Positions 1 through 64,000 of a stretch of DNA of 64,000 nt are shown in pieces (within the stretch, counting starts at the first letter, position 1; each line of letters begins with the position of its first letter). The notes below the pieces were generated by a model. That model saw nothing but the letters and a program-made list of their open reading frames with translations. It was not told the origin of the DNA and searched no databases. The stretch spans positions 62,001-126,000 of the forward strand of contig JACQYB010000011.1 in assembly GCA_016208415.1 (NCBI GenBank), written 5' to 3'. The position numbers and the translations under genes were made by a program. The DNA comes from Betaproteobacteria bacterium. Its GTDB lineage: Bacteria > Pseudomonadota > Gammaproteobacteria > Burkholderiales > Rhodocyclaceae.

Positions 1-268
1 GCTTGTCGCCGTCGCGGATGCCGAGGATGTCGTAGTAGTAGAGCAGGTAGCGGGTCTCGCCGGTGGCGGTGTAGGCGCGCACCAGGCGCGACAGCGTGTC
101 CGCTTCGCCGCGCAGGTTGTGCACCAGCGTCGTGGCGTCCTGCCGGTGCTCCTGGGCGCGCATCACGTCCTTGTGCGTGCCCATCACCAGGATCGACAGC
201 GCGCCGTTGACGCAGACCATCAGCAGCAGGGCCGCGGAAAAGAACAGGGACAGCTTGCAGAGCTTCAT
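1..268 (-). CDS. Membrane sensor protein, N-terminal part (runs off the window)
   Basis: Reads leftward out of the window from an ATG at 266-268. The first residues (MKLCKLSLFFSAALLLMVCV) form one hydrophobic segment, followed by a charged helical region rich in heptad-like leucines and ending in YYDILGIRDGDK. This anchor plus periplasmic helix layout, with the YY..IL.IRDG signature, is familiar from the N-termini of hybrid histidine kinases, diguanylate cyclases and chemoreceptor-like sensors in betaproteobacteria. The output domain lies outside the window, so the signalling type cannot be stated. Confidence 0.6.
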   Translation of the reverse strand, partial: MKLCKLSLFFSAALLLMVCVNGALSILVMGTHKDVMRAQEHRQDATTLVHNLRGEADTLSRLVRAYTATGETRYLLYYYDILGIRDGDK

Positions 269-424
269 CTGGCGTGCGCCGGGGATCCCCCCAATGTGGA
301 CCGCAAGCCTATCGGTCGGGCGGACCGGGCGTCAATGCCCTTCTTCGATCATCGGCTGAATGTTGGTACGGGAAGGGGGTGCTGCGGGCCGCGAGCAGGC
401 CGTCAAGAGTTGCGGAAGATCTTG

Positions 425-479
425 GTGGGAGCGGGCTTGCCCGCGACGGGCCGCTGATCGCGGGCAAGCCCGCTCCCAC
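425..479. repeat. REP element 1 (perfect 22-bp inverted repeat)
   Basis: Two 22-nt arms (425-446 and 458-479) are exact reverse complements around an 11-nt loop. The arm starts GTGGGAGCGGGCTTGCC. It lies between the sensor gene and rfaE2. Five more members of the family occur in this window. Confidence 0.9.
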
Positions 480-490
480 ATCCCTCGGAC

Positions 491-988
491 CTAACAGGCG
501 GCGCCGCGGATGCGCGCCAGGGTGGCGGTGGTGGAGGTGTCGTGAAGGAAGGCGATGGAATGCACCCGTCCGCCCCAGGCTTGCACCTCGGAAGCGCCGA
601 CGATGGCCTCCACCGGCCAGTCGCCGCCCTTCACCAGCACGTCGGGACGACATTCGAGGATGCGGGCCAGCGGCGTGTCCTCGTCGAACCAAGTGACGAG
701 GTCGACGGATTCCAGCGCCGCCATCACCGCGGCGCGGCTTTCCAGGCCGTTGATGGGGCGCTCCCCGCCCTTGCCCTGGCGGCGCACCGAGGCGTCGGTG
801 TTGAGCGCCACCACCAGCGCCGCGCCCAGGGCGCGGGCCTGCGCCAGGTAGGTGACATGGCCACGGTGGAGGATGTCGAAGCAGCCGTTGGTAAAGACCA
901 GCGGGCGGGCGAGCAAAGCCACCCGGGTGGCCAGTTCGCCGGGCGGGCAGATCTTGGCCTCGAAGGCGGGCGGGGCGAAGTGGCTCAT
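491..988 (-). CDS. rfaE2: D-glycero-beta-D-manno-heptose 1-phosphate adenylyltransferase
   Basis: 165 aa. Transfers AMP from ATP to heptose 1-phosphate to give ADP-heptose for the LPS inner core. The nucleotidyltransferase signature [17 protein letters not shown], with its HxGH motif, is near residue 35, and the C-terminus has VKGGDW and [14 protein letters not shown]. Only the adenylyltransferase half of HldE is present, so the heptokinase should be a separate gene, as is common in betaproteobacteria. I chose the ATG at 986-988 (MSHFAPP). An earlier in-frame ATG would add seven residues read from the repeat next door. Confidence 0.93.
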
Positions 989-1050
989 GCCGCCGCCGGG
1001 CCGCCCCAAGGCGGCATGCGCCCCCTCGGGGGGCAGCGAAGCGTGGGGGT
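989..1050. repeat. Dispersed GC-rich palindromic repeat, family B, copy 1
   Basis: Contains GCCGGGCCGCCCCAAGGC, then a C/G-run hairpin (CCCCCTCGGGGGGCAGC) and GAAGCGTGGGGG. The same motif order recurs at 15814-15883 and, inverted, at 29487-29553. It fills the gap between rfaE2 and the ferritin-like gene, whose stop codon lies at its edge. Confidence 0.8.
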
Positions 1051-1055
1051 GGTCA

Positions 1056-1886
1056 TCATGCCGCCGCCGGGATGGACTTGCGGTAGCGGTTGAGGTCCGA
1101 AACGCTGGCGAAGGTCTCGCCGAACAGGCTCGACAGGTTGCGCAGGATGCCGCCCACCACGCGCGCCTCGCACGCCTTGTCGAAGCGGATCTGTTCCGTC
1201 AGCCAGCGCTCCAGCCAGTCCGGGTCGGGCAGGCGGCTCTGCACCGTGTCGCGGGGAAAGAGCCCCTTGTTCACGTGCAGGTTGGTGGGATGCAGCGGTT
1301 TGCCACTGCGCCCGCTGGAAGCCATGAGTACGCCGATCCTGGCGAAGGACGCCCGCGCGCCGTCCCCCAGGTTTTCCAGTGCCCGCATCATGTACTTGAG
1401 GTAGGCGCCGCCGTGGCGCGCCTCATCGCGGGAGATGAGATCGTAGATGTGCTTGATCACCGGTTCCGTGTGCCACTCGCTGGCGCGGCGGTACCACTGG
1501 GTGAGGCGCACCTCGCCGCAGAAGTGGAGCATGAGGGTTTCCAGCGGCGGGGCGGGGTCGAACTCGAACCGCACCTCGTGCAGTTCCGCTTCCGAGGGCA
1601 TCAGGTCGGGACGGAAGCGCCGCAGGTATTCCATGAGCACCAGGGCGTGCTTCTGCTCCTCGTAGAACCAGATGGACATGAAGGCGCAGAAGTCGGAATC
1701 GTCCAGGTTGTCGCGCAGGAACATCTCCGTCGCCGGCAGGGCGGACCACTCGGTGATGGCGTTCATCTTGACGGTGAGGGCCTGCTCGTCGCTGAGCAGC
1801 GCCGGGTCGAAGCGATCCCAGGGCACGTCGCTGGCCATGTTCCAGCGCGCCGCCTCCAGCGACCTGAAGAGTTCCGGATAAAGCAT
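1056..1886 (-). CDS. Ferritin-like di-iron protein (acyl-ACP desaturase/R2-like fold)
   Basis: 276 aa, all-helical. Candidate iron ligands are the Glu in PATEMF, the EExxH motif in WFYEEQKHA, a Glu in EWHTEP and the DExxH motif in RDEARHGG. This pattern is that of the ferritin-like oxidase/desaturase superfamily. The substrate cannot be inferred; family members include acyl-ACP desaturases and uncharacterised oxygenases. Of two close ATGs I prefer the second (MLYPEL), because a GGGAGG ribosome-binding site sits seven bases before it and almost touches the first (1892). The C-terminal Ala residues and stop abut the repeat at 989-1050. Confidence 0.7.
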
Positions 1887-1952
1887 TCTCATTCCTCCCT
1901 TCGCCGCGGCATTCTACCTTAACGCAACGGCTCGTTCGCGGAGGAACAGGGA

Positions 1953-2008
1953 GTGGGAGCGGCCTGCCCGCGAACCGCGGCACTCATCGCGGGCAAGCCC
2001 GCTCCCGC
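1953..2008. repeat. REP element 2
   Basis: Imperfect inverted repeat: the left arm GTGGGAGCGGCCTGCCCGCGA pairs with a right arm ending GCCCGCTCCCGC. It is the same family as 425-479 and sits upstream of the ferritin-like gene, next to the MITE-core copy that starts at 2024. Confidence 0.82.
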
Positions 2009-2023
2009 ATCGATCGGATTGAA

Positions 2024-2193
2024 CCTTGATTCCTCAGTTGACCGCTCGTTTTCCCTCGGGAGGCCGCATGGAACTTGAGGTCCGTGCCTTCGCTCACGCT
2101 CACCGGATGGGTGAGTCCGCTACGCGCCCGATTGCGCGCCTGCCGGGCCGTCTGGCGGCGTTGCTCCTCGTTGCGGGGGGCGGCCCCGCGGCC
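2024..2193 (+). repeat. Copy 1 of the MITE-like element (left end plus core)
   Basis: Begins with the 12-nt end CCTTGATTCCTC (2024-2035). From 2036 to 2193 it matches 27937-28094 base for base apart from scattered substitutions, with the same length (158 nt). The right terminal repeat seen in the other copy (GAGGAATCAAGG) is not found downstream, so this copy looks right-truncated. The core can be read as a short peptide (MELEVRAF...), but it overlaps no recognisable gene. Confidence 0.8.
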
Positions 2194-2307
2194 GCAGGAT
2201 GGATGGACGCGCCGGGCGGCCCCCCCCCTGGAAAGGCCGCCGGAGTCTCCGCACTCCGGCCTAAAATGGCATATCCTGACCGGGTGACCCTGCCCGTGGA
2301 CCGCGTC

Positions 2308-2736
2308 ATGCCCGATCTCAGCAGCCTCATCGATTTCTACGAAAACCTGACCCCGGAGCGGATCCCCGAGGTGATCCGCTTCTACACGCCCGAGGCCTGG
2401 TTCCAGGATCCGTTCCACGACGTGAAGGGCGTGGAGGCCATCGAGGGCGTGCTACGGCACATGTTTCGGCGGGTGGAGCAGCCGCGCCTCGTGGTCACGG
2501 AAACGCTGGTGGACGGCAGAGGCGTCATGCTGGCGTGGGAACTGCACTATCGGCTGCGCTGGTGGTGGCCGTCGCAGCGGCGCATCATCCGCGGCGTCAG
2601 CCATCTGCGCCTGGTGCCGGACGGGCGCGTGAGCCAGCATCGGGACTACTGGGACCCTGCCGGACAGCTCTACAGCCAGTTGCCGCTGCTGTCCTGGCCG
2701 ATGCGCGGGCTGCGCGCGCTGGTGCGCGCCCGGTAG
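2308..2736 (+). CDS. Nuclear transport factor 2-fold (SnoaL-like) protein
   Basis: 142 aa, cone-shaped NTF2-like fold. An N-terminal helix (SLIDFYENLTPERIPEVIRF) is followed by the family's F.DPF.DV.G pattern (WFQDPFHDVKGVEAIEGVL) and beta strands ending in HRDYWDPAGQLYSQLPLL. These proteins bind or convert small hydrophobic ligands; the ligand here is unknown. The start is uncertain. I chose ATG 2308; an in-frame GTG at 2284 is possible. The ATG at 2266 lies in TAAAATGGC, which looks more like a -10 element than a start. It converges on the flavoprotein gene. Confidence 0.7.
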   Translation: MPDLSSLIDFYENLTPERIPEVIRFYTPEAWFQDPFHDVKGVEAIEGVLRHMFRRVEQPRLVVTETLVDGRGVMLAWELHYRLRWWWPSQRRIIRGVSHLRLVPDGRVSQHRDYWDPAGQLYSQLPLLSWPMRGLRALVRAR

Positions 2737-2872
2737 GGTAGCCGCGCACACGTCCGCCTGCCCTGCTGCCGCCGACAAGAGGAACGCCAGAGGGTCCCGC
2801 TGCGCGGGGCGAGGGCGTCGCCACTGGGTTTGCCGCCGCCCGGTTTCGTGCCAACGGTGACCCGGAAGGAAA

Positions 2873-2900
2873 GACGGCAGCGGATCGCCCCGCTGCCGTT
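2873..2900 (-). terminator. Intrinsic terminator after the Nfn-type gene
   Basis: The arms GACGGCAGCGG and CCGCTGCCGTT pair over ten bases. Read on the minus strand, the stem is followed by the T-rich TCTTTCCTTCC. It lies between the converging stop codons at 2736 and 2927. Confidence 0.5.
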
Positions 2901-2926
2901 CTTCCGTCACCCCCTGCGGATGAAGG

Positions 2927-5767
2927 TCAGAAGCCGTGCCTGGCCTTGCTCTCCTGTTCCTGCTTCCTGAACTGGCCGAAGCGCGGCAGGAACTTGTCCC
3001 AGTCGATGATGTGGCCGTCGATCTCGGGGCCATCGACGCAGGCGTGCTTGCGTACCATCCTGCCGTCGAGGTTCACCGGCACCATGCAGGCGCCGCACAT
3101 GCCGGTGGCGTCCACCATGATGGAGTTCAGGCTGGCCACCGTCTTCACGCCATAGGGCCGGGTGAGGTCGCTGACCGCGCGCATCATCAGTGGCGGGCCG
3201 ATGGTGACGACTTCGGCGATCTTGCGGCCCTTGCCTTCCTGGTTGTGCCTGAGCAGCGTCTCGAGCGGCGTGGTGACGAAGCCCTTGATGCCGAAGCTGC
3301 CGTCGTTGCTGGTGTAGATGACTTCCAGCAACTCGGGGAACTCGACCTGCAGCCTGGCGACGCGCTCGTTCTCCTTGACCCAGAACAGCAGGTCGGCGTT
3401 GCGGAAGCCGGCGATCAGGGTGACGTGGTTGCCCAGGCGCAGGTGCTCGCGCATGATCGGATACACGGGCGGCAGGCCGACGCCGCCGGCCGTGAACACC
3501 ACCGTCTGGTGGCCCTCGTAGCGGTGCAGGGCGCTCGGCAGCCCGAGCGGGCCGGCGATGCCGCTGAAGGCCTCGCCCACTTCCATCTTGTTGATGGCGA
3601 TGCTGCTGGTGCCCATGGCCTGCACGACGAGACAGATGGTGCCGGCCTCGGCGTCCCAGTCGGCCAGCGTCAGCGGGATCAGCTCACCCTTTTCCCAGGC
3701 CAGCACGCGCACGAACTGCCCGGCGCGGGCTGCCTTGGCGACCAGCGGCGAATGGACGATGAACTCGACGATGCCGTCGGCCAGTTCGATCTTCTCGAGA
3801 ATGGTCTGCGGCGCGGCACCCAGTTCCGTGTAGTGCCCGGCCTTTTTGACCATGGCCCGGATCTCGGCGGGGGTCAGGTCGATGTTGCCGACGATCTCGC
3901 GTGCCGCGGCCTGGCCGTCGCCGGCCGCGCGGATGGCGGTGGAGCCGCCGCGCGCGGCATCGCCACCGGAATAGATGCCTTCGAGCGAGGTCTGCTGCGA
4001 GCCCTTGTTGAGGTCGATGGTGCCCCACTTGGTCGTCTTGAGGTTGGGCTCCGAGTCCCTGATGATCGGGTTCGGCGTGTTGCCCAGCGCCATGATGACG
4101 AGATCGATGGCCATCGGCTCGGTCCTGCCGGTCGCGACCGGGCTGCGGCGGCCCGAGGCATCGGGCTCACCGAGTTCCATGATCTCAAGATTGGTGTGGG
4201 TAACGAAATGGGTCTTGTCGTCGCCGATGAATTCGCGCGGGCCGCGCAGCACCTTGAGCTCGATGCCTTCCTCGAGCGCATGGTGCAGTTCTTCCACGCG
4301 CACCGGCATCTCGGCCTGGGTGCGGCGATAGACGATGGTGACCAGGCCGCCCAGGCGGCGCGCGGTGCGGGCGGCGTCCATGGCTGTGTTGCCGCCGCCG
4401 ATGACGATGACGCGCTTGCCCTTCGTCTCCGGCAACGGTGTCTCGTACTCGTCGGACAGGCCCTGCATCAGGTTCACGCGGGTGAGGAACTCGTTGGCCG
4501 ACATGACGTTGAGCAGGTGCTCGCCCGGCACGTTCATGAAGCGCGGCAGGCCGGCGCCGGTGCCGACGAAGATCTTCCAGAAGCCCGCCTTCTTCAGGTC
4601 ATCGAAGGTCGCGGTCTTGCCGACCAGGAAGTTGACGACGAACTTGCCGCCGAGCAGCTTGATCTTGCCGACGACGTCGTCGATCAGCTCGTTGGGCAGG
4701 CGGAACTCCGGGATGCCGTAGCGCAGCACGCCGCCCAGGGTGTGGAAGGCCTCGAAGACGGTGACGGGGAAGCCCTCGGCCGCCAGCAGGTAGGCGTTGA
4801 TGAGGCCTGCGGGGCCGGAGCCCACCACGGCGACGGGCGGCTTGTCGGCCCTGGCCCAGGGATCGGGCAGGTCGGCGAAGCGCGCGGCGATGCCCTCGGC
4901 GTTGACCAGCTTCTCGCGCTGCGGCAGGTACCACTCGATCTGGCCGATCTCGATCGGCTGCTTCTGGTGCGCGCACACGCCCTGGCACTGCAGTTCCTGC
5001 GGGCAGACGCGGCCGGTGACGTTGGGCAGCGGGTTGCAGCTCTCGATCAGTTCCATCGCCTCGCGGAAGCGGCCGGTGCCCAGCAGCTCCAGCATTTCCG
5101 GAATGTGGATCTTGACCGGGCAGCCGCCCTTGGGCTCGGACTTGCCGGGCACGTGCACGCCGATCTCGCAGGGCTTCTCCTCGCACTGCTTGTCGCGCAA
5201 CGCCTCGAGCCAGACGAACATCTCGACCTCGCGGGCGCTGTAGCCGATGTTCATGTAGCCCAGATAGCCCTGGTTGACGAGATCGAAGTCGGTGGCCCGC
5301 TCGTCCGGATCGCGGATGTAGGGCGGGATGAAGTTCTCGGCCGGCCAGTTCTCGGACAGGCCCTTGAACATCGGGTAGCGGTCCGACAGGTGGAGGTCGA
5401 TGGCGCGCACGAACTTGCGCTTGAGCTTGAGCGGCACGTTCCAGACGAAGCGCATCAGCACGCGGCTCATGTCGTCGTCGCGCAGCATCAGGTTCCACAT
5501 CGTGCGCACGAACCCCGGGCTGAGTTCGTCCTGCTGGAACTCCCAGGCCACCGCGCTGGTGCCGTCGGAGACGAACATCTCGCGGAACGACCGGGGCTCG
5601 TTGAGGAGGCGCCGGCGCAGCAGCGCGAGCTGTTTCTGGAAGACGTCCACCGCCTCGGTCTGCTCGAGTTCCACAAGCTGGGAACGCGTGCTTTCGAGCG
5701 CGCTGCTGGCCTGCAGGTAGCGGTGCAGGTCGCCGCCGTCGCCGGGGATGACGGGTCCGGTGCTCAT
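2927..5767 (-). CDS. Fused NfnB-NfnA-type NAD(P)H:ferredoxin oxidoreductase
   Basis: 946 aa, three parts. Residues 1-190 match nothing I know. Residues 195-660 resemble GltD/NfnB: a cysteine cluster (C195, C200, C216, C244, C255, C261, C265), an FAD motif GSGPAG at 316-321 and an NADP-type motif GGGNTA at 457-462. Residues 660-920 resemble NfnA/SudB: an FNR-like fold ending in DATGMCGAC, with D886, C891, C894 and C910 as likely [2Fe-2S] ligands. The NfnA family is known for one-Asp/three-Cys ligation. The likely role is electron transfer between NADH, NADPH and reduced ferredoxin. Its ATG overlaps the PFOR stop (ATGA), so the two are co-translated and ferredoxin is the plausible shared partner. 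Confidence 0.85.
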   Translation of the reverse strand: MSTGPVIPGDGGDLHRYLQASSALESTRSQLVELEQTEAVDVFQKQLALLRRRLLNEPRSFREMFVSDGTSAVAWEFQQDELSPGFVRTMWNLMLRDDDMSRVLMRFVWNVPLKLKRKFVRAIDLHLSDRYPMFKGLSENWPAENFIPPYIRDPDERATDFDLVNQGYLGYMNIGYSAREVEMFVWLEALRDKQCEEKPCEIGVHVPGKSEPKGGCPVKIHIPEMLELLGTGRFREAMELIESCNPLPNVTGRVCPQELQCQGVCAHQKQPIEIGQIEWYLPQREKLVNAEGIAARFADLPDPWARADKPPVAVVGSGPAGLINAYLLAAEGFPVTVFEAFHTLGGVLRYGIPEFRLPNELIDDVVGKIKLLGGKFVVNFLVGKTATFDDLKKAGFWKIFVGTGAGLPRFMNVPGEHLLNVMSANEFLTRVNLMQGLSDEYETPLPETKGKRVIVIGGGNTAMDAARTARRLGGLVTIVYRRTQAEMPVRVEELHHALEEGIELKVLRGPREFIGDDKTHFVTHTNLEIMELGEPDASGRRSPVATGRTEPMAIDLVIMALGNTPNPIIRDSEPNLKTTKWGTIDLNKGSQQTSLEGIYSGGDAARGGSTAIRAAGDGQAAAREIVGNIDLTPAEIRAMVKKAGHYTELGAAPQTILEKIELADGIVEFIVHSPLVAKAARAGQFVRVLAWEKGELIPLTLADWDAEAGTICLVVQAMGTSSIAINKMEVGEAFSGIAGPLGLPSALHRYEGHQTVVFTAGGVGLPPVYPIMREHLRLGNHVTLIAGFRNADLLFWVKENERVARLQVEFPELLEVIYTSNDGSFGIKGFVTTPLETLLRHNQEGKGRKIAEVVTIGPPLMMRAVSDLTRPYGVKTVASLNSIMVDATGMCGACMVPVNLDGRMVRKHACVDGPEIDGHIIDWDKFLPRFGQFRKQEQESKARHGF

Positions 5768-8700
5768 CGAATGATCTCCGCGTCGCAGTTGGCGGCGACC
5801 TTCGCGATCCGGGCCTTGAGTTCCGGCGTCACGGTCACGCGTTCCAGGGCACCGGGGATGATGTGCCCGACGTCCTTGGCCACGCCGTCCACGACGATCT
5901 TGGTCTTCTCGAAGATCTCGGGGATTTCCTGGTAGCAGGTCTTGCAGTCGGTGCACTTGGTCTCGTCATCCATGGTGACGATCGCGCCGGTGGCGGCCGC
6001 CGCCGTGCCGCCGGCCGCGGGCGCCCCCACGGCGGGCGCCGGGACGATCGGCACCACGAAGCCGTTTCCGACCGGCGCCCTGCTCGATGCCGCCAGCTCC
6101 GACATGGCCCGGGCGATGGCGTCGAGGGAGGACTCGCGCTGCTTCAGCGATGCCTGGACCTGCGCCTGCAGGGCCTCCAGTCCGGCGCGATGGTCCGCTT
6201 CCTTGCGGGCGACATGATGTCCGCCCAGGTATTGCAGCATGTGCCAGTACTTGCGGCGTTCTTCCACGAGCCCGACGAGGGTCGGCGACACCGAAAGTTT
6301 GACGAGGCGCTTCCTGTCATCGGTCGACCAGACGAACGGTGTCCTGCCCTCGCGCCCGGCGGGGTCGAGGTCGACGTAATCCTCGACCGGCACCGCATTG
6401 CCGGCATCGGCGGCGAGCTTGCGGAAGTGCTTCTTGAACCGGCCCTCGCCGAGCGCGAAGGTGGCCGGCGTGAGCGGCACGGCGAGCAGCCTGACGGCGC
6501 CGTCGTCATCGGCGTATTCGATCGAGGTCGTCGTCCACGTCTTGTCGGGATCGGGATTGCCGTCGAGCACGAAACACTCGTGCAGCGATTTGCCGCGGCG
6601 CGGGTCATGCACGAACACCGGGCTCATGCGGCTTTCCACCGCCAGCCTGGCCTGGCGGTTCGAGGCGTCGTCGGCGATGCCGTGTTCCGGCTGGCAGGGG
6701 GTGTAGACGTCCAGCACGGCGGGCGAGTCCGTGCAGGTGAGGAACTCCATCACGTTCTTCAGGAAGTGGCCGTGCAGCGCGGTGTTGGTCTGCACCACCA
6801 GCACGTTCGGGTGGAAAGCGGCGATCAGGCCGAGTTCCTTGCGGTCTTCCTGCTTGCCCGCGTGCGCGGCACCGATGCGCGAAAGATCGGAGTCCTGGCC
6901 CGACAGGCTCGCCGTCGAGGCCTGGCCGCCGGTGTTGGAATAGGCGCCGGTATTCAGGACGAGAACCTTGATCGGCGTGTCGGTCACCAGGATCCGGGAC
7001 AGCGCGCCGAAGCCGATGTCGTAGGTGGCGCCGTCGCCGCCGATGGTCATCACCGTCGGCATCAGGCCCATCTCTTCGGCGGTGAATTGGCTCCAGGAGA
7101 GGTTGCGGAAGGCCGCGTCGTGGACCGATGGATCGTAGGCGTCGTCGAGTTCCAGGCTGGCCACGCGCAGCGCCCGCACATCGTCCACCGCCGAGGCGCA
7201 GAGCCCCTCGAAAATGCCCTTGGCCAGCGGCTGGGCATCCTGGAACAGGCTGTTGACCCACGGGTCGTTGTACATGTTGAAGGGGAAAGTCGAGGCGTAG
7301 ACGCTGCTGCACCCCGTGGAATTGGCGATCACGGCGTTGGCCGGCCCATTGCCCGAGGGGCCGCTCTCGAACAGGTAGAGCCGCTTGGAGAGGCTGTCGA
7401 TGACACCGGCGATGCGTTCGCGCCGCTCGAGCGCTTCCGGCGCAAGCTCCGCCTGCTTGACGTCGAGGCGGGCAATCAGGCGTTCCAGTTCGCGCACGTG
7501 CTCGCGCCGCCGCTTGTCATGGATCGCACGGTTGGCCCCCATCACCAGGCGGATCGCCGTGACCTCGCCGCAGCCCCGGCAGGCGCCATGGCCGCCGGTG
7601 GTCGCATAGTAATTGGCGCGGTCGAGGATCAGCCGCTTGGTTTCGCCGTCCGGACGGATCGCCGCGTCGACGAAGCGTGCCGGCGTGTTCGGCATCGCGC
7701 CGTGGAATTCGAAACGGGCCTGCAGGGTTTCCTGCAGCGCCGCGTCCTGCTCGCGCGCCACCAGCGCGCCGGGACCGCAGACGGCGACGCATTCCAGGCA
7801 GCCGGTGCATTTCCACGGGTCGACGTTGACCGCGTAGAGCCCTCCGCTGCCGGGGCTGGTCTTTTCCATGGCGTCGAAAAACGGCCGCGTCCTGGCCACC
7901 GGATAGACCGCCAGCGCATCGGCGAGCTTGCCGAGATTGCGCAGCAGGATGACGTTGTCGGTCTCCAGGCCGGACGCCGCCTCCGCCACGAGTTCGTGGA
8001 ACGGGCGCGGGTTCTTGTTCTGGCGATAGATCTCGCGCACCGCTTCAGCGAGCGCAAAGACATGGCCGCGCATCGTTTCCCGCTGCGCCTCGGTGATGTC
8101 GATCCGGCGGATTGCGGCGAGCAGCAGTTCGTGGATGTCGTGCACCGTGTTCGGGATCGCCGCGTCCGGGCAGACGAGGGCGCACTCGACGCAGCCGGTG
8201 CACAGATCGGCCTGGAATTCCGGCACGTTGCGCCGGAACAGGCCCTTGTCCTTCCAGGCCGCGCTGCCGGCCGGGATGAACAGGCCCGTGCCGGGCAATA
8301 CCGGCGCCTCGCCCATCGTGCCCTCGCGGAACGGGCCGGCCACCATGTCTTCGTAGTAGTCGCGGTCGAGGAAGCCGCCGCACGCCGACGACCCGGATGG
8401 CCGGCACATCGAGGCCGAGAGGGCCACGCCGCGGGTACGGCCGGCGGCAGGCTGGGCGTCTGCGAGGACGAACGCGGGTGCGTCATAGTCGATGCGGTGG
8501 GTCGCCTCGATGCCCTCGCGGATCACCGCCATGTTGCCCTCGACCACGGCGCCGCCCTTGCCGCCGAACTTCTTGGCGATCTGGCTGCGGATCTTGTCGA
8601 GAATCGAGTCGGCGGAGGCATCGGCCACCACCCGGTCCACATGGCCTGCCACGGCGCCGATGAAGGCGATGCCCATCATGCGTGTTTCCAGTTCCGAGGT

Positions 8701-10745
8701 CGGCGCGTGCTTCTTGGCGACGGCGAAGGCATCGACGATGTGGAAGCGGATCTTGCGCTCGCGCATCGTCTTTCTCGCCTGCGCCGGCAGTTCCCGCCAG
8801 ACCGCCTCGGGCGGGAGATTCGACTGCATGATGAACGTGCCCCCCGCCGCCAGTCCGCGCAGCGGGTTGGTGTGGCTGAACACCTTGTGGTCGGGCGAGA
8901 TGACGATTTCCACGTCTTCCAGCTCGGCGTTGGTGATCTTGATCGGCGCGGGGCTCAGGGTGATGTAGTAGTTGGTCGGCGCACCGCTCTTCTCGGAGCC
9001 GTATTTCGGCGCCGACTTGGAATAGAGGCCCAGCACCCCGGCGAGAATGTCGGTCAGCAGCTTGCCCGAGGCGATGGTGCCGTAGCCGCCCACCGAGTGG
9101 AAGCGCACGCGAAACGCGCCCTCCGGCAGCAGGTTGGGGTTGGGCCCGGTATCGAGCGCCATCAGCTCGGTCTCGGGATAGGCCGCCTTGAGGCGCGCCT
9201 GGAGTTCGGCCATGCGCGGCGCGGGGTTCTTCGAGAAGAACTGGGAGCCGAGGTAGACGAAGGGCGCGCTGCTCTCGCTGTCCATGTTGCGGAAGGCGGC
9301 GATCAGGTGACGCGGCTGCAGGTCGTGGCCGCCGAGACCGAAGATCGCGGTGGTGATCCTGGGCAGCGCATCGATCGGCGGGATGCCGGCGTGCCGGACC
9401 TGTGCGGCGTTTTCGCGCGCCTTGCACAGCGCCTGCGTCACCAGGCCGGTCAGCGCCGTCTGGTCGGAACGCTCCAGCACGGTCACCGCCTTCTTGCCCG
9501 CCAGCGCGGCCACCAGTTCGGCCTCGGGGAAGGGCTGGAGCAGCTTGATGGAGACCACGCCGACCTTGCTGCCCTGCGCGCGCAGGTAGGCGGCTACCGC
9601 CTCGGCGTCGTCGGTGACCGAACCCAGGCCCACCATGACCGTTTCGGCATCGTCGCACTCGAAGGTCTGCACCGGCGAGTACTCGCGTCCCGTCAGTTCG
9701 GCGTATTCGTCCATCGCCTGGCGCACGAAACGCGGCACCTCGCTGGCGAAGTGGGCGCGGTGATCCGCGGCACCGGCCTGGAAGTCGGGCTGGTTCTGCA
9801 CCGCGCCGGTCAGTCCGGGGTTGTGGATGTCGACCAGCGCCGGCACCAGTTGCCGCGTGCCCTTCTCGTGGGCGTTCAACCACTGGCGCTGCCACTGGCC
9901 GTGCAGTTCCTCCGGAATCCAGGCGAGCGTCTCGGCGATCTTCGCGCCTTCGTTGTCCTTCTCGATTTCGGCGGCATGGGCTTCCAGCCAACTGCGGATC
10001 GCCTTCATGCTGTCCGCTGCGATGTCGCCTTCGCGGCGCGCCAGGTACTGGCCGAGCTGGAACACCCGGCCCTTGGCGCCGAAGAGCACCTCCTGTGCCA
10101 CCGTCGGCGCCGCGATCCGGCCGGCCGGGTCGCCGAGGAACTCGCGCAGCAGTTCCGGCTCCGGCATCATCGCCTCGCTCATCATGTGGCTGGTGGAGAA
10201 GCCGTCCATCGCGTAGGCGACGGGAATCAGCGACAGGGAACTCACGCGGTAGGAGATCGCCGCCAGATGGGCGGCTTCCTGGGGGTTGGCGCCGAACCAT
10301 AGACGTCGTCATGGCCGGCCATCACGTTGAGCGAATGCTTCGAGACGACGCGCGCCGCCACATGCAGCACGAATCCGCCGACCTTCTTGCCGACGGTGAC
10401 GTAGTGCGCTTCGAGGCCGTACAGGATGCCCTGGCTCGACGAGGCGTTGGAGACGAACTTCCCGCCCGTCAGCGCCGCGCCGAGCGCACCGCTCTGCGCC
10501 GAATGCTCGCCTTCCGGCTCGAAGAAGAAGGGGTGCTTGCCCCAGACATTGCGGCCGCCGTCGGCGCGGAACGCCTCGTAGATCTCGGATATCTCCGTGG
10601 AAGGCGTGATCGGGTAGCCGATCACGCCGCCGCACACATGCCCCATGACCTGGGCGACCGCGCCGTTGCCATGAATGACGCTGGGGATGCCTGGATGTTT
10701 GGCGTTGACCTGCGCTGTCGCCTTTGATTTCGCTCGTGCGTCCAT
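5764..10745 (-). pseudogene. nifJ: Pyruvate (2-oxoacid):ferredoxin oxidoreductase, single chain, frame broken near 10295
   Basis: Converts pyruvate, CoA and oxidised ferredoxin to acetyl-CoA, CO2 and reduced ferredoxin. All domains are present: the N-terminal TPP half (GYPITPSTE), the gamma-type domain (FHSVGGYGT), two 4Fe-4S motifs (CTGCVECALVC, CTGCLECVAVC), the TPP half (GGDGATYDIGFG) and a C-terminal ferredoxin-like segment (CTDCKTC). The first 150 residues (10300-10745) are in one frame and the rest (from about 10290 downward) in another. The break lies between HDDVYG and FGANPQEAAHLAA. Several expected residues are missing, and adding 3n+1 bases restores the frame. This is either a true pseudogene or a sequence error. 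ATG at 10743-10745. Confidence 0.85.
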
Positions 10746-11233
10746 GATGCCGTGTCCGTATGTTGTCCGAGGTTCCGAGGGAATGATGCGCTGCCGCAAT
10801 GCCTGCAGCACATCGATACGACTGACGCGCAAAATCCGGCAGGCAGGACAATTATCGTTTGGGCTTCCGCGACAAACGCCTTGCGGGCGCGGGCCGCGGA
10901 GCCCTTCACGGTGCGGCCGAAGATCGGGTCCGGCCTACTGGGACAGGCGGACGGGATATGTCTGCCCGACGGGTCACGGGCGCGGTTGCGCCGCGCCCGT
11001 GTTCGTGAAGCACCGAGTATACGAAGATTGCTGCGGTGCGTTAATTGATGATTTTTATAGAAACAAACTTGCGAACTTATTTTCCCGCGGCGGCGGTTCC
11101 TGCCGCGCGGAGCGGGGAACCACGGGAAACCAGGGTGCCTTGCCGCGCTTAAGTCAAAAACGCGGACCCTGCCGCTTGGGGGCGGGAATGGGGGAGGGCA
11201 AACCGGGGCGCCACGCCCGCCCCGGTGGGACGC
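10746..11233. other. 488-bp intergenic region upstream of the PFOR gene
   Basis: No gene recognised. It contains a perfect 11-bp hairpin (CACGGGCGCGG/CCGCGCCCGTG) near 10977-11003. A distinctly AT-rich stretch at about 11040-11085 is out of character for this genome and is a candidate promoter region for the PFOR-Nfn operon on the minus strand. No clear -35/-10 pair could be fixed. Confidence 0.5.
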
Positions 11234-12504
<1,271 letters not shown>

Positions 12505-12589
12505 CTAGCATGGCGGGCTGCACTCCCATGCCCCCGGTACCACTTCCGGAGCATGGCGGGGGAGCGAGCGGCGGTGCGTGGCCGGGGTG

Positions 12590-12997
12590 TCACTGCATTT
12601 CCGCCAGGACATCCACCTGCATGCGCCGCCACGGATTGCGGGCGCGGGTGAGTGCGGCGATGCGCCCGCTCACCCGGGTGCCCCGGTCCATCTCCGCGGA
12701 CACCACCCGGTTCTCCGCCCGCGGCAGGTAGCCGAGTTTGCGGCCCTGCCATTCCACGCGCACGGCGCGGGGGTCGTGGGCATTGTCGGGTTCGCGCACC
12801 AGGGCCAGTTCGTCGCCCACCCGCAACTGCTCCCACACCTGCTCGCCGTCGTGGAAGGAGAAGCCGGCCAGGGGGGAGCGTTGCACGAGGATGCGCATCT
12901 GCTGCGCCCACGCCGGCGGGCAGGCTGCCACGAGCCCCGCCAGCGCCAGGGCCGGCATCGCGCGCAGCCAGGTTCGCCGCTTCGATTTGGCCTTCAT
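12590..12997 (-). CDS. Exported HIRAN-domain protein
   Basis: 135 aa. The N-terminus is a signal peptide (KRR, then [10 protein letters not shown] and a likely cut after AWA). The mature part is nearly all HIRAN domain: [18 protein letters not shown], then [23 protein letters not shown] domains in helicases bind single-stranded 3' DNA ends; in small stand-alone bacterial proteins the role is unknown, and export makes a DNA role uncertain. It lies directly after yraN (3 nt gap) and before diaA. Confidence 0.75.
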
Positions 12998-13000
12998 CGG

Positions 13001-13351
13001 CTATCCAGCATCGAAGGCATGCTTCACCCACTCGATGCGGGCGGCGTCCAGGCCGTCGAGCAGGATGGCGTCGAAGCGGCACGGGCGGCTGGCCCAGGAC
13101 GGGCGGCTGGCCAGCAGCAGGCGTGCCGCCAGCACGATGCGGGCGCGCTTGCGGGCGTCGATGCTGGCGGCGGCGCCGCCGAAGCGGCTGTTGCGGCGCA
13201 GGCGCACTTCCGCGAACACCAGGGTGGCGCCGTCCTGCGCCACCAGGTCGATCTCGCCGCCGCGGCAGCGCCAGTTGCGCACCAGCACGCGCAGGCCCTG
13301 GCGGGCGAGGAAGTCCGCTGCCAGCGCCTCGGCGGCCTCACCGGGCTTCAC
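13001..13351 (-). CDS. yraN: UPF0102 family nuclease-like protein YraN
   Basis: 116 aa from the GTG at 13349-13351. It shows the UPF0102 pattern: [46 protein letters not shown] and [18 protein letters not shown]. The D and E residues sit where a restriction-endonuclease-like fold has its active site. Biochemical role unknown. An upstream ATG (13465) would add 38 low-complexity residues and overlap rsmI; the GTG has a GGAAG six bases before it and gives the usual family length. Confidence 0.85.
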
Positions 13352-13416
13352 GGGCGGCTTCCGGTGCGGCTTTCGGCGCGATTGCCCGGGACGGCCCGAG
13401 GCGGCAGAATGCGCGG

Positions 13417-14313
13417 ATGACGGAGGACAGGCATGGGCGGGCGGTGGCGATGATGGCGCCGGCATTATATGTGGTGGCCACGCCGCTCGGGAACCTGGAG
13501 GACATCACCCTGCGCGCCCTGCAGGTGCTGGCGGCGGTGGATTGCGTGGCCGCGGAGGACACGCGCCACACCACCGGGCTCCTGCGCCACCATGGCATCG
13601 GCACGCGCCTGCTGGCGGTGCACGAGCACAACGAGGCCGCCGCCGCCGGCCAGGTGATCGCCCGCCTGGCGCAGGGCCAGGCGGTGGCGCTGGTGTCCGA
13701 TGCCGGCACGCCGGGCATCTCCGATCCCGGCGCGCGGCTGGTGGCCGCCGTGCAGGCCGCCGGCCATCGCGTGATTCCGATCCCGGGCCCCAGCGCCGTG
13801 GCGGCGGCCCTGTGCGCCAGCGGCCTGGCGGCGGAGCGCTTCCACTTCTGCGGTTTCCTGCCGCCCAGGCCCCAGGCGCGGCGCGCGGCCATCGAGCAGT
13901 TGCGCGCACTGCCCTGTACCCTCGTGTTCTACGAGGCGCCCCACCGCATCGCCGAGTGCGTAGACGACCTGGCCGCCGGCCTGGAACCGGAGCGCGAAGT
14001 GGTGATCTGCCGCGAACTCACCAAGCTGTTCGAGCAGATCCGGCGCATGCCGCTGGCCCGGGCACCGGCCTGGCTGGCGGCCGATCCAGACCACCGGCGT
14101 GGCGAGTTCGTGCTGGTGGTCTCGGCCCCGCCCCCCGCCGACGATCTGTCCGCCGAGGCGCTGCGCACGCTGGAGTTGCTGCGCGCCGAACTGCCCCTGG
14201 CCAGCGCCGTGCGCCTGGCCGCCGCCATCACCGGCGCACCGCGAAAGCGGCTGTACGAAGCCGCGCTCGCCGCCGCACGCGACGTCGAATCCACCGCTGG
14301 CCCCGAGACATGA
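13417..14313 (+). CDS. rsmI: 16S rRNA (cytidine-1402-2'-O)-methyltransferase
   Basis: 298 aa. Methylates the ribose of C1402 in the decoding centre using SAM. It has the tetrapyrrole-methylase fold: [20 protein letters not shown] at the N-terminus, [40 protein letters not shown] and YEAPHRI. The start is either ATG 13417 or ATG 13450 (MMAPALYVV); the first gives a length closer to known RsmI. It diverges from yraN. Its stop overlaps the pyrC start (ATGA). Confidence 0.92.
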
Positions 14314-15443
14314 CCACGACCGCTCCCACCCTCACCCTCACCCGTCCCGACGACTGGCACCTGCACCTGCGCGACGGCGCGGCCCTGGCGGCCGTGCTGC
14401 CGGATACGGCGCGCCGCTTCGCCCGCGCCATCGTCATGCCCAACCTGCGCCCGCCGCTGACCACCACCGCCCAGGCGGCGGCCTACCGCGACCGCATCCT
14501 CGCCGCCCTGCCGCCGCGCCTCAAGTTCCGGCCGCTGATGACGTTGTATCTGACGGACAACACGCCGCCGCAGGAGATCGACCGGGCGCGGGAGAGCGGT
14601 TTGGTGCACGCGGTGAAGCTCTACCCCGCCGGCGCCACGACCCATTCCGACGCCGGCGTGACTGACATCGGGGAGTGCCTTGCAACGCTGGCGCGCATGG
14701 AAGAACTGGGCGTGCCGCTGCTGGTGCATGGCGAGGTGACGGATCCGGCGGTGGACGTGTTCGACCGCGAGCAGGTGTTCATCGACCGGGTGCTGGCGCC
14801 GTTGCTGAAGCGCTTCCCGCGGCTGCGAACCGTGTTCGAGCACATCACCACGCGCGAGGCGGCGCAGTTCGTGGTGGAGGCGGGTCCGCAGGTGGCGGCC
14901 ACCATCACGGCGCACCACCTGCTGATGAACCGCAACGCGATTTTCGCCGGCGGCCTGCGCCCGCACCATTACTGCCTGCCGGTGCTCAAGCGCGAGGAGC
15001 ACCGCCGGGCGCTGGTGGCGGCGGCGGTGTCGGGGAATCCGAAGTTCTTCCTCGGCACCGATTCGGCGCCCCATGCGCGCGGCGCCAAGGAAACGGCCTG
15101 TGGCTGCGCCGGCTGCTACACCGCCCATGCCGGCATCGAGCTGTATGCCGAGGCCTTCGAGGCGGCCGGGGCGCTGGATCGCCTGGAGGGGTTCGCGGCC
15201 TTCCATGGCGCGGATTTCTACGGCCTGCCGCGCAATGGGGAACGCGTCACGCTGGTGCGGGAGGCCTGGGCGGTACCCTGCGCGCAGCCCTTCGGCGCGG
15301 GCGAGGAACTGGTGCCGTTACGCGCCGGCGAGACGGTGGCGTGGCGATTGATGGAGACAGGGAAAGATGTCGTCGAGACCACTGCCCGCGATGGCGGGAA
15401 TGCTGAGCCTGGCCGGGATGCTGCTGGCGGGCTGCGTCAATGA
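14310..15443 (+). CDS. pyrC: Dihydroorotase (class II)
   Basis: 377 aa. Cyclises N-carbamoyl-L-aspartate to dihydroorotate in pyrimidine synthesis. Zinc ligands are visible in the [10 protein letters not shown] motif, the Lys in [28 protein letters not shown] and LGTDSAPH. The enzyme normally ends near [13 protein letters not shown]. Here the frame runs about 25 residues further through the start of the next gene before a stop, so the tail is probably non-functional extension. Coupled to rsmI by ATGA. Confidence 0.93.
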
Positions 15444-15807
15444 CGCCGCAACGTTTCAGGCCGAGGGGCAGGAGCCGGCGTTGACCCTCATCCGGCAACA
15501 ACCCTACTTCTGGAGCAAGCGCGCGGACCTGGCACTGGTGGTGGCGCGCCTGCCCGAATGCCAGCGTCGCCACCACCTGGTGGCCTCCCGCGACGGCAAG
15601 GCGCGCAGCGACCTCTACCAGACCCAATCCGGCCACTTCCTGTTCAAGCGCGGCCGTACCTGGTATTCCATCGACACCGGACGCTGCAGCCTGGAGAAGG
15701 CCGAAGCGCCCGGACAGCAGGCAACCGGCACCTTGCTGGGTTCGTTCGACGAGCGTGCGGGTCGCCTGCGCTTCGTTGCGGCCGAAGCTCCCGTGGCCCG
15801 GCGCTGA
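15367..15807 (+). CDS. Small lipoprotein of unknown function
   Basis: 146 aa. A short signal peptide ends in the lipobox LLAGC (Cys about residue 22), with Val-Asn after the Cys. The mature part has conserved-looking aromatic and Cys positions ([33 protein letters not shown]) that could form a disulfide. I do not recognise the family. It overlaps the 3' end of pyrC by 77 nt, so it is probably in the rsmI-pyrC operon. Confidence 0.7.
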
Positions 15808-15813
15808 CCCTCT

Positions 15814-15883
15814 CGCCGCCGGGCCGCCCCAAGGCGAGGGCCGCCCCCCTGGGGGGCAGCGCAGCGTGGGGGCTCACCCCCCG
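15814..15883. repeat. Dispersed GC-rich palindromic repeat, family B, copy 2
   Basis: GCCGCCGGGCCGCCCCAAGGC, then CCCCCCTGGGGGGCAGC and GCAGCGTGGGGG, the same order as at 989-1050. It lies just after the lipoprotein gene and before the converging TIM-barrel gene. Confidence 0.78.
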
Positions 15884-15991
15884 CCGCCGGGCCGTCGGCA
15901 ATTCCCTTCCCGCAGTTCTGAAGATCCCTCGGGCTTGAGCCGCGGCGGACGCGCCGAGGCCTGCGGTCTTGCGGGCATTGCACGGACCACC

Positions 15992-16025
15992 GGCCCGGGA
16001 CACGACCTGCGCCGCGTCCCGGGCC
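15992..16025. terminator. Hairpin between convergent genes
   Basis: GGCCCGGGAC and GTCCCGGGCC are exact reverse complements around a 14-nt loop. The hairpin lies 31 nt after the stop of the TIM-barrel gene on the minus strand. There is no clear T tract, so termination is only suggested. Confidence 0.4.
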
Positions 16026-16056
16026 GATGATCCGGCAACCGTTGCGGGTCGGGAAC

Positions 16057-18285
16057 CTACCCCAGCCAGGGGCTCAGCACCAGCAGCGCCGCCAGGGCGT
16101 CGTCGCCGGTCACCCGGGTGCCGTCGTAGGGCGTCGCCGTGAAGGGGCCCACGGTGCCGGCAAGGCTGACCTTGGCATCGGCCACGAGCAGGCCGAGGTG
16201 GCTGCTGCCCCGCACATCGATGCGCTCGGTGAGGGCCGAGGGCGCGGTGTAGGTGCGCGGCCAGCTTCCCGAGGTGAACAGGCCCACCACCTGGGATCCC
16301 GCCTTGCCCACGGCGATGCTGGGCGAGCGGAACTGGGTGGTGAAGCCGCTGTTCTGCACCGCCACGCGTTCCACCGGGGCGTTGGGATCGACGCCGCCGT
16401 AGGTGGTCAGGCCGGCGACGAACTCGGCGGATGCGCTGGTGCGGAAGGTGAAGCTGGCCGGGTCGCCGCTGGCCAGGGTGCGCGTGAAGACCCACAGCTT
16501 CGACCGGCCGAAGGTCGAGTCCTGGGCCAGCCGCTGGGTCCAGCCGCTGGGTGCGGTGACGGTGACGCTCTTCGAATAGACCGAGATCGCCGCCACGGCG
16601 AGCTGTCCGGCCGCCGCCGCGGATGGCTTCGCCACGTTGATGCTGGTGCCGGCGCCGGAAATGGCGGGTGCGGCGGTGGCGAATTCCACCACGCCGGTGG
16701 TGGGCGGGGGCGTCGTGCCTGTATTCGTATTGGTGTTCGTGTTCGTGTTCGTGTTGGTGTTTGTATTTGTATACGTGTTGGTGTCGGTATCGCCGCTGCG
16801 CTCGCTCATGCCGGCGGGCGGGGTGAAGCTGCGTGGCCAGCTTCCGGAGGCGAACAGCCCGATGACGCGTGCACCGCCCTTGGCCACCGTCACGGTGGAG
16901 GAGCGGAACTGGCTGCTGAAGCCGCTGTTCTGCACGCCGATGTTGCCGATGGGGCTGCTGGCGTCCGCGCCGCTGTAGGTGACCAGGGTTCCCACGTGGT
17001 TGGCGCTGGCGCTCAGGGCGAAGGAATAACTGGCGGGTTCGCCGGAGCCGAGCACGCGGGTGAACACCCACAGCTTCGAGCGGCCGCTGGTGCAGTCCTG
17101 GGCCAGGCGCTGGGTCCAGCCCGCGGGTGGGGTGACCGCCACGCTCTTCGAGAACACCGAAATCGCCGCCACCGCCAACTGGCCCGCGGCCGCCGTCGAG
17201 GGTCGCGCGAGGTTCGCGCTCACGCCCGTGCCGGCGATTCCCGCCGCTGCCGCGGCGAATTCCACCGTGCCCGTGGTGGTTGCGGGGGGCGGCGCCGGGG
17301 GCGGGGCCGGGGTCGGTTCCGTGATGCGTCCGCCGTCCAGGTCGGCGTAGGCCCTGTCGAGCCAGCCGCTGATGGTGGCGTTCTTCTCCGGCCCGCCGAT
17401 GAGTCCGACGGTGGACTCGTAGTTGTCGTGGGCGTAGAAGCACACCGCCTCCAGGCCGGCGGCGTTGCAGGCCTTGGTCGTTTCGTAGAGGGCGCGCCCC
17501 TTCTGGTCGGCGCTCATGCGCGCGAACCACTCGCCGCCCCAGGTCGGCCCGTAGCCCAGTTCGGTGACGGCCAGGCGCATGCCCGGCTTGCCGGCCGCCG
17601 CGCACCAGCCCTTGACCTGGTTGATGCTCGACTCGATGGTGGTGGGCGCGCCCACTGCGGCCGCGCCGTAGTTGTAGGGATGCCAGGCCAGGACATCGTA
17701 CCAGTTGGACATGGGCGTGCCGTCGGAGCAGCGCGCCGCCAGGAACTGGGGAATCATGCTCCAGTAGCTCTGCGCCGGCGAGTACACGGGAATGGCGCTG
17801 TTGACGCGCTTGGCGGCGCGGTAGAGGCGCTGCTGCACGTCGGCCAGGCGCGTCCAGTCCATGGAGGCGAATTCCGGGATGGGTTCGTTCCAGCCTTCCA
17901 CCGCGTAGAGATAGCCGGCGTTCCAGGCCCAGGTGATGAAGCGGTAGCAGTAGTCCTCATACTGGTTCAGATCCCGCGGACCGGAGCGGCGGCCGGGGAT
18001 GCCGTAGAGCGTGCGCCCCTGGTAGGCGTCGGGCTCCGTGGGCCTCAGGGCGGCCCAGGTCGGTACGGCACCGAAGCACTTGAGCACCTTGACCCCGCGC
18101 GCCTTCCACTGGCTGTACACCCGTTCGATCTTCGCGAAGTCGATGGTGTTGTCCGATTTCCACACGCTGAAACAGTGCAATCCCTCGCAATCCCAGTCGC
18201 GCCAGACGGAAATGCGATAGGTGGGCGCCACCGAGGCGCCGCCGTTGAACAAGCGATGGGAGTGCATGCTGAGACGAATGGCCAT
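16057..18285 (-). CDS. Clan GH-A-like TIM-barrel protein with two beta-sandwich-like C-terminal domains (paralog A)
   Basis: 742 aa. Residues 1-315 look like a glycoside hydrolase barrel: GWNEP (E134, candidate acid/base) and TELGYGPTWGG (E242, candidate nucleophile). A Pro/Ala linker leads to a beta-rich domain (340-498) that lacks its last ~45 residues, then a Thr-Asn repeat linker (500-523), then a complete copy of the domain (531-740). The domain pattern (AGQLAVAAISV, PAGWTQRLAQD, VQNSGF.TQFRS, VGLF.SGSWPR) resembles modules in bacterial surface and phage structural proteins. No signal peptide is seen. An AAGGAGA ribosome site precedes the ATG. Substrate and location are unknown. A paralog lies immediately upstream. 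Confidence 0.65.
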   Translation of the reverse strand: MAIRLSMHSHRLFNGGASVAPTYRISVWRDWDCEGLHCFSVWKSDNTIDFAKIERVYSQWKARGVKVLKCFGAVPTWAALRPTEPDAYQGRTLYGIPGRRSGPRDLNQYEDYCYRFITWAWNAGYLYAVEGWNEPIPEFASMDWTRLADVQQRLYRAAKRVNSAIPVYSPAQSYWSMIPQFLAARCSDGTPMSNWYDVLAWHPYNYGAAAVGAPTTIESSINQVKGWCAAAGKPGMRLAVTELGYGPTWGGEWFARMSADQKGRALYETTKACNAAGLEAVCFYAHDNYESTVGLIGGPEKNATISGWLDRAYADLDGGRITEPTPAPPPAPPPATTTGTVEFAAAAAGIAGTGVSANLARPSTAAAGQLAVAAISVFSKSVAVTPPAGWTQRLAQDCTSGRSKLWVFTRVLGSGEPASYSFALSASANHVGTLVTYSGADASSPIGNIGVQNSGFSSQFRSSTVTVAKGGARVIGLFASGSWPRSFTPPAGMSERSGDTDTNTYTNTNTNTNTNTNTNTNTGTTPPPTTGVVEFATAAPAISGAGTSINVAKPSAAAAGQLAVAAISVYSKSVTVTAPSGWTQRLAQDSTFGRSKLWVFTRTLASGDPASFTFRTSASAEFVAGLTTYGGVDPNAPVERVAVQNSGFTTQFRSPSIAVGKAGSQVVGLFTSGSWPRTYTAPSALTERIDVRGSSHLGLLVADAKVSLAGTVGPFTATPYDGTRVTGDDALAALLVLSPWLG
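16716..16788. repeat. 6-bp microsatellite encoding the Thr-Asn linker
   Basis: About a dozen GTATTC/GTGTTC/GTATTG-type hexamers in tandem (plus-strand sense) encode alternating Thr and Asn in paralog A. Because the unit is six bases, copy-number change alters linker length without a frameshift. Confidence 0.85.
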
Positions 18286-18716
18286 GTTTCGGTCTCCTTG
18301 AGGGTGCGAGAGGTCGCCGATGCATACGCCCCAACGTCGCGCACACGGGTCTCCGACGCTGGGCTGCAGGGTGTGGCGCGCAAGCAGTCCCCGGACGATG
18401 AAGGGGCTGGCTTGTTGTCGCTACGTGGGGTTAACGGACGGGATTGGGGAAAGATTAGCTTTGAGGCGGAAAAAATTGAAAAAGGCATTCCGACCCGCCA
18501 GGGCGGGCCAGCGCCTGCCGGGTGGCAGCGCCGGTAGCGCCGCCGGGCCTGGTTGGGGGGCGTCGCCCGGACGACGGGAGACACCCCGCAGCATCCCGAC
18601 CGGCCGGGGGCGGAGGGGTGCCGGAGACGCGCCGCCTCCGGCACGTGACGCGGGCCCCAACGGCATGGGGGCCGGACTGGCGGTGAGCGGGGGCGGCTTG
18701 GCGGCCCCGTCTGCGC
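18286..18716. other. 431-bp region between the two TIM-barrel paralogs
   Basis: No gene recognised. It contains a hairpin (TGCCGGAG/CTCCGGCA) near 18618-18643 that could end transcription of paralog B. An A-rich stretch (GGAAAAAATTGAAAAAGG) near 18470-18485 is a candidate promoter area for paralog A. The gap suggests the paralogs are transcribed separately. Confidence 0.45.
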
Positions 18717-20531
18717 TCAGCCGCCCGCCCCCGGCTTCACCACGACCAGGGCCCCCCGCGCATCGTCGCCGGTGATGGAGGCGCCGTCGTAGGGGGTGGC
18801 CACGTAGGGTCCGACGGTGGCGGCGGCGGCGATGCCCACATCGGCCAGCAGCAGGCCGAGGTTGGCGGCGCCCTTGACATCGACGCGCTCGGCCATGGCC
18901 GCGGGCGCGGTGAAGCTGCGCGGCCAGCTGCCGGTGGCGAACAGCCCCACCACGCGCGAGCCGGCCTGGCCCACGGCGACGGTGCCGGAGCGGAACTGCG
19001 TGGTGAAGCCGCTGTTCTGCACGCCCACGCCTGCCACGGGGGTGGTGGCGTCGATGCCCGAATAGATGGACAGGGCCGCCACGCAGTGGGCCGGCGCGCT
19101 CAGGGCGAAGGCGTAGCTGGCCGGCTCGGTGCTGCCGAGCAGGCGCGAGAACACCCACAGTTTGGAGCGCCCGAAGGTCGCATCCTGGGCCAGGTGGCGG
19201 GTCCAGCCGGCGGGGGTGGCCACCGTCACGGTCTTGGAGAACACCGACACCGCGGCCAGGGCGAGCTGCCCCGCGGCGCCGGCCGCCGGCCGGGCCAGGG
19301 TGATGGAGGCGGCGGCACTGGCCGCCACCCCGGGGGCTGCGGCGGCAAATTCCACCGGGCCCACCACCGGAGGCGGCGGAGGCGGCGGAGGCGGCGGAGG
19401 CGGCGGAGGCGGCGGAGGCGGCGGAGGCGGCGGCGGAGGGGGAGGTTCCACCTGGCCGGGCTTCACCACGACCAGGGCCACCAGCGCATCGTCGCCGGTG
19501 ATGGAGGCGCCGTCGTAGGGGGTGGCCACGTAGGGTCCGACGGTGGCGGCGGCGGCGATGCCCACATCGGCCAGCAGCAGGCCGAGGTTGGCGGCGCCCT
19601 TGTCCAGCCACGAGCTGATGGTGGCGTTTTTCTCCGGCCCGCCGATGAGCCCGACGCCGGATTCGTAATTGTCGTGGGCGTAGAAGATGACCGAGTCCAG
19701 GCCGGCGTCCCTGCAGGCGCGCGTGGTCTCGTAGAGCGCCCGTCCCTTCTGGTCGGCGGAGAGCGCGGCGAACCATTGTCCGCCCCAGGTGGGGCCGTAG
19801 CCCAGTTCGGAGATGGCAAGGCGCATGGCCGGCTTGCCGGCCGCCGCGCACCAGCCCTTGACCTGGGAGACGGTCGATTCGATGGTGCTGGGCGCCCCCA
19901 CCGAGGCGGCGCCGCAGTTGTAGGGGTGCCAGGCGAGGACGTCGAAGCAGTCCGACAGCAGCGTGCCGTCGGAGCAGCGTGCCGCCAGCAGTTCGGGAAT
20001 CCTGGTCCAGTAGCTCTGCGCCGGCGAGTACACCGGGATGGCGGCGCTGACACGCCGGGCCGCCCGGAACACGCGCTGCTGGACGTCGGCCAGGCGGGTC
20101 CAGTCCATGGAGGAGAATTCCGGGATGGGCTCGTTCCAGCCTTCGGCAGCGTAGAGATAACCCGCGGCCCAGGCCCAGGAGATGAAGCGGAAGCAGTAAT
20201 CCTCGTACTGGGCCAGGTCCTTCGGCCCGGAGCGGCGTCCCGGCACGCCGTAGAGGGTGCGTCCGTCGTAGGTGTCGGGTTCGGTGGGGCGCAACGCCGC
20301 CCAGGTGGGCACGGCGCCGAAGCACTTCACCACCTTCACGCCGCGGCTCTTCCACTGCGCGTAGACGCGCTCGATGGTGGCGAAATCGATGCTGTTGTCC
20401 GGCTTCCAGACGCTGAAGCAGTGCAGGCCCTCGCAGTCCCAGTCGCGCCACACGGACAGGCGATAGGTGGGGGGAAGCGAGACGCCGCCGTTGAACAGGC
20501 GATGGGAGTGCATGCCCAGACGAATGGCCAT
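18717..20531 (-). CDS. Clan GH-A-like TIM-barrel protein with one beta-sandwich-like C-terminal domain (paralog B)
   Basis: 604 aa. The barrel (1-310) is closely similar to paralog A, with both candidate catalytic Glu residues kept (E134 in GWNEP, E242 in SELGYG). It continues straight into a 46-residue piece (KGAANLGLLLADVG...VVVKPG) that is the last part of the C-terminal domain, then a poly-proline linker, then one full domain whose end repeats the same 46 residues. This implies that a domain copy between barrel and linker was mostly deleted. No signal peptide. A short TTCTCCTTAGAG before the ATG supplies AAGGAGAA on the coding strand. Confidence 0.65.
   Translation of the reverse strand: MAIRLGMHSHRLFNGGVSLPPTYRLSVWRDWDCEGLHCFSVWKPDNSIDFATIERVYAQWKSRGVKVVKCFGAVPTWAALRPTEPDTYDGRTLYGVPGRRSGPKDLAQYEDYCFRFISWAWAAGYLYAAEGWNEPIPEFSSMDWTRLADVQQRVFRAARRVSAAIPVYSPAQSYWTRIPELLAARCSDGTLLSDCFDVLAWHPYNCGAASVGAPSTIESTVSQVKGWCAAAGKPAMRLAISELGYGPTWGGQWFAALSADQKGRALYETTRACRDAGLDSVIFYAHDNYESGVGLIGGPEKNATISSWLDKGAANLGLLLADVGIAAAATVGPYVATPYDGASITGDDALVALVVVKPGQVEPPPPPPPPPPPPPPPPPPPPPPPPPPVVGPVEFAAAAPGVAASAAASITLARPAAGAAGQLALAAVSVFSKTVTVATPAGWTRHLAQDATFGRSKLWVFSRLLGSTEPASYAFALSAPAHCVAALSIYSGIDATTPVAGVGVQNSGFTTQFRSGTVAVGQAGSRVVGLFATGSWPRSFTAPAAMAERVDVKGAANLGLLLADVGIAAAATVGPYVATPYDGASITGDDARGALVVVKPGAGG
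18733..18876. repeat. 144-bp direct repeat inside paralog B, copy 1 (second copy 19459-19602)
   Basis: 18733-18876 and 19459-19602 have the same length, and I see only two substitutions between them. Near-identity implies a recent duplication or gene conversion within the gene. Confidence 0.85.
19369..19446. repeat. GGCGGA-type microsatellite encoding the poly-proline linker
   Basis: Uninterrupted GGC/GGA triplets (plus-strand sense) encode about 25 consecutive prolines in paralog B, in a linker preceding the last domain as in paralog A. Length can vary in steps of three bases without breaking the frame. Confidence 0.9.
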
Positions 20532-20717
20532 TCATGTTCTCCTTAGAGCCGCGGGCGGATAGATGCCCGGCAGTGATTTTTGCAGGCGCACCCGCCACCT
20601 GCACCGCCAACCTGACCAAGGGTAGTCGACTGGAATGGTCAGGGGAACTATCACTTTGTGGCAGCAATGAAGGTAAATGGTTCCTTTGGCTGCGGCGCGC
20701 GCTTCCCTGCCGGGGGT

Positions 20718-22040
20718 TCAGCCTTGCGCCAACTTCAGATCTTCGCGCTCCGCGCGGCGCGCCGCGCGCCGGCCGCGGCGCAGGTCGATGCCGGCCAGCA
20801 GCACCAGCCCGGCGACGAAGTAACTGCCGGTGACGAGGATGGCGGTGCGGTGGTCGCCGCCGGTGAGCCAGTTGGCCAGGCCGTAGGTGAGGGGGCCGAG
20901 GATGGCGGCCACGTTGGTGGCCAGGCCCCACAGGCCGAAGAACTCCGCCAGGCGCGAGACCGGTGCCAGGATTCCCACCACCGCCCGCCCGGCGGACTGG
21001 GAGGCGCCCATGCACAGGCCGGCGATGTTGGCGGCGATCCAGAACGCCGCGGCGCCCTCCGCCGCCCAGGCGATGAGCACCATGGCGATCCAGCCCGCCA
21101 GGGTCAGGGCGATGGCGGGCAGGTGGCCGATGCGGTCCTGCAGGTGGCCAAAGCCCAGGGCGCCCAGGGCCGCGGTCAGGTTCACGACGATGATCAGCGT
21201 CAGCGTCTCGCGGGTCGAAAACCCCATCGCCTCCTGGGCGTAGATGGCTGCCAGGGCGATGACCGCCGCGACGCCGGCCTGGTAGAACACGGTGCACAGC
21301 AGGAAGCGGCCGAGGTCGCGGAAACGCCGCGCCTGGGCGAGGGTGGAGCGCAGCCGCGCCCAGGCGGCGCGCGCCACGTGGCCCGCTTCCAGGCTCTGGG
21401 GCACGGCCCGCTCGCGCAGCAGCAGGAAGGTGGGCAGGCTGGCGGCGGCGAAGCACGCCGCGGTGATGAGCATGGTGACCGGCACGAATTCGGCAGCCGC
21501 GGCGCCCAGGCCCTGGGCGTGGGTGATGTAGGCCAGGCACAGTCCGAGCACCGCCAGCCCGCCGAGATAGCCCAGGCTCCAGCCCCAGCTCGACACGCGG
21601 CCCATGGCGCGGCTGGTCGCCAGTTCCGGCAGGAACGCGGCCACCAGGTTCTGGCCGGTGGCGAAAAAGAAGTTGGAGGCCACGGTGGCCAGTACCGCCA
21701 GGGCGAGGGCGCCTGGCCCGGCCAGCGCCAGCGCGCTGGTGGCCAGTACGCAGCCCACCGTCGACAGGGCCAGCAGGCGCTTCTTCCAGGCGTAGGCATC
21801 GGCCAGGGCGCCCAGTGCCGGAGCGCTCACCACCACCAGCAGGTAGGACAGGGACAGCGAAGCCGTCCATGCCAGCGTCGCCCAGGGTGCGCGGCCCGCC
21901 ACCACGGCCACGAAGTAGGCATTGAACACCGCCGTGAGCACCACCGTGGTGTAGCCGGAATTGGCGAAGTCGTACATCGCCCACGCCCATACTTCGCGGG
22001 GACGCACGTCGGGGGCCAGGGCGGGGGAAGAACGGCTCAT
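20718..22040 (-). CDS. MFS transporter, Atg22/UMF1-like
   Basis: 440 aa with about 12 hydrophobic segments. The N-terminal WAWAMYDFANSGYTTVVLTAVFN motif (in part: YDFANSGY) is the hallmark of the Atg22-like 'UMF1' group of the major facilitator superfamily. SWGWSLGYLGG and SQSAGRAVVG are further family signatures. In yeast Atg22 exports amino acids from the vacuole; bacterial substrates are not established. ATG at 22038-22040, no strong ribosome site. It is transcribed away from rnpB. Confidence 0.8.
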   Translation of the reverse strand: MSRSSPALAPDVRPREVWAWAMYDFANSGYTTVVLTAVFNAYFVAVVAGRAPWATLAWTASLSLSYLLVVVSAPALGALADAYAWKKRLLALSTVGCVLATSALALAGPGALALAVLATVASNFFFATGQNLVAAFLPELATSRAMGRVSSWGWSLGYLGGLAVLGLCLAYITHAQGLGAAAAEFVPVTMLITAACFAAASLPTFLLLRERAVPQSLEAGHVARAAWARLRSTLAQARRFRDLGRFLLCTVFYQAGVAAVIALAAIYAQEAMGFSTRETLTLIIVVNLTAALGALGFGHLQDRIGHLPAIALTLAGWIAMVLIAWAAEGAAAFWIAANIAGLCMGASQSAGRAVVGILAPVSRLAEFFGLWGLATNVAAILGPLTYGLANWLTGGDHRTAILVTGSYFVAGLVLLAGIDLRRGRRAARRAEREDLKLAQG

Positions 22041-22243
22041 GGGCGGGCGCTCGGAGTTCGTGTTCGGTCGCAACGGGTACGGCGGCCTGCCATTATGAGT
22101 GCCGCACCCGAGCGCAGACAGGCCATGTGTTGGCGCCGCTGCATCGGGCCGACGCCCGCGGCACGGAATTTCCCTCCTTCCTGTCTCGACGCCGCAGTGG
22201 GTACTTGCAAGCGGCGGACCCGGCCATGCGGTAAAATGGTCAC

Positions 22244-22657
22244 GGGAGTTCGCCAGGCAGTCGCTGCACGGCACGCCGTGTGGAGGAAAGTCCGGGCCCC
22301 TCAGAGCAGGATGCCGGCTAACGGCCGGGCACCGCGAGGTGACGGAAAGTGCAACAGAGAGCAGACCGCCGATGGCCTGCGACGGCGCCGCCGCAAGGCG
22401 GCAATGTCCTTCTCCCGCAAGGGAGGTGCCCTTCTTCGGGAGGGGTGGGCACAGGCAAGGGTGAAACGGTGGGGTAAGAGCCCACCGCGGACGTGGCAAC
22501 ACGGACGGCACGGCAAACCCCATCCGGGGCAAGGCCAAATAGGGAAGCCATGGCGTGGCTCGCGCCGCTTCCGGGTAGGCCGCTAGAGCGCGCCGGCAAC
22601 GTCGCGCCCAGAGGAATGACTGCCCACGACAGAACCCGGCTTATCGGCGAACTCCCC
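22244..22657 (+). ncRNA. rnpB: RNase P RNA (bacterial type A)
   Basis: The catalytic RNA of RNase P, which trims tRNA 5' ends. The ends pair as helix P1 (GGGAGTTCGCC with GGCGAACTCCC). All universal blocks are present in order: GAGGAAAGTCCGGGC, ACAGAGAGCAGACCGCCGA, AAGGGTGAAACGGTG, GTAAGAGCCCACCGC, GCAAGGCCAAATAGGGAAG and CACGACAGAACCCGGCTTA. A GTAAAAT about 10 bases upstream is a likely -10 element. Confidence 0.97.
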
Positions 22658-22853
22658 CCCTTATTCACTCCCAGGATTTACCCGCCCGGAGGCGTGTCGT
22701 GCCCCTCATGCCGCCTGTGTCGGCGTCCCATGCCAGAAGCAGATTGAAACGCCTTCGCTATGTCGTTAATTTTGCTGACGAAGGGCAAGCATGGAGGGTG
22801 TAATACTTTCGGCTAAGTCATTGTCCGTATTAACAATTGGCAACGCTTTCGGC

Positions 22854-22882
22854 TTGACCAAAGGAATTAACTGCACTAGAGT
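22854..22882 (+). promoter_or_regulatory. Candidate dcw promoter (Pmra)
   Basis: TTGACC (22854-22859), a 17-nt spacer, then TAGAGT (22877-22882). The MraZ boxes start at the downstream edge of the -10 hexamer, where a repressor would block initiation. About 60 nt upstream of the mraZ ATG. Confidence 0.65.
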
Positions 22883-22905
22883 GGGGAAAAGTGGAGATTT
22901 GTGGG
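22881..22905 (+). promoter_or_regulatory. MraZ operator, three direct repeats
   Basis: GTGGG-N5-GTGGA-N5-GTGGG at 22881, 22891 and 22901. Exact 10-bp spacing of GTGG(G/A) repeats is the known MraZ binding pattern, so the cluster is probably autorepressed by its first gene product. Confidence 0.88.
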
Positions 22906-22942
22906 AAACACTGATTTCCCAGTCCTTTGCAGAGGGGAGCCG

Positions 22943-23389
22943 ATGTTCCAGGGTGCCGCCGCACTCAGCATGGACGCCAAGGGACGCCTGGCGATTCCGG
23001 CACGGTATCGCGACGCCCTGGCTGCTGCTTCGGAGGGCGCTCTGGTGCTGACGGCACATCCGCATCGCTGCCTTCTGCTCTATCCCGGACCGGCTTGGGA
23101 ACCGATCCGCGACCGTGTGCTTGCCACCTCGGGTCTGGAACAGCAGGCGTCGCTGTTGCGTCGGCTGCTGGTCGGTTTTGCGCGTGAAGAGCAAATGGAC
23201 GCTGCAGGACGCCTGCTCGTCGCGCCGGAACTGCGCGGCTATGCCGGACTGGACAGGGGGGTGTGGCTGGTGGGGCAAGGCAACCATTTCGAGATCTGGT
23301 CCGACGAGGGCTGGCAGAAGCAGCAGGAGGCGATTTTCGCCCTGGGCGACCAGTTGCTGCCGCCGGGGCTCGAGAACCTGATGCTGTGA
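22943..23389 (+). CDS. mraZ: Transcriptional regulator MraZ
   Basis: 148 aa, first gene of the dcw cluster. Two MraZ/SpoVT-AbrB-type DNA-binding repeats: [16 protein letters not shown] near residue 10 and [19 protein letters not shown] near residue 84, each with the D..GR...P pattern. It represses its own operon through the GTGG repeats upstream. ATG at 22943 after a GAGGGGAG ribosome site. Its stop overlaps the rsmH start (GTGA). Confidence 0.96.
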
Positions 23390-24336
23390 GCGGCGTCGTG
23401 GCGGGGGCGGTGGAACACGCGCCGGTGCTGTTGCAGGAGGCGGTGGATGCCCTGGCGGTGCGTGAGGACGGCGTCTATGTGGACGCCACTTTCGGGCGCG
23501 GCGGCCACAGCAGCGGGATCCTGGCACGGCTGGGTGAAAACGGACGGGTGGTGGCGCTGGACCGGGATCCGGCCGCGGTGGCCGCGGCGCAGGGCGTCGG
23601 CGACGGCCGTTTGAAAGTGGTGCACGCACCCTTCAGCCGGCTCGGCAACGCGCTGCGCGGGCAGGGTGTGGAGCAGGTTGACGGTGTGCTGTTCGACCTT
23701 GGTGTGTCGTCGCCGCAACTGGATGACCCCCGGCGCGGATTCAGCTTCCGCGGCGAGGGCCCGCTGGACATGCGGATGGATCCGGGCAGCGGGGAGACGG
23801 CGGCGCAGTGGCTGGCGACGGCCAGCGAGAAGGAAATCGTGGGGGTGATCAGGGACTATGGCGAAGAACGGTTTGCTCATGCGATTGCAAAGAAGATTGT
23901 TGCTGCGCGCTGCGGGCCGGATCAGCCTCCGCTCGCCAGTACCGGACAGTTTGCAGCGTTCGTTGCACAGGTCGTGCGCACGCGGGAGCCCGGCCAGCAT
24001 CCGGCCACGCGGACCTTTCAGGCTGTACGGATTTTCATCAATCGCGAGCTTGAAGAGCTCGAGGCTGCGCTTCCCCAGTGCGTGGGGTTGCTGAGTCCGG
24101 GCGGGAGACTGGTGGTGATCAGCTTCCATTCGCTGGAAGACCGCATCGTCAAGCGCTTCATGCGCGCCCAGGCGCAGCCCTGGGCGGACATGCCGGCGCG
24201 CCTGCCGCTGCGCGCCCGCGATCTGCCGGCGCCGCGACTGCGCCTGCTCGGACGCGCCCGCCGGCCATCCGCCGCCGAGGTGGCGGCCAACCCGCGCGCG
24301 CGCAGCGCAGTGATGCGCGTCGCCGAACGCATCTGA
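23386..24336 (+). CDS. rsmH: 16S rRNA (cytosine-1402-N4)-methyltransferase
   Basis: 316 aa. Methylates N4 of C1402, the same nucleotide whose ribose is modified by RsmI (13417-14313 here). Motifs: [29 protein letters not shown] (SAM loop), [32 protein letters not shown]-like [12 protein letters not shown] and [13 protein letters not shown]. The GTG start at 23386 overlaps the mraZ stop. Confidence 0.96.
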
Positions 24337-24346
24337 GGCCCCCGCC

Positions 24347-24625
24347 GTGCTGCGCCTGAATCTCCTCCTGCTTGCGGCGGCGCTGGCGTGCGCCATGGGT
24401 CTGGTGGCGTCCAACCACAGCGCGCGCAAGCTGTTCATCGATCTGGAGCGCGAGCAGGAACGCACCCGCCAGCTCGAGGTGGAGTGGGGCCAGTTGCAGC
24501 TCGAGCAGAGCACGTGGGCGGCCCACGCCCGGGTGGAGCGCATTGCCCGGGAGCGCCTGCATATGCGCCTGCCCGCCGCCGGCGGCGTGGTGGTTGCCGA
24601 ACCTCCCCGGGAGCGCCAGCCGTGA
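24347..24625 (+). CDS. ftsL: Cell division protein FtsL
   Basis: 92 aa bitopic membrane protein of the FtsQBL complex. The N-terminal transmembrane segment (LLLAAALACAMGLVAS) is followed by a Leu-rich coiled coil (LEREQERTRQLEVEWGQLQL) and the ARERLHMRLP end typical of FtsL. GTG start at 24347, ten bases after the rsmH stop. It overlaps ftsI by GTGA. Confidence 0.93.
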   Translation: MLRLNLLLLAAALACAMGLVASNHSARKLFIDLEREQERTRQLEVEWGQLQLEQSTWAAHARVERIARERLHMRLPAAGGVVVAEPPRERQP

Positions 24626-26346
24626 GGACCGTGCGCGCCACCCTGCTGTCCGACATGCTGCCGGCGTGGCGCAGCCGCGTCGTGCTGCTCGTCCTGCTGG
24701 GTGCTTTCGTGGCGCTGCTGGGGCGCTCCCTGTACCTCCAGGCGGTCAACGAGGAGTTCCTGCAGCAGAAGGGCGAGTCCCGCTATTCGCGAGTCATTGA
24801 ACTTCCGGCCACGCGCGGGCGCATCACCGACCGTCACGGCGACGTGCTGGCGGTGAGCACGCCGGTGAAATCCGTGTGGGCCATCCCCGAAGACGCGGGG
24901 AAGGTGAACGGCGAGCAGTTGCGCAAGGTGGCCCGACTGCTGGAGATGGATGCGCGCGATCTCACCCGGCGCCTGCAGGCCGAGGGCGACTTCGCCTACC
25001 TCAAGCGGCAGGTGGCGCCGGACGTGGCGGAGTCGGTGATGGCGCTTGGCCTGCCGGGCATCCACGACCAGCGCGAATATCGCCGCTACTACCCCACCGG
25101 CGAGGTGACCGCCCACATCCTCGGCTTTACCGGCGTCGGCGATGCCGGCCAGGAGGGCGTGGAACTGGCGTTCAACGACGACCTGTCGGGCAGGACGGGC
25201 TCGCGCCGCGTGATCAAGGATCGTCGCGGGCGCATCGTCGAGGACGTGGAGAGCGTGCGTGCGCCCCAGGACGGGCACGACGTGGCCCTCGCCCTCGATG
25301 GCAAGATCCAGTACCTGGCCTACGCCGCCCTGCGCGACGCCGTGGCCGAGCACAAGGCCAAGGCCGGCGGCATCGTGGTGCTGGACGCCCGCAGCGGCGA
25401 GGTCCTGGCCCTGGCCAACCTGCCGACCTTCAATCCCAACAACCGCGGCAAGCTCAACGGTGCGCAACTGCGCAACCGGGTGCTCACCGACACCTTCGAG
25501 CCGGGATCGACCCTCAAGCCCTTCACCGTCGCCATGGCGCTGGAGGCCGGCAAGGTGCGCTCCGACACGGTCATCCAGACGGCGCCGGGGCACCTCACCA
25601 TCGGCCGTCGCACCATCTCGGACGCCCACCCCAACGGCCTGCTCACCGTGGCCCAGGTGATCCAGAAGTCCTCCAACGTGGGTGCCGCCAAGATGGCGGG
25701 CATGCTGGAGCCGCAGCAGATGTGGGGCAAGTTCGACGCGCTGGGGTTCGGGGCGCCGCCGCACCTGGGTTTCCCCGGCGAGGCGGGCGGTCGGCTGCGG
25801 CCCCACAGGACGTGGAAGCCCATCGAGCAGGCCACCATGGCCTACGGCCACGGCATCTCCGTCAGCCTGATGCAGCTTGCCCGCGCCTACATGGTCTTCG
25901 CGCGCGACGGAGACGTTCCCCCGCTGTCGCTGCAGCGGGTGGGCGGGCGCTTGCCCGAGGGCCGGCGCGTGTTCTCGCCGGAAACCGCGCGCCAGGTCCG
26001 CGCCATGCTGGAGATGGTGGTGGAGCCCGGCGGCACCGCCCAGCGCGCCCGGGTGCCGGGCTATCGGGTCGCCGGCAAGACCGGCACCGCCCACAAGCTG
26101 GAAGGCGGCACCTACGCCGACCGCTACGTCGCCTCCTTCGTCGGCTTCGCGCCGGCGTCCAGTCCGCGCCTGGTGGTGGCGGTGATGATCGACGAACCCG
26201 GCGGCAACATCTACTACGGCGGCGAAGTGGCCGCGCCGGTGTTCGCCCGCGTCATGGAGGGTGCACTGCGCAACCTGGGCGTGGCGCCGGACGCCCCGGT
26301 CAAGCCGATGCAGATGGCGCGCGGCGCCGCACAGGTGCCGATGTGA
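24622..26346 (+). CDS. ftsI: Peptidoglycan D,D-transpeptidase FtsI (PBP3)
   Basis: 574 aa class B penicillin-binding protein that cross-links septal peptidoglycan with FtsW. One N-terminal membrane anchor (VVLLVLLGAFVALLG) is followed by the dimerisation domain (RGRITDRHGDVLA). The transpeptidase motifs are SxxK with S296 and K299 (PGSTLKP), SSN at 350-352 and KTG at 486-488. The GTG at 24622 overlaps the ftsL stop. It ends PM, then TGA, with murE starting inside it. Confidence 0.97.
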   Translation: MRTVRATLLSDMLPAWRSRVVLLVLLGAFVALLGRSLYLQAVNEEFLQQKGESRYSRVIELPATRGRITDRHGDVLAVSTPVKSVWAIPEDAGKVNGEQLRKVARLLEMDARDLTRRLQAEGDFAYLKRQVAPDVAESVMALGLPGIHDQREYRRYYPTGEVTAHILGFTGVGDAGQEGVELAFNDDLSGRTGSRRVIKDRRGRIVEDVESVRAPQDGHDVALALDGKIQYLAYAALRDAVAEHKAKAGGIVVLDARSGEVLALANLPTFNPNNRGKLNGAQLRNRVLTDTFEPGSTLKPFTVAMALEAGKVRSDTVIQTAPGHLTIGRRTISDAHPNGLLTVAQVIQKSSNVGAAKMAGMLEPQQMWGKFDALGFGAPPHLGFPGEAGGRLRPHRTWKPIEQATMAYGHGISVSLMQLARAYMVFARDGDVPPLSLQRVGGRLPEGRRVFSPETARQVRAMLEMVVEPGGTAQRARVPGYRVAGKTGTAHKLEGGTYADRYVASFVGFAPASSPRLVVAVMIDEPGGNIYYGGEVAAPVFARVMEGALRNLGVAPDAPVKPMQMARGAAQVPM

Positions 26347-27842
26347 GCGCCGACGCCATGGCCCGCAGCATTCTCGCCGACCCGGCCCTGCGTGGTGTGG
26401 CGCCGTCGCGCGCGTGCGCCGATTCCCGCGCCATGGAGCCCGGGGACCTGTTCCTGGCCTACCCCGGCCAGCGCGCCGACGGCCGGCGCCACATCGCCGA
26501 CGCCGTGCGCCGCGGTGCCGCCGCCGTGGTGTGGGAACGCCAGGGCTACGCCTGGGACGAGACCCTTGAGGTTCCCAACGTCGCCGTCGACGGGCTGCAG
26601 AACCTGTCCGGCCACCTCGCCCACCGGGTCTTCGGTTGCCCCTCCGAGCACATGGCGGTGATCGGCGTCACCGGCACCAACGGCAAGACCACCGTCAGCC
26701 AGTGGATCGGCTCCGCCCTGGGCACCCTCGGGCGCCCTTGCGGCGTCATCGGCACGCTCGGCAGCGGCTTTCCGGGGGCGCTGGTGGCGGCGCTCAACAC
26801 CACCCCGGATGCCGTCACGGTCCATGGCCTGCTGGCCGGCTTCCGCAGCCAAGGCGCCACGGCCGCCGCCATGGAGGTGTCGTCCATCGGCCTGGACCAG
26901 GGTCGTGTAAACGGCGTGCGCTTTGCCGTGGCGGTGCTCACCAACCTCAGCCGCGACCATCTGGAGTACCACGGCAGCATGGAGGACTACGCCCGCGCCA
27001 AGGCCGGACTGTTCTCCCTGCCGGGTGTCGGCGTGGCGGTGCTGAACCTGGAAGATGCCTTCGGCCGGGAGATCGCGCGTCGGCTCAAGGGCAGCGGCGT
27101 GCGCCGCATCGGCTACACGCTCGACGGCGCTGCGACGCGTGACAGCGACGTGGACGAAATCGTGGCCGCGACGAGCGTGGAGCTGACCGCGCAGGGCCAG
27201 CGCGTGCGCGTACGCACCCCCGGCGGCGAGGCGTCCATCGAGGCCCGCCTGGTGGGCCGCTTCAACGCCGCCAACCTGCTGGCGACGCTGGCCACCCTGC
27301 TGGCCCTCGACCTTCCCCTGGAGCCGGCGGTGGCGGCGTTGCACAGGCTCACCCCGCCGCGCGGGCGCATGGACATGCAGGGCGGCGAGGGCGAACCGCT
27401 GGTGGTGGTGGACTACGCCCACACGCCCGACGCTCTGGAACAGGCACTGCGGGCGCTGCGGGAAACCGCCCGCGTGCGCGGCGGACGGCTGGTGTGCGTG
27501 TTCGGCTGCGGCGGCGACCGCGACCCGGGCAAGCGCCCGCTCATGGGCGCCGTGGCGGCGCGGCTCGCCGACCGGGTGCTGCTCACCAGCGACAACCCGC
27601 GCAGCGAGGACCCCGACGCCATCATCGACGCCATCGCCGCCGGCATGTCCGCGGCGGCGGCGCGCATCACCGACCGTGCCGGCGCCATCGCCGCGGCGGT
27701 GGGGCAGGCACAGTCCGCCGATGTGGTGCTGGTGGCGGGCAAGGGGCACGAGGACTATCAGGAAACCCACGGCCAGCGCCGCCACTTCTCCGATGCCGAG
27801 GAAGTGGCTCGTGCGCTGTCCCTGTGGCGGAGGCGCACATGA
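26343..27842 (+). CDS. murE: UDP-MurNAc-tripeptide synthetase (meso-diaminopimelate-adding)
   Basis: 499 aa Mur ligase, adds meso-DAP to UDP-MurNAc-Ala-Glu in the cytoplasm. ATP loop GTNGKTT near residue 115. The LTSDNPRSEDP segment carries the DNPR motif that marks DAP (rather than Lys) specificity. VVDYAHTPDAL and AGKGHEDYQ are further family motifs. GTG 26343 overlaps the ftsI stop; ATG 26358 is an alternative. The stop TGA overlaps an ATGA that was probably once the murF start, now separated by the element at 27844-28159. Confidence 0.96.
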   Translation: MSADAMARSILADPALRGVAPSRACADSRAMEPGDLFLAYPGQRADGRRHIADAVRRGAAAVVWERQGYAWDETLEVPNVAVDGLQNLSGHLAHRVFGCPSEHMAVIGVTGTNGKTTVSQWIGSALGTLGRPCGVIGTLGSGFPGALVAALNTTPDAVTVHGLLAGFRSQGATAAAMEVSSIGLDQGRVNGVRFAVAVLTNLSRDHLEYHGSMEDYARAKAGLFSLPGVGVAVLNLEDAFGREIARRLKGSGVRRIGYTLDGAATRDSDVDEIVAATSVELTAQGQRVRVRTPGGEASIEARLVGRFNAANLLATLATLLALDLPLEPAVAALHRLTPPRGRMDMQGGEGEPLVVVDYAHTPDALEQALRALRETARVRGGRLVCVFGCGGDRDPGKRPLMGAVAARLADRVLLTSDNPRSEDPDAIIDAIAAGMSAAAARITDRAGAIAAAVGQAQSADVVLVAGKGHEDYQETHGQRRHFSDAEEVARALSLWRRRT

Positions 27843-28164
27843 TCCTTGATTCCTCTCAAGGAAACGCCGGGCCGCCCCCAGTTTCCTTGACCCCCTCGGG
27901 GGGCGGAAACGTCACAGACGTTTCCTGGGGGCGCTCAGTTGACCGCTCGTTTTCCCTCGGGAGGCCGCATGGAGATTGAGGTCCGTGCCTTCGCCCACGC
28001 GCACCGGATGGGTGAGCCCGCTACGCGCCCGATTGCGCGCCTGCCGGGTCGTCTGGCGGCGTTGCGCATCAAAGCGGGGGGCGGCCCCGCGGCCTCGTCG
28101 CGCCTTGCCAGCCAACCCGGCAGGCCCACACTCGGGCGCGTTCAACCGAGGAATCAAGGATGAT
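27839..28164. mobile_element. MITE-like element with 12-bp terminal inverted repeats and 5-bp target duplication
   Basis: CCTTGATTCCTC (27844-27855) and GAGGAATCAAGG (28148-28159) are exact inverted repeats. ATGAT flanks both sides (27839-27843 and 28160-28164) as a 5-bp direct repeat. The element proper is 316 bp with no transposase gene. Its core (27937-28094) matches 2036-2193. An extra 81 bp (27856-27936), absent from the other copy, is a nested GC-rich palindrome. It separates murE from murF, which in related clusters overlap or nearly so. Confidence 0.82.
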
Positions 28165-29484
28165 GCACCTGTCCGAGGCCGCCCTGGCCACCGGCGGCGT
28201 GACCCGCAACGGCAACCCGCTGTTTGTCGGCGTCAGCACCGATTCGCGCCACATCGAGGCCGGTGCGCTGTTCATCGCCCTGCGTGGCCCGAATCACGAC
28301 GGCCACGCCTTCATCGACGACGTCATCGAGCAGGGCGCCGCCGCCGCCATGGTGGACGCCGCCTGGTCCGGCGCGCAGGACTGCCCGGCTCCGCTGCTGG
28401 TGGTGCCGGACACCCGCCTGGCGCTGGGCAGCCTGGCCGGCCACTGGCGCACCCGCTTCGACCTGCCGCTGGTGGGGGTGACCGGCAGCAACGGCAAGAC
28501 CACCGCCAAGGAAAGGCCGTGCTCGCCACCCGCGGCAACCTCAACAACGATATCGGCCTGCCCCTCATGCTGTTGCGGCTCAGTGCCGCCCACCGCGCCG
28601 CGGTCATCGAGATGGGCATGAACCACCCCGGCGAGATCGCCTACCTGGCGGACATCGCCCGCCCCACCGTGGCGCTGGTGACCAACGCCCAGCGCGCCCA
28701 CCTGGCCGGGCTGGGAGGCGTGGCCGAGGTGGCGCGCGAGAAGGGGGCGCTCTACGAGGCCCTGGGCACCGACGGCGTGGCGGTGATCAACGCCGACGAC
28801 CCGCACCGGGATCTGTGGCTGGAGATGGCCGGCGATCGCCGGGTGCTGACGTTCGGCCTCGGCGGCGATGCCGACGTCGGCGCCCGGGTCCACGCCCACG
28901 GGCTCGAGACCGTGGTCGATCTGCGCACCCCGGCCGGGGACACGAGCTTCACCCTGCGGGTGCCGGGACTGCACAACGTGCGCAACGCCCTGGGCGCGGC
29001 GGCCGCCGCGCTCGCCGCCGGCGCGGGGCTGGAGGCCATCGCCGCGGGCCTGGGCGCCTACCGCGGTTTTCCCGGCCGGCTGCAGCCTCGCGCGCTACCG
29101 GGTGGCGCCACCCTCATCGACGACAGCTACAACGCCAACCCGGATTCCGTGCGCGCCGCCATCGACGTCCTCGCCGCCCTGCCCGGACGAAGGATCCTGG
29201 TGCTCGGCGACATGGGCGAAGCCGGCGACCGGGCGGGGGAGTTCCATGACGAAGCGGGCGGCTACGCCAAGAGCCAGGGCGTAGACCTGCTGTTCGGCCT
29301 GGGTACGCTGACCGAACTGGCGGTGCGCAACTTCGGCGGCGGCGGCCGGCACTTCACGCGCCCGCCGGACCTGGTGCGCGCGCTGCGGCCGCATCTCGAC
29401 CCCGACACCGTGGTGCTGGTGAAGGGCTCGCGCTTCATGCGCATGGAACGCATCGTCGAAGCGCTGGCGCAGGAGGAGACATGA
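28160..29484 (+). pseudogene. murF: UDP-MurNAc-tripeptide:D-Ala-D-Ala ligase MurF, frame broken near 28515
   Basis: Adds D-Ala-D-Ala to complete the MurNAc-pentapeptide. 28160-28513 encodes the N-terminus up to the ATP loop (GVTGSNGKTTAKE). From about 28516 another frame continues with VLATRGNLNNDIGLPL, EMGMNHPGEIAYL, DDSYNANPDSVRAA and VKGSRFMRME to the stop at 29482. About a dozen residues normally found between KE and AVLATRGN are missing, and adding 3n+1 bases restores the frame. MurF is essential, so an error in the sequence or a second copy elsewhere is likely. The start is ATG 28160; the GAGG of the element's right end, eight bases before, can act as its ribosome site. Confidence 0.85.
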
Positions 29485-29486
29485 TG

Positions 29487-29553
29487 ACGACCCCCACGCT
29501 TCGCTGCCCCCCGCGGGGGCGGCATGCCGCCTTGGGGCGGCCCGGCGGCGACA
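29487..29553. repeat. Dispersed GC-rich palindromic repeat, family B, copy 3 (inverted)
   Basis: CCCCCACGCTTCGCTGCC, then CCCCGCGGGGGC and GCCGCCTTGGGGCGGCCCGG, the reverse complement of the 989-1050 copy. A second C/G-rich palindrome follows at about 29578-29637 (GCCAGGCCCCCCGGGGGGCG). Together they fill the 171-nt murF-mraY gap. Confidence 0.8.
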
Positions 29554-29655
29554 TGACTGCCCGCAGCCGCGCCCTTTGCCAGGCCCCCCGGGGGGCGCCT
29601 GCCCTGTCCGGGGCGTTTCGCCGCCGGGCAGGGATGACATGGAGAGTCACCAGAC

Positions 29656-30744
29656 ATGCTGCTTGAACTGGCCGAATGGCTGGCCAAGGACATCCGCGCC
29701 TTCAACGTCTTCGGCTACATCACGCTGCGCGCGGTGCTGGCGGCCATGACGGCGCTGGCCATCTCCTTCGTCCTCGGGCCGCCGGTGATCCGGCGGCTGA
29801 CCGCCTACAAGATCGGCCAGGCGGTGCGCGACGACGGCCCCAAGTCCCACCTCACCAAGGCGGGCACGCCGACCATGGGCGGGGCGCTCATCCTCCTGGC
29901 CATCGCCATCACCACGCTGCTGTGGGGCGACCTGTCCAACCGCTACATCTGGGTGGTGCTCGGGGTGACCGTGGGCTTCGGTGCCGTGGGCTGGGTCGAT
30001 GACTGGCGCAAGGTGGTGCAGCGCAATCCCCGCGGACTGCCGGCGCGCTGGAAATATTTCTGGCAGTCGCTGGTGGGCCTGGCCGCCGCCCTGTACCTGG
30101 GGCTCTCCGCCACGGCGCCGGTGCAGATGGAACTCATCGTGCCCTTCTTCAAGAGCTTCGCCTACCCGCTGGGGGTGGTGGGCTTCGTGGTGCTGACCTA
30201 CTTCGTCATCGTCGGCACCAGCAACGCCGTGAACCTCACCGACGGCCTGGACGGCCTGGCCATCATGCCCACGGCCATGATCGCCTCGGCGCTGGCCATC
30301 TTCTCCTACGTCGCCGGCCATGCCGTGTTCGCCAAGTACCTGGGCGTGCCCTTCATCCAGGGCGCGGGCGAACTCGCGGTGTTCTGCGGCGCCATGTCCG
30401 GGGCGGCGCTGGGTTTCCTGTGGTTCAACACCTATCCGGCCGAGGTGTTCATGGGCGACGTGGGCGCCCTGGCTCTGGGCGCGGCCCTGGGCACGGTGGC
30501 GGTGGTGGTGCGCCAGGAAATCGTGCTGTTCATCATGGGTGGCCTGTTCGTGGCCGAGACCCTGTCGGTGATGGTGCAGGTGCTCTACTTCAGGCTCACC
30601 GGCGGCAAGCGCATCTTCCGCATGGCGCCGCTGCACCATCACTACGAACTGGGGGGGTGGAAGGAAACGCAGGTGGTGGTGCGCTTCTGGATCATCACCA
30701 TCCTGCTGGTGCTGTTCGGACTGTCGACGCTGAAGTTGCGCTGA
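29656..30744 (+). CDS. mraY: Phospho-MurNAc-pentapeptide transferase MraY
   Basis: 362 aa, ten-helix inner-membrane enzyme that makes lipid I from undecaprenyl phosphate. Motifs: [26 protein letters not shown], the catalytic-loop [21 protein letters not shown] and [12 protein letters not shown] at 29656 preceded by ATGGAGAGTCACC. Family length is normal. Confidence 0.97.
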
Positions 30745-30747
30745 ACC

Positions 30748-32135
<1,388 letters not shown>

Positions 32136-32139
<4 letters not shown>

Positions 32140-33389
32140 GGATCGCCGGCTCCACGGGCCCGCGCGCCGTCAGCCGCGCAATTGCGCATGGGGGAGCGGG
32201 CTTGCCGGCGATGGTGCGGCAGAAGTTGCGGGCAAGCCCGCTCCCACACCAGCAGACGCGCGGCGCGGAGCTGGACACCACGCTGCTGTGGTCGGCGCTG
32301 ACGCTGCTGCTGCTGGGGCTGGTGATGGTCTACTCCGCCTCCATCGCCACCGCCGAGGGCAGCCGCTTCACCGGCCACCAGCAGGGCTACTTCCTGGTGC
32401 GCCATGCGGTCTTCGTCGGCGTCGGGCTGGCGGCGGCGCTGGCCGCCTTCCAGGTGCCGGTACGGGTGTGGCAGCAGTGGTCGCCGTGGATCTTCATCTT
32501 CGGCGTCGTGCTGCTGGTGGTGGTGCTGATTCCCTTTGTCGGCCGGGAGGTCAATGGGGCGCGACGCTGGCTGCCGCTGGGACCGGTGAACCTGCAGCCC
32601 TCGGAACTGATGAAGCTGTTCGCGGTGCTCTACGCCGCCGACTACACCTCGCGCAAGCTCGCCGACATGCGCTCGCTGCTGCGCGGCTTCGCACCCATGG
32701 CGGCGGTGATGGTGTTCGTGGGAGCGCTGCTGCTGCGCGAACCGGACTTCGGCGCGTTGGTGGTGATCGTCGTGGTGTCGGCCGGCATCCTGTTCCTGGG
32801 GGGCATGAGGGCGCGGCTGTTCGTCGGCCTGGTGGCGGTGCTGGTGGCGAGCTTCGTCGTCCTCATCTGGGTGTCGCCCTACCGGCTGCAGCGGCTGCTG
32901 AACTTTCTTCACCCCTGGGACGACGCCTTCGGCAAGGGCTACCAGCTCACCCATGCCCTCATCGCCTTCGGCCGCGGGGAGTGGTTCGGCGTCGGGCTGG
33001 GGGCGAGCGTGGAAAAACTGTTCTACCTGCCCGAGGCCCACACCGACTTCCTGCTGGCGGTGATCGCCGAGGAGCTGGGCTTCGCCGGGGTGTTCACGGT
33101 GGTGACGCTGTTCGCCCTGATCGTGCATCGCGCCTTCGCCATCGGCCGGCGCGCGGTGATGCTGGAGCGGCCCTTCGCGGCGCTGGTGGCCCAGGGCATC
33201 GGCCTGTGGATCGGCTTGCAGGGCTTCATCAACATGGGCGTGAACATGGGCTTGCTGCCCACCAAGGGCCTCACCCTGCCGCTGATGAGCTTCGGCGGCT
33301 CCGGCATCGCCGTGAATTGCGTGGCCATCGCCATCCTGATGCGGGTGGACTTCGAGAACCGGGCGTTGATGCGGGGGGTGCCGGCGTGA
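32136..33389 (+). CDS. ftsW: Septal peptidoglycan glycosyltransferase FtsW, with a REP-encoded N-terminal stretch
   Basis: 417 aa SEDS-family polymerase that works with FtsI. From residue 48 the sequence is normal Fts[75 protein letters not shown] and PLMSFGGSG. Residues 19-37 ([19 protein letters not shown]) are read straight through a REP element (32190-32247) whose length keeps the frame open. The ATG at 32136 overlaps the murD stop. If translation starts later, ATG 32211 is in frame. The cytoplasmic N-terminus tolerates variation in this family. Confidence 0.95.
32190..32247. repeat. REP element 3, inside the ftsW 5' coding region
   Basis: GGGGAGCGGGCTTGCCGGCG and a right arm GCGGGCAAGCCCGCTCCCAC form the same inverted repeat as 425-479. 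It lies wholly within the ftsW reading frame. Confidence 0.9.
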
Positions 33390-34447
33390 AGACGCTCCTG
33401 GTCATGGCCGGTGGCACCGGAGGCCACATCTTCCCCGGCCTGGCGGTGGCGGACCTGCTGCGCAGTCGCGGCTGGCGGGTGGTGTGGATGGGCTCGCCGT
33501 CCGGCATGGAGGCGACGCTGGTGCCGGGACGCGGCTACGAGATGGCGTGGATGCGCTTCTCGGCGCTGCGCGGCAAGGGCTGGCTGCGCGCGGCTGTGCT
33601 GCCGCTCAACCTGCTGCGCGGCTTCTGGCAGGCGCTGGGCGCGCTGCGCCGCATTCGCCCGGACGTGGTGCTGGGCATGGGCGGCTACGTCACCTTCCCC
33701 GGCGGCATGATGGCGGCGGCTCTGGGCCGGCCGCTGGTGGTGCATGAGCAGAACTCCGTTGCCGGACTGGCCAACCGGGTGCTGGCGGGGGTGGCGGAGC
33801 GGGTGCTCACGGGTTTCCCCCGCGTCATGAAACGGGGCCGCTGGGTGGGCAACCCGGTGCGCCCGGAAATTGCCGAACTGCCGGATCCGGCCACGCGCTA
33901 CGGCGCGCGCCGCGGTCCGCTGCAACTGCTGGTGGTGGGCGGCAGCCTGGGCGCAATGGCGCTCAACCAGACCGTGCCCCAAGCACTGGCCCGACTGCCA
34001 GAGGAGCAACGGCCGCGGGTCGCCCACCAGTCCGGCAGCAGGCAGTTCGAAGCCCTCGCTTGCGCCTACCGCGAGGCCGGCGTGGAAGCCGAACTGCTGC
34101 CCTTCATCGACGACATGGCTGCGCGCTACGGCCAGGCGGATCTGGTGATCTGCCGCGCCGGGGCCATCACCGTGGCGGAGCTGGCCACTGCCGGCGTGGC
34201 CTCGGTGCTGGTGCCCTACCCCCATGCGGTGGATGACCACCAGAGCGGCAATGCGCGCTACCTGGCCGATGCCGGCGCGGCGCTGCTGCTGCCGCAACGG
34301 GAACTGACGGCCGCGCGCCTGGCGGAACTGCTCGCCGAACTGAGCCGCGAGCGCCTGCTGAACATGGCGCTGCGCGCCCGCGCGCTGGCCCGGCCCGACG
34401 CCGCGGCGGCCGTGGCCGCGGTGTGCACGGAACTGGCCGGCGCGTGA
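33386..34447 (+). CDS. murG: UDP-GlcNAc:lipid I N-acetylglucosaminyltransferase
   Basis: 353 aa GT-B enzyme at the inner face of the membrane, makes lipid II. Motifs: [55 protein letters not shown] and the UDP-GlcNAc site [15 protein letters not shown] with [17 protein letters not shown] start overlaps the ftsW stop (GTGA). Confidence 0.96.
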
Positions 34448-34472
34448 CGGCGCCGAAGAGAGAGGATCGGAC

Positions 34473-35861
34473 GTGAAGCACAAGGTCAAGCACATCCACT
34501 TCATTGGCATCGGTGGTTCGGGCATGAGCGGCATTGCCGAGGTGCTGGTGAACCTGGGCTACACCGTGAGCGGCTCGGACATTGCGGACAACGCCGCCAC
34601 CCGGCGCCTGGGGGCAATGGGCGCCAGGATCATGCTCGGGCACGAGGCCGCGAACGTCGCCGGTGCCAACGCCGTGGTGGTGTCGAGCGCGGTGCGCAAC
34701 GACAACCCCGAGGTGCGGGCGGCCCGGGCCGCCCATGTTCCGGTGGTGCCCCGCGCCCTGATGCTGGCCGAGCTCATGCGCCTCAAGCAGGGCATCGGCG
34801 TCGCCGGCACCCACGGCAAGACCACCACCACCAGCCTCATCGCCAGCGTCCTGGCCGAGGGCGGGCTGGACCCGACCTTCGTCATCGGCGGCCGGCTCAA
34901 TTCCGCCGGCGCCCACGCCCGCCTGGGCACGGGGGAATTCCTGGTGGCCGAGGCGGACGAATCCGACGCCTCCTTCCTCTACCTGCAGCCGGTGCTGGCG
35001 GTGGTCACCAACATCGACGCCGACCACATGGAGACCTACGGCCACGACTTCGCCCGCCTCAAGCAGGCCTTCGTGGAGTTCCTGCAGCACCTGCCCTTCT
35101 ACGGCTCGGCGGTGCTGTGCGAGGACGACCGCAATGTGCGCGAGATCATGCCCTTCGTCTCCAAGCCCATCATCCGCTACGGCCTGGCGGAAACCGCCCA
35201 GGTGCGGGCGGTGGAGGTGAGCGCCCAGGGCACGCAGACGCGCTTCGGGGTGCTGCGAGCCAACGGCGATCCGCGCCTGGAGGTGGTGCTCAACCTGCCG
35301 GGCGTGCACAACGTGCAGAACGCCCTGGCGGCCATCGCCGTGGCCACGGAGATCGGCGTGGCCGATGACGCCATGGTGCGCGCGCTGGCGGAATTCAAGG
35401 GCGTGGGGCGGCGCTTCCAGAGCTACGGCGACATCGACCTGCCCGGCGGCGGCCATGCCGCGCTGGTGGACGACTACGGCCACCACCCGACGGAAATGGC
35501 CGCCACCCTCGCCGCGGCCCGCGGCGCCTTCCCGGGGCGCCGGCTGCTGCTGGCCTTCCAGCCCCACCGCTATTCGCGCACCCGCGACTGCTTCGAGGAT
35601 TTCGCGCGCGTGCTCTCCAGCGTCGATGCGCTGCTGCTGGCGGAGGTCTATCCGGCCGGCGAGGCGCCCATCGTCGCCGCCGACGGTCGCTCGCTGGCAC
35701 GGGCGGTGCGCGTGGCGGGGAGGGTGGAGCCGATCTTCGTCGAGGACATCGGCGAGATGGCGCAGCAGATTCTCGAGGTCGCCCGCGACGGCGACGTCGT
35801 GATCACCATGGGAGCCGGATCCATCGGCGCGGTGCCGGGCCGGCTGAAGGGACAGGGCTGA
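34473..35861 (+). CDS. murC: UDP-N-acetylmuramate--L-alanine ligase
   Basis: 462 aa, adds L-Ala to UDP-MurNAc. [17 protein letters not shown] at the start, ATP loop [36 protein letters not shown] and [14 protein letters not shown] start at 34473 after AGAGAGGATC. Normal length. Confidence 0.97.
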
Positions 35862-35933
35862 TGGCATGGACGCCAGGCCGCAACATGATCGGGGCTTCGG
35901 GATCGGGCTGGCGCGCGAGATTCTCCGGGTCTC

Positions 35934-35991
35934 GGGGAGCGGGCTGGCCCGCGATATCGGCGGCCGCAATGGCGGGCCAGCCCGCGCCCGC
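35934..35991. repeat. REP element 4, between murC and murB
   Basis: GGGGAGCGGGCTGGCCCGCGA pairs with GCGGGCCAGCCCGCGCCCGC. A GGCTGG variant of the family (CTT replaced by CTG in both arms, so pairing is kept). It separates two genes that are otherwise closely packed. Confidence 0.82.
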
Positions 35992-36033
35992 AGGGGGGCG
36001 CCCAACGGGCAACGGTGCTGCGGGAGGCCGTCC

Positions 36034-36975
36034 GTGATCCGGCAGGCCCCCGTTGCCCTGCGCGGCCGGCTGAGCGTGCACGAGCCGATGGCGCGGCACG
36101 TGACCTGGCGGGCCGGCGGCGCGGCGGCGCGCGCCTACTTTCCCGCCGACCTGCAGGACCTGGCCGCCTTCCTCGGGAGGTTGCGTGCCGACGAGCCGCT
36201 GCTGTTCGTCGGCCTGGGCAGCAACCTGCTGGTGCGCGATGGCGGCTTCGACGGCACGGTGGTCTTCACCCACGGCGCGCTGTCGGTCCTGCGGCTGGAA
36301 GACGACGGCCTGATCTACGCCGAGGCCGGCGTGGCCAGCCCCAAGGTGGCGCGGTTCGCTGCCAACCACGGCCTGGGCGGTGCCGAGTTCCTGGCCGGCA
36401 TACCCGGCACCGTGGGCGGGGCGCTGGCGATGAATGCCGGCTGCCATGGCGGCGAGACCTGGGGCATCGTCGCGGGCGTGCTGACCCTGGATCGCTTCGG
36501 CCGCCTGCGCGAGCGCGCGCCGGCGGACTTCGGCATCGGCTATCGCCACTGCGGCCTGCGCGACGCCACGGACGAGCGCTTCGCCGCGGCCTGGTTGCGG
36601 CTTTCGCCGCGCGACGGCGAGGCCGCGCGCCGGTGCATCAAGGATCTGCTGGAGCGGCGCATCGCCACCCAGCCGCTGCAACTGCCCAACGCCGGTTCGG
36701 TGTTCCGCAACCCCCCCGGGGATCACGCCGCGCGCCTCATCGAGGCGGCGGGGCTGAAGGGGCTGTGGGTGGGCGGTGCCCAGGTGTCGGAGAAGCACGC
36801 CAACTTCATCGTCAATCCCGGCGCCACGGCCTCGGCTGCGGACATCGAGGCGCTGATCGCCCGGGTCCAGGCCACGGTGCGGGAGCGCTTCGGAATGGAA
36901 CTGGTGCGGGAAGTGCGCATCGTCGGAGAGGCGGCAGGCGCCGCGGTGCCCTGCCCCGAGGGAGAACGGTCATGA
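36034..36975 (+). CDS. murB: UDP-N-acetylenolpyruvoylglucosamine reductase
   Basis: 313 aa FAD enzyme reducing the enolpyruvyl group to make UDP-MurNAc. [16 protein letters not shown] (FAD site), [20 protein letters not shown], the catalytic NAGSVFRNP serine and [10 protein letters not shown] chose GTG 36034 because GGGAGG lies six bases before it. The frame is open back to an ATG at 35866, but that stretch is the REP element. Stop overlaps the ddlB ATG. Confidence 0.95.
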
Positions 36976-37922
36976 CGGCTCAGGCGAGCGGCAACGCGGC
37001 ATCGGACCTCGGCAAGGTGGCGGTGCTCATGGGTGGCGCGTCCGCGGAGCGCGCGATTTCACTGCTGTCGGGCAATGCGGTGCTGGAGGCGCTGCGCCGG
37101 CAAGGGGTGGATGCCCACGCCTTCGACCCGGCCGAACGCTCGCTGTGCGAGTTGCGCGCGGCGGGCTTCGCCCGCGCCTTCATCGCCCTGCATGGGCGTG
37201 GCGGCGAGGACGGCACGGTGCAGGGTGCGCTCGATGTGCTGGGCATTCCCTACACCGGCAGCGGCGTCATGGCCTCGGCCCTGGCCATGGACAAGTGGCG
37301 CACCAAGCTGGTGTGGCAGGCCGCGGGCCTGCCCACGCCGGCGTCCTGCCTGCTGGCGGGCGACAGCGACTGGGCGGCGGTGGCGGCGCAACTGGGACTG
37401 CCGATCTTCGTCAAGCCGGCGCGGGAAGGCTCCAGCGTCGGCGCCACCAAGGTGGAACGCGTGGAGGATCTGCCCGCGGCCTGGGCGGCGGCGGTGCGCC
37501 ACGACCCGCTGGTGCTGGCCGAGGCCTTCATCGCCGGCCACGAGGTGACCTGCGCCTTCGTCGGCGATGAGGTGCTGCCGCTGGTGCGCATCGTCGCGCC
37601 GGGAGGCAACTACGACTACCAGAACAAGTACTTCACCGACGACACCCGCTACCACTGCCCCAGCGGCCTGCCGCCGGAGGTGGAGCGCCACGCCCAGGCG
37701 CTGACGGCACAGGCCGCCCGCCTGCTGGACTGCCGCGGCTGGGGACGGGCGGACCTGATGATCCGCAGCCACGCCGACGGCCGGTACGAGCCGTTCCTGC
37801 TGGAAATGAACACCTCGCCGGGCATGACGGGGCATTCGCTGGTGCCCATGGCGGCGCGCCAGGCGGGCATGGATTTCGATGCGCTGGTGCTGCGCATCCT
37901 GGCACTGGCGCAGGTGGATTGA
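36972..37922 (+). CDS. ddlB: D-alanine--D-alanine ligase
   Basis: 316 aa ATP-grasp enzyme making the D-Ala-D-Ala used by Mur[36 protein letters not shown], the ATP-binding [31 protein letters not shown] and [18 protein letters not shown] 36972 overlaps the murB stop (ATGA). Confidence 0.96.
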
Positions 37923-37929
37923 GACGGCC

Positions 37930-38724
37930 GTGAACCAGAGCGCGCGCAAACCCACCCCGCCGACCGGACAGGGCTTCTGGCACCAGCCGGCGTTGATGAA
38001 CAGCGTGGCCGACATGCTGCTGGTGTTCGCCACGCTGGGGCTGTGCGCCGCAACGATGGCGGGCCTGCTGCGCCTGCCGGTATTTCCGCTGCGGGAAGTG
38101 CGGCTGGTCACGCCTTCGGGGCACGTCGGCACGGCGCAGATCGAACGGGTGGCGCGGCGCGCCCTCGGCGGCAACTTCTTCACCGTGGACCTGCAACGGG
38201 CACGGGAAGCCTTCGAGGAACTGCCCTGGGTGCGTGCCGCCACGGTGCGTCGCCGCTGGCCCGCGGCCATCGAACTGGGCGTGGAGGAGCACGTGGCGGT
38301 GGCGCGCTGGAGCGACGGCGGCGAGGCGGGTGCGCAACTGGTGAATGAAATGGGCGAGGTGTTCAGGGCGCATACCGACGCGCCGCTGCCGAGCCTCGAA
38401 GGTCCCGCGGGCAGCGCCTCGGAGGTGCTGCGGCGCTATCGGGAGTTTTCCCGCGCCACCGAGCCGCTGGGACGGAAGACGGGCGGCGTGGCGCTGTCGC
38501 CGCGCCTGGCGTGGCAGTTGCGCATGGAGGACGGCATGGTGCTGGAACTGGGCCGCGATCAGCCCAAGTCGCCGGTGTCGGAGCGGCTGTCGCGCTTCGT
38601 GGCGCACTACGCCGGGGTTTCGAAGAAGCTCGGCAAGCCGGTGGCGGCGGTGGATCTGCGCTACCCCAACGGTTTCGCGCTGCGCGTGGATCGCCGGCCG
38701 GACATGGCAAAAGGGAAGTCATGA
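37930..38724 (+). CDS. ftsQ: Cell division protein FtsQ
   Basis: 264 aa. Short cytoplasmic tail, one transmembrane segment (residues 24-46, MLLVFATLGLCAATMAG), then the periplasmic POTRA domain (FPLREVRLVTPSGHVGTAQIE) and beta domain. Scaffold linking FtsL/FtsB to late division proteins. GTG start at 37930. Stop overlaps the ftsA ATG. Confidence 0.93.
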   Translation: MNQSARKPTPPTGQGFWHQPALMNSVADMLLVFATLGLCAATMAGLLRLPVFPLREVRLVTPSGHVGTAQIERVARRALGGNFFTVDLQRAREAFEELPWVRAATVRRRWPAAIELGVEEHVAVARWSDGGEAGAQLVNEMGEVFRAHTDAPLPSLEGPAGSASEVLRRYREFSRATEPLGRKTGGVALSPRLAWQLRMEDGMVLELGRDQPKSPVSERLSRFVAHYAGVSKKLGKPVAAVDLRYPNGFALRVDRRPDMAKGKS

Positions 38725-39950
38725 GCAAGGACACGAAGGATCTGATCGTCGGCCTGGACATCGGCACCTCCAAGATCGTCGCCGTGGTGGCGGAGATGCT
38801 GCCGGACGGGTACTTCCAGGTGCTGGGGATCGGCAGCCAGGAATCGCGCGGGCTCAAGCGCGGCGTGGTGGTCAACATCGAGACCACGGTGGCGGCCATC
38901 TCCCGCGTCGTCCAGGAAGTGGAGCTGATGGCCGACTGCAAGGTCCGGGACGTGCACACCGGCATCGCCGGCAGCCACATCCGCAGCTTCAACTCAAACG
39001 GCATGGTGGCCATCAAGGACAAGGAGGTCTCCACCCTGGACGTGGAGCGCGTGCTGGAGACGGCGCGCGCCATGCCCATCCCGGCCGACCAGCAGATCCT
39101 GCACATCCTCACCCAGGAATACATCATCGACGGCCAGGACGGCGTGCGCGAGCCTGTGGGCATGAGCGGCGTGCGCCTGGAGGTGAAGGTGCACATCGTC
39201 ACCGGCGCGGTGTCGGCCGCCCAGAACATCGTCAAGTGCGTGCGCCGCTGCGGGCTGGAGGTGATGGAACTGGTGCTGCAGCCGCTGGCCTCGGCCAACG
39301 CCGTGCTCACCGACGACGAGAAGGAACTGGGCGTGTGCCTGGTGGACATCGGCGGGGGCACCACCGACATCGCCGTGTTCACCCAGGGCGCCATCCGCCA
39401 CACCGCGGTGATCCCCATCGCCGGCGACCAGGTCACCAACGACATCGCCATGGCGCTGCGCACGCCCACGCCCGATGCCGAGGAAATCAAGATCCGCCAC
39501 GGCGTGGCCATGCAGCAACTGGCCGATGCCCAGGAAATGATCGAGGTGCCGGGCATCGGCGAGCGGGCGCCGCGCAAGCTGTCGCGCCAGGCGCTGGCGG
39601 ACGTCATCGAACCGCGCATCACGGAGCTCTACGAGCTGGTGCAGGCCGAACTGCGCCGCAGCGGCTACGAGGATCTGCTGTCCTCCGGGGTGGTGCTGAC
39701 GGGGGGCTCGTCGGTGATGCAGGGCATGGCCGAACTGGGCGAGGACATCTTTCACCTGCCGGTGCGCGTGGGCGTGCCGGCCTACCGCGGGGCGCTGGCG
39801 GATGTGGTGCGCAGTCCCCGCTATGCCACCGCCGTGGGCCTGCTGCTGGAAGCGGCGGCGCAGCGCCGGCGCGGCCTGGCGGCGCGGGAAACGCGCTCCT
39901 ACAAGGATGTGTGGCGCGGCATGAAGTCGTGGTTCGAACGCAATTTTTGA
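38721..39950 (+). CDS. ftsA: Cell division protein FtsA
   Basis: 409 aa actin-like ATPase that tethers FtsZ to the membrane. LIVGLDIGTSKIVAVV, the 1C domain (VHTGIAGSHIRSFNSNGMV), VCLVDIGGGTTDIAVF and LTGGSSVMQGM. The C-terminal WRGMKSWFERNF is the amphipathic membrane-targeting helix. ATG 38721 overlaps the ftsQ stop. Confidence 0.97.
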   Translation: MSKDTKDLIVGLDIGTSKIVAVVAEMLPDGYFQVLGIGSQESRGLKRGVVVNIETTVAAISRVVQEVELMADCKVRDVHTGIAGSHIRSFNSNGMVAIKDKEVSTLDVERVLETARAMPIPADQQILHILTQEYIIDGQDGVREPVGMSGVRLEVKVHIVTGAVSAAQNIVKCVRRCGLEVMELVLQPLASANAVLTDDEKELGVCLVDIGGGTTDIAVFTQGAIRHTAVIPIAGDQVTNDIAMALRTPTPDAEEIKIRHGVAMQQLADAQEMIEVPGIGERAPRKLSRQALADVIEPRITELYELVQAELRRSGYEDLLSSGVVLTGGSSVMQGMAELGEDIFHLPVRVGVPAYRGALADVVRSPRYATAVGLLLEAAAQRRRGLAARETRSYKDVWRGMKSWFERNF

Positions 39951-40016
39951 GCGTGGCCGGCGGGGGTCAGCCGCCGGCGGGCAAGGGTTAAACCGGTGCA
40001 ACAACAGGAGGCGAGC

Positions 40017-41165
40017 ATGTTTGAAATCATGGACAAGGAACCGAACGGGACCATCATCAAGGTGGTGGGTGTCGGCGGTGCGGGGGGCAATGCCGTCGAG
40101 CACATGATCCGCGAAGCGGTGCAGGGCGTGGAGTTCGTCTGCGCCAACACCGACGCCCAGGCCCTGGCGCGCAGTTCCGCCGGCGTCAAGCTGCAGTTGG
40201 GCAAGACCGGGCTGGGCGCCGGTTCCAAGCCGGACGCCGGGCGCAACGCCGCGCTGGAGGAGCGCGAGCGCATCGCCGACGCGCTGTTCGGCGCCCACAT
40301 GGTGTTCATCACCGCCGGCATGGGCGGTGGCACGGGCACCGGCGCCGCGCCGGTGGTGGCGGAGATCGCCCGCGAGCTGGGCATCCTCACGGTGGCGGTG
40401 GTGACCAAGCCCTTCGCCTTCGAGGGCAAGCGCACGCGCATCGCCGAGGCGGGCCTCGAGGAGCTGTCCAAGCACGTGGATTCGCTCATCGTCATCCTCA
40501 ACGAGCGGCTGATGGAGGTGCTGGGCGAGGACGTGGACGTGCTCGACGCCTTCAAGGCGGCGGACAACGTGCTGCGCAACGCCGTGGGCGGCATCGCCGA
40601 GATCATCAACTTCCCCGGCCTGGTCAATGTGGACTTCGAGGACGTGCGCACGGTGATGGCGGAAATGGGCATGGCCATGATGGGCTCGGCCTCCGCCGCC
40701 GGCATCGACCGCGCCCGCATCTCCGCCGAGCAGGCCGTGGCCAGCCCGCTGCTGGAGGGGGTCAACCTTTCCGGGGCGCGCGGCGTGCTGGTAAACATCA
40801 CCGCCAGCAAGTCGCTCAAGATGAAGGAAGTGAACGAGGTCATGAACACCATCCGCTCGTTCGCCGCCGACGATGCGCACATCATCTTCGGCTCGGTGTT
40901 CGACGAAGAGATGGCCGACGAACTGCGCGTGACCGTGGTGGCCACGGGCCTGGGCGTGGCGCAGCAGCGCGCCCAGAGCCGACCGGTGATCAGCGTGGTG
41001 CAGCGCACCGGCACCGACAACATGCCGGTGGAAAGCGTCAACTTCAACGATCTCGACATCCCGGCCGTGATCCGTGGCCGGCGGGCCGCCATGCTGGAGG
41101 CCATGACGGCCACCGGTGTGCGCGAGTACGAGATTCCGGCGTTCCTGCGCAAGCAGGCGGACTGA
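40017..41165 (+). CDS. ftsZ: Cell division protein FtsZ
   Basis: 382 aa tubulin-like GTPase that forms the Z ring. GVGGAGGNAVEHMI, CANTDAQAL, tubulin signature GMGGGTGTGAAPVVAEIA, and the conserved C-terminal peptide REYEIPAFLRKQAD that binds FtsA. ATG 40017 is preceded by CAGGAGG. 66 nt from ftsA. Confidence 0.98.
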   Translation: MFEIMDKEPNGTIIKVVGVGGAGGNAVEHMIREAVQGVEFVCANTDAQALARSSAGVKLQLGKTGLGAGSKPDAGRNAALEERERIADALFGAHMVFITAGMGGGTGTGAAPVVAEIARELGILTVAVVTKPFAFEGKRTRIAEAGLEELSKHVDSLIVILNERLMEVLGEDVDVLDAFKAADNVLRNAVGGIAEIINFPGLVNVDFEDVRTVMAEMGMAMMGSASAAGIDRARISAEQAVASPLLEGVNLSGARGVLVNITASKSLKMKEVNEVMNTIRSFAADDAHIIFGSVFDEEMADELRVTVVATGLGVAQQRAQSRPVISVVQRTGTDNMPVESVNFNDLDIPAVIRGRRAAMLEAMTATGVREYEIPAFLRKQAD

Positions 41166-41334
41166 TCGTCAGGTGCGTTGGCCGCACCACCGTTGCGGCG
41201 CCATGGAGGAGAGTATGCCGCTCCCGCCCTGGCGCCGATCGGTGGAAGTGTCAGCCTTTTGCCCGCCTTTTCGTTGAAGGCGGAGAACCGGTCTCGATGT
41301 TAAGATTCGCCTCCATTCCGAGCATTTCTCCGCC

Positions 41335-42252
41335 ATGCTGCGGCAACGCACAACAAAAGCCATCATCCGCGCCACCGGCGTCGGTTTGCACAGTGGGGCC
41401 AAGGTTTCCCTCACCTTGCGCCCCGCGGCACCCGGCACCGGCATCGTGTTTCGGCGCGTCGATCTGGAGCCTCCGGTGGACCTGCGGGTCGATCCGTTCC
41501 TGGTGGGCGACACCCGGCTGGCGTCCTGCCTCGAACGCGACGGCGTCAAGGTGTCGACGGTGGAACACCTGATGTCCGCCCTGTGCGGCCTGGGTATCGA
41601 CAACCTGTGCGTCGATCTGGATGCCGCCGAAGTCCCCATCATGGACGGCAGCGCGGCGCCCTTCGTGTTTCTCCTGCAATCGGCCGGGATCGAGGAGCAG
41701 GAGGCGCCGAAGCAGTTCATCCGCGTGTTGCGGCCGGTGGAAGTCCGTGACGGCGACAAGTGGGCAAGGCTCGAACCCCATGCCGGCTTTCGCCTCAGCT
41801 TTTCCATCGTTTTCAACCATCCGGTGCTCGATCGCAGCGGTTCGGCGGTGACGGTGGACTTCAGCGAGCAGTCCTATGTCAAGGACGTGGCCAGGGCACG
41901 GACCTTCGGTTTCATGCAGGACGTCGAGGCGTTGCGTTCGGCCGGCCTGGCGCTGGGCGGCAGCCTGGACAATGCAATCGTGATGGACGAGTACCGTGTG
42001 CTCAACGTCGACGGGCTGCGTTTCGGCGATGAATTCGTCAAGCACAAGGTTCTGGACGCCATCGGCGACCTCTACCTGGCCGGCCACCCGCTGCTGGCTT
42101 CCTTCACCGCCCACAAGTCGGGCCATGCGCTGAACAATTCCCTGCTGCGGGCGCTGCTGGCCGACCGTAGCGCGTGGGACATGACGAGCTTCCGGCGGGA
42201 CGAAGACGTCCCCTCGTCGCTCGCGCGTCTCTACGGACTTCAGGCGGCCTGA
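41335..42252 (+). CDS. lpxC: UDP-3-O-acyl-N-acetylglucosamine deacetylase
   Basis: 305 aa zinc enzyme, first committed step of lipid A synthesis. Ligands in [15 protein letters not shown] (His), [10 protein letters not shown] (HKxxD) and [15 protein letters not shown] 41335. The 169-nt gap from ftsZ contains TGTTAAGATTC, a possible -10 area, so it may have its own promoter. Confidence 0.97.
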
Positions 42253-42294
42253 ACCGCGAAGTCGACGCTTCGACCGCGCGACGCCCCCCCATCC

Positions 42295-42486
42295 ATGCTG
42301 ATCGTCCTGCGGGTGCTGGTGATCCTGGCCGCGGTCGCGATCGGCCTGAACGTACTGGCATTCCTGGTCACCGGCGAGCGTCGTCGCCTCCATAGCGCAT
42401 GGCGGATCACCCGCTGGAGCATCGTGCTGGCGGCCATCTTTTTCGGCTTGATGGTGGTGGAGCGGATCCTGTCGCCGCAGCTGTGA
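42295..42486 (+). CDS. Small two-helix membrane protein
   Basis: 63 aa with two hydrophobic segments (LRVLVILAAVAIGLNVLAFL and WSIVLAAIFFGLMVV) joined by a basic loop (GERRRLHSAWRITR). Unknown function. 42 nt after lpxC on the same strand; the size and codon use look genuine. Confidence 0.6.
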   Translation: MLIVLRVLVILAAVAIGLNVLAFLVTGERRRLHSAWRITRWSIVLAAIFFGLMVVERILSPQL

Positions 42487-42531
42487 CGCCGCCCGTGTCC
42501 GCGGTTGCGGCTCCGCGTGCCGCAAGGGACG

Positions 42532-42960
42532 TCAGTTCCGCTCGAGGAGCTTGCGTATGGCGCGCCGCAGCGCGGCTTCGTCAGGGAGCGATTCCGCCAG
42601 TTCGGACAAGCTCGCCCGTGTCCCGTCCGCCAGGATCCTCCGGGTGGCTGACTTGCGCGTGCCCGAGTGTGAAGGTGCTTGCACACGAATACGAACTTCG
42701 GTAACCTCCGCACAGTTTTTCACAAACTCGCTGTACAGCCTTGGCACCAAGTGCCTCAGTTTGGCAGCGACCGCGCCATTGTCGGCGTGGATAATTATCC
42801 TCCCCGAGTAATAGTTCGCGACCCGGCTGGCCGAAGTCAGGTAGTCTGGCGCGACAGCCGCAAACGTCCGTTGCAGAGCCATCAGGCGCCGCACATGGGT
42901 CGTTGTGTGCGCCAGCTCTGCCGAAGAATCAAGGACCGCTCTAAGGCTTCGTGCAATCAT
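42532..42960 (-). CDS. DciA-like protein (DUF721)
   Basis: 142 aa. Residues 25-110 show the DUF721 pattern (LQRTFAAVAPDYLTSASRVANYYSGRIIIHADNGAVAAKLRHL in part: GRIIIHADNGAVAAKLRHL). DciA proteins help load the DnaB helicase in bacteria lacking DnaC. This short form between lpxC and secA is typical of betaproteobacteria, but its helicase role is inferred only. Divergent from the M23 peptidase with a 23-nt gap. Confidence 0.75.
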   Translation of the reverse strand: MIARSLRAVLDSSAELAHTTTHVRRLMALQRTFAAVAPDYLTSASRVANYYSGRIIIHADNGAVAAKLRHLVPRLYSEFVKNCAEVTEVRIRVQAPSHSGTRKSATRRILADGTRASLSELAESLPDEAALRRAIRKLLERN

Positions 42961-42983
42961 GGGCGGATCCCAAGGGGAAGAAG

Positions 42984-43919
42984 ATGCATATTATTTTTGT
43001 TTCCGACCGGATGGCAACAGCGCGCACGGTCACCATCACGCCACGCGTCATGATGCTTGCCGGTCTGGCCCTTGTGGGCATCGTGGTCGGCCTTTCGTCC
43101 CTGTTTTCCTTCATTACCATTCGGCATGCGGCGGAGATTCGCCTTCCCCTGTTCCAGGAGATGGCGCTGAACCTGCGCAAGGAAGAGGAGCAGAAGACGC
43201 AGGACTTCATGCGCGAGAACCTCAATGCCATGGCCATCCGGCTTGGCGAGATGCAGGCGCAGATGATGCGCCTCGACTCGCTCGGCGAACGGGTTGGCCG
43301 CCTCGTGGGAATCAAGCCGCAGGAGTTGCGGTTGAACGAGAAGCCCGGCCAGGGTGGCGTGCAGACCGGCCCGACGAGCCCCATCTCGGCCGAGGAGTTG
43401 CAGCAGCAGGTGGAGGCGCTGGCGCATCAACTGGAGAATCGCGGTGACTACCTCGGCCTGGTGGAGGCCGAACTCATCGACGACCGCATCCGGCGCAATC
43501 TCCTGCCCACCACCATGCCCATCGGCGGCGGGCTGATGACTTCCAGCTTCGGCTGGCGCATTGACCCCTTTACGGGCCACAGGGCATTGCACGAAGGGGT
43601 GGACTTTCCGTCGAGCATCGGTTCGCCCATCAAGGCTGCGGCGGGGGGCGTCATCATCGCCGCGGCGAGCCATCCCCAATACGGCAACATGGTCGAGGTG
43701 GACCACGGCAATGGCCTCGTGACCCGCTACGCCCACGCGTCCCGGCTCACGGTGAAGGAGGGTGCCGTGGTCAAGCGCGGCCAGAAGCTTGCCGAGGTGG
43801 GCTCCACCGGCCGTTCCACAGGGCCGCATCTTCACTTCGAGGTGCGCAAGGACGGGGTGGCGGTGAATCCGCACCGCTTCCTGCGCAACGCCCAGAGAGG
43901 GCTGCTCGCCTCGCGCTGA
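42984..43919 (+). CDS. Membrane-anchored M23 peptidase
   Basis: 311 aa. N-terminal transmembrane helix (LAGLALVGIVVGLSSLFSF), a coiled coil (about 55-160), then the LytM/M23 zinc domain: SSFGWRIDPFTGHRALHEGVDF (HxxxD within LHEGVD) and HLHFEV (HxH). All ligands are present, so it is probably an active peptidoglycan endopeptidase. The ATG at 42984 has AAGGGGAAG before it. A conserved neighbour of secA in betaproteobacteria. Confidence 0.88.
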   Translation: MHIIFVSDRMATARTVTITPRVMMLAGLALVGIVVGLSSLFSFITIRHAAEIRLPLFQEMALNLRKEEEQKTQDFMRENLNAMAIRLGEMQAQMMRLDSLGERVGRLVGIKPQELRLNEKPGQGGVQTGPTSPISAEELQQQVEALAHQLENRGDYLGLVEAELIDDRIRRNLLPTTMPIGGGLMTSSFGWRIDPFTGHRALHEGVDFPSSIGSPIKAAAGGVIIAAASHPQYGNMVEVDHGNGLVTRYAHASRLTVKEGAVVKRGQKLAEVGSTGRSTGPHLHFEVRKDGVAVNPHRFLRNAQRGLLASR

Positions 43920-43940
43920 TTGGTTTCCGGATCCTGACGT

Positions 43941-43972
43941 GGCGGCGGCCTGTGGCCGCCGCCTTCGCTTTG
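43941..43972 (+). terminator. Hairpin terminator between the M23 gene and secA
   Basis: GGCGGCGGCC-TGT-GGCCGCCGCC, a perfect 10-bp stem, followed by TTCGCTTTG. Starts 21 nt after the M23 stop. Confidence 0.65.
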
Positions 43973-44042
43973 TGCGCCGGCGCGATTGTGCCCGCATGGT
44001 AAACTTCGGCCCTTTCCGGTTACCCGCGGCTCCCCCCGTTTC

Positions 44043-46760
<2,718 letters not shown>

Positions 46761-46830
46761 AAAGTCCCAAACGGCGCGCGTTTGCCGGCCTGGGAAGGCG
46801 GGTCCTGCCTTCATCCTTGAAACCGCAGTA

Positions 46831-46963
46831 GAACCGCTTTCAACGCAGAGACCGCAGAGATACCGAGGCCGCAGAGCAGAACGGACATTCACCCGCCGGG
46901 TGAATGGGACTTGCCTCGTAACGCTTTGTGTTCTCATCGTTTCTCCGCGTTCTCTGCGTCAAG
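46831..46963. repeat. Dispersed repeat family D, copy 1 (both ends)
   Basis: GAACCGCTTTCAACGCAGAG at the left, with an imperfect inverted partner TTCTCTGCGTCAAG at about 46950-46963. The left 94 nt (to 46924) match 60018-60112 closely, including ACGGACATTCACCCG and GAATGGGACTTGCCTCG. Lies between secA and the HDOD gene. Confidence 0.8.
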
Positions 46964-47103
46964 TGGGGTTTTTCGGTTCACCCTTCCTGCCTCCTCGTCC
47001 AACGCCGCCGCAACCGGCCAGGCGATGGGACGGCGCCGTTCAAGGCGCCCGCCCCTCGGCCGTTAATTTTGCTTGTCGCCGCCCTGTTCCCGGAGTACCC
47101 ATC

Positions 47104-48648
47104 GTGACCTCGTCTGCCAACGCGCAGCTCCAGCCCGACATGCCTCGCGGCCTGGACGGCTGGGTGCGGTATATCTGCAACCAGGATATGCCGGTGCTCG
47201 GGAGCACGGTGCTCGAAATCCAGCGCATCACCGACAGCGACAATTCCACGGCCCAGACCCTGGGCCAGGTCATCCTCCAGGACGCGGGGATGACTGCGCG
47301 GGTGCTGCGCCTGGCCAACTCGCCCCATTTCAACCCCCCCCCCAAGGCCGTCAACACCATCTCCCGGGCCATCGTGGTGCTCGGCTTCGATACCGTGCGC
47401 AACGTGGCCATGTCCGTCGGGCTCATCGATGCCCTGCTCCAGGGGGGCGTGCGCGAGCGCGTGACGGCCCTGATGGCGCGCGCCTTCCTGGCGGCCGTGC
47501 AGGCGCGCACGCTCAGTTGCATCGTCGATCCCGCGGTGGCCGAGGAAGTCTTCATCGCGGCGCTGCTCTACCAGGTGGGAGACATGGCCTTCTGGTGCCT
47601 GGGGGGGGAAGCCGCCGAACGTCTCGACCGACTGGTGAATACGCCCGGCACGCAGCCGGAGGCCGCGCAGCAGGCATTGCTGGGCTTCCGCCTGCGCCAG
47701 TTGAGCCTGGGACTGGCGCGGCACTGGCAGCTCACCGGGCTGCTGCTGTCGGTGCTGCAGGGCGACAATCCGGCCGATGAGCGGGTACGCTGCGTGGTGC
47801 TCGGTCATCGCCTCGCCCTGGCGCTGGAGCAGGGCTGGGAGAGCCATGGCGCCGTCGAGGCCATTGGCGCCTGTGCCGCCCACGTCGGCCAGCGGGTCGA
47901 GGATGTGCGCCCGCTGCTCCACCTGGCGGCGGACGAGGCGGCCCACATCGCGACCATATTTGGCGCCGCAGACGCCGGCCGGCTGATCCCGCGGGCGCCC
48001 GGCGGCGGTGCCATGGCGGCAGGGACGGCGGCAGCCGCGGAGTCGGCAGCCGCGGAGCCGACCGCCGCGCACACGGACGGGGCACCGGCCGCCGCGCCGG
48101 TGGCGCTCAAAGCCCCGCCGCCGCCCGACTTGCAGGCCCAGCTCTCGCACCTGCGTGAGCTCTCCGCACTCATGTGCAGCGACGCCTCTCCCAACCAGGT
48201 CCTGCGCCTGGCCCTCGAAGGCATCTACCACGGCCTGGCCATGGACCGCGCCGTCATCGCGCTGGTGCAGGGCAATCTCGTCGAGGCCAAGCTGGCGCTG
48301 GGTCTGGGCGCCAGTTCGTTTTCGCGCGAGTTCCGCTTTCAGCGCGACCGCAATGGCCGCGATGCGATCGGCGAGGTCATGGAGCACATGCGCCCGGTAT
48401 TCATCGCCGACAGCCGGGCGCCCGAATCGGCGCATCTGATGTCCGACCGGGTGGTGACGGTGGTGGGTCATGGCCCCCTGATGTGCGTACCCCTGGTGGT
48501 GGGCGCGCGCGCCCTCGGACTGATCTACGCCGACCGCCGCGACGGGCGGGGCCTCAGCCAGGAAGACTGGACCGCCTTTCAGCACTTCGCGCAGCAGGCC
48601 GCCATCGGGCTGCAGTTGTCGCTGCCGCGGGCCGAGCGGCGTAGCTGA
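47104..48648 (+). CDS. HDOD-GAF domain signalling protein
   Basis: 514 aa. The HDOD domain (about 20-210) has TLGQVILQDAGMTARVLRLANS and NTISRAIVVLGFDTVRNVAMS. A low-complexity Ala/Pro linker (about 300-345) leads to a GAF domain (about 350-510, CSDASPNQVLRLALEGIYHGL and MCVPLVVGARALGLIYADRR). HDOD proteins act in c-di-GMP, motility or stress signalling without a fixed enzymatic role. I chose GTG 47104, with CGGAG upstream; an open frame reaching back to 46900 is read from the repeat. Confidence 0.82.
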   Translation: MTSSANAQLQPDMPRGLDGWVRYICNQDMPVLGSTVLEIQRITDSDNSTAQTLGQVILQDAGMTARVLRLANSPHFNPPPKAVNTISRAIVVLGFDTVRNVAMSVGLIDALLQGGVRERVTALMARAFLAAVQARTLSCIVDPAVAEEVFIAALLYQVGDMAFWCLGGEAAERLDRLVNTPGTQPEAAQQALLGFRLRQLSLGLARHWQLTGLLLSVLQGDNPADERVRCVVLGHRLALALEQGWESHGAVEAIGACAAHVGQRVEDVRPLLHLAADEAAHIATIFGAADAGRLIPRAPGGGAMAAGTAAAAESAAAEPTAAHTDGAPAAAPVALKAPPPPDLQAQLSHLRELSALMCSDASPNQVLRLALEGIYHGLAMDRAVIALVQGNLVEAKLALGLGASSFSREFRFQRDRNGRDAIGEVMEHMRPVFIADSRAPESAHLMSDRVVTVVGHGPLMCVPLVVGARALGLIYADRRDGRGLSQEDWTAFQHFAQQAAIGLQLSLPRAERRS

Positions 48649-48710
48649 GTTCTCGCCACGGGCGCGTGGCGACGGGGTGAAGTGTCGATCGGGGGGTATC
48701 GGGTTGGGCG

Positions 48711-48771
48711 GTGCGGGAGCGGGCCTGCCCGCGATTTCAACCGCCGCAATCGCGGCCAAGCCCGCTCCCAC
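48711..48771. repeat. REP element 5, upstream of argJ
   Basis: GTGCGGGAGCGGGCCTGCCC and the right arm GCGGCCAAGCCCGCTCCCAC. A slightly decayed member of the family. Confidence 0.8.
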
Positions 48772-48863
48772 GTGCCGCACCGCTGCGCCGCAGGCCGCGC
48801 CCATCCAGTATCATCGCCCGCTTCTGGCGCCGCGCCGCGGTGCCCGGCAGAGGAACCTGCGCC

Positions 48864-50090
48864 ATGCCCGTCAATCTCCAGGCCCCGGATGGGAGCCGCC
48901 TCTTCCCCGTTTCAGGTGTGCGACTCGGCGTCACCGCCGCCCAGGTGCGCAAGCCGGAGCGCAAGGATCTGCTGGTGATGGAACTTGCGCCCGGCACGCG
49001 GGTGGCCGGCGTATTCACGCGCAACCGCTACTGCGCCGCGCCGGTGCGGGTGGCCCGCGAGCATCTGGCGGGCGGCAGCATCCGCGCACTGGTGGTCAAT
49101 ACCGGCGTGGCCAACGCCGGCACCGGCGAACAGGGTCTCGCCGATGCGCGGGAGGTTTGCGCCGCGCTGTCGCAGCGGCTGGGCTGCGGGGCAGGGCAGG
49201 TGCTGCCGTTTTCCACCGGTGTGATCATGGAACCGCTGCCCGTGGCGCGCATCCTGGCCGGGCTGCCGGCGTGTTGTTCGGCCCTGGCCGAGGGGCAGTG
49301 GCTCGATGCCGCGCTGGCCATCATGACCACCGACACCTTGCCCAAGGCCGCCTCGCGGCGCGTGGAGATTGACGGTCGCACCGTCACCGTCACCGGCATC
49401 AGCAAGGGCGCCGGCATGATCCGCCCCGACATGGCGACCATGCTGGGCTTTGTGGCGACCGATGCCGCGGTGTCGCAGGAACTGCTGGATCGCCTGGTGG
49501 CGGAGGTGGCGGATGCGTCCTTCAACTGCATCAGCGTGGACGGCGACACCTCCACCAACGATTCCTTCGTGATCATGGCCACCGGCCGCGCGGGGGGCGC
49601 GCCCATCGACGATGCCGCGTCGCCGGCGGCCGCGGCGCTCAGGGAGGCCCTGACCGTCGTGGCGGCGCAACTGGCCCAGGCCATCGTGCGCGACGGCGAG
49701 GGCGCCACCAAGTTCATCGCCATCGAGGTGGCAGGCGGGCGCTGCCGCGATGAATGCCGCGCCGCGGCCTACGCCATCGCCCATTCGCCGCTGGTGAAGA
49801 CTGCGTTCTTCGCTTCCGACCCCAACCTTGGGCGCATCCTGGCCGCCATCGGCAACGCCGGGATCGCCGATCTCGATGCCGGCGGCGTGCGCCTGTGGCT
49901 GGGCGAGGTGCTGGTGGCGGAGCAGGGCGGACGCGCCGCCAGCTACCGCGAGGAGGACGGCGCCCGGGTGATGGCCGAGGCGGAGATCGCGGTGCGCGTC
50001 GACCTCGGGCGGGGGCAGGCCCGTGCCACGGTGTGGACCTGCGACCTGTCCTACGACTACGTCAAGATCAACGCCGACTACCGAAGTTAG
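48864..50090 (+). CDS. argJ: Bifunctional ornithine acetyltransferase/N-acetylglutamate synthase
   Basis: 408 aa, recycles the acetyl group in arginine synthesis. It self-cleaves at the conserved [16 protein letters not shown] motif, before T192, to give two chains. TTDTLPK and the C-terminal [15 protein letters not shown] are also typical. ATG 48864 after CAGAGGAACC. Followed by a bidirectional terminator. Confidence 0.96.
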
Positions 50091-50094
50091 GAGT

Positions 50095-50137
50095 CGAGAA
50101 AAAATAACTTGGACAATGTTCAAGTTGTTCTTTCTCG
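50095..50137. terminator. Bidirectional terminator between argJ and the methyltransferase gene
   Basis: CGAGAAAAAATAACTTG (50095-50111) pairs with CAAGTTGTTCTTTCTCG (50121-50137). The A tract on the left and T tract on the right give U-rich tails in both directions, matching the converging stops at 50090 and 50143. Confidence 0.85.
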
Positions 50138-50142
50138 GCGAC

Positions 50143-50739
50143 TTAGGCCGCCCGGCGTAGCCGGATCAGGCGGAACCAGCCCCCGGCCAGTGCCGGGCGG
50201 TCGTCTTCCACCGACAGCCCGGAACAGGCGGCTAGCACGTCCTCGAACACCACGTCGGTGCGCGTGGCGATGTGGCGCACCAGGGGGTTGAGGGCACGGC
50301 GCAAGGGCGCGCGCTCGCCCGGGCGCAGGAACTTGTCGAACACCAGCAGCGTTCCTCCCGGTCTCACCACACGCGCCGTTTCCGCCAGGCAGGCCGCTGC
50401 GTCCGGTATCACGGCCAGGATCAGGTGCAGCACGGCGTGGTCGAAACTTGCGGCGGAAAAGGGCAGGCGCCGCGCATCGCCCTGCACGGCGTGGAAGTTC
50501 CGTGCGGCGGCACGCGGCCGGGCGCGGCGCAGCATGGCTGCGGTGAGATCGAGGCCGACATAGGCGTGTTGCGTCGGGACCAGCGGCAGATCGAGACCGG
50601 TGCCCACGCCCACCAGCAGCACGCGGCCCGGCGCCCCAGGCAGGGCCTCCAGGCTGCGTGCCCGGGCGCCGCGGGTGGCGGCATCTACCGCGAGGTCATA
50701 GAACGGCGCGATCAGCTTGTAGCTGTGCTTGAGGGACAT
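50143..50739 (-). CDS. Class I SAM-dependent methyltransferase
   Basis: 198 aa with a single Rossmann-like domain: VLLVGVGTGLDLPLV (motif I), GLDLTAAMLRRARPR (motif II), QGDARRLPFSAASFDHAV (motif III/IV) and ETARVVRPGGTLLVFDKFL. Similar to UbiE/phospholipid-type small methyltransferases (N-terminal YKLIAPFYDLAVD), but the substrate is unknown. ATG at 50737-50739. Confidence 0.85.
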   Translation of the reverse strand: MSLKHSYKLIAPFYDLAVDAATRGARARSLEALPGAPGRVLLVGVGTGLDLPLVPTQHAYVGLDLTAAMLRRARPRAAARNFHAVQGDARRLPFSAASFDHAVLHLILAVIPDAAACLAETARVVRPGGTLLVFDKFLRPGERAPLRRALNPLVRHIATRTDVVFEDVLAACSGLSVEDDRPALAGGWFRLIRLRRAA

Positions 50740-50811
50740 GGGACCCGGGGGGTGACAGGCGCTGCCGAAACGCACCGCATGGCGGGTGGAGACGCCGCCT
50801 TCGCGGCCCGG

Positions 50812-50886
50812 GGTCGAAACGCCGACTCCGCGAGCCGGTCGAAACACCGCCGCCGCGGCCCGGTCGAAACGCCGACTCCGCGGCTC
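50812..50886. repeat. 25-bp tandem repeat, three units
   Basis: GGTCGAAAC begins exactly 25 bp apart at 50812, 50837 and 50862. The units differ by a few substitutions. The array runs into the apaG stop codon. A more decayed unit may precede it. Confidence 0.8.
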
Positions 50887-51268
50887 AGTGCAACACCCGC
50901 GGCATGGCGAGGGTGAATTCGGGAATGACCGCCTCGAACTGGACTCCGTCCTCGGCCACCATCTGGTAGCTGCCGCGCATGGTGCCCACGGCGGTGGGCA
51001 GGGCACAGCCGCTGGTGTATTCGAAGTTCTCTCCGGGGGCCAGCAGGGGCTGCTTGCCCACCACGCCCAGGCCGCGCACCTCCTGCACGCGACCCTCGGC
51101 ATCGGTGATGATCCAGTGGCGGCTGATCAGTTGGGCGGGCACGTTGCCGTCGTTGCGGAGGGTGATGGTGTACGCAAACACGAAACGCCCCTCCTCCAGA
51201 TCCGATTGCTCGGGAAGGAATTGCGTCGCCGCGGCTACGTGAATCTCGTACTTTCGGCTATCGACCAT
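50885..51268 (-). CDS. apaG: ApaG family protein
   Basis: 127 aa, one immunoglobulin-like fold: FLPEQSDLEEGRFVFAYT, LISRHWIITDAEGRVQEVRG, GVVGKQPLLAPGENFEYTSG and MRGSYQMVAEDGVQF. Linked by name to Co2+ resistance; its biochemical role is unsettled. Start chosen at ATG 51266-51268 (MVDSRKYEI), the usual family start; an ATG six codons earlier is possible. Divergent from rpe. Confidence 0.93.
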   Translation of the reverse strand: MVDSRKYEIHVAAATQFLPEQSDLEEGRFVFAYTITLRNDGNVPAQLISRHWIITDAEGRVQEVRGLGVVGKQPLLAPGENFEYTSGCALPTAVGTMRGSYQMVAEDGVQFEAVIPEFTLAMPRVLH

Positions 51269-51459
51269 GGGGCTATTGAATCGCATTTCGGCGGCAGTGG
51301 CAAGAAACGGCCGGCAGGAGCAACAGGCCCCCTGGACCCGCAGCAGGCCGCCTTGGGGGCCACGGCGCAGGCAAAGCTGTGGTTATTGATCGCATAAGAA
51401 AAACTCAGATTCGCGACCGGCGATTCTGATTAGAATTGATCCTCCCAAGAGGAGAAGCC

Positions 51460-52152
51460 ATGCACATCATTGCCCCCAGCATCCTTTCGGCCAATTTCGC
51501 CAAGCTCGGCGAGGAGGTCGTCAACGTCATCGCCTCCGGCGCCGACTGGATCCACTTCGACGTCATGGACAACCATTACGTCCCGAACCTCACCATCGGT
51601 CCGCTAGTGTGCGAGGCCATCCGTCCCCTGACCCAGGCGCCCATCGACGTGCACCTGATGGTCAAGCCGGTGGATCGCATCATCCCCGACTTCGCCAAGG
51701 CCGGGGCCGACATCATCACCTTCCATCCCGAGGCCTCCGAGCATGTAGACCGCTCGCTGTCGCTGATCCGCGAGTCGGGCTGCAAGGCCGGCCTGGTGTT
51801 CAATCCGGCCACGCCGCTGGCCTGGATGGACCACGTCATGGACAGGCTGGACCTGGTGCTGCTGATGTCCGTCAACCCCGGCTTCGGCGGCCAGAAGTTC
51901 ATCGGCGAGACGCTCGTCAAGCTGCGCGAGGCGCGGCGCAGGATCGACGCCTACAAGGACCGCACCGGCCGCGAGATCCGCCTCGAGATCGACGGCGGCG
52001 TGAAGACGGACAACATCGCCGAAATCGCCCGTGCCGGCGCCGACGCCTTCGTGGCCGGTTCGGCGGTGTACGGCGCCGGGCGCGACTCCGATCCCAACCG
52101 CTACGACAGCATCATCGCCGCCCTGCGCGCCGAACTGGCGCGGGCCGGATGA
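51460..52152 (+). CDS. rpe: Ribulose-phosphate 3-epimerase
   Basis: 230 aa TIM barrel of the pentose phosphate and Calvin pathways. [57 protein letters not shown] and [24 protein letters not shown] precedes the ATG at 51460. Stop overlaps gph (ATGA). Confidence 0.97.
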
Positions 52153-52823
52153 GGTTCCCCCTGCGCGTGGGTTCGGTCACCCTGGACCTGGACGGTACCC
52201 TGCTGGATACCGTCCCCGACCTGGCGGAGGCGGCCAACGCCATGCTGCGCGAACTCGGCCGGCCGCAGCGTTCCGAGGACGAGATCCGCCGCTTCGTCGG
52301 GCGCGGCATTCCCAACCTGGTCAAGCGTTGCCTGAGCGGCGACGCCGAACCCTCCGCCGCATTGCTGGAGCAGGCCAATGCGGCGTTTCGCCGTCATTAC
52401 GCGGTTTCCAACGGCCGGCGTACCCGCGCCTATCCCGGCGTGATGGAAGGGCTGGAGCGCATGCGCGCCATGGGGCTCAAGCTGGGCTGTGTCACCAACA
52501 AGGCGGCGGCCTTTACCGAACCGCTGCTGGCGGTCTGCGGCCTGGCCGATTACCTGCAGGTGGTGGTTTCCGGCGACAGCCTGCCGGAGAAGAAGCCCCA
52601 TCCCCTGCCGTTGCTGTTCGCCTGCGAACGCATGGGGGTGCATCCCAGCCAGAACCTCCACATCGGCGATTCCCGCCACGACGTCTCCGCTGCGCGCGCC
52701 GCCGGTTGCCCGGTATTCTGCGTGCCCTACGGCTACAACGAGGGCGAGGATGTGCGCGAGGTGGATTGTGATGCTATAGTTTCCAACCTGATGGATGCGG
52801 CCTTGCGCATCGTCACTGCATAG
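52149..52823 (+). CDS. gph: Phosphoglycolate phosphatase (HAD family)
   Basis: 224 aa. [20 protein letters not shown] (nucleophile Asp), [14 protein letters not shown] (motif II), a Lys in [14 protein letters not shown] and [16 protein letters not shown] (motif IV). Removes phosphate from 2-phosphoglycolate. Coupled to rpe and upstream of trpE, a common betaproteobacterial order. Confidence 0.93.
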
Positions 52824-53043
52824 TTTTTCGCAACCTCGAAATCTGTCCAATCTCATCGTGACTCGACAGGGCTTGTTCGGATCGATGCTTGTCACGGCGC
52901 CGCGCGGTGGCGCGGGGCGTTGGCGTCGCTGGCGCCGCGGCTGAGCATAATCGGGCGCCGCGCCCGAACAACCGGCCCCGCAGGCCGGTGCCCCGGCCAT
53001 CACCGGCCGGACCCGGATTCCGATCCGTAGCACGCTCGCAGCC

Positions 53044-54519
53044 ATGATGACTGAAACCGAATTCCTGCAGCTCGCGGACCAGGGTTACAACCGCATTCCG
53101 GTCACCCTGGAGACCTTCTCCGACCTGGACACGCCGCTGTCCATCTACCTCAAGCTCGCCAACGAGCCCTACACCTACCTGCTGGAATCCGTGCAGGGCG
53201 GCGAGCGTTTCGGCCGCTATTCCATCATCGGCCTGGCTTCGCCCTCCCGCGTCGAGGTCTATGGCAACACCATCCTGGCGCTGACCGGGCAGCGCATCGC
53301 CGAACGGCGCGATTACAGCAATCCCATGGCCTACATCGGCGAGTACGCCTCGCGCTTCCGCGTGCCGCCGATGTCGGGTCTGCCGCGCTTCTGCGGCGGC
53401 CTGGTGGGCTGCTTCGGCTACGACACGGTGCGCTACATCGAGCCCCGGCTGGCGCAGACGGAGAAGCCGGACGAGGTCGGCACGCCGGACATCCTGCTGA
53501 TGCTGTCCGAGGAAATCGCCATCGTGGACAACCTCTCGGGCAAGCTGACCCTCGTGGTATACGCCGAGCCGGGGGTGCCGGGGGCCTTCCAGAAGGCGCG
53601 TGCGCGGCTGCGCGCCCTGCTGGAGCGGCTACGTGCGCCGGTGAGCATTCCGGCGGATACCTGCGTGGCGCCAGCGCCGGCCGAGTCGGGTTTCGGCGAG
53701 GAGGCGTTCAAGGCCGCCGTGGCCCGGGCCAAGCAGTACATCGTCGATGGCGACATCATGCAGGTGGTGCTGTCGCAGCGCCTGTCCAAGCCATTTGCCG
53801 CCACGCCGCTGGCGCTGTACCGGGCGTTGCGGGCGCTGAACCCGTCGCCCTACATGTTCTTCTTCAACTTCGACGACTTCCACGTCGTGGGGGCCTCGCC
53901 GGAGATCCTGGTGCGGCTGGAGGGCGAGACGGTCACCGTGCGGCCCATCGCCGGCACCCGCCGGCGCGGCGCCACCGCCGAAGAGGACGAGCGCCTGGCC
54001 GAGGAACTGCTGGCCGACGAGAAGGAGCGCGCCGAGCACCTGATGCTGCTGGATCTGGGGCGCAACGACGCCGGGCGCGTGGCGCACACCGGCAGCGTGC
54101 GCGTGACCGAGCAGTTCGTCATCGAGCGCTACTCCCACGTGATGCACATCGTCTCCAACGTGGAGGGGCGGCTCAAGCGCGGCCTGGGCGCGCTGGACGT
54201 GCTGCGCGCTTCGTTCCCGGCGGGCACGGTTTCCGGGGCGCCCAAGGTGCGGGCCATGGAGATCATCGACGAGCTGGAGCCGGTCAAGCGCGGCATCTAC
54301 GCCGGGGCGGTGGGCCACCTCGGTTTCAACGGCGACATGGACCTGGCGATTGCCATCCGCACCGCGGTCATCAAGGACGGCCGCCTGCACGTGCAGGCCG
54401 GCGCCGGCATCGTCGCCGATTCCGATCCAGCCTCGGAATGGGTCGAGACGCAGAACAAGGCCCGCGCGCTGCTGCGCGCCGCCGAGATGGCGGAGTCGGG
54501 TCTGGACACGCGGTTCTGA
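53044..54519 (+). CDS. trpE: Anthranilate synthase component I
   Basis: 491 aa. Converts chorismate to anthranilate with ammonia from TrpG. The N-terminal [16 protein letters not shown] carries the LLES tryptophan feedback motif. Catalytic region: [36 protein letters not shown] and [18 protein letters not shown]. Two adjacent ATGs (53044, 53047). No Trp-rich leader peptide is seen in the 220-nt gap after gph. Confidence 0.97.
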
Positions 54520-54570
54520 AGTCCGCTGCCCGCGCCGAAATCGTCGAGCGATCCGTCCGGAACCAGAGCA

Positions 54571-54821
54571 ATGCCCGAAATCTCCCGCTTCTTCGGCATC
54601 ATCATCTACATGAACTGGCGCGACCATCCGCCGGTACACTTTCATGCGGTCTATGGCGAGCATGAGGCGCTGATCACCCTGGATGGCAGGGTGCATCGTT
54701 GCCGGGCCGCGCACTGTCGCTGGTGCGCGAATGGCTGGCGCTGCATCGGGACGAACTGGCCGAGGACTGGGCGCTGGCGCTGGCGAAGATGCCCTTGAAA
54801 CCGATCGATCCCCTGGAGTGA
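54571..54821 (+). pseudogene. DUF4160 family protein, frame broken near 54695
   Basis: Starts MPEISRFFGIIIYMNWRDHP, with HFHAVYGEHEALITLDG, as in DUF4160 proteins. After GRV the family's ending (LPGRALSLVREWLALHRDEL) continues in a different frame to a stop at 54819. About two residues are lost, and adding 3n+1 bases (about seven expected) restores the frame. DUF4160 usually precedes DUF2442, as here. Suspected toxin-antitoxin-like pair, not proven. Confidence 0.75.
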
Positions 54822-54826
54822 CTGCA

Positions 54827-55087
54827 ATGATCCTGCACACCACGGAAGTCATCCCGCTCCCGGAATACCGCCTCTTTCTGCGCTTCAACAACGGCGAGGC
54901 CGGAGAAGTGGATCTGTCCGACCAACTGGACGGCGAGATGTTCGCGCCATTGCGTGACCCTGAGCAGTTCGCCACCGCCTACCAGCATCCTGTCATGCGC
55001 ACGGCGGCATGGGCCAACGGGGCAGATCTGGCCCCGGAATTCCTGCTGGAGTTGCTGCACAGGGCTGGCAAGCGGGCGGCAGCGTGA
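54827..55087 (+). CDS. DUF2442 domain protein
   Basis: 86 aa. [28 protein letters not shown] then [12 protein letters not shown] and [14 protein letters not shown], the DUF2442 pattern. Intact. Five bases after the DUF4160 gene, and both sit between trpE and trpG, so they are an insertion into the trp operon. Confidence 0.82.
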
Positions 55088-55127
55088 CGCAGCCCGGGGC
55101 AATTCAACACGAGCGACGGGCACCCCC

Positions 55128-55700
55128 ATGCTGCTGATGATCGACAACTACGACTCCTTCACCTACAACCTGGTGCAGTACCTGGGCGAGCTGGGGGAGG
55201 ACGTGCGGGTGTTCCGCAACGACCAGATCACCCTGGAACAAGTGGGGGCCATGGCACCCGAGCGCGTGGTGATCTCGCCGGGGCCGTGCTCGCCGGCGCA
55301 GGCAGGGATTTCGGTGGCGCTGATCCGCGAGTTCGCCGGGCGCTTTCCCATCCTCGGCGTGTGCATGGGGCACCAGAGCATCGGGGCGGCCTTCGGCGGC
55401 GACATCGTCCATGCCAGGCAGCTCATGCACGGCAAGACCTCGCCCATCCACCACAGGGGCGTGGGGGTGTTTCGCGGCCTGCCCGACCCGCTCATCGCCA
55501 CCCGCTACCATTCGCTCGCCATCGCCCGCGACACCCTGCCCGCCTGCCTGGAAATCACCGCCTGGACCGACGATGGCGAGATCATGGGCGTGCGCCACCG
55601 CGAGCTGGCGGTGGAGGGCGTGCAGTTCCATCCGGAATCCATCCTGACGCAGCACGGTCACGACCTGCTGCGCAATTTCATCGAAGGGGACAGGACATGA
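55128..55700 (+). CDS. trpG: Anthranilate synthase component II (glutamine amidotransferase)
   Basis: 190 aa. Class I amidotransferase: [30 protein letters not shown], nucleophile C79 in [11 protein letters not shown], and the His/Glu pair in [10 protein letters not shown]. Supplies ammonia to TrpE. In this genus-type it may also serve PabA. Stop overlaps trpD (ATGA). Confidence 0.96.
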
Positions 55701-56728
55701 AACCGCAGGACGCGCTCACAAGGGTGATCGAGCACCGCGAGATCTTCCACGACGAGATGCTGGACCTGATGCGACAGATCATGAGCGGCGAGATGAGCCC
55801 GGTGATGATCGCCGCGCTCACCATCGGCCTGCGGGTGAAGAAGGAAACCATCGGCGAGATCGCCGCGGCGGCGCAGGTGATGCGCGAGTTCGCCACCAGG
55901 GTGCCGGTGGCGGACCCCGGCGCGGTGGTGGACATCGTCGGCACCGGCGGCGACGGTGCCCACACCTTCAACATCTCCACGGCCTCCATGTTCGTCGCCG
56001 CGGCGGCCGGGGCGAAGGTGGCCAAGCACGGCGGGCGCTCGGTGTCGTCCAAGTCCGGCAGCGCCGACGTGCTGGAATCCCTCGGCGCCAACATCAACCT
56101 CACGCCGGAGAGAATCGCCGAGTGCATCGACCGCGTGGGGCTGGGCTTCATGTTCGCCCCCAACCACCACGGCGCCATGAAGCACGCCGCGCCGGTGCGC
56201 CGCGAGCTGGGCGTGCGCACCATCTTCAACATCCTGGGGCCGCTCACCAACCCGGCGGGGGCGCAGCGCCAGTTGCTGGGCGTGTTCCATCCCGATCTGG
56301 TGGGCATCCAGATCCGCGTGCTGGCGCGGCTGGGCTCCACCTGCGCCATGACGGTGTTCGGGCGCGAGGGGCTGGACGAGATTTCCATTTCCGGCCAGAC
56401 GCTGGTGGGCGAACTCAAGGATGGGCGCATCACGGAATACGAGATCCATCCCGAGCAGTTCAACATGCCGGTGCATGATCCGAGGACGCTGCAGGTGGGT
56501 ACGGTGGAGGAATCCCGCGCCATGCTGCTGGGCGCGCTGGAGAGCCGCATCGGCGCCGCCCGGGACATCGTCGCGCTCAACGCCGGCGCCGGGCTTTACG
56601 TAGCGGGCGCGGCGGATACGCTGGCCGAGGGTGTGGAGCGGGCACTGGAGATCATCGCCAGCGGCGCGGCGCGGGCCAAGGTGGATGAGTATGTCGCCGC
56701 CACGCGCGGCTTCGGCGCGGCGGCCTGA
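55697..56728 (+). CDS. trpD: Anthranilate phosphoribosyltransferase
   Basis: 343 aa. [19 protein letters not shown], the PRPP loop [48 protein letters not shown] and [12 protein letters not shown] 55697 overlaps the trpG stop. Confidence 0.97.
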
Positions 56729-56781
56729 TCAGTTTCCGTGCCCAAAGGCCGCGGCCCTGCCAGATGCTGCGGGAGCGGGTT

Positions 56782-56840
56782 GTGGGAGCGGGCTTGCCGG
56801 CGAATTCGGCCGCGGACATCGCCGGCAAGACCGCTCCCAC
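56782..56840. repeat. REP element 6, between trpD and trpC
   Basis: GTGGGAGCGGGCTTGCCGGCG pairs with CGCCGGCAAGACCGCTCCCAC, one mismatch. A partial extra arm (GGGAGCGGGTT) lies just before it at 56771. Confidence 0.88.
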
Positions 56841-56878
56841 AAAAGCTTCCGGGGCCGCTTGAATAGAAGGAACGGTTC

Positions 56879-57673
56879 GTGTCGGATATCCTGAAACGCA
56901 TCCTGGCCGTCAAGCGCGACGAGGTGGCCGCTGGCCTGGCCGCCTGTCCCGCGGCGCAGATGCGCGCCAGGGCGGCCGCGGCCGACGCGCCGCGGGACTT
57001 CGTGGGCGCCTTGCGGGCGAGGATTGCCGCGGGCCGGCCCGCGGTGATCGCGGAAATCAAGAAGGCCAGCCCGTCCAGGGGCGTGCTGCGCGAGGACTTT
57101 CGCCCCGCGGAAATTGCGGCGTCCTACGCGCGCCACGGCGCCGCCTGTTTGTCGGTGCTCACGGATCGGCAGTTCTTCCAGGGCGCGCCGGAGTATCTGG
57201 TGGCCGCCCGCGCGGCCTGCCCGCTGCCGGTGCTGCGCAAGGATTTCATGATCGACCCCTGGCAGGTGCTGGAAGCCAGGGCCATGGGCGCCGACTGCAT
57301 CCTGCTCATCGTCGCGGCGCTGGAGGCCGGGCAGTTGCGCGCGCTGGAGGGCGCGGCGGAGGACCTGGGCATGGCGGTGCTGGTGGAGGTGCACGACGCG
57401 CAGGAACTGGACTTGGCGCTCACCCTGCGCACCCCGCTCATCGGCATCAACAACCGCAACCTACGCACCTTCGAGACCCGGCTGGAAACCACCCTCGACC
57501 TGCTCGCCCGCATTCCCGTGGATCGGCTGGTGGTGACGGAAAGCGGCATCCTCTCCGCCGACGATGTGGCGCGCATGCGCGCCGCCAGGGTGGAAGCGTT
57601 TCTGGTGGGCGAGGCTTTCATGCGCCAGTCCGATCCGGGGCTCGCCCTTGAACGCCTTTTCGCGGCAAGATAG
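56879..57673 (+). CDS. trpC: Indole-3-glycerol phosphate synthase
   Basis: 264 aa TIM barrel. [60 protein letters not shown] and [15 protein letters not shown] start with AGAAGGA upstream. The stand-alone form (no TrpF fusion). Confidence 0.97.
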
Positions 57674-57677
57674 CTCC

Positions 57678-57980
57678 ATGAGACTCTCCGGCGAGGAAAT
57701 CCGCGCCTTGCGTGAAGCGCTCACCGGCTTGCCGGTCGAGCGGGCTTTCCTCTTTGGATCGCGCACCGATGATTCACGCCGCGGCGGCGACATCGACATT
57801 CTGGTGTACTCACGTGCCTCGGCATTTTCGGTCGCCCACGAGGCGGCGAGCCGCTTCGCCCGGGCGCTGGATGCCAAGCTCGACGTGCTGGTCGTCAATC
57901 CCGATTCGCCCACCGAGGAGCAGCAGGTGTTCCTGCGTACGCTCAAGCTGGTGCCGCTCGACGATGTCCTCCGACATTGA
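57678..57980 (+). CDS. MNT-domain nucleotidyltransferase, MntA-like antitoxin
   Basis: 100 aa. GSRTDDSRRGGDIDILVYS near residue 27 is the minimal nucleotidyltransferase signature (GSxxx...GxDxD). In MntA-HepT systems this protein neutralises the HEPN toxin by AMPylation. It overlaps the next gene by 17 nt, which carries the HEPN motif. Starts four bases after trpC, so it may be driven by the trp promoter. Confidence 0.83.
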   Translation: MRLSGEEIRALREALTGLPVERAFLFGSRTDDSRRGGDIDILVYSRASAFSVAHEAASRFARALDAKLDVLVVNPDSPTEEQQVFLRTLKLVPLDDVLRH

Positions 57981-58253
57981 TCTGTTGGTCGAAGCGGTAT
58001 GCCGCCGCTTCGACGATGCGGCGAAGTTGCTGGCGGCGTCGCTTGCCCGCTACCGCCCCTCCTCGGCAATGCGGCGAAGTGGGGCATGATTTCCGACGTG
58101 GATCTGTGGTTTCGCATGCGGGAGCTTCGCAACCGCATCGTGCATGACTACCTTCCGGAAAAACTGGCCGAGATCTACGTCCTGATCGTGGACTCCTACG
58201 CCCCGGAGCTGCTTCGTCTGCGGGAAAACCCGCGGCGAATTCCTGCAAGCTGA
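57964..58253 (+). pseudogene. HepT-like HEPN toxin, frame broken and shortened
   Basis: ATG 57964 opens MSSDIDLLVEAVCRRFDDAA. From about 58050 the family's C-terminal half continues in another frame: GNAAKWGMISDVDLWFRMRE, then the RNase motif Rx4-6H in LRNRIVHDYLPEKLAEIY, to a stop at 58251. The middle of the protein appears to be missing (total about 95 codons against about 130-140 usual), and adding 3n+1 bases joins the frames. If real, the toxin is dead while its antitoxin survives. Confidence 0.7.
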
Positions 58254-58389
58254 AATCCGGAGGTACGGCCATTGCGTCGAGGCCTTTCCTGTCGGAGACG
58301 CCTTCATCCGTGCCCCGGGTCCCGGCGCCGGGCTTTCGCGCCTTCTCGCCCTGTGATAGCTTTTCCCGCATGATCCGCCGGAGACCGCC

Positions 58390-58986
58390 ATGGGACTTGC
58401 ACAACGCGACGAACGCCGTCACACCTACGCCGAATACCTCACCTGGCCCGAGGACCAGCGCTACGAGCTGATCGACGGCGTCGCCTACATGATGGCGCCG
58501 GCGCCCACCATCGATCACCAGACGCTGGTGTTCGAGATCGGCCATCAGATACGCAACGCCCTCGAAGGCCGACCCTGCCGCGTTCTCTCTGCGCCGGTGG
58601 ATGTGCGTTTTCCCGAACCCGGCCAGTCCGACGCGGACACCGACACCGTCCTCCAGCCCGACCTCCTCGTCGTGTGCGACCCGGGCAAGATCGAACCGCG
58701 CGGCATCCAGGGCGCTCCGGACTGGATCGTCGAAGTGCTCTCCCCCTCCACCGCGAGCCACGACCACATCGCCAAGCGCCGCGTCTACGAGCGCGCCGGC
58801 GTGGGCGAATACTGGCTGGTGCATCCCAACGACCGGCTGCTCACCATCTACCGGCGGCAGGACGGCCGTTTCGGCGAAGCGGAGATCCTCGACCTCGCCG
58901 GGGAAACCACCGTGGCCGTGCTCCCCGGGGTGACCATCCGCTGGGCGCCCATCGTCGAGTTGCTGGGTCCGCAGGCGCTGTATTGA
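58390..58986 (+). CDS. Uma2 family PD-(D/E)xK endonuclease-like protein
   Basis: 198 aa, DUF820/Uma2. YAEYLTWPEDQRYELIDGVAYMMAPAP (in part), PVDVRFPEPGQSDADTDTVLQPDLLVVCD (catalytic Asp in PDLLVVCD), DWIVEVLSPSTASHDHIAK (Glu and Lys) and GVGEYWLVHP. Restriction-endonuclease-like fold. Biological role unknown; the family is abundant in cyanobacteria and scattered elsewhere, often near mobile DNA. A truncated copy lies at 59741-60000. Confidence 0.88.
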   Translation: MGLAQRDERRHTYAEYLTWPEDQRYELIDGVAYMMAPAPTIDHQTLVFEIGHQIRNALEGRPCRVLSAPVDVRFPEPGQSDADTDTVLQPDLLVVCDPGKIEPRGIQGAPDWIVEVLSPSTASHDHIAKRRVYERAGVGEYWLVHPNDRLLTIYRRQDGRFGEAEILDLAGETTVAVLPGVTIRWAPIVELLGPQALY

Positions 58987-59125
58987 GGGGGTTCCGGATT
59001 TGAGTGTGTTCTCACCGCGTAGCGGATCGTGGCGCCGCAACATTCGCCCGCCGGGAGCGTTCTTTCGCCGGCGATGGATGGGGACCCCCCGGCCGGGGAA
59101 CGAATCCTTCGAATTCCCGTTCAAG

Positions 59126-59419
59126 TCAGACTGCGTGCAACTCCTGGCGAATGGTCTGGCGCACCACTTCGGCCAGCGTCATGCCCTGCGCCGCATCCCG
59201 CAGCGCCTGGTTGATCAGGGTTTGATAGTTGCCACCGGTCATTTCCGCACGGGCCTTGAAGACGGCGAGCACATCGTTATCCAGGCGCATGGTGACGCGG
59301 GACTTGCCGCCATGCTCGGCCTGCAATTTGGCAAGCGCCGGCACGGCGGATACGGGTTTGGCATCGCCGAAATCCACATTGGCGTAGCGATCGAACAGTG
59401 GATCAGAATTGTTTCTCAT
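59126..59419 (-). CDS. brnA: BrnA-like antitoxin
   Basis: 97 aa. The C-terminal half is a ribbon-helix-helix domain (SRVTMRLDNDVLAVFKARAE, GGNYQTLINQALRDA). Binds and blocks BrnT and represses the operon in known systems. Follows brnT with a 17-nt overlap, the normal BrnTA order. Confidence 0.85.
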   Translation of the reverse strand: MRNNSDPLFDRYANVDFGDAKPVSAVPALAKLQAEHGGKSRVTMRLDNDVLAVFKARAEMTGGNYQTLINQALRDAAQGMTLAEVVRQTIRQELHAV

Positions 59420-59678
59420 AACGTCTCCGTTGTAGCGGGTTGGCCTTCCAGGCTGAAATGATGCGGATTCGCTCAGTGCGCAAAGTCCACACCGTTACAA
59501 GAATCCGCCCCTTGCCGCCCATGCCCAGGGAAACAAAACGTTGCTCGCCCTCTGCGTCCGTATCCTCCCGTGTCAGCGCATAGGGATCGAGCAGGACCGG
59601 TTTCGCCTCCTCAAAGGTCACCCCCTCGTGGTTGATCGGGTTGATTGCGGCCTTTTCGGGGTCAAATTCAACTTCCAT
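59403..59678 (-). CDS. brnT: BrnT-like ribonuclease toxin
   Basis: 91 aa. EVEFDPEKAAINPINHEGVTFEEAK, DPYALTREDTDAEGEQRFVSLG and RTERIRIISAWKANPLQRRRYE match the BrnT (DUF497) RelE-like fold. Start ATG at 59676-59678. The promoter just upstream places transcription start at or next to the ATG. Confidence 0.87.
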   Translation of the reverse strand: MEVEFDPEKAAINPINHEGVTFEEAKPVLLDPYALTREDTDAEGEQRFVSLGMGGKGRILVTVWTLRTERIRIISAWKANPLQRRRYEKQF

Positions 59679-59684
59679 ACGGCC

Positions 59685-59713
59685 ATGGTATGCACGTTTG
59701 TCAGTACAGTCAA
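59685..59713 (-). promoter_or_regulatory. brnTA promoter
   Basis: On the minus strand TTGACT (59713-59708), 17 nt, TACCAT (59690-59685), then six bases to the brnT ATG. This spacing implies a leaderless mRNA. The promoter lies against the truncated Uma2 copy. Confidence 0.6.
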
Positions 59714-59740
59714 TTTTACACAAGAGGAAACTGCGCCAGC

Positions 59741-60000
59741 CTGGCCCGAGGACCAGCGCTACGAGTTGATCGACGGTGTCGCGTATCTGATTGCGCCGAC
59801 GCCGGGTACCGATCACCAGACGCTGGTTTTCGAGATCGGCCGCCAGATACGCAACGACCTCGAAGGCCGACCCTGCCGCGTTCTCTCTGCGCCGGTGGAT
59901 GTGCGCCTGCCCGTGCCCGGCCAGTCCGACGCGGACACCGACACCGTCCTCCAGCCCGACATCCTCGTCGTGTGCGACCCGGGCAAGATCGAACCGCGCG
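59741..60000 (+). pseudogene. Truncated Uma2 gene copy
   Basis: Matches codons 18-105 of the Uma2 gene at 58390 almost residue for residue (WPEDQRYELIDGVAY, GRPCRVLSAPVDVR, QSDADTDTVLQPDILVVCDP). The first 17 codons and everything after GKIEPRG are gone, including the Glu/Lys catalytic half. After the break the DNA matches the region just downstream of the intact copy (GGGTTCCGGATT), then enters the repeat at 60018. Confidence 0.88.
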
Positions 60001-60017
60001 GGTTCCGGATTCGAGTC

Positions 60018-60112
60018 GAACCTCTTTCAACGCAGAGATCGCAGAGACACCGAGGCCGCAGAGCAGGAACGGACATTCACCCGTCGGCTGAATGGGACTT
60101 GCCTCGTAACGC
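60018..60112. repeat. Dispersed repeat family D, copy 2 (left part only)
   Basis: GAACCTCTTTCAACGCAGAG through GAATGGGACTTGCCTCGTAA, matching 46831-46924 with few changes. The right inverted end seen in copy 1 is absent. It abuts the truncated Uma2 gene. Confidence 0.85.
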
Positions 60113-60143
60113 AAGTCATGCCCGTCTCACCCCTCACTCCCTC

Positions 60144-60548
60144 CTAGACCAGCCAGTTTTCCACGGCCAATCCGGGGATGCGAGCAAAATGGCGGATATT
60201 TCCGGTTACAAGAACGAGCTGGTTAGCCAGGGCGATGGCGGCAATTTCGAGATCGGCAAGGTCCAGCGGTGTTCCTGCCTTTTCCAACTCGGCGCGGATT
60301 CGACCGCAGACAAGAGCGGCCTTGCTGTCGAAGCCGAGGAGATTGACCGCAGGCAGCAAAACTTCCTGCAGGTTTCGCAGATGATGGGAGGGCCTGCCGC
60401 TCTTGCAGGCGCCATAAACGATTTCCGAGACAGTGACGGAGGAAATGTGCTGCTGACTGCGTGGGATGCCGGCCAGTCGAGCCAACAAACCGGGGGCAGG
60501 CTGCTTCTTGAAGATATTGGTGATGATGTCCGTATCAAAGAGATACAT
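60144..60548 (-). CDS. vapC: VapC-like PIN-domain toxin
   Basis: 134 aa. MYLFDTDIITNIFKKQP (first acidic residue), SSVTVSEIVYGACK (Glu), PLDLADLEIAAIALANQL (Asp pair) and LVTGNIRHFARIPGL. The four acidic positions of a PIN RNase are kept, with Asn-Ile-Arg-His replacing the common NxxHF form only slightly. Overlaps its antitoxin by 14 nt. Confidence 0.9.
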   Translation of the reverse strand: MYLFDTDIITNIFKKQPAPGLLARLAGIPRSQQHISSVTVSEIVYGACKSGRPSHHLRNLQEVLLPAVNLLGFDSKAALVCGRIRAELEKAGTPLDLADLEIAAIALANQLVLVTGNIRHFARIPGLAVENWLV

Positions 60549-60813
60549 CGCGCCCTTCCCCTCCTTGGCGTCGGAGTTCTGCGAGATCGGTCAGCGTCGT
60601 GGCAACCTCCTCGAAGTCCGGCCAGGAAGAGGCCACGGCGGCAAGCCCCTGACGCTCCTGATGCTGCTCGATGATCTTCAGATCGTCGATGCTGACCAGG
60701 GCTGCCACCGGCTTGTCACGCCGGGTAATGACGAATCGCTCATGACCATGGGCACTCTTGGCAATGAGTTCGGAAAGATGACTCTTGGCTTCGGCAACCG
60801 ATACTTGTGGCAT
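60535..60813 (-). CDS. Phd/YefM family antitoxin
   Basis: 92 aa. N-terminal DNA-binding Phd fold: VSVAEAKSHLSELIAKSAHG, ERFVITRRDKPVAALVSIDD. The C-terminal part should wrap the VapC partner. ATG at 60811-60813 with GGAG upstream. First gene of the pair. Confidence 0.9.
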   Translation of the reverse strand: MPQVSVAEAKSHLSELIAKSAHGHERFVITRRDKPVAALVSIDDLKIIEQHQERQGLAAVASSWPDFEEVATTLTDLAELRRQGGEGRDVSL

Positions 60814-60845
60814 GGGATAACTCCATTGGACGAAGAGCGACAGGT

Positions 60846-60867
60846 GGTCAAGATGACCATTATGACC
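60846..60867 (-). promoter_or_regulatory. Candidate Phd operator
   Basis: GGTCA-AGA-TGACC, a perfect inverted repeat, followed by another ATGACC. It lies 33-54 bp upstream of the phd ATG, where an autorepressor would bind. Confidence 0.4.
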
Positions 60868-61277
60868 AGATAGTAGCCATCCTGCGGCAACTCGTCAAGG
60901 ATGAGGGCCTATCGCACCTGCCCACTTCCAACCCATCTCCAGGAAGGCGAGGGGAGCTTCCAGAGTCGCTGCGCGACCTTTACGTCAACGCGCATTTTCC
61001 CTCCCCCCCTCGCCAAACGCCTTGCGCCTGCTGCCCCACTCAATCTTGGGACTGAGCGCCATGGGACCCCCGGACTTGGCGTGAAAGAACCCTGCTCAAC
61101 GCGAAGGATGGCCTGCCCCGCTTTCGGATTGGGCGCGAGGCGTGACGGGGGGAAGTGATGTCGTGAGCCGAGTTTCATCTCCTCTGCGCCATGGAGTCTT
61201 GTTGCAAAAAAACCACAAACTTGGGACTGCACGTATCCTGGATGGCCATCTTCGCTTGCCCGGCTTTCCCCCCGTTC
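60868..61277. other. Gene-free stretch upstream of the porin
   Basis: No convincing gene. Contains pyrimidine-rich patches (TTTCCCTCCCCCCCTCGCC) and an A-tract (TTGCAAAAAAACCACAAAC) near 61201-61219 that may be part of a regulatory region. Composition is less GC-rich than the neighbours. Confidence 0.4.
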
Positions 61278-61306
61278 TGCACAATCCGGACAGCTTCTCG
61301 TATAAG
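61278..61306 (+). promoter_or_regulatory. Candidate porin promoter
   Basis: TGCACA (61278-61283), 17 nt, TATAAG (61301-61306). About 70 nt upstream of the porin ATG, leaving a 5' leader of some 60 nt. Confidence 0.5.
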
Positions 61307-61376
61307 AGAGGTGGGGAGGGCCAAGGCGGCTTGAAATTCCCGCTGCGGATCCGACTTCAATTTTGAGGAGAAATCC

Positions 61377-62423
61377 ATGCAGAAGAAATTGATCGCTATC
61401 GCCGTCGCCGGTCTGGTTTCGGCCCCGGTGTTCGCACAGAGCAACGTCACCATCTACGGCATTGCCGACATGGGCCTCGTGGTCAATGGCAAGTACCGCT
61501 CCGGCACCACCCACGTCGACGGCGGCCAGAAGACCCGCCTCGACAGCGGTGTGGCCTCCGGCTCCCGCCTCGGCTTCAAGGGCACGGAAGATCTGGGCAA
61601 CGGCCTGAAGGCCCTGTTCACCATCGAAGCCGGCATCGACGTCGACACTGGTGGCATCAACCAGGGTACGACTTGGGGTCGTCAGTCCATCGTCGGCCTG
61701 ACCGGTGGCTTCGGCACCTTCATCATGGGCCGCATGTACACCCCGCAGCACCTGATGAACGCCAAGATCGATCCGTTCGGCCTCGGCTTCGCCGGCAACC
61801 TGGGCAACATCTTCAACAACGTGGCCCGCGTCAACAACGCTGCTGCTTACGTCTCGCCGTCCTTCGGCGGCTTCAACGTGATTGCTGCGTACGCCACCAA
61901 TGCCCTGGCGGAAGACTCTGCGACGTCCGAGAAGAAGTACGGCCGTACCGTCGCCATCAACCCGAACTACGCCAATGGCCCGGTCTATGTTGGCCTGAAC
62001 TATCATGAGATCTCCGACGCAACTGTCGGCGATCCTGATGCCAAGGTCAAGAACCTCTCGGCCGGCGGCACGTTCAACTTCGGCGCGGCCAAGCTGCATG
62101 CTGGCTATGGCCAGAACAAGAGCAACAACGGCACGACCGATACCACCAAGAATGCCACCTGGATGTTGGGTGTGACGGTTCCGGTGGGCGCGTTCAACAT
62201 TCTCGCGTCCTACGCCAACCTGAACGACAAGACGGCCGCCAATGCTGACGCACGTCAGATGGCTGTGGGTGCGACGTACGCCCTGTCCAAGCGCACCGAC
62301 GTGTACACCGCCTACGCCCGCATCAAGAACAAGAACGGCGCCACCCTCTCCGTGGGCAACGCCACGGACAGCGGCGCCGGCAACGAGTCCCAGTTCAACC
62401 TGGGCCTGCGTCACACGTTCTAA
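61377..62423 (+). CDS. Gram-negative porin (general bacterial porin, betaproteobacterial type)
   Basis: 348 aa. Signal peptide MQKKLIAIAVAGLVSAPVFA, then the 16-strand barrel start SNVTIYGIADMGLV, GSRLGFKGTEDLGNGLKALF and GRQSIVGLTGGFGTFIMGRM. The C-terminal QFNLGLRHTF ends in Phe, the BAM recognition signal. GAGGAGAAATCC precedes the ATG. Codon use is biased toward frequent codons, suggesting high expression. Followed by a strong terminator. Confidence 0.96.
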   Translation: MQKKLIAIAVAGLVSAPVFAQSNVTIYGIADMGLVVNGKYRSGTTHVDGGQKTRLDSGVASGSRLGFKGTEDLGNGLKALFTIEAGIDVDTGGINQGTTWGRQSIVGLTGGFGTFIMGRMYTPQHLMNAKIDPFGLGFAGNLGNIFNNVARVNNAAAYVSPSFGGFNVIAAYATNALAEDSATSEKKYGRTVAINPNYANGPVYVGLNYHEISDATVGDPDAKVKNLSAGGTFNFGAAKLHAGYGQNKSNNGTTDTTKNATWMLGVTVPVGAFNILASYANLNDKTAANADARQMAVGATYALSKRTDVYTAYARIKNKNGATLSVGNATDSGAGNESQFNLGLRHTF

Positions 62424-62450
62424 TCTGGCCTGGCCAGTTCGGAACTGGAA

Positions 62451-62477
62451 ACGGGCGCTTCGGCGCCCGTTTTTTTA
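62451..62477 (+). terminator. Strong intrinsic terminator after the porin
   Basis: ACGGGCGC-TTCG-GCGCCCGT followed by TTTTTTTAT: an 8-bp stem with a stable UUCG tetraloop and a seven-T tail. Confidence 0.95.
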
Positions 62478-62799
62478 TCGCCTGCCCATCCCCGGCAGGG
62501 CGCATCCACCTGGTTGCCGGGAAAGGCCTGCGCTGGCCGGACGTAGCCCGGCGGGCGGCATGTGCTGCGCTACTCTCCCGAGCGCCGATAGTGGGCGCGA
62601 TGACGGGTGTTGCGGCTGACAAGATCGTTGCGGCCATGGGACTGGTCAGCCGTTTGGCTTGCAGGTTGATACCATTATTGCGGGTGTTTTCACCGCCCCC
62701 ACCCATCACCGGACGCGGATAAGGGCGCAGTCGCGGCCATCCAAAAGTCGGCGCTGGCGGGACGGCAGCGACGATTATGTTTGGGCATATACTCACCTC
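62478..62799. other. 322-bp gap with a promoter for the DUF4258/DUF2283 pair
   Basis: No gene seen. At its end TATACT (62788-62793) is a good -10 element, and only six bases separate it from the ATG at 62800, so the transcript would start at or beside the start codon. A matching -35 is not clear. Confidence 0.45.
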
Positions 62800-63048
62800 A
62801 TGTTCGACACCACCAAACATGCCGCCACCGTCATCGCCGCACGCAAGATCAAGCAGGAATGGATCGACAGCGTTTTGCAACACCCCATATTGACGCAGCC
62901 TGATCCAGCGGATGTTGAACTTGAGCACCGCTTGGCTGTCATTGCCGATTACGGCGATCGTGTGTTGCGTGTTGTCTGCAAACGAGAAACCGCCCCTGTG
63001 ATGGTGATTACCGCATATTTCGACCGCACAATGAAAGGAAAGCTATGA
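62800..63048 (+). CDS. DUF4258 family protein, putative toxin
   Basis: 82 aa. MFDTTKHAATVIAARKIKQE, WIDSVLQHPILTQPDP, HRLAVIADYGDRVLRVVC and ITAYFDRTMKG match DUF4258 (RelE-like size and layout). Often paired with DUF2283, as here, with a 4-nt overlap. A toxin role is inferred from this pairing. Confidence 0.75.
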   Translation: MFDTTKHAATVIAARKIKQEWIDSVLQHPILTQPDPADVELEHRLAVIADYGDRVLRVVCKRETAPVMVITAYFDRTMKGKL

Positions 63049-63245
63049 AACTGCACTTCGACAAGGATGCCGATGCGCTGTACCTCAAGCTCGACGAGTC
63101 AGCCATTGTCGAGTCGGAAGAAGTTCGGCCAGGTGTCGTGCTTGATTTCAATGCGGACGATCAGGTTGTAGGTATCGAACTCCTTGGCGTCGGCAAGCGT
63201 ATTTCTGCTGAAGCACTGAAGGAAGTTGCTGTTCAGGTAGCGTAA
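63045..63245 (+). CDS. DUF2283 family protein, putative antitoxin
   Basis: 66 aa. KLHFDKDADALYLKLDESAI, GVVLDFNADDQVVGIELLGV is the DUF2283 signature. ATG 63045 overlaps the DUF4258 stop (ATGA). Confidence 0.88.
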   Translation: MKLHFDKDADALYLKLDESAIVESEEVRPGVVLDFNADDQVVGIELLGVGKRISAEALKEVAVQVA

Positions 63246-63391
63246 CCCCGTTCGTTTCACCGGCACGGGAAGAGACCGGCGAGTGGACGGAACAGGCGGT
63301 CGATCGCGACGACGTGGTGCGCTTGATCTGCTGCAGCCTGGAAACCGCCATTTCGCTCGACGACATCTACGAAGATGCCGGACTTCTCTGA
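63243..63391 (+). other. Possible remnant of a coding sequence
   Basis: A frame without a start codon reads REETGEWTEQAVDRDDVVRL then ISLDDIYEDAGLL and a stop at 63389. The composition looks like real protein, and the lack of any start suggests the 3' end of a broken gene. I do not recognise the family. Confidence 0.3.
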
Positions 63392-63461
63392 GCCACGGCA
63401 GAGGCGCTTTCCTGGGGAATCAGCCACCGGACGGTGCACGGCACTCGCCGTACTTCGTCCT

Positions 63462-64000
63462 TCAGTCCAGCAGCGCGAGGTTCAGTCCTGCGATCTGGTC
63501 GAGTCGGGCCAGCAGCGGATCGGCCTCTGTCCGGAAACGGGAGAGCTGACCACCGGCGAGGGGGACGGCCCCGGGAAGGGCGACGCGCAGCGGGTCGCGA
63601 TGCCGTCCGTCGATGCGGAACTCGTAGTGCAGGTGGGGCCCCGTGGCCCATCCGGTGGCACCGACAAAGCCGATCACCTCGCCCTGGGAAACCCGCGTTC
63701 CGGCGCGCAGGCCGGCGGCGAAGCGGCTCAGGTGGGCGTAGGCGGTGGTGGTCCTGCCCTGGTGGCGCAACTCGACGAGTTTGCCGTAGCCGCCCCGGCC
63801 ACCGATGAACTCCACGATAGCGTCGGTGGTGGCGCGCACTTTCGTGCCCGCCGGTGCGGCGTAATCGACACCCTTGTGGGCTCGCCACTGGCGCAGGATG
63901 GGATGAAAGCGCATGGACAGGCCCGACGAGACGCGGGAGAACTCCAGCGGCGAGCGCAGGAACGCCTTGCGTAGCGGCTTGCCGTCGGGGTCGTAGTAAT
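63462..64000 (-). CDS. M23 family metallopeptidase, C-terminal part (runs off the window)
   Basis: Reads in from the window edge with YYDPDGKPLRKAFLRSPLEF, then SMRFHPILRQWRAHKGVDYA (HxxxD), GYGKLVELRH, YAHLSRFAAGL and HLHYEFRIDG (HxH), ending LNLALLD. This is the LytM domain of OapA/MepM-type periplasmic peptidases that cut peptidoglycan cross-links. All zinc ligands are present. Upstream domains are outside the window. Confidence 0.92.
   Translation of the reverse strand, partial: YYDPDGKPLRKAFLRSPLEFSRVSSGLSMRFHPILRQWRAHKGVDYAAPAGTKVRATTDAIVEFIGGRGGYGKLVELRHQGRTTTAYAHLSRFAAGLRAGTRVSQGEVIGFVGATGWATGPHLHYEFRIDGRHRDPLRVALPGAVPLAGGQLSRFRTEADPLLARLDQIAGLNLALLD

Follow-up and report, generated by a model that had tools for sequence, protein, structure and literature searches.

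The murE/murF junction in the window (the whole stretch of 64,000 nucleotides analysed here) very probably carries a MITE of 235 bp, extended to 316 bp by a nested repeat, that inserted at the ATGATG shared by the two genes and was most likely moved in trans by an IS1380-type transposase. In this mechanism, the transposase would insert the MITE at ATGAT and thereby duplicate the 5-mer. The upstream copy would keep the murE stop and the downstream copy the murF ATG; because the duplicated 5-mer holds both the stop and the ATG, both reading frames would keep their signals. The right inverted end, directly before the second ATGAT, would bring an SD-like GAGG to the downstream gene. Insertions at such stop/start sites would be tolerated, so that they would accumulate at gene starts. 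We hold this account as a whole with good confidence.

At the junction (plus strand throughout, unless stated otherwise), the left target-site duplication ATGAT occupies 27839-27843 and contains the murE stop TGA (27840-27842), where the murE ORF ends. It is followed by the left terminal inverted repeat CCTTGATTCCTC (27844-27855), which was delimited by sequence and family alignment and runs on as AGTTGACCGC after the nested insert. The right terminal inverted repeat GAGGAATCAAGG (28148-28159) includes the GAGG (28148-28151), eight bases before the murF ATG (28160-28162). This ATG lies inside the right ATGAT (28160-28164), and its assignment as the murF start draws on the ATGATG of relatives. 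The 12-bp perfect terminal inverted repeats, the 5-bp ATGAT direct repeats, the murE stop in the left repeat and the position of the GAGG were all found exactly where an earlier note on this DNA had placed them. The terminal 12-mer has four matches in the window with at most one mismatch, against 0.18 expected from shuffles. A second copy at 2019-2193 (G000:C10:64033-64193) consists of TTGAA and the left end and lacks the right half. An internal promoter or terminator role was rejected: a motif scan found no promoter-like site on either strand of the element, and the lone terminator-like site (minus strand, 27867-27881) falls within the nested repeat.

The nested repeat, the start-codon excess of the family and a covarying core go beyond the earlier note. 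Comparison among copies delimits the nested repeat to 78 bp at 27856-27933, with CTC direct repeats on both sides (27853-27855 and 27934-27936). None of the 47 other elements in the family alignment has it, and most of the better copies in the same genome lack query positions 15-95, the stretch that holds it. A separate copy of the 78-bp repeat, again with CTC on both sides, is found at another locus (L027). The copy on contig C21 (L002) carries the same nested insert and is identical to the window copy at 301 of 316 positions; the composite was therefore probably copied as a single unit, and the MITE probably stayed mobile after the nesting. The C21 composite lies where a gene begins whose product, judged by eye, resembles an ABC permease. 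The nested repeat is itself palindromic (TCAAGGAAACGCC..CCTGGGGGCG) and has partial matches on contigs C69, C2, C64, C55 and C47, those on C69 being two close together.

The earlier note had proposed a search for other copies with these ends, and many were found, in the same genome as well as in others. In the own genome (3.85 Mb, 89 contigs) the 326-bp query gave 65 BLAST matches, with self and palindrome cross-matches counted. The 16-mer of TNAW plus the terminal inverted repeat occurs there 40 times exactly, among 48 sites at up to two mismatches, while the reversed-pattern control gave none. The standard length is 235 bp: among the loci examined, 67 of 116 distinct end pairs lie 234-237 bp apart. 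The MITE is matched in 36 of 199 genomes of the host family (own included), covering 27 of 68 genera, and at least 111 stretches were found in named records, mostly beta- and gammaproteobacterial MAGs. Record names among the matches listed include Azonexus, Dechloromonas, Zoogloea, Thiobacillus, Gallionella and Sideroxydans as well as Sulfuricella, Polaromonas, Rhodoferax, Thiodiazotropha, Sedimenticola and others. The elements are small and leave no room for a transposase gene, carry terminal inverted repeats with a target duplication, and are present in many copies per genome. Judged by its sequence, the feature is a MITE, belonging to a wide family in many beta- and gammaproteobacterial genera. 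Searches of openly licensed papers returned no earlier description of this family. In the same kind of literature, nothing was found on MITEs and translational coupling or on IS elements and start codons or SD sequences, nor, judged by title, anything on topic for MITEs and Dechloromonas.

Two end-pattern matches fall outside the usual environmental beta/gamma group, one in a Granulicella MAG (L119) and one in a MAG whose record is named Klebsiella pneumoniae (L177); these could be binning errors or chance. In the own genome, three copies (L015, L016 and L017) end at one shared internal hairpin point (..CCAGCCGAC), and two others (L010 and L013) have a block repeated from near that same point. 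The breaks and repeats in these five look like short-read assembly trouble at the palindrome.

For the analysis of flanks and starts, the own genome provided 16 copies with both ends readable. The truncated or partial copies (L014-L022, L024, L025 and L027-L030) and two found later (L308 and L309) were left out. Identical 5-bp flanks were observed in 14 of the 16, mostly ATGAT/ATCAT and TTGAA. The right end of L010 was located by a string already containing ATGAT, and its flank was also read separately. The set from other genomes comprised 79 elements (from L086-L216 without L197), after repeats of the same sequence and elements no more than 400 bp from a locus end had been skipped. Here WTNAW stands on both sides in 59 of 79, and the flanks are identical in 33 of 79. 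Of those with WTNAW on both sides, 26 of 59 have unequal 5-mers; these differ at positions 1, 3 and 5 (14, 10 and 12 differences), the absence of differences at positions 2 and 4 being fixed by the WTNAW filter itself. We read this pattern as a 5-bp duplication that would have been followed by recombination between copies. The unequal 5-mers would also be explained by a mover that is not of the IS1380 type and acts through some other mechanism that involves an overlap of WTNAW, such as a recombinase using coupling sequences. This is very unlikely, given that the flanks are identical in 14 of 16 own copies and in all six IS described below, and that in genomes rich in repeats, exchange between copies produces such unequal flanks as well.

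The candidate source of an IS1380-type transposase is a group of related insertion sequences. Within the host family, 35 of 199 genomes have a PF13701 match; the own genome yielded neither a PF13701 transposase nor a match to the IS protein query (both at E<=0.001). Six distinct IS were found with both ends (L238, L239, L240, L242, L253 and L254; 1647-1743 bp), and for several further IS loci one end only was found. Their ends (CCTATTTTCCTCAGTTGA, CCTAAATTCCTCTGTTAA, CCTAAAAATCTCAGTTGG and similar) are related, not identical, to those of the MITE. All six have identical 5-bp flanks (ATGAA, ATGAG, ATCAT, TTGAT, ATAAT and TTCAT), in line with the target duplication of 4-5 bp that characterizes IS1380 elements. 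The earlier note had called for a full transposon with the same ends. What was found agrees in the kind of 5-bp duplication and in having closely related ends; the ends are not identical, and these IS occur in other genomes only. The transposases of L238, L239 and L242 are 552, 543 and 539 aa as listed. When scanned, these three gave 53-67 bits with PF13701, above the cut-off of 34.7, and 133-156 bits with NF033539 (the NCBIfam model for IS1380), below the cut-off of 180. In the matched part, the L238 transposase is 22-26% identical to ISEcp1/ISEnca1. IS1380 members with other ends (CCCGCATTTCTCAC, CCTGAATCCGTG) were rejected as partners, as their ends do not match those of the MITE.

A palindrome at positions 77-92 is present in all six IS (imperfect in L238), in the form TCACCCRATGGGTGAG (e.g. 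TCACCYRATGGGTGRG), and it includes an ATG at 84-86, from which the transposases of L238 and L239 are listed as starting. The MITE copies have a palindrome at 77-92 as well; in the window copy this is GCACCGGATGGGTGAG at 28001-28016, identified by comparison with the IS. From the shared offset, we take the left end of the MITE to descend from an IS1380-type element of this subgroup. The transposase-start palindrome has been kept in the MITE although the MITE has no transposase, and the non-standard pairs of its helix lean to the transposase-mRNA strand (30 G-T, 10 A-C). The enzyme that mobilised the MITE was most likely a divergent DDE transposase of the IS1380 type, which would act in trans and make the 5-bp WTNAW duplication. 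Against a simple story in which the IS moves the MITE, among the 24 family genomes in which the IS was matched, 6 also contain the MITE, close to the 4.3 expected by chance; many of these 24 hold fragments.

The state of the junction before the insertion can be judged from relatives. A MurF-start query matched 117 of 121 family genomes, and the junctions of 29 relatives (L278-L306) were examined together with the own one. In 18 of the 28 relatives read by script, murF begins at an ATGATG. Reading by eye adds L283 and L278, the latter being outside the script-read set, so that the uninterrupted motif is present in at least 20 of 29. L288 and L291 also have ATGATG, but with a differently spaced junction; the remaining relatives show GTGATG or other codons at the murF start, or the script picked another start. 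MITE-like ends (up to three mismatches) were found in none of the 29 murE-murF loci of relatives, whereas the own locus and a known carrier were detected. The uninterrupted junctions are empty sites of the kind that the earlier note had proposed to look for in close relatives, and its reading of a MITE insertion at murE-murF is supported by the sequence comparison. The same note had further supposed that the insertion left the function of the operon in place. In the assembly, however, the own murF frame is broken ~330-370 bp after the start, between 28493 and 28528, and retained murF function is therefore not established. The stretch from GKTT to TRGN in the own murF is 35 nt, which is not a multiple of 3, compared with 24-30 residues in the five relatives measured. 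As murF is normally essential, the frame break is perhaps an assembly error or misassembly.

The MITE family inserts at gene starts unusually often. A start was scored when an ATG overlapped the 5-mer and opened a 60-codon frame with a codon-position GC pattern downstream but not upstream. By this test, 9 of the 16 own copies lie at start codons, in comparison to 17 of 293 WTNAW sites in the window (Fisher p 4e-7). With a slightly looser test, the same was seen in other genomes, where 28 of 79 elements are start-codon insertions against 266 of 4701 WTNAW sites (p 4e-15). The genes concerned, named by eye from their translations, include murF and genes for an ABC permease and for shikimate-dehydrogenase-like, rhomboid-like and HisA-like proteins. 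At one of the other insertions (L011) a stop/start overlap is present as at murE-murF.

It is possible, if on balance doubtful, that the MITE is real and the start excess has nothing to do with translation. The transposase would prefer WTNAW; in a genome rich in GC, ATGAT and ATGAA would be frequent forms of it in the DNA between genes, and insertions elsewhere would be lost to purifying selection. Indeed, about 17 of the 91 WTNAW sites outside called ORFs in the window lie at starts (in a slightly differently cut site set), so the excess shrinks, and the insertions L007, L008 and L013 are intergenic by ORF calls. Even against these 91 sites the own copies remain in excess (9 of 16 versus 17 of 91, p 0.003), a comparison that is only rough because the two site sets were cut differently. 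The excess also recurs in the 79 elements of other genomes, there measured against all WTNAW sites. Tolerance of the insertion at stop/start sites, with ribosomes possibly making use of the GAGG, would account for it. A strict need for GAGG is unlikely, since some lineages have CCGC instead of CCTC in the end (e.g. L199 and L206) and hence no GAGG.

An active role of the element in keeping the translational coupling of murE and murF is unlikely. According to this model, the element ends would pair in the mRNA and bring the murE stop beside the murF start, and the ribosome ending murE would melt the stem base and free the GAGG and ATG. The predicted mRNA fold does pair both element ends, which places the stop and the start at the foot of a single stem in which the GAGG would be hidden, and minimum-energy RNA folds pair the ends at murE-murF (z -6.3) and at the L011 ATGA overlap (z -4.6). 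Such end pairing, however, follows from the inverted repeats needed for transposition. The non-standard cells of the end stem are moreover balanced (18 A-C, 18 G-T), so that no selection at the RNA level is visible there.

Between the palindrome and the right end lies the core of the element, a 125-nt hairpin (28018-28142, minus strand) placed by covariation and by the score of a covariance model and modelled on the strand opposite to murF. Alignment A1 contains 48 sequences: the window copy and 47 of the 48 elements left after near-duplicate removal from the 71 found, L137 being left out. Alignment A2 is A1 without the window copy, L090 (a run of N), L095, L182 and L184, and A3 additionally leaves out L100; the orientation of L004, L026, L163 and L191 was set by hand. 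In A1, changes on both sides were found in 53 of 73 pairs, compared with 31.8 in shuffles and 28-34 in slid controls, with 324 double-change cells against 98. For the minus-strand structure (43 sequences), double changes occur in 43 of 71 pairs and 93.4% of the cells are paired, against 88.6% on the A1 strand. The core sequences are related, and neither the covariation nor the strand counts represent independent events.

The non-standard cells point to one strand. In the long helix there are 100 A-C and 28 G-T cells on the A1 strand, and the end helices, balanced at 18 each, act as an internal control. Pair by pair, A-C prevails at 21 positions and G-T at 3 (p 0.0003). Read on the other strand, the A-C cells become G-U pairs, so that more cells are paired there. 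Against this strand reading, all core helices of A1 together (6-9) hold 133 G-T and 114 A-C cells, a majority that is due to two positions of helix 7 (37 and 43 G-T cells) which are unpaired in the minus-strand structure; the long helix was chosen for the strand test after these counts were known. The 77-92 palindrome, helix 5, favours the A1 strand, with the cells given above. Predicted stability favours the core of the opposite strand over that of A1 by a mean of 14.8 kcal/mol, and does so in 46 of 47 elements. This gap is partly one of composition, as the shuffled means of the whole L141 element already differ by 4.5 kcal/mol. These observations suggest that the core has been conserved for the fold of a single strand; this strand may be RNA or ssDNA, between which the sequence data do not tell.

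The covariance model R1, built on the minus strand, scores the window core with 109.6 bits on the minus strand and 41.5 bits on the plus strand. It matches 38 of 274 genomes of the class at E<=0.001, own included, and gave no match at E<=0.1 in 27 IS-type loci, several of which overlap or are other IS1380 types. A known Rfam RNA family was rejected as identity of the core: the Rfam covariance models gave no match at E<=1 in 10 loci with clean copies, and the single weak miRNA match in the window stretch falls outside the element. In a literature search for the letters ggcaaggcgc, no bacterial-repeat paper was found, judged by titles. An action of the core on the downstream gene through the sense strand is not favoured either, the better-folding strand being opposite to the gene in 22 of 33 cases (p 0.08). 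These 33 are the start-codon insertions with one clear orientation among 92 elements, of which 58 are not at a start and 1 is ambiguous.

At the tip of the core, the apical motif GGCAAGGCG..GCAACGCCGCC (28055-28109, minus strand; pattern match G000:C10:90055-90109) forms a module shared with other palindromes and is the least explained part of the element. A gapped pattern of the motif was found in 24 of 398 genomes, with 21 sites in the own genome, and its reversed form in 1. Nine of the 24 look coding or chance by eye (three inspected with flanks); the three coding-like loci attain arm scores of 22-28, but do so only at a distance of 29-72 bases on the left. In the other 15 genomes 20 loci were inspected, and the stem continues within 6 bases outside the motif in 18 of them (arm score >=22); of the 20, L386 is weak (arm score 14) and L388 is cut by the contig end. 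Among the weaker R1 matches, judged by eye, five are palindromes whose outer arms differ greatly (L351, L352, L354, L355 and L360), while L353 looks coding and L362 is unlike the motif.

Palindromes with other ends that contain GGCAAGGCG..GCAACGCNGCC are L351, L352, L354, L355, L360, L374-L380, L382, L383, L385-L391 and L393-L395. Among them is a repeat of paired hairpins starting near TAG (e.g. L383, L393, L387 and L395).

We tentatively propose, as a real possibility that still falls short of our preferred expectation, that the core is a new module with a structured single strand, either RNA or one particular strand of ssDNA. Its fold would be under selection, and it would have been carried into several palindromic mobile elements that are unrelated to each other and spread over the Proteobacteria. 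The covariation shows a fold conserved over many genera, within elements generally assumed to require nothing but their ends. This fold might serve in regulation or protection, bind a host protein, or provide a second mode of movement.

The murE-murF insertion would offer a clear natural example of a mobile element entering an essential operon via a stop/start overlap. At such an overlap, the duplication and the ends of the element may replace what the insertion has split. It would also connect a widespread MITE family with a particular subgroup among the IS1380-type transposases.

That MITEs fold stably and are co-transcribed is already known from PMC2229807, PMC4133298 and PMC10969869; in the text covered, the last of these mentions neither IS1380 nor start codons. 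ERIC/IRU and Correia (NEMIS) elements are MITE-like repeats of 100-200 bp with stable long stem-loop transcripts, and a start-codon excess is not mentioned in the available text of the paper (PMC2229807). They have TA at their termini, in contrast to the 5-bp WTNAW flanks and different ends of the MITE described here. TIMEs, the Tn3-derived MITEs, are described in PMC4133298 as non-autonomous elements of 262 bp with a 5-6 bp duplication and conserved core stretches. The present MITE resembles them in being small and non-autonomous and in its conserved core stretches; TIMEs have 38-bp Tn3 ends, whereas the ends here are of the CCTKGAWWCCTCAGTTGA kind, as in an IS1380-type element. The Tn3 end sequence does not occur among the MITE ends. 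REP/REPIN sequences, which are associated with RAYT transposases, form single-strand hairpins with asymmetric bulges and are present in many copies. The MITE differs from them by its inverted ends and its target duplication, as for a DDE element.

IS1380-family ends begin with CC. In the openly licensed literature searched, as far as its text was available, no IS1380-derived MITE has been described. IS1247, a member of this family, is 1672 bp long with a 5-bp DR according to a table in PMC3281130. The partner IS resemble the IS1380 family (ISEcp1, IS1247) in their PF13701/NF033539-type DDE transposase, their similar length and their 5-bp duplication. They differ in transposases that score below the NCBIfam cut-off, and their WTNAW target and CCTCAGTTGA ends look like those of an IS1380 subgroup of its own.
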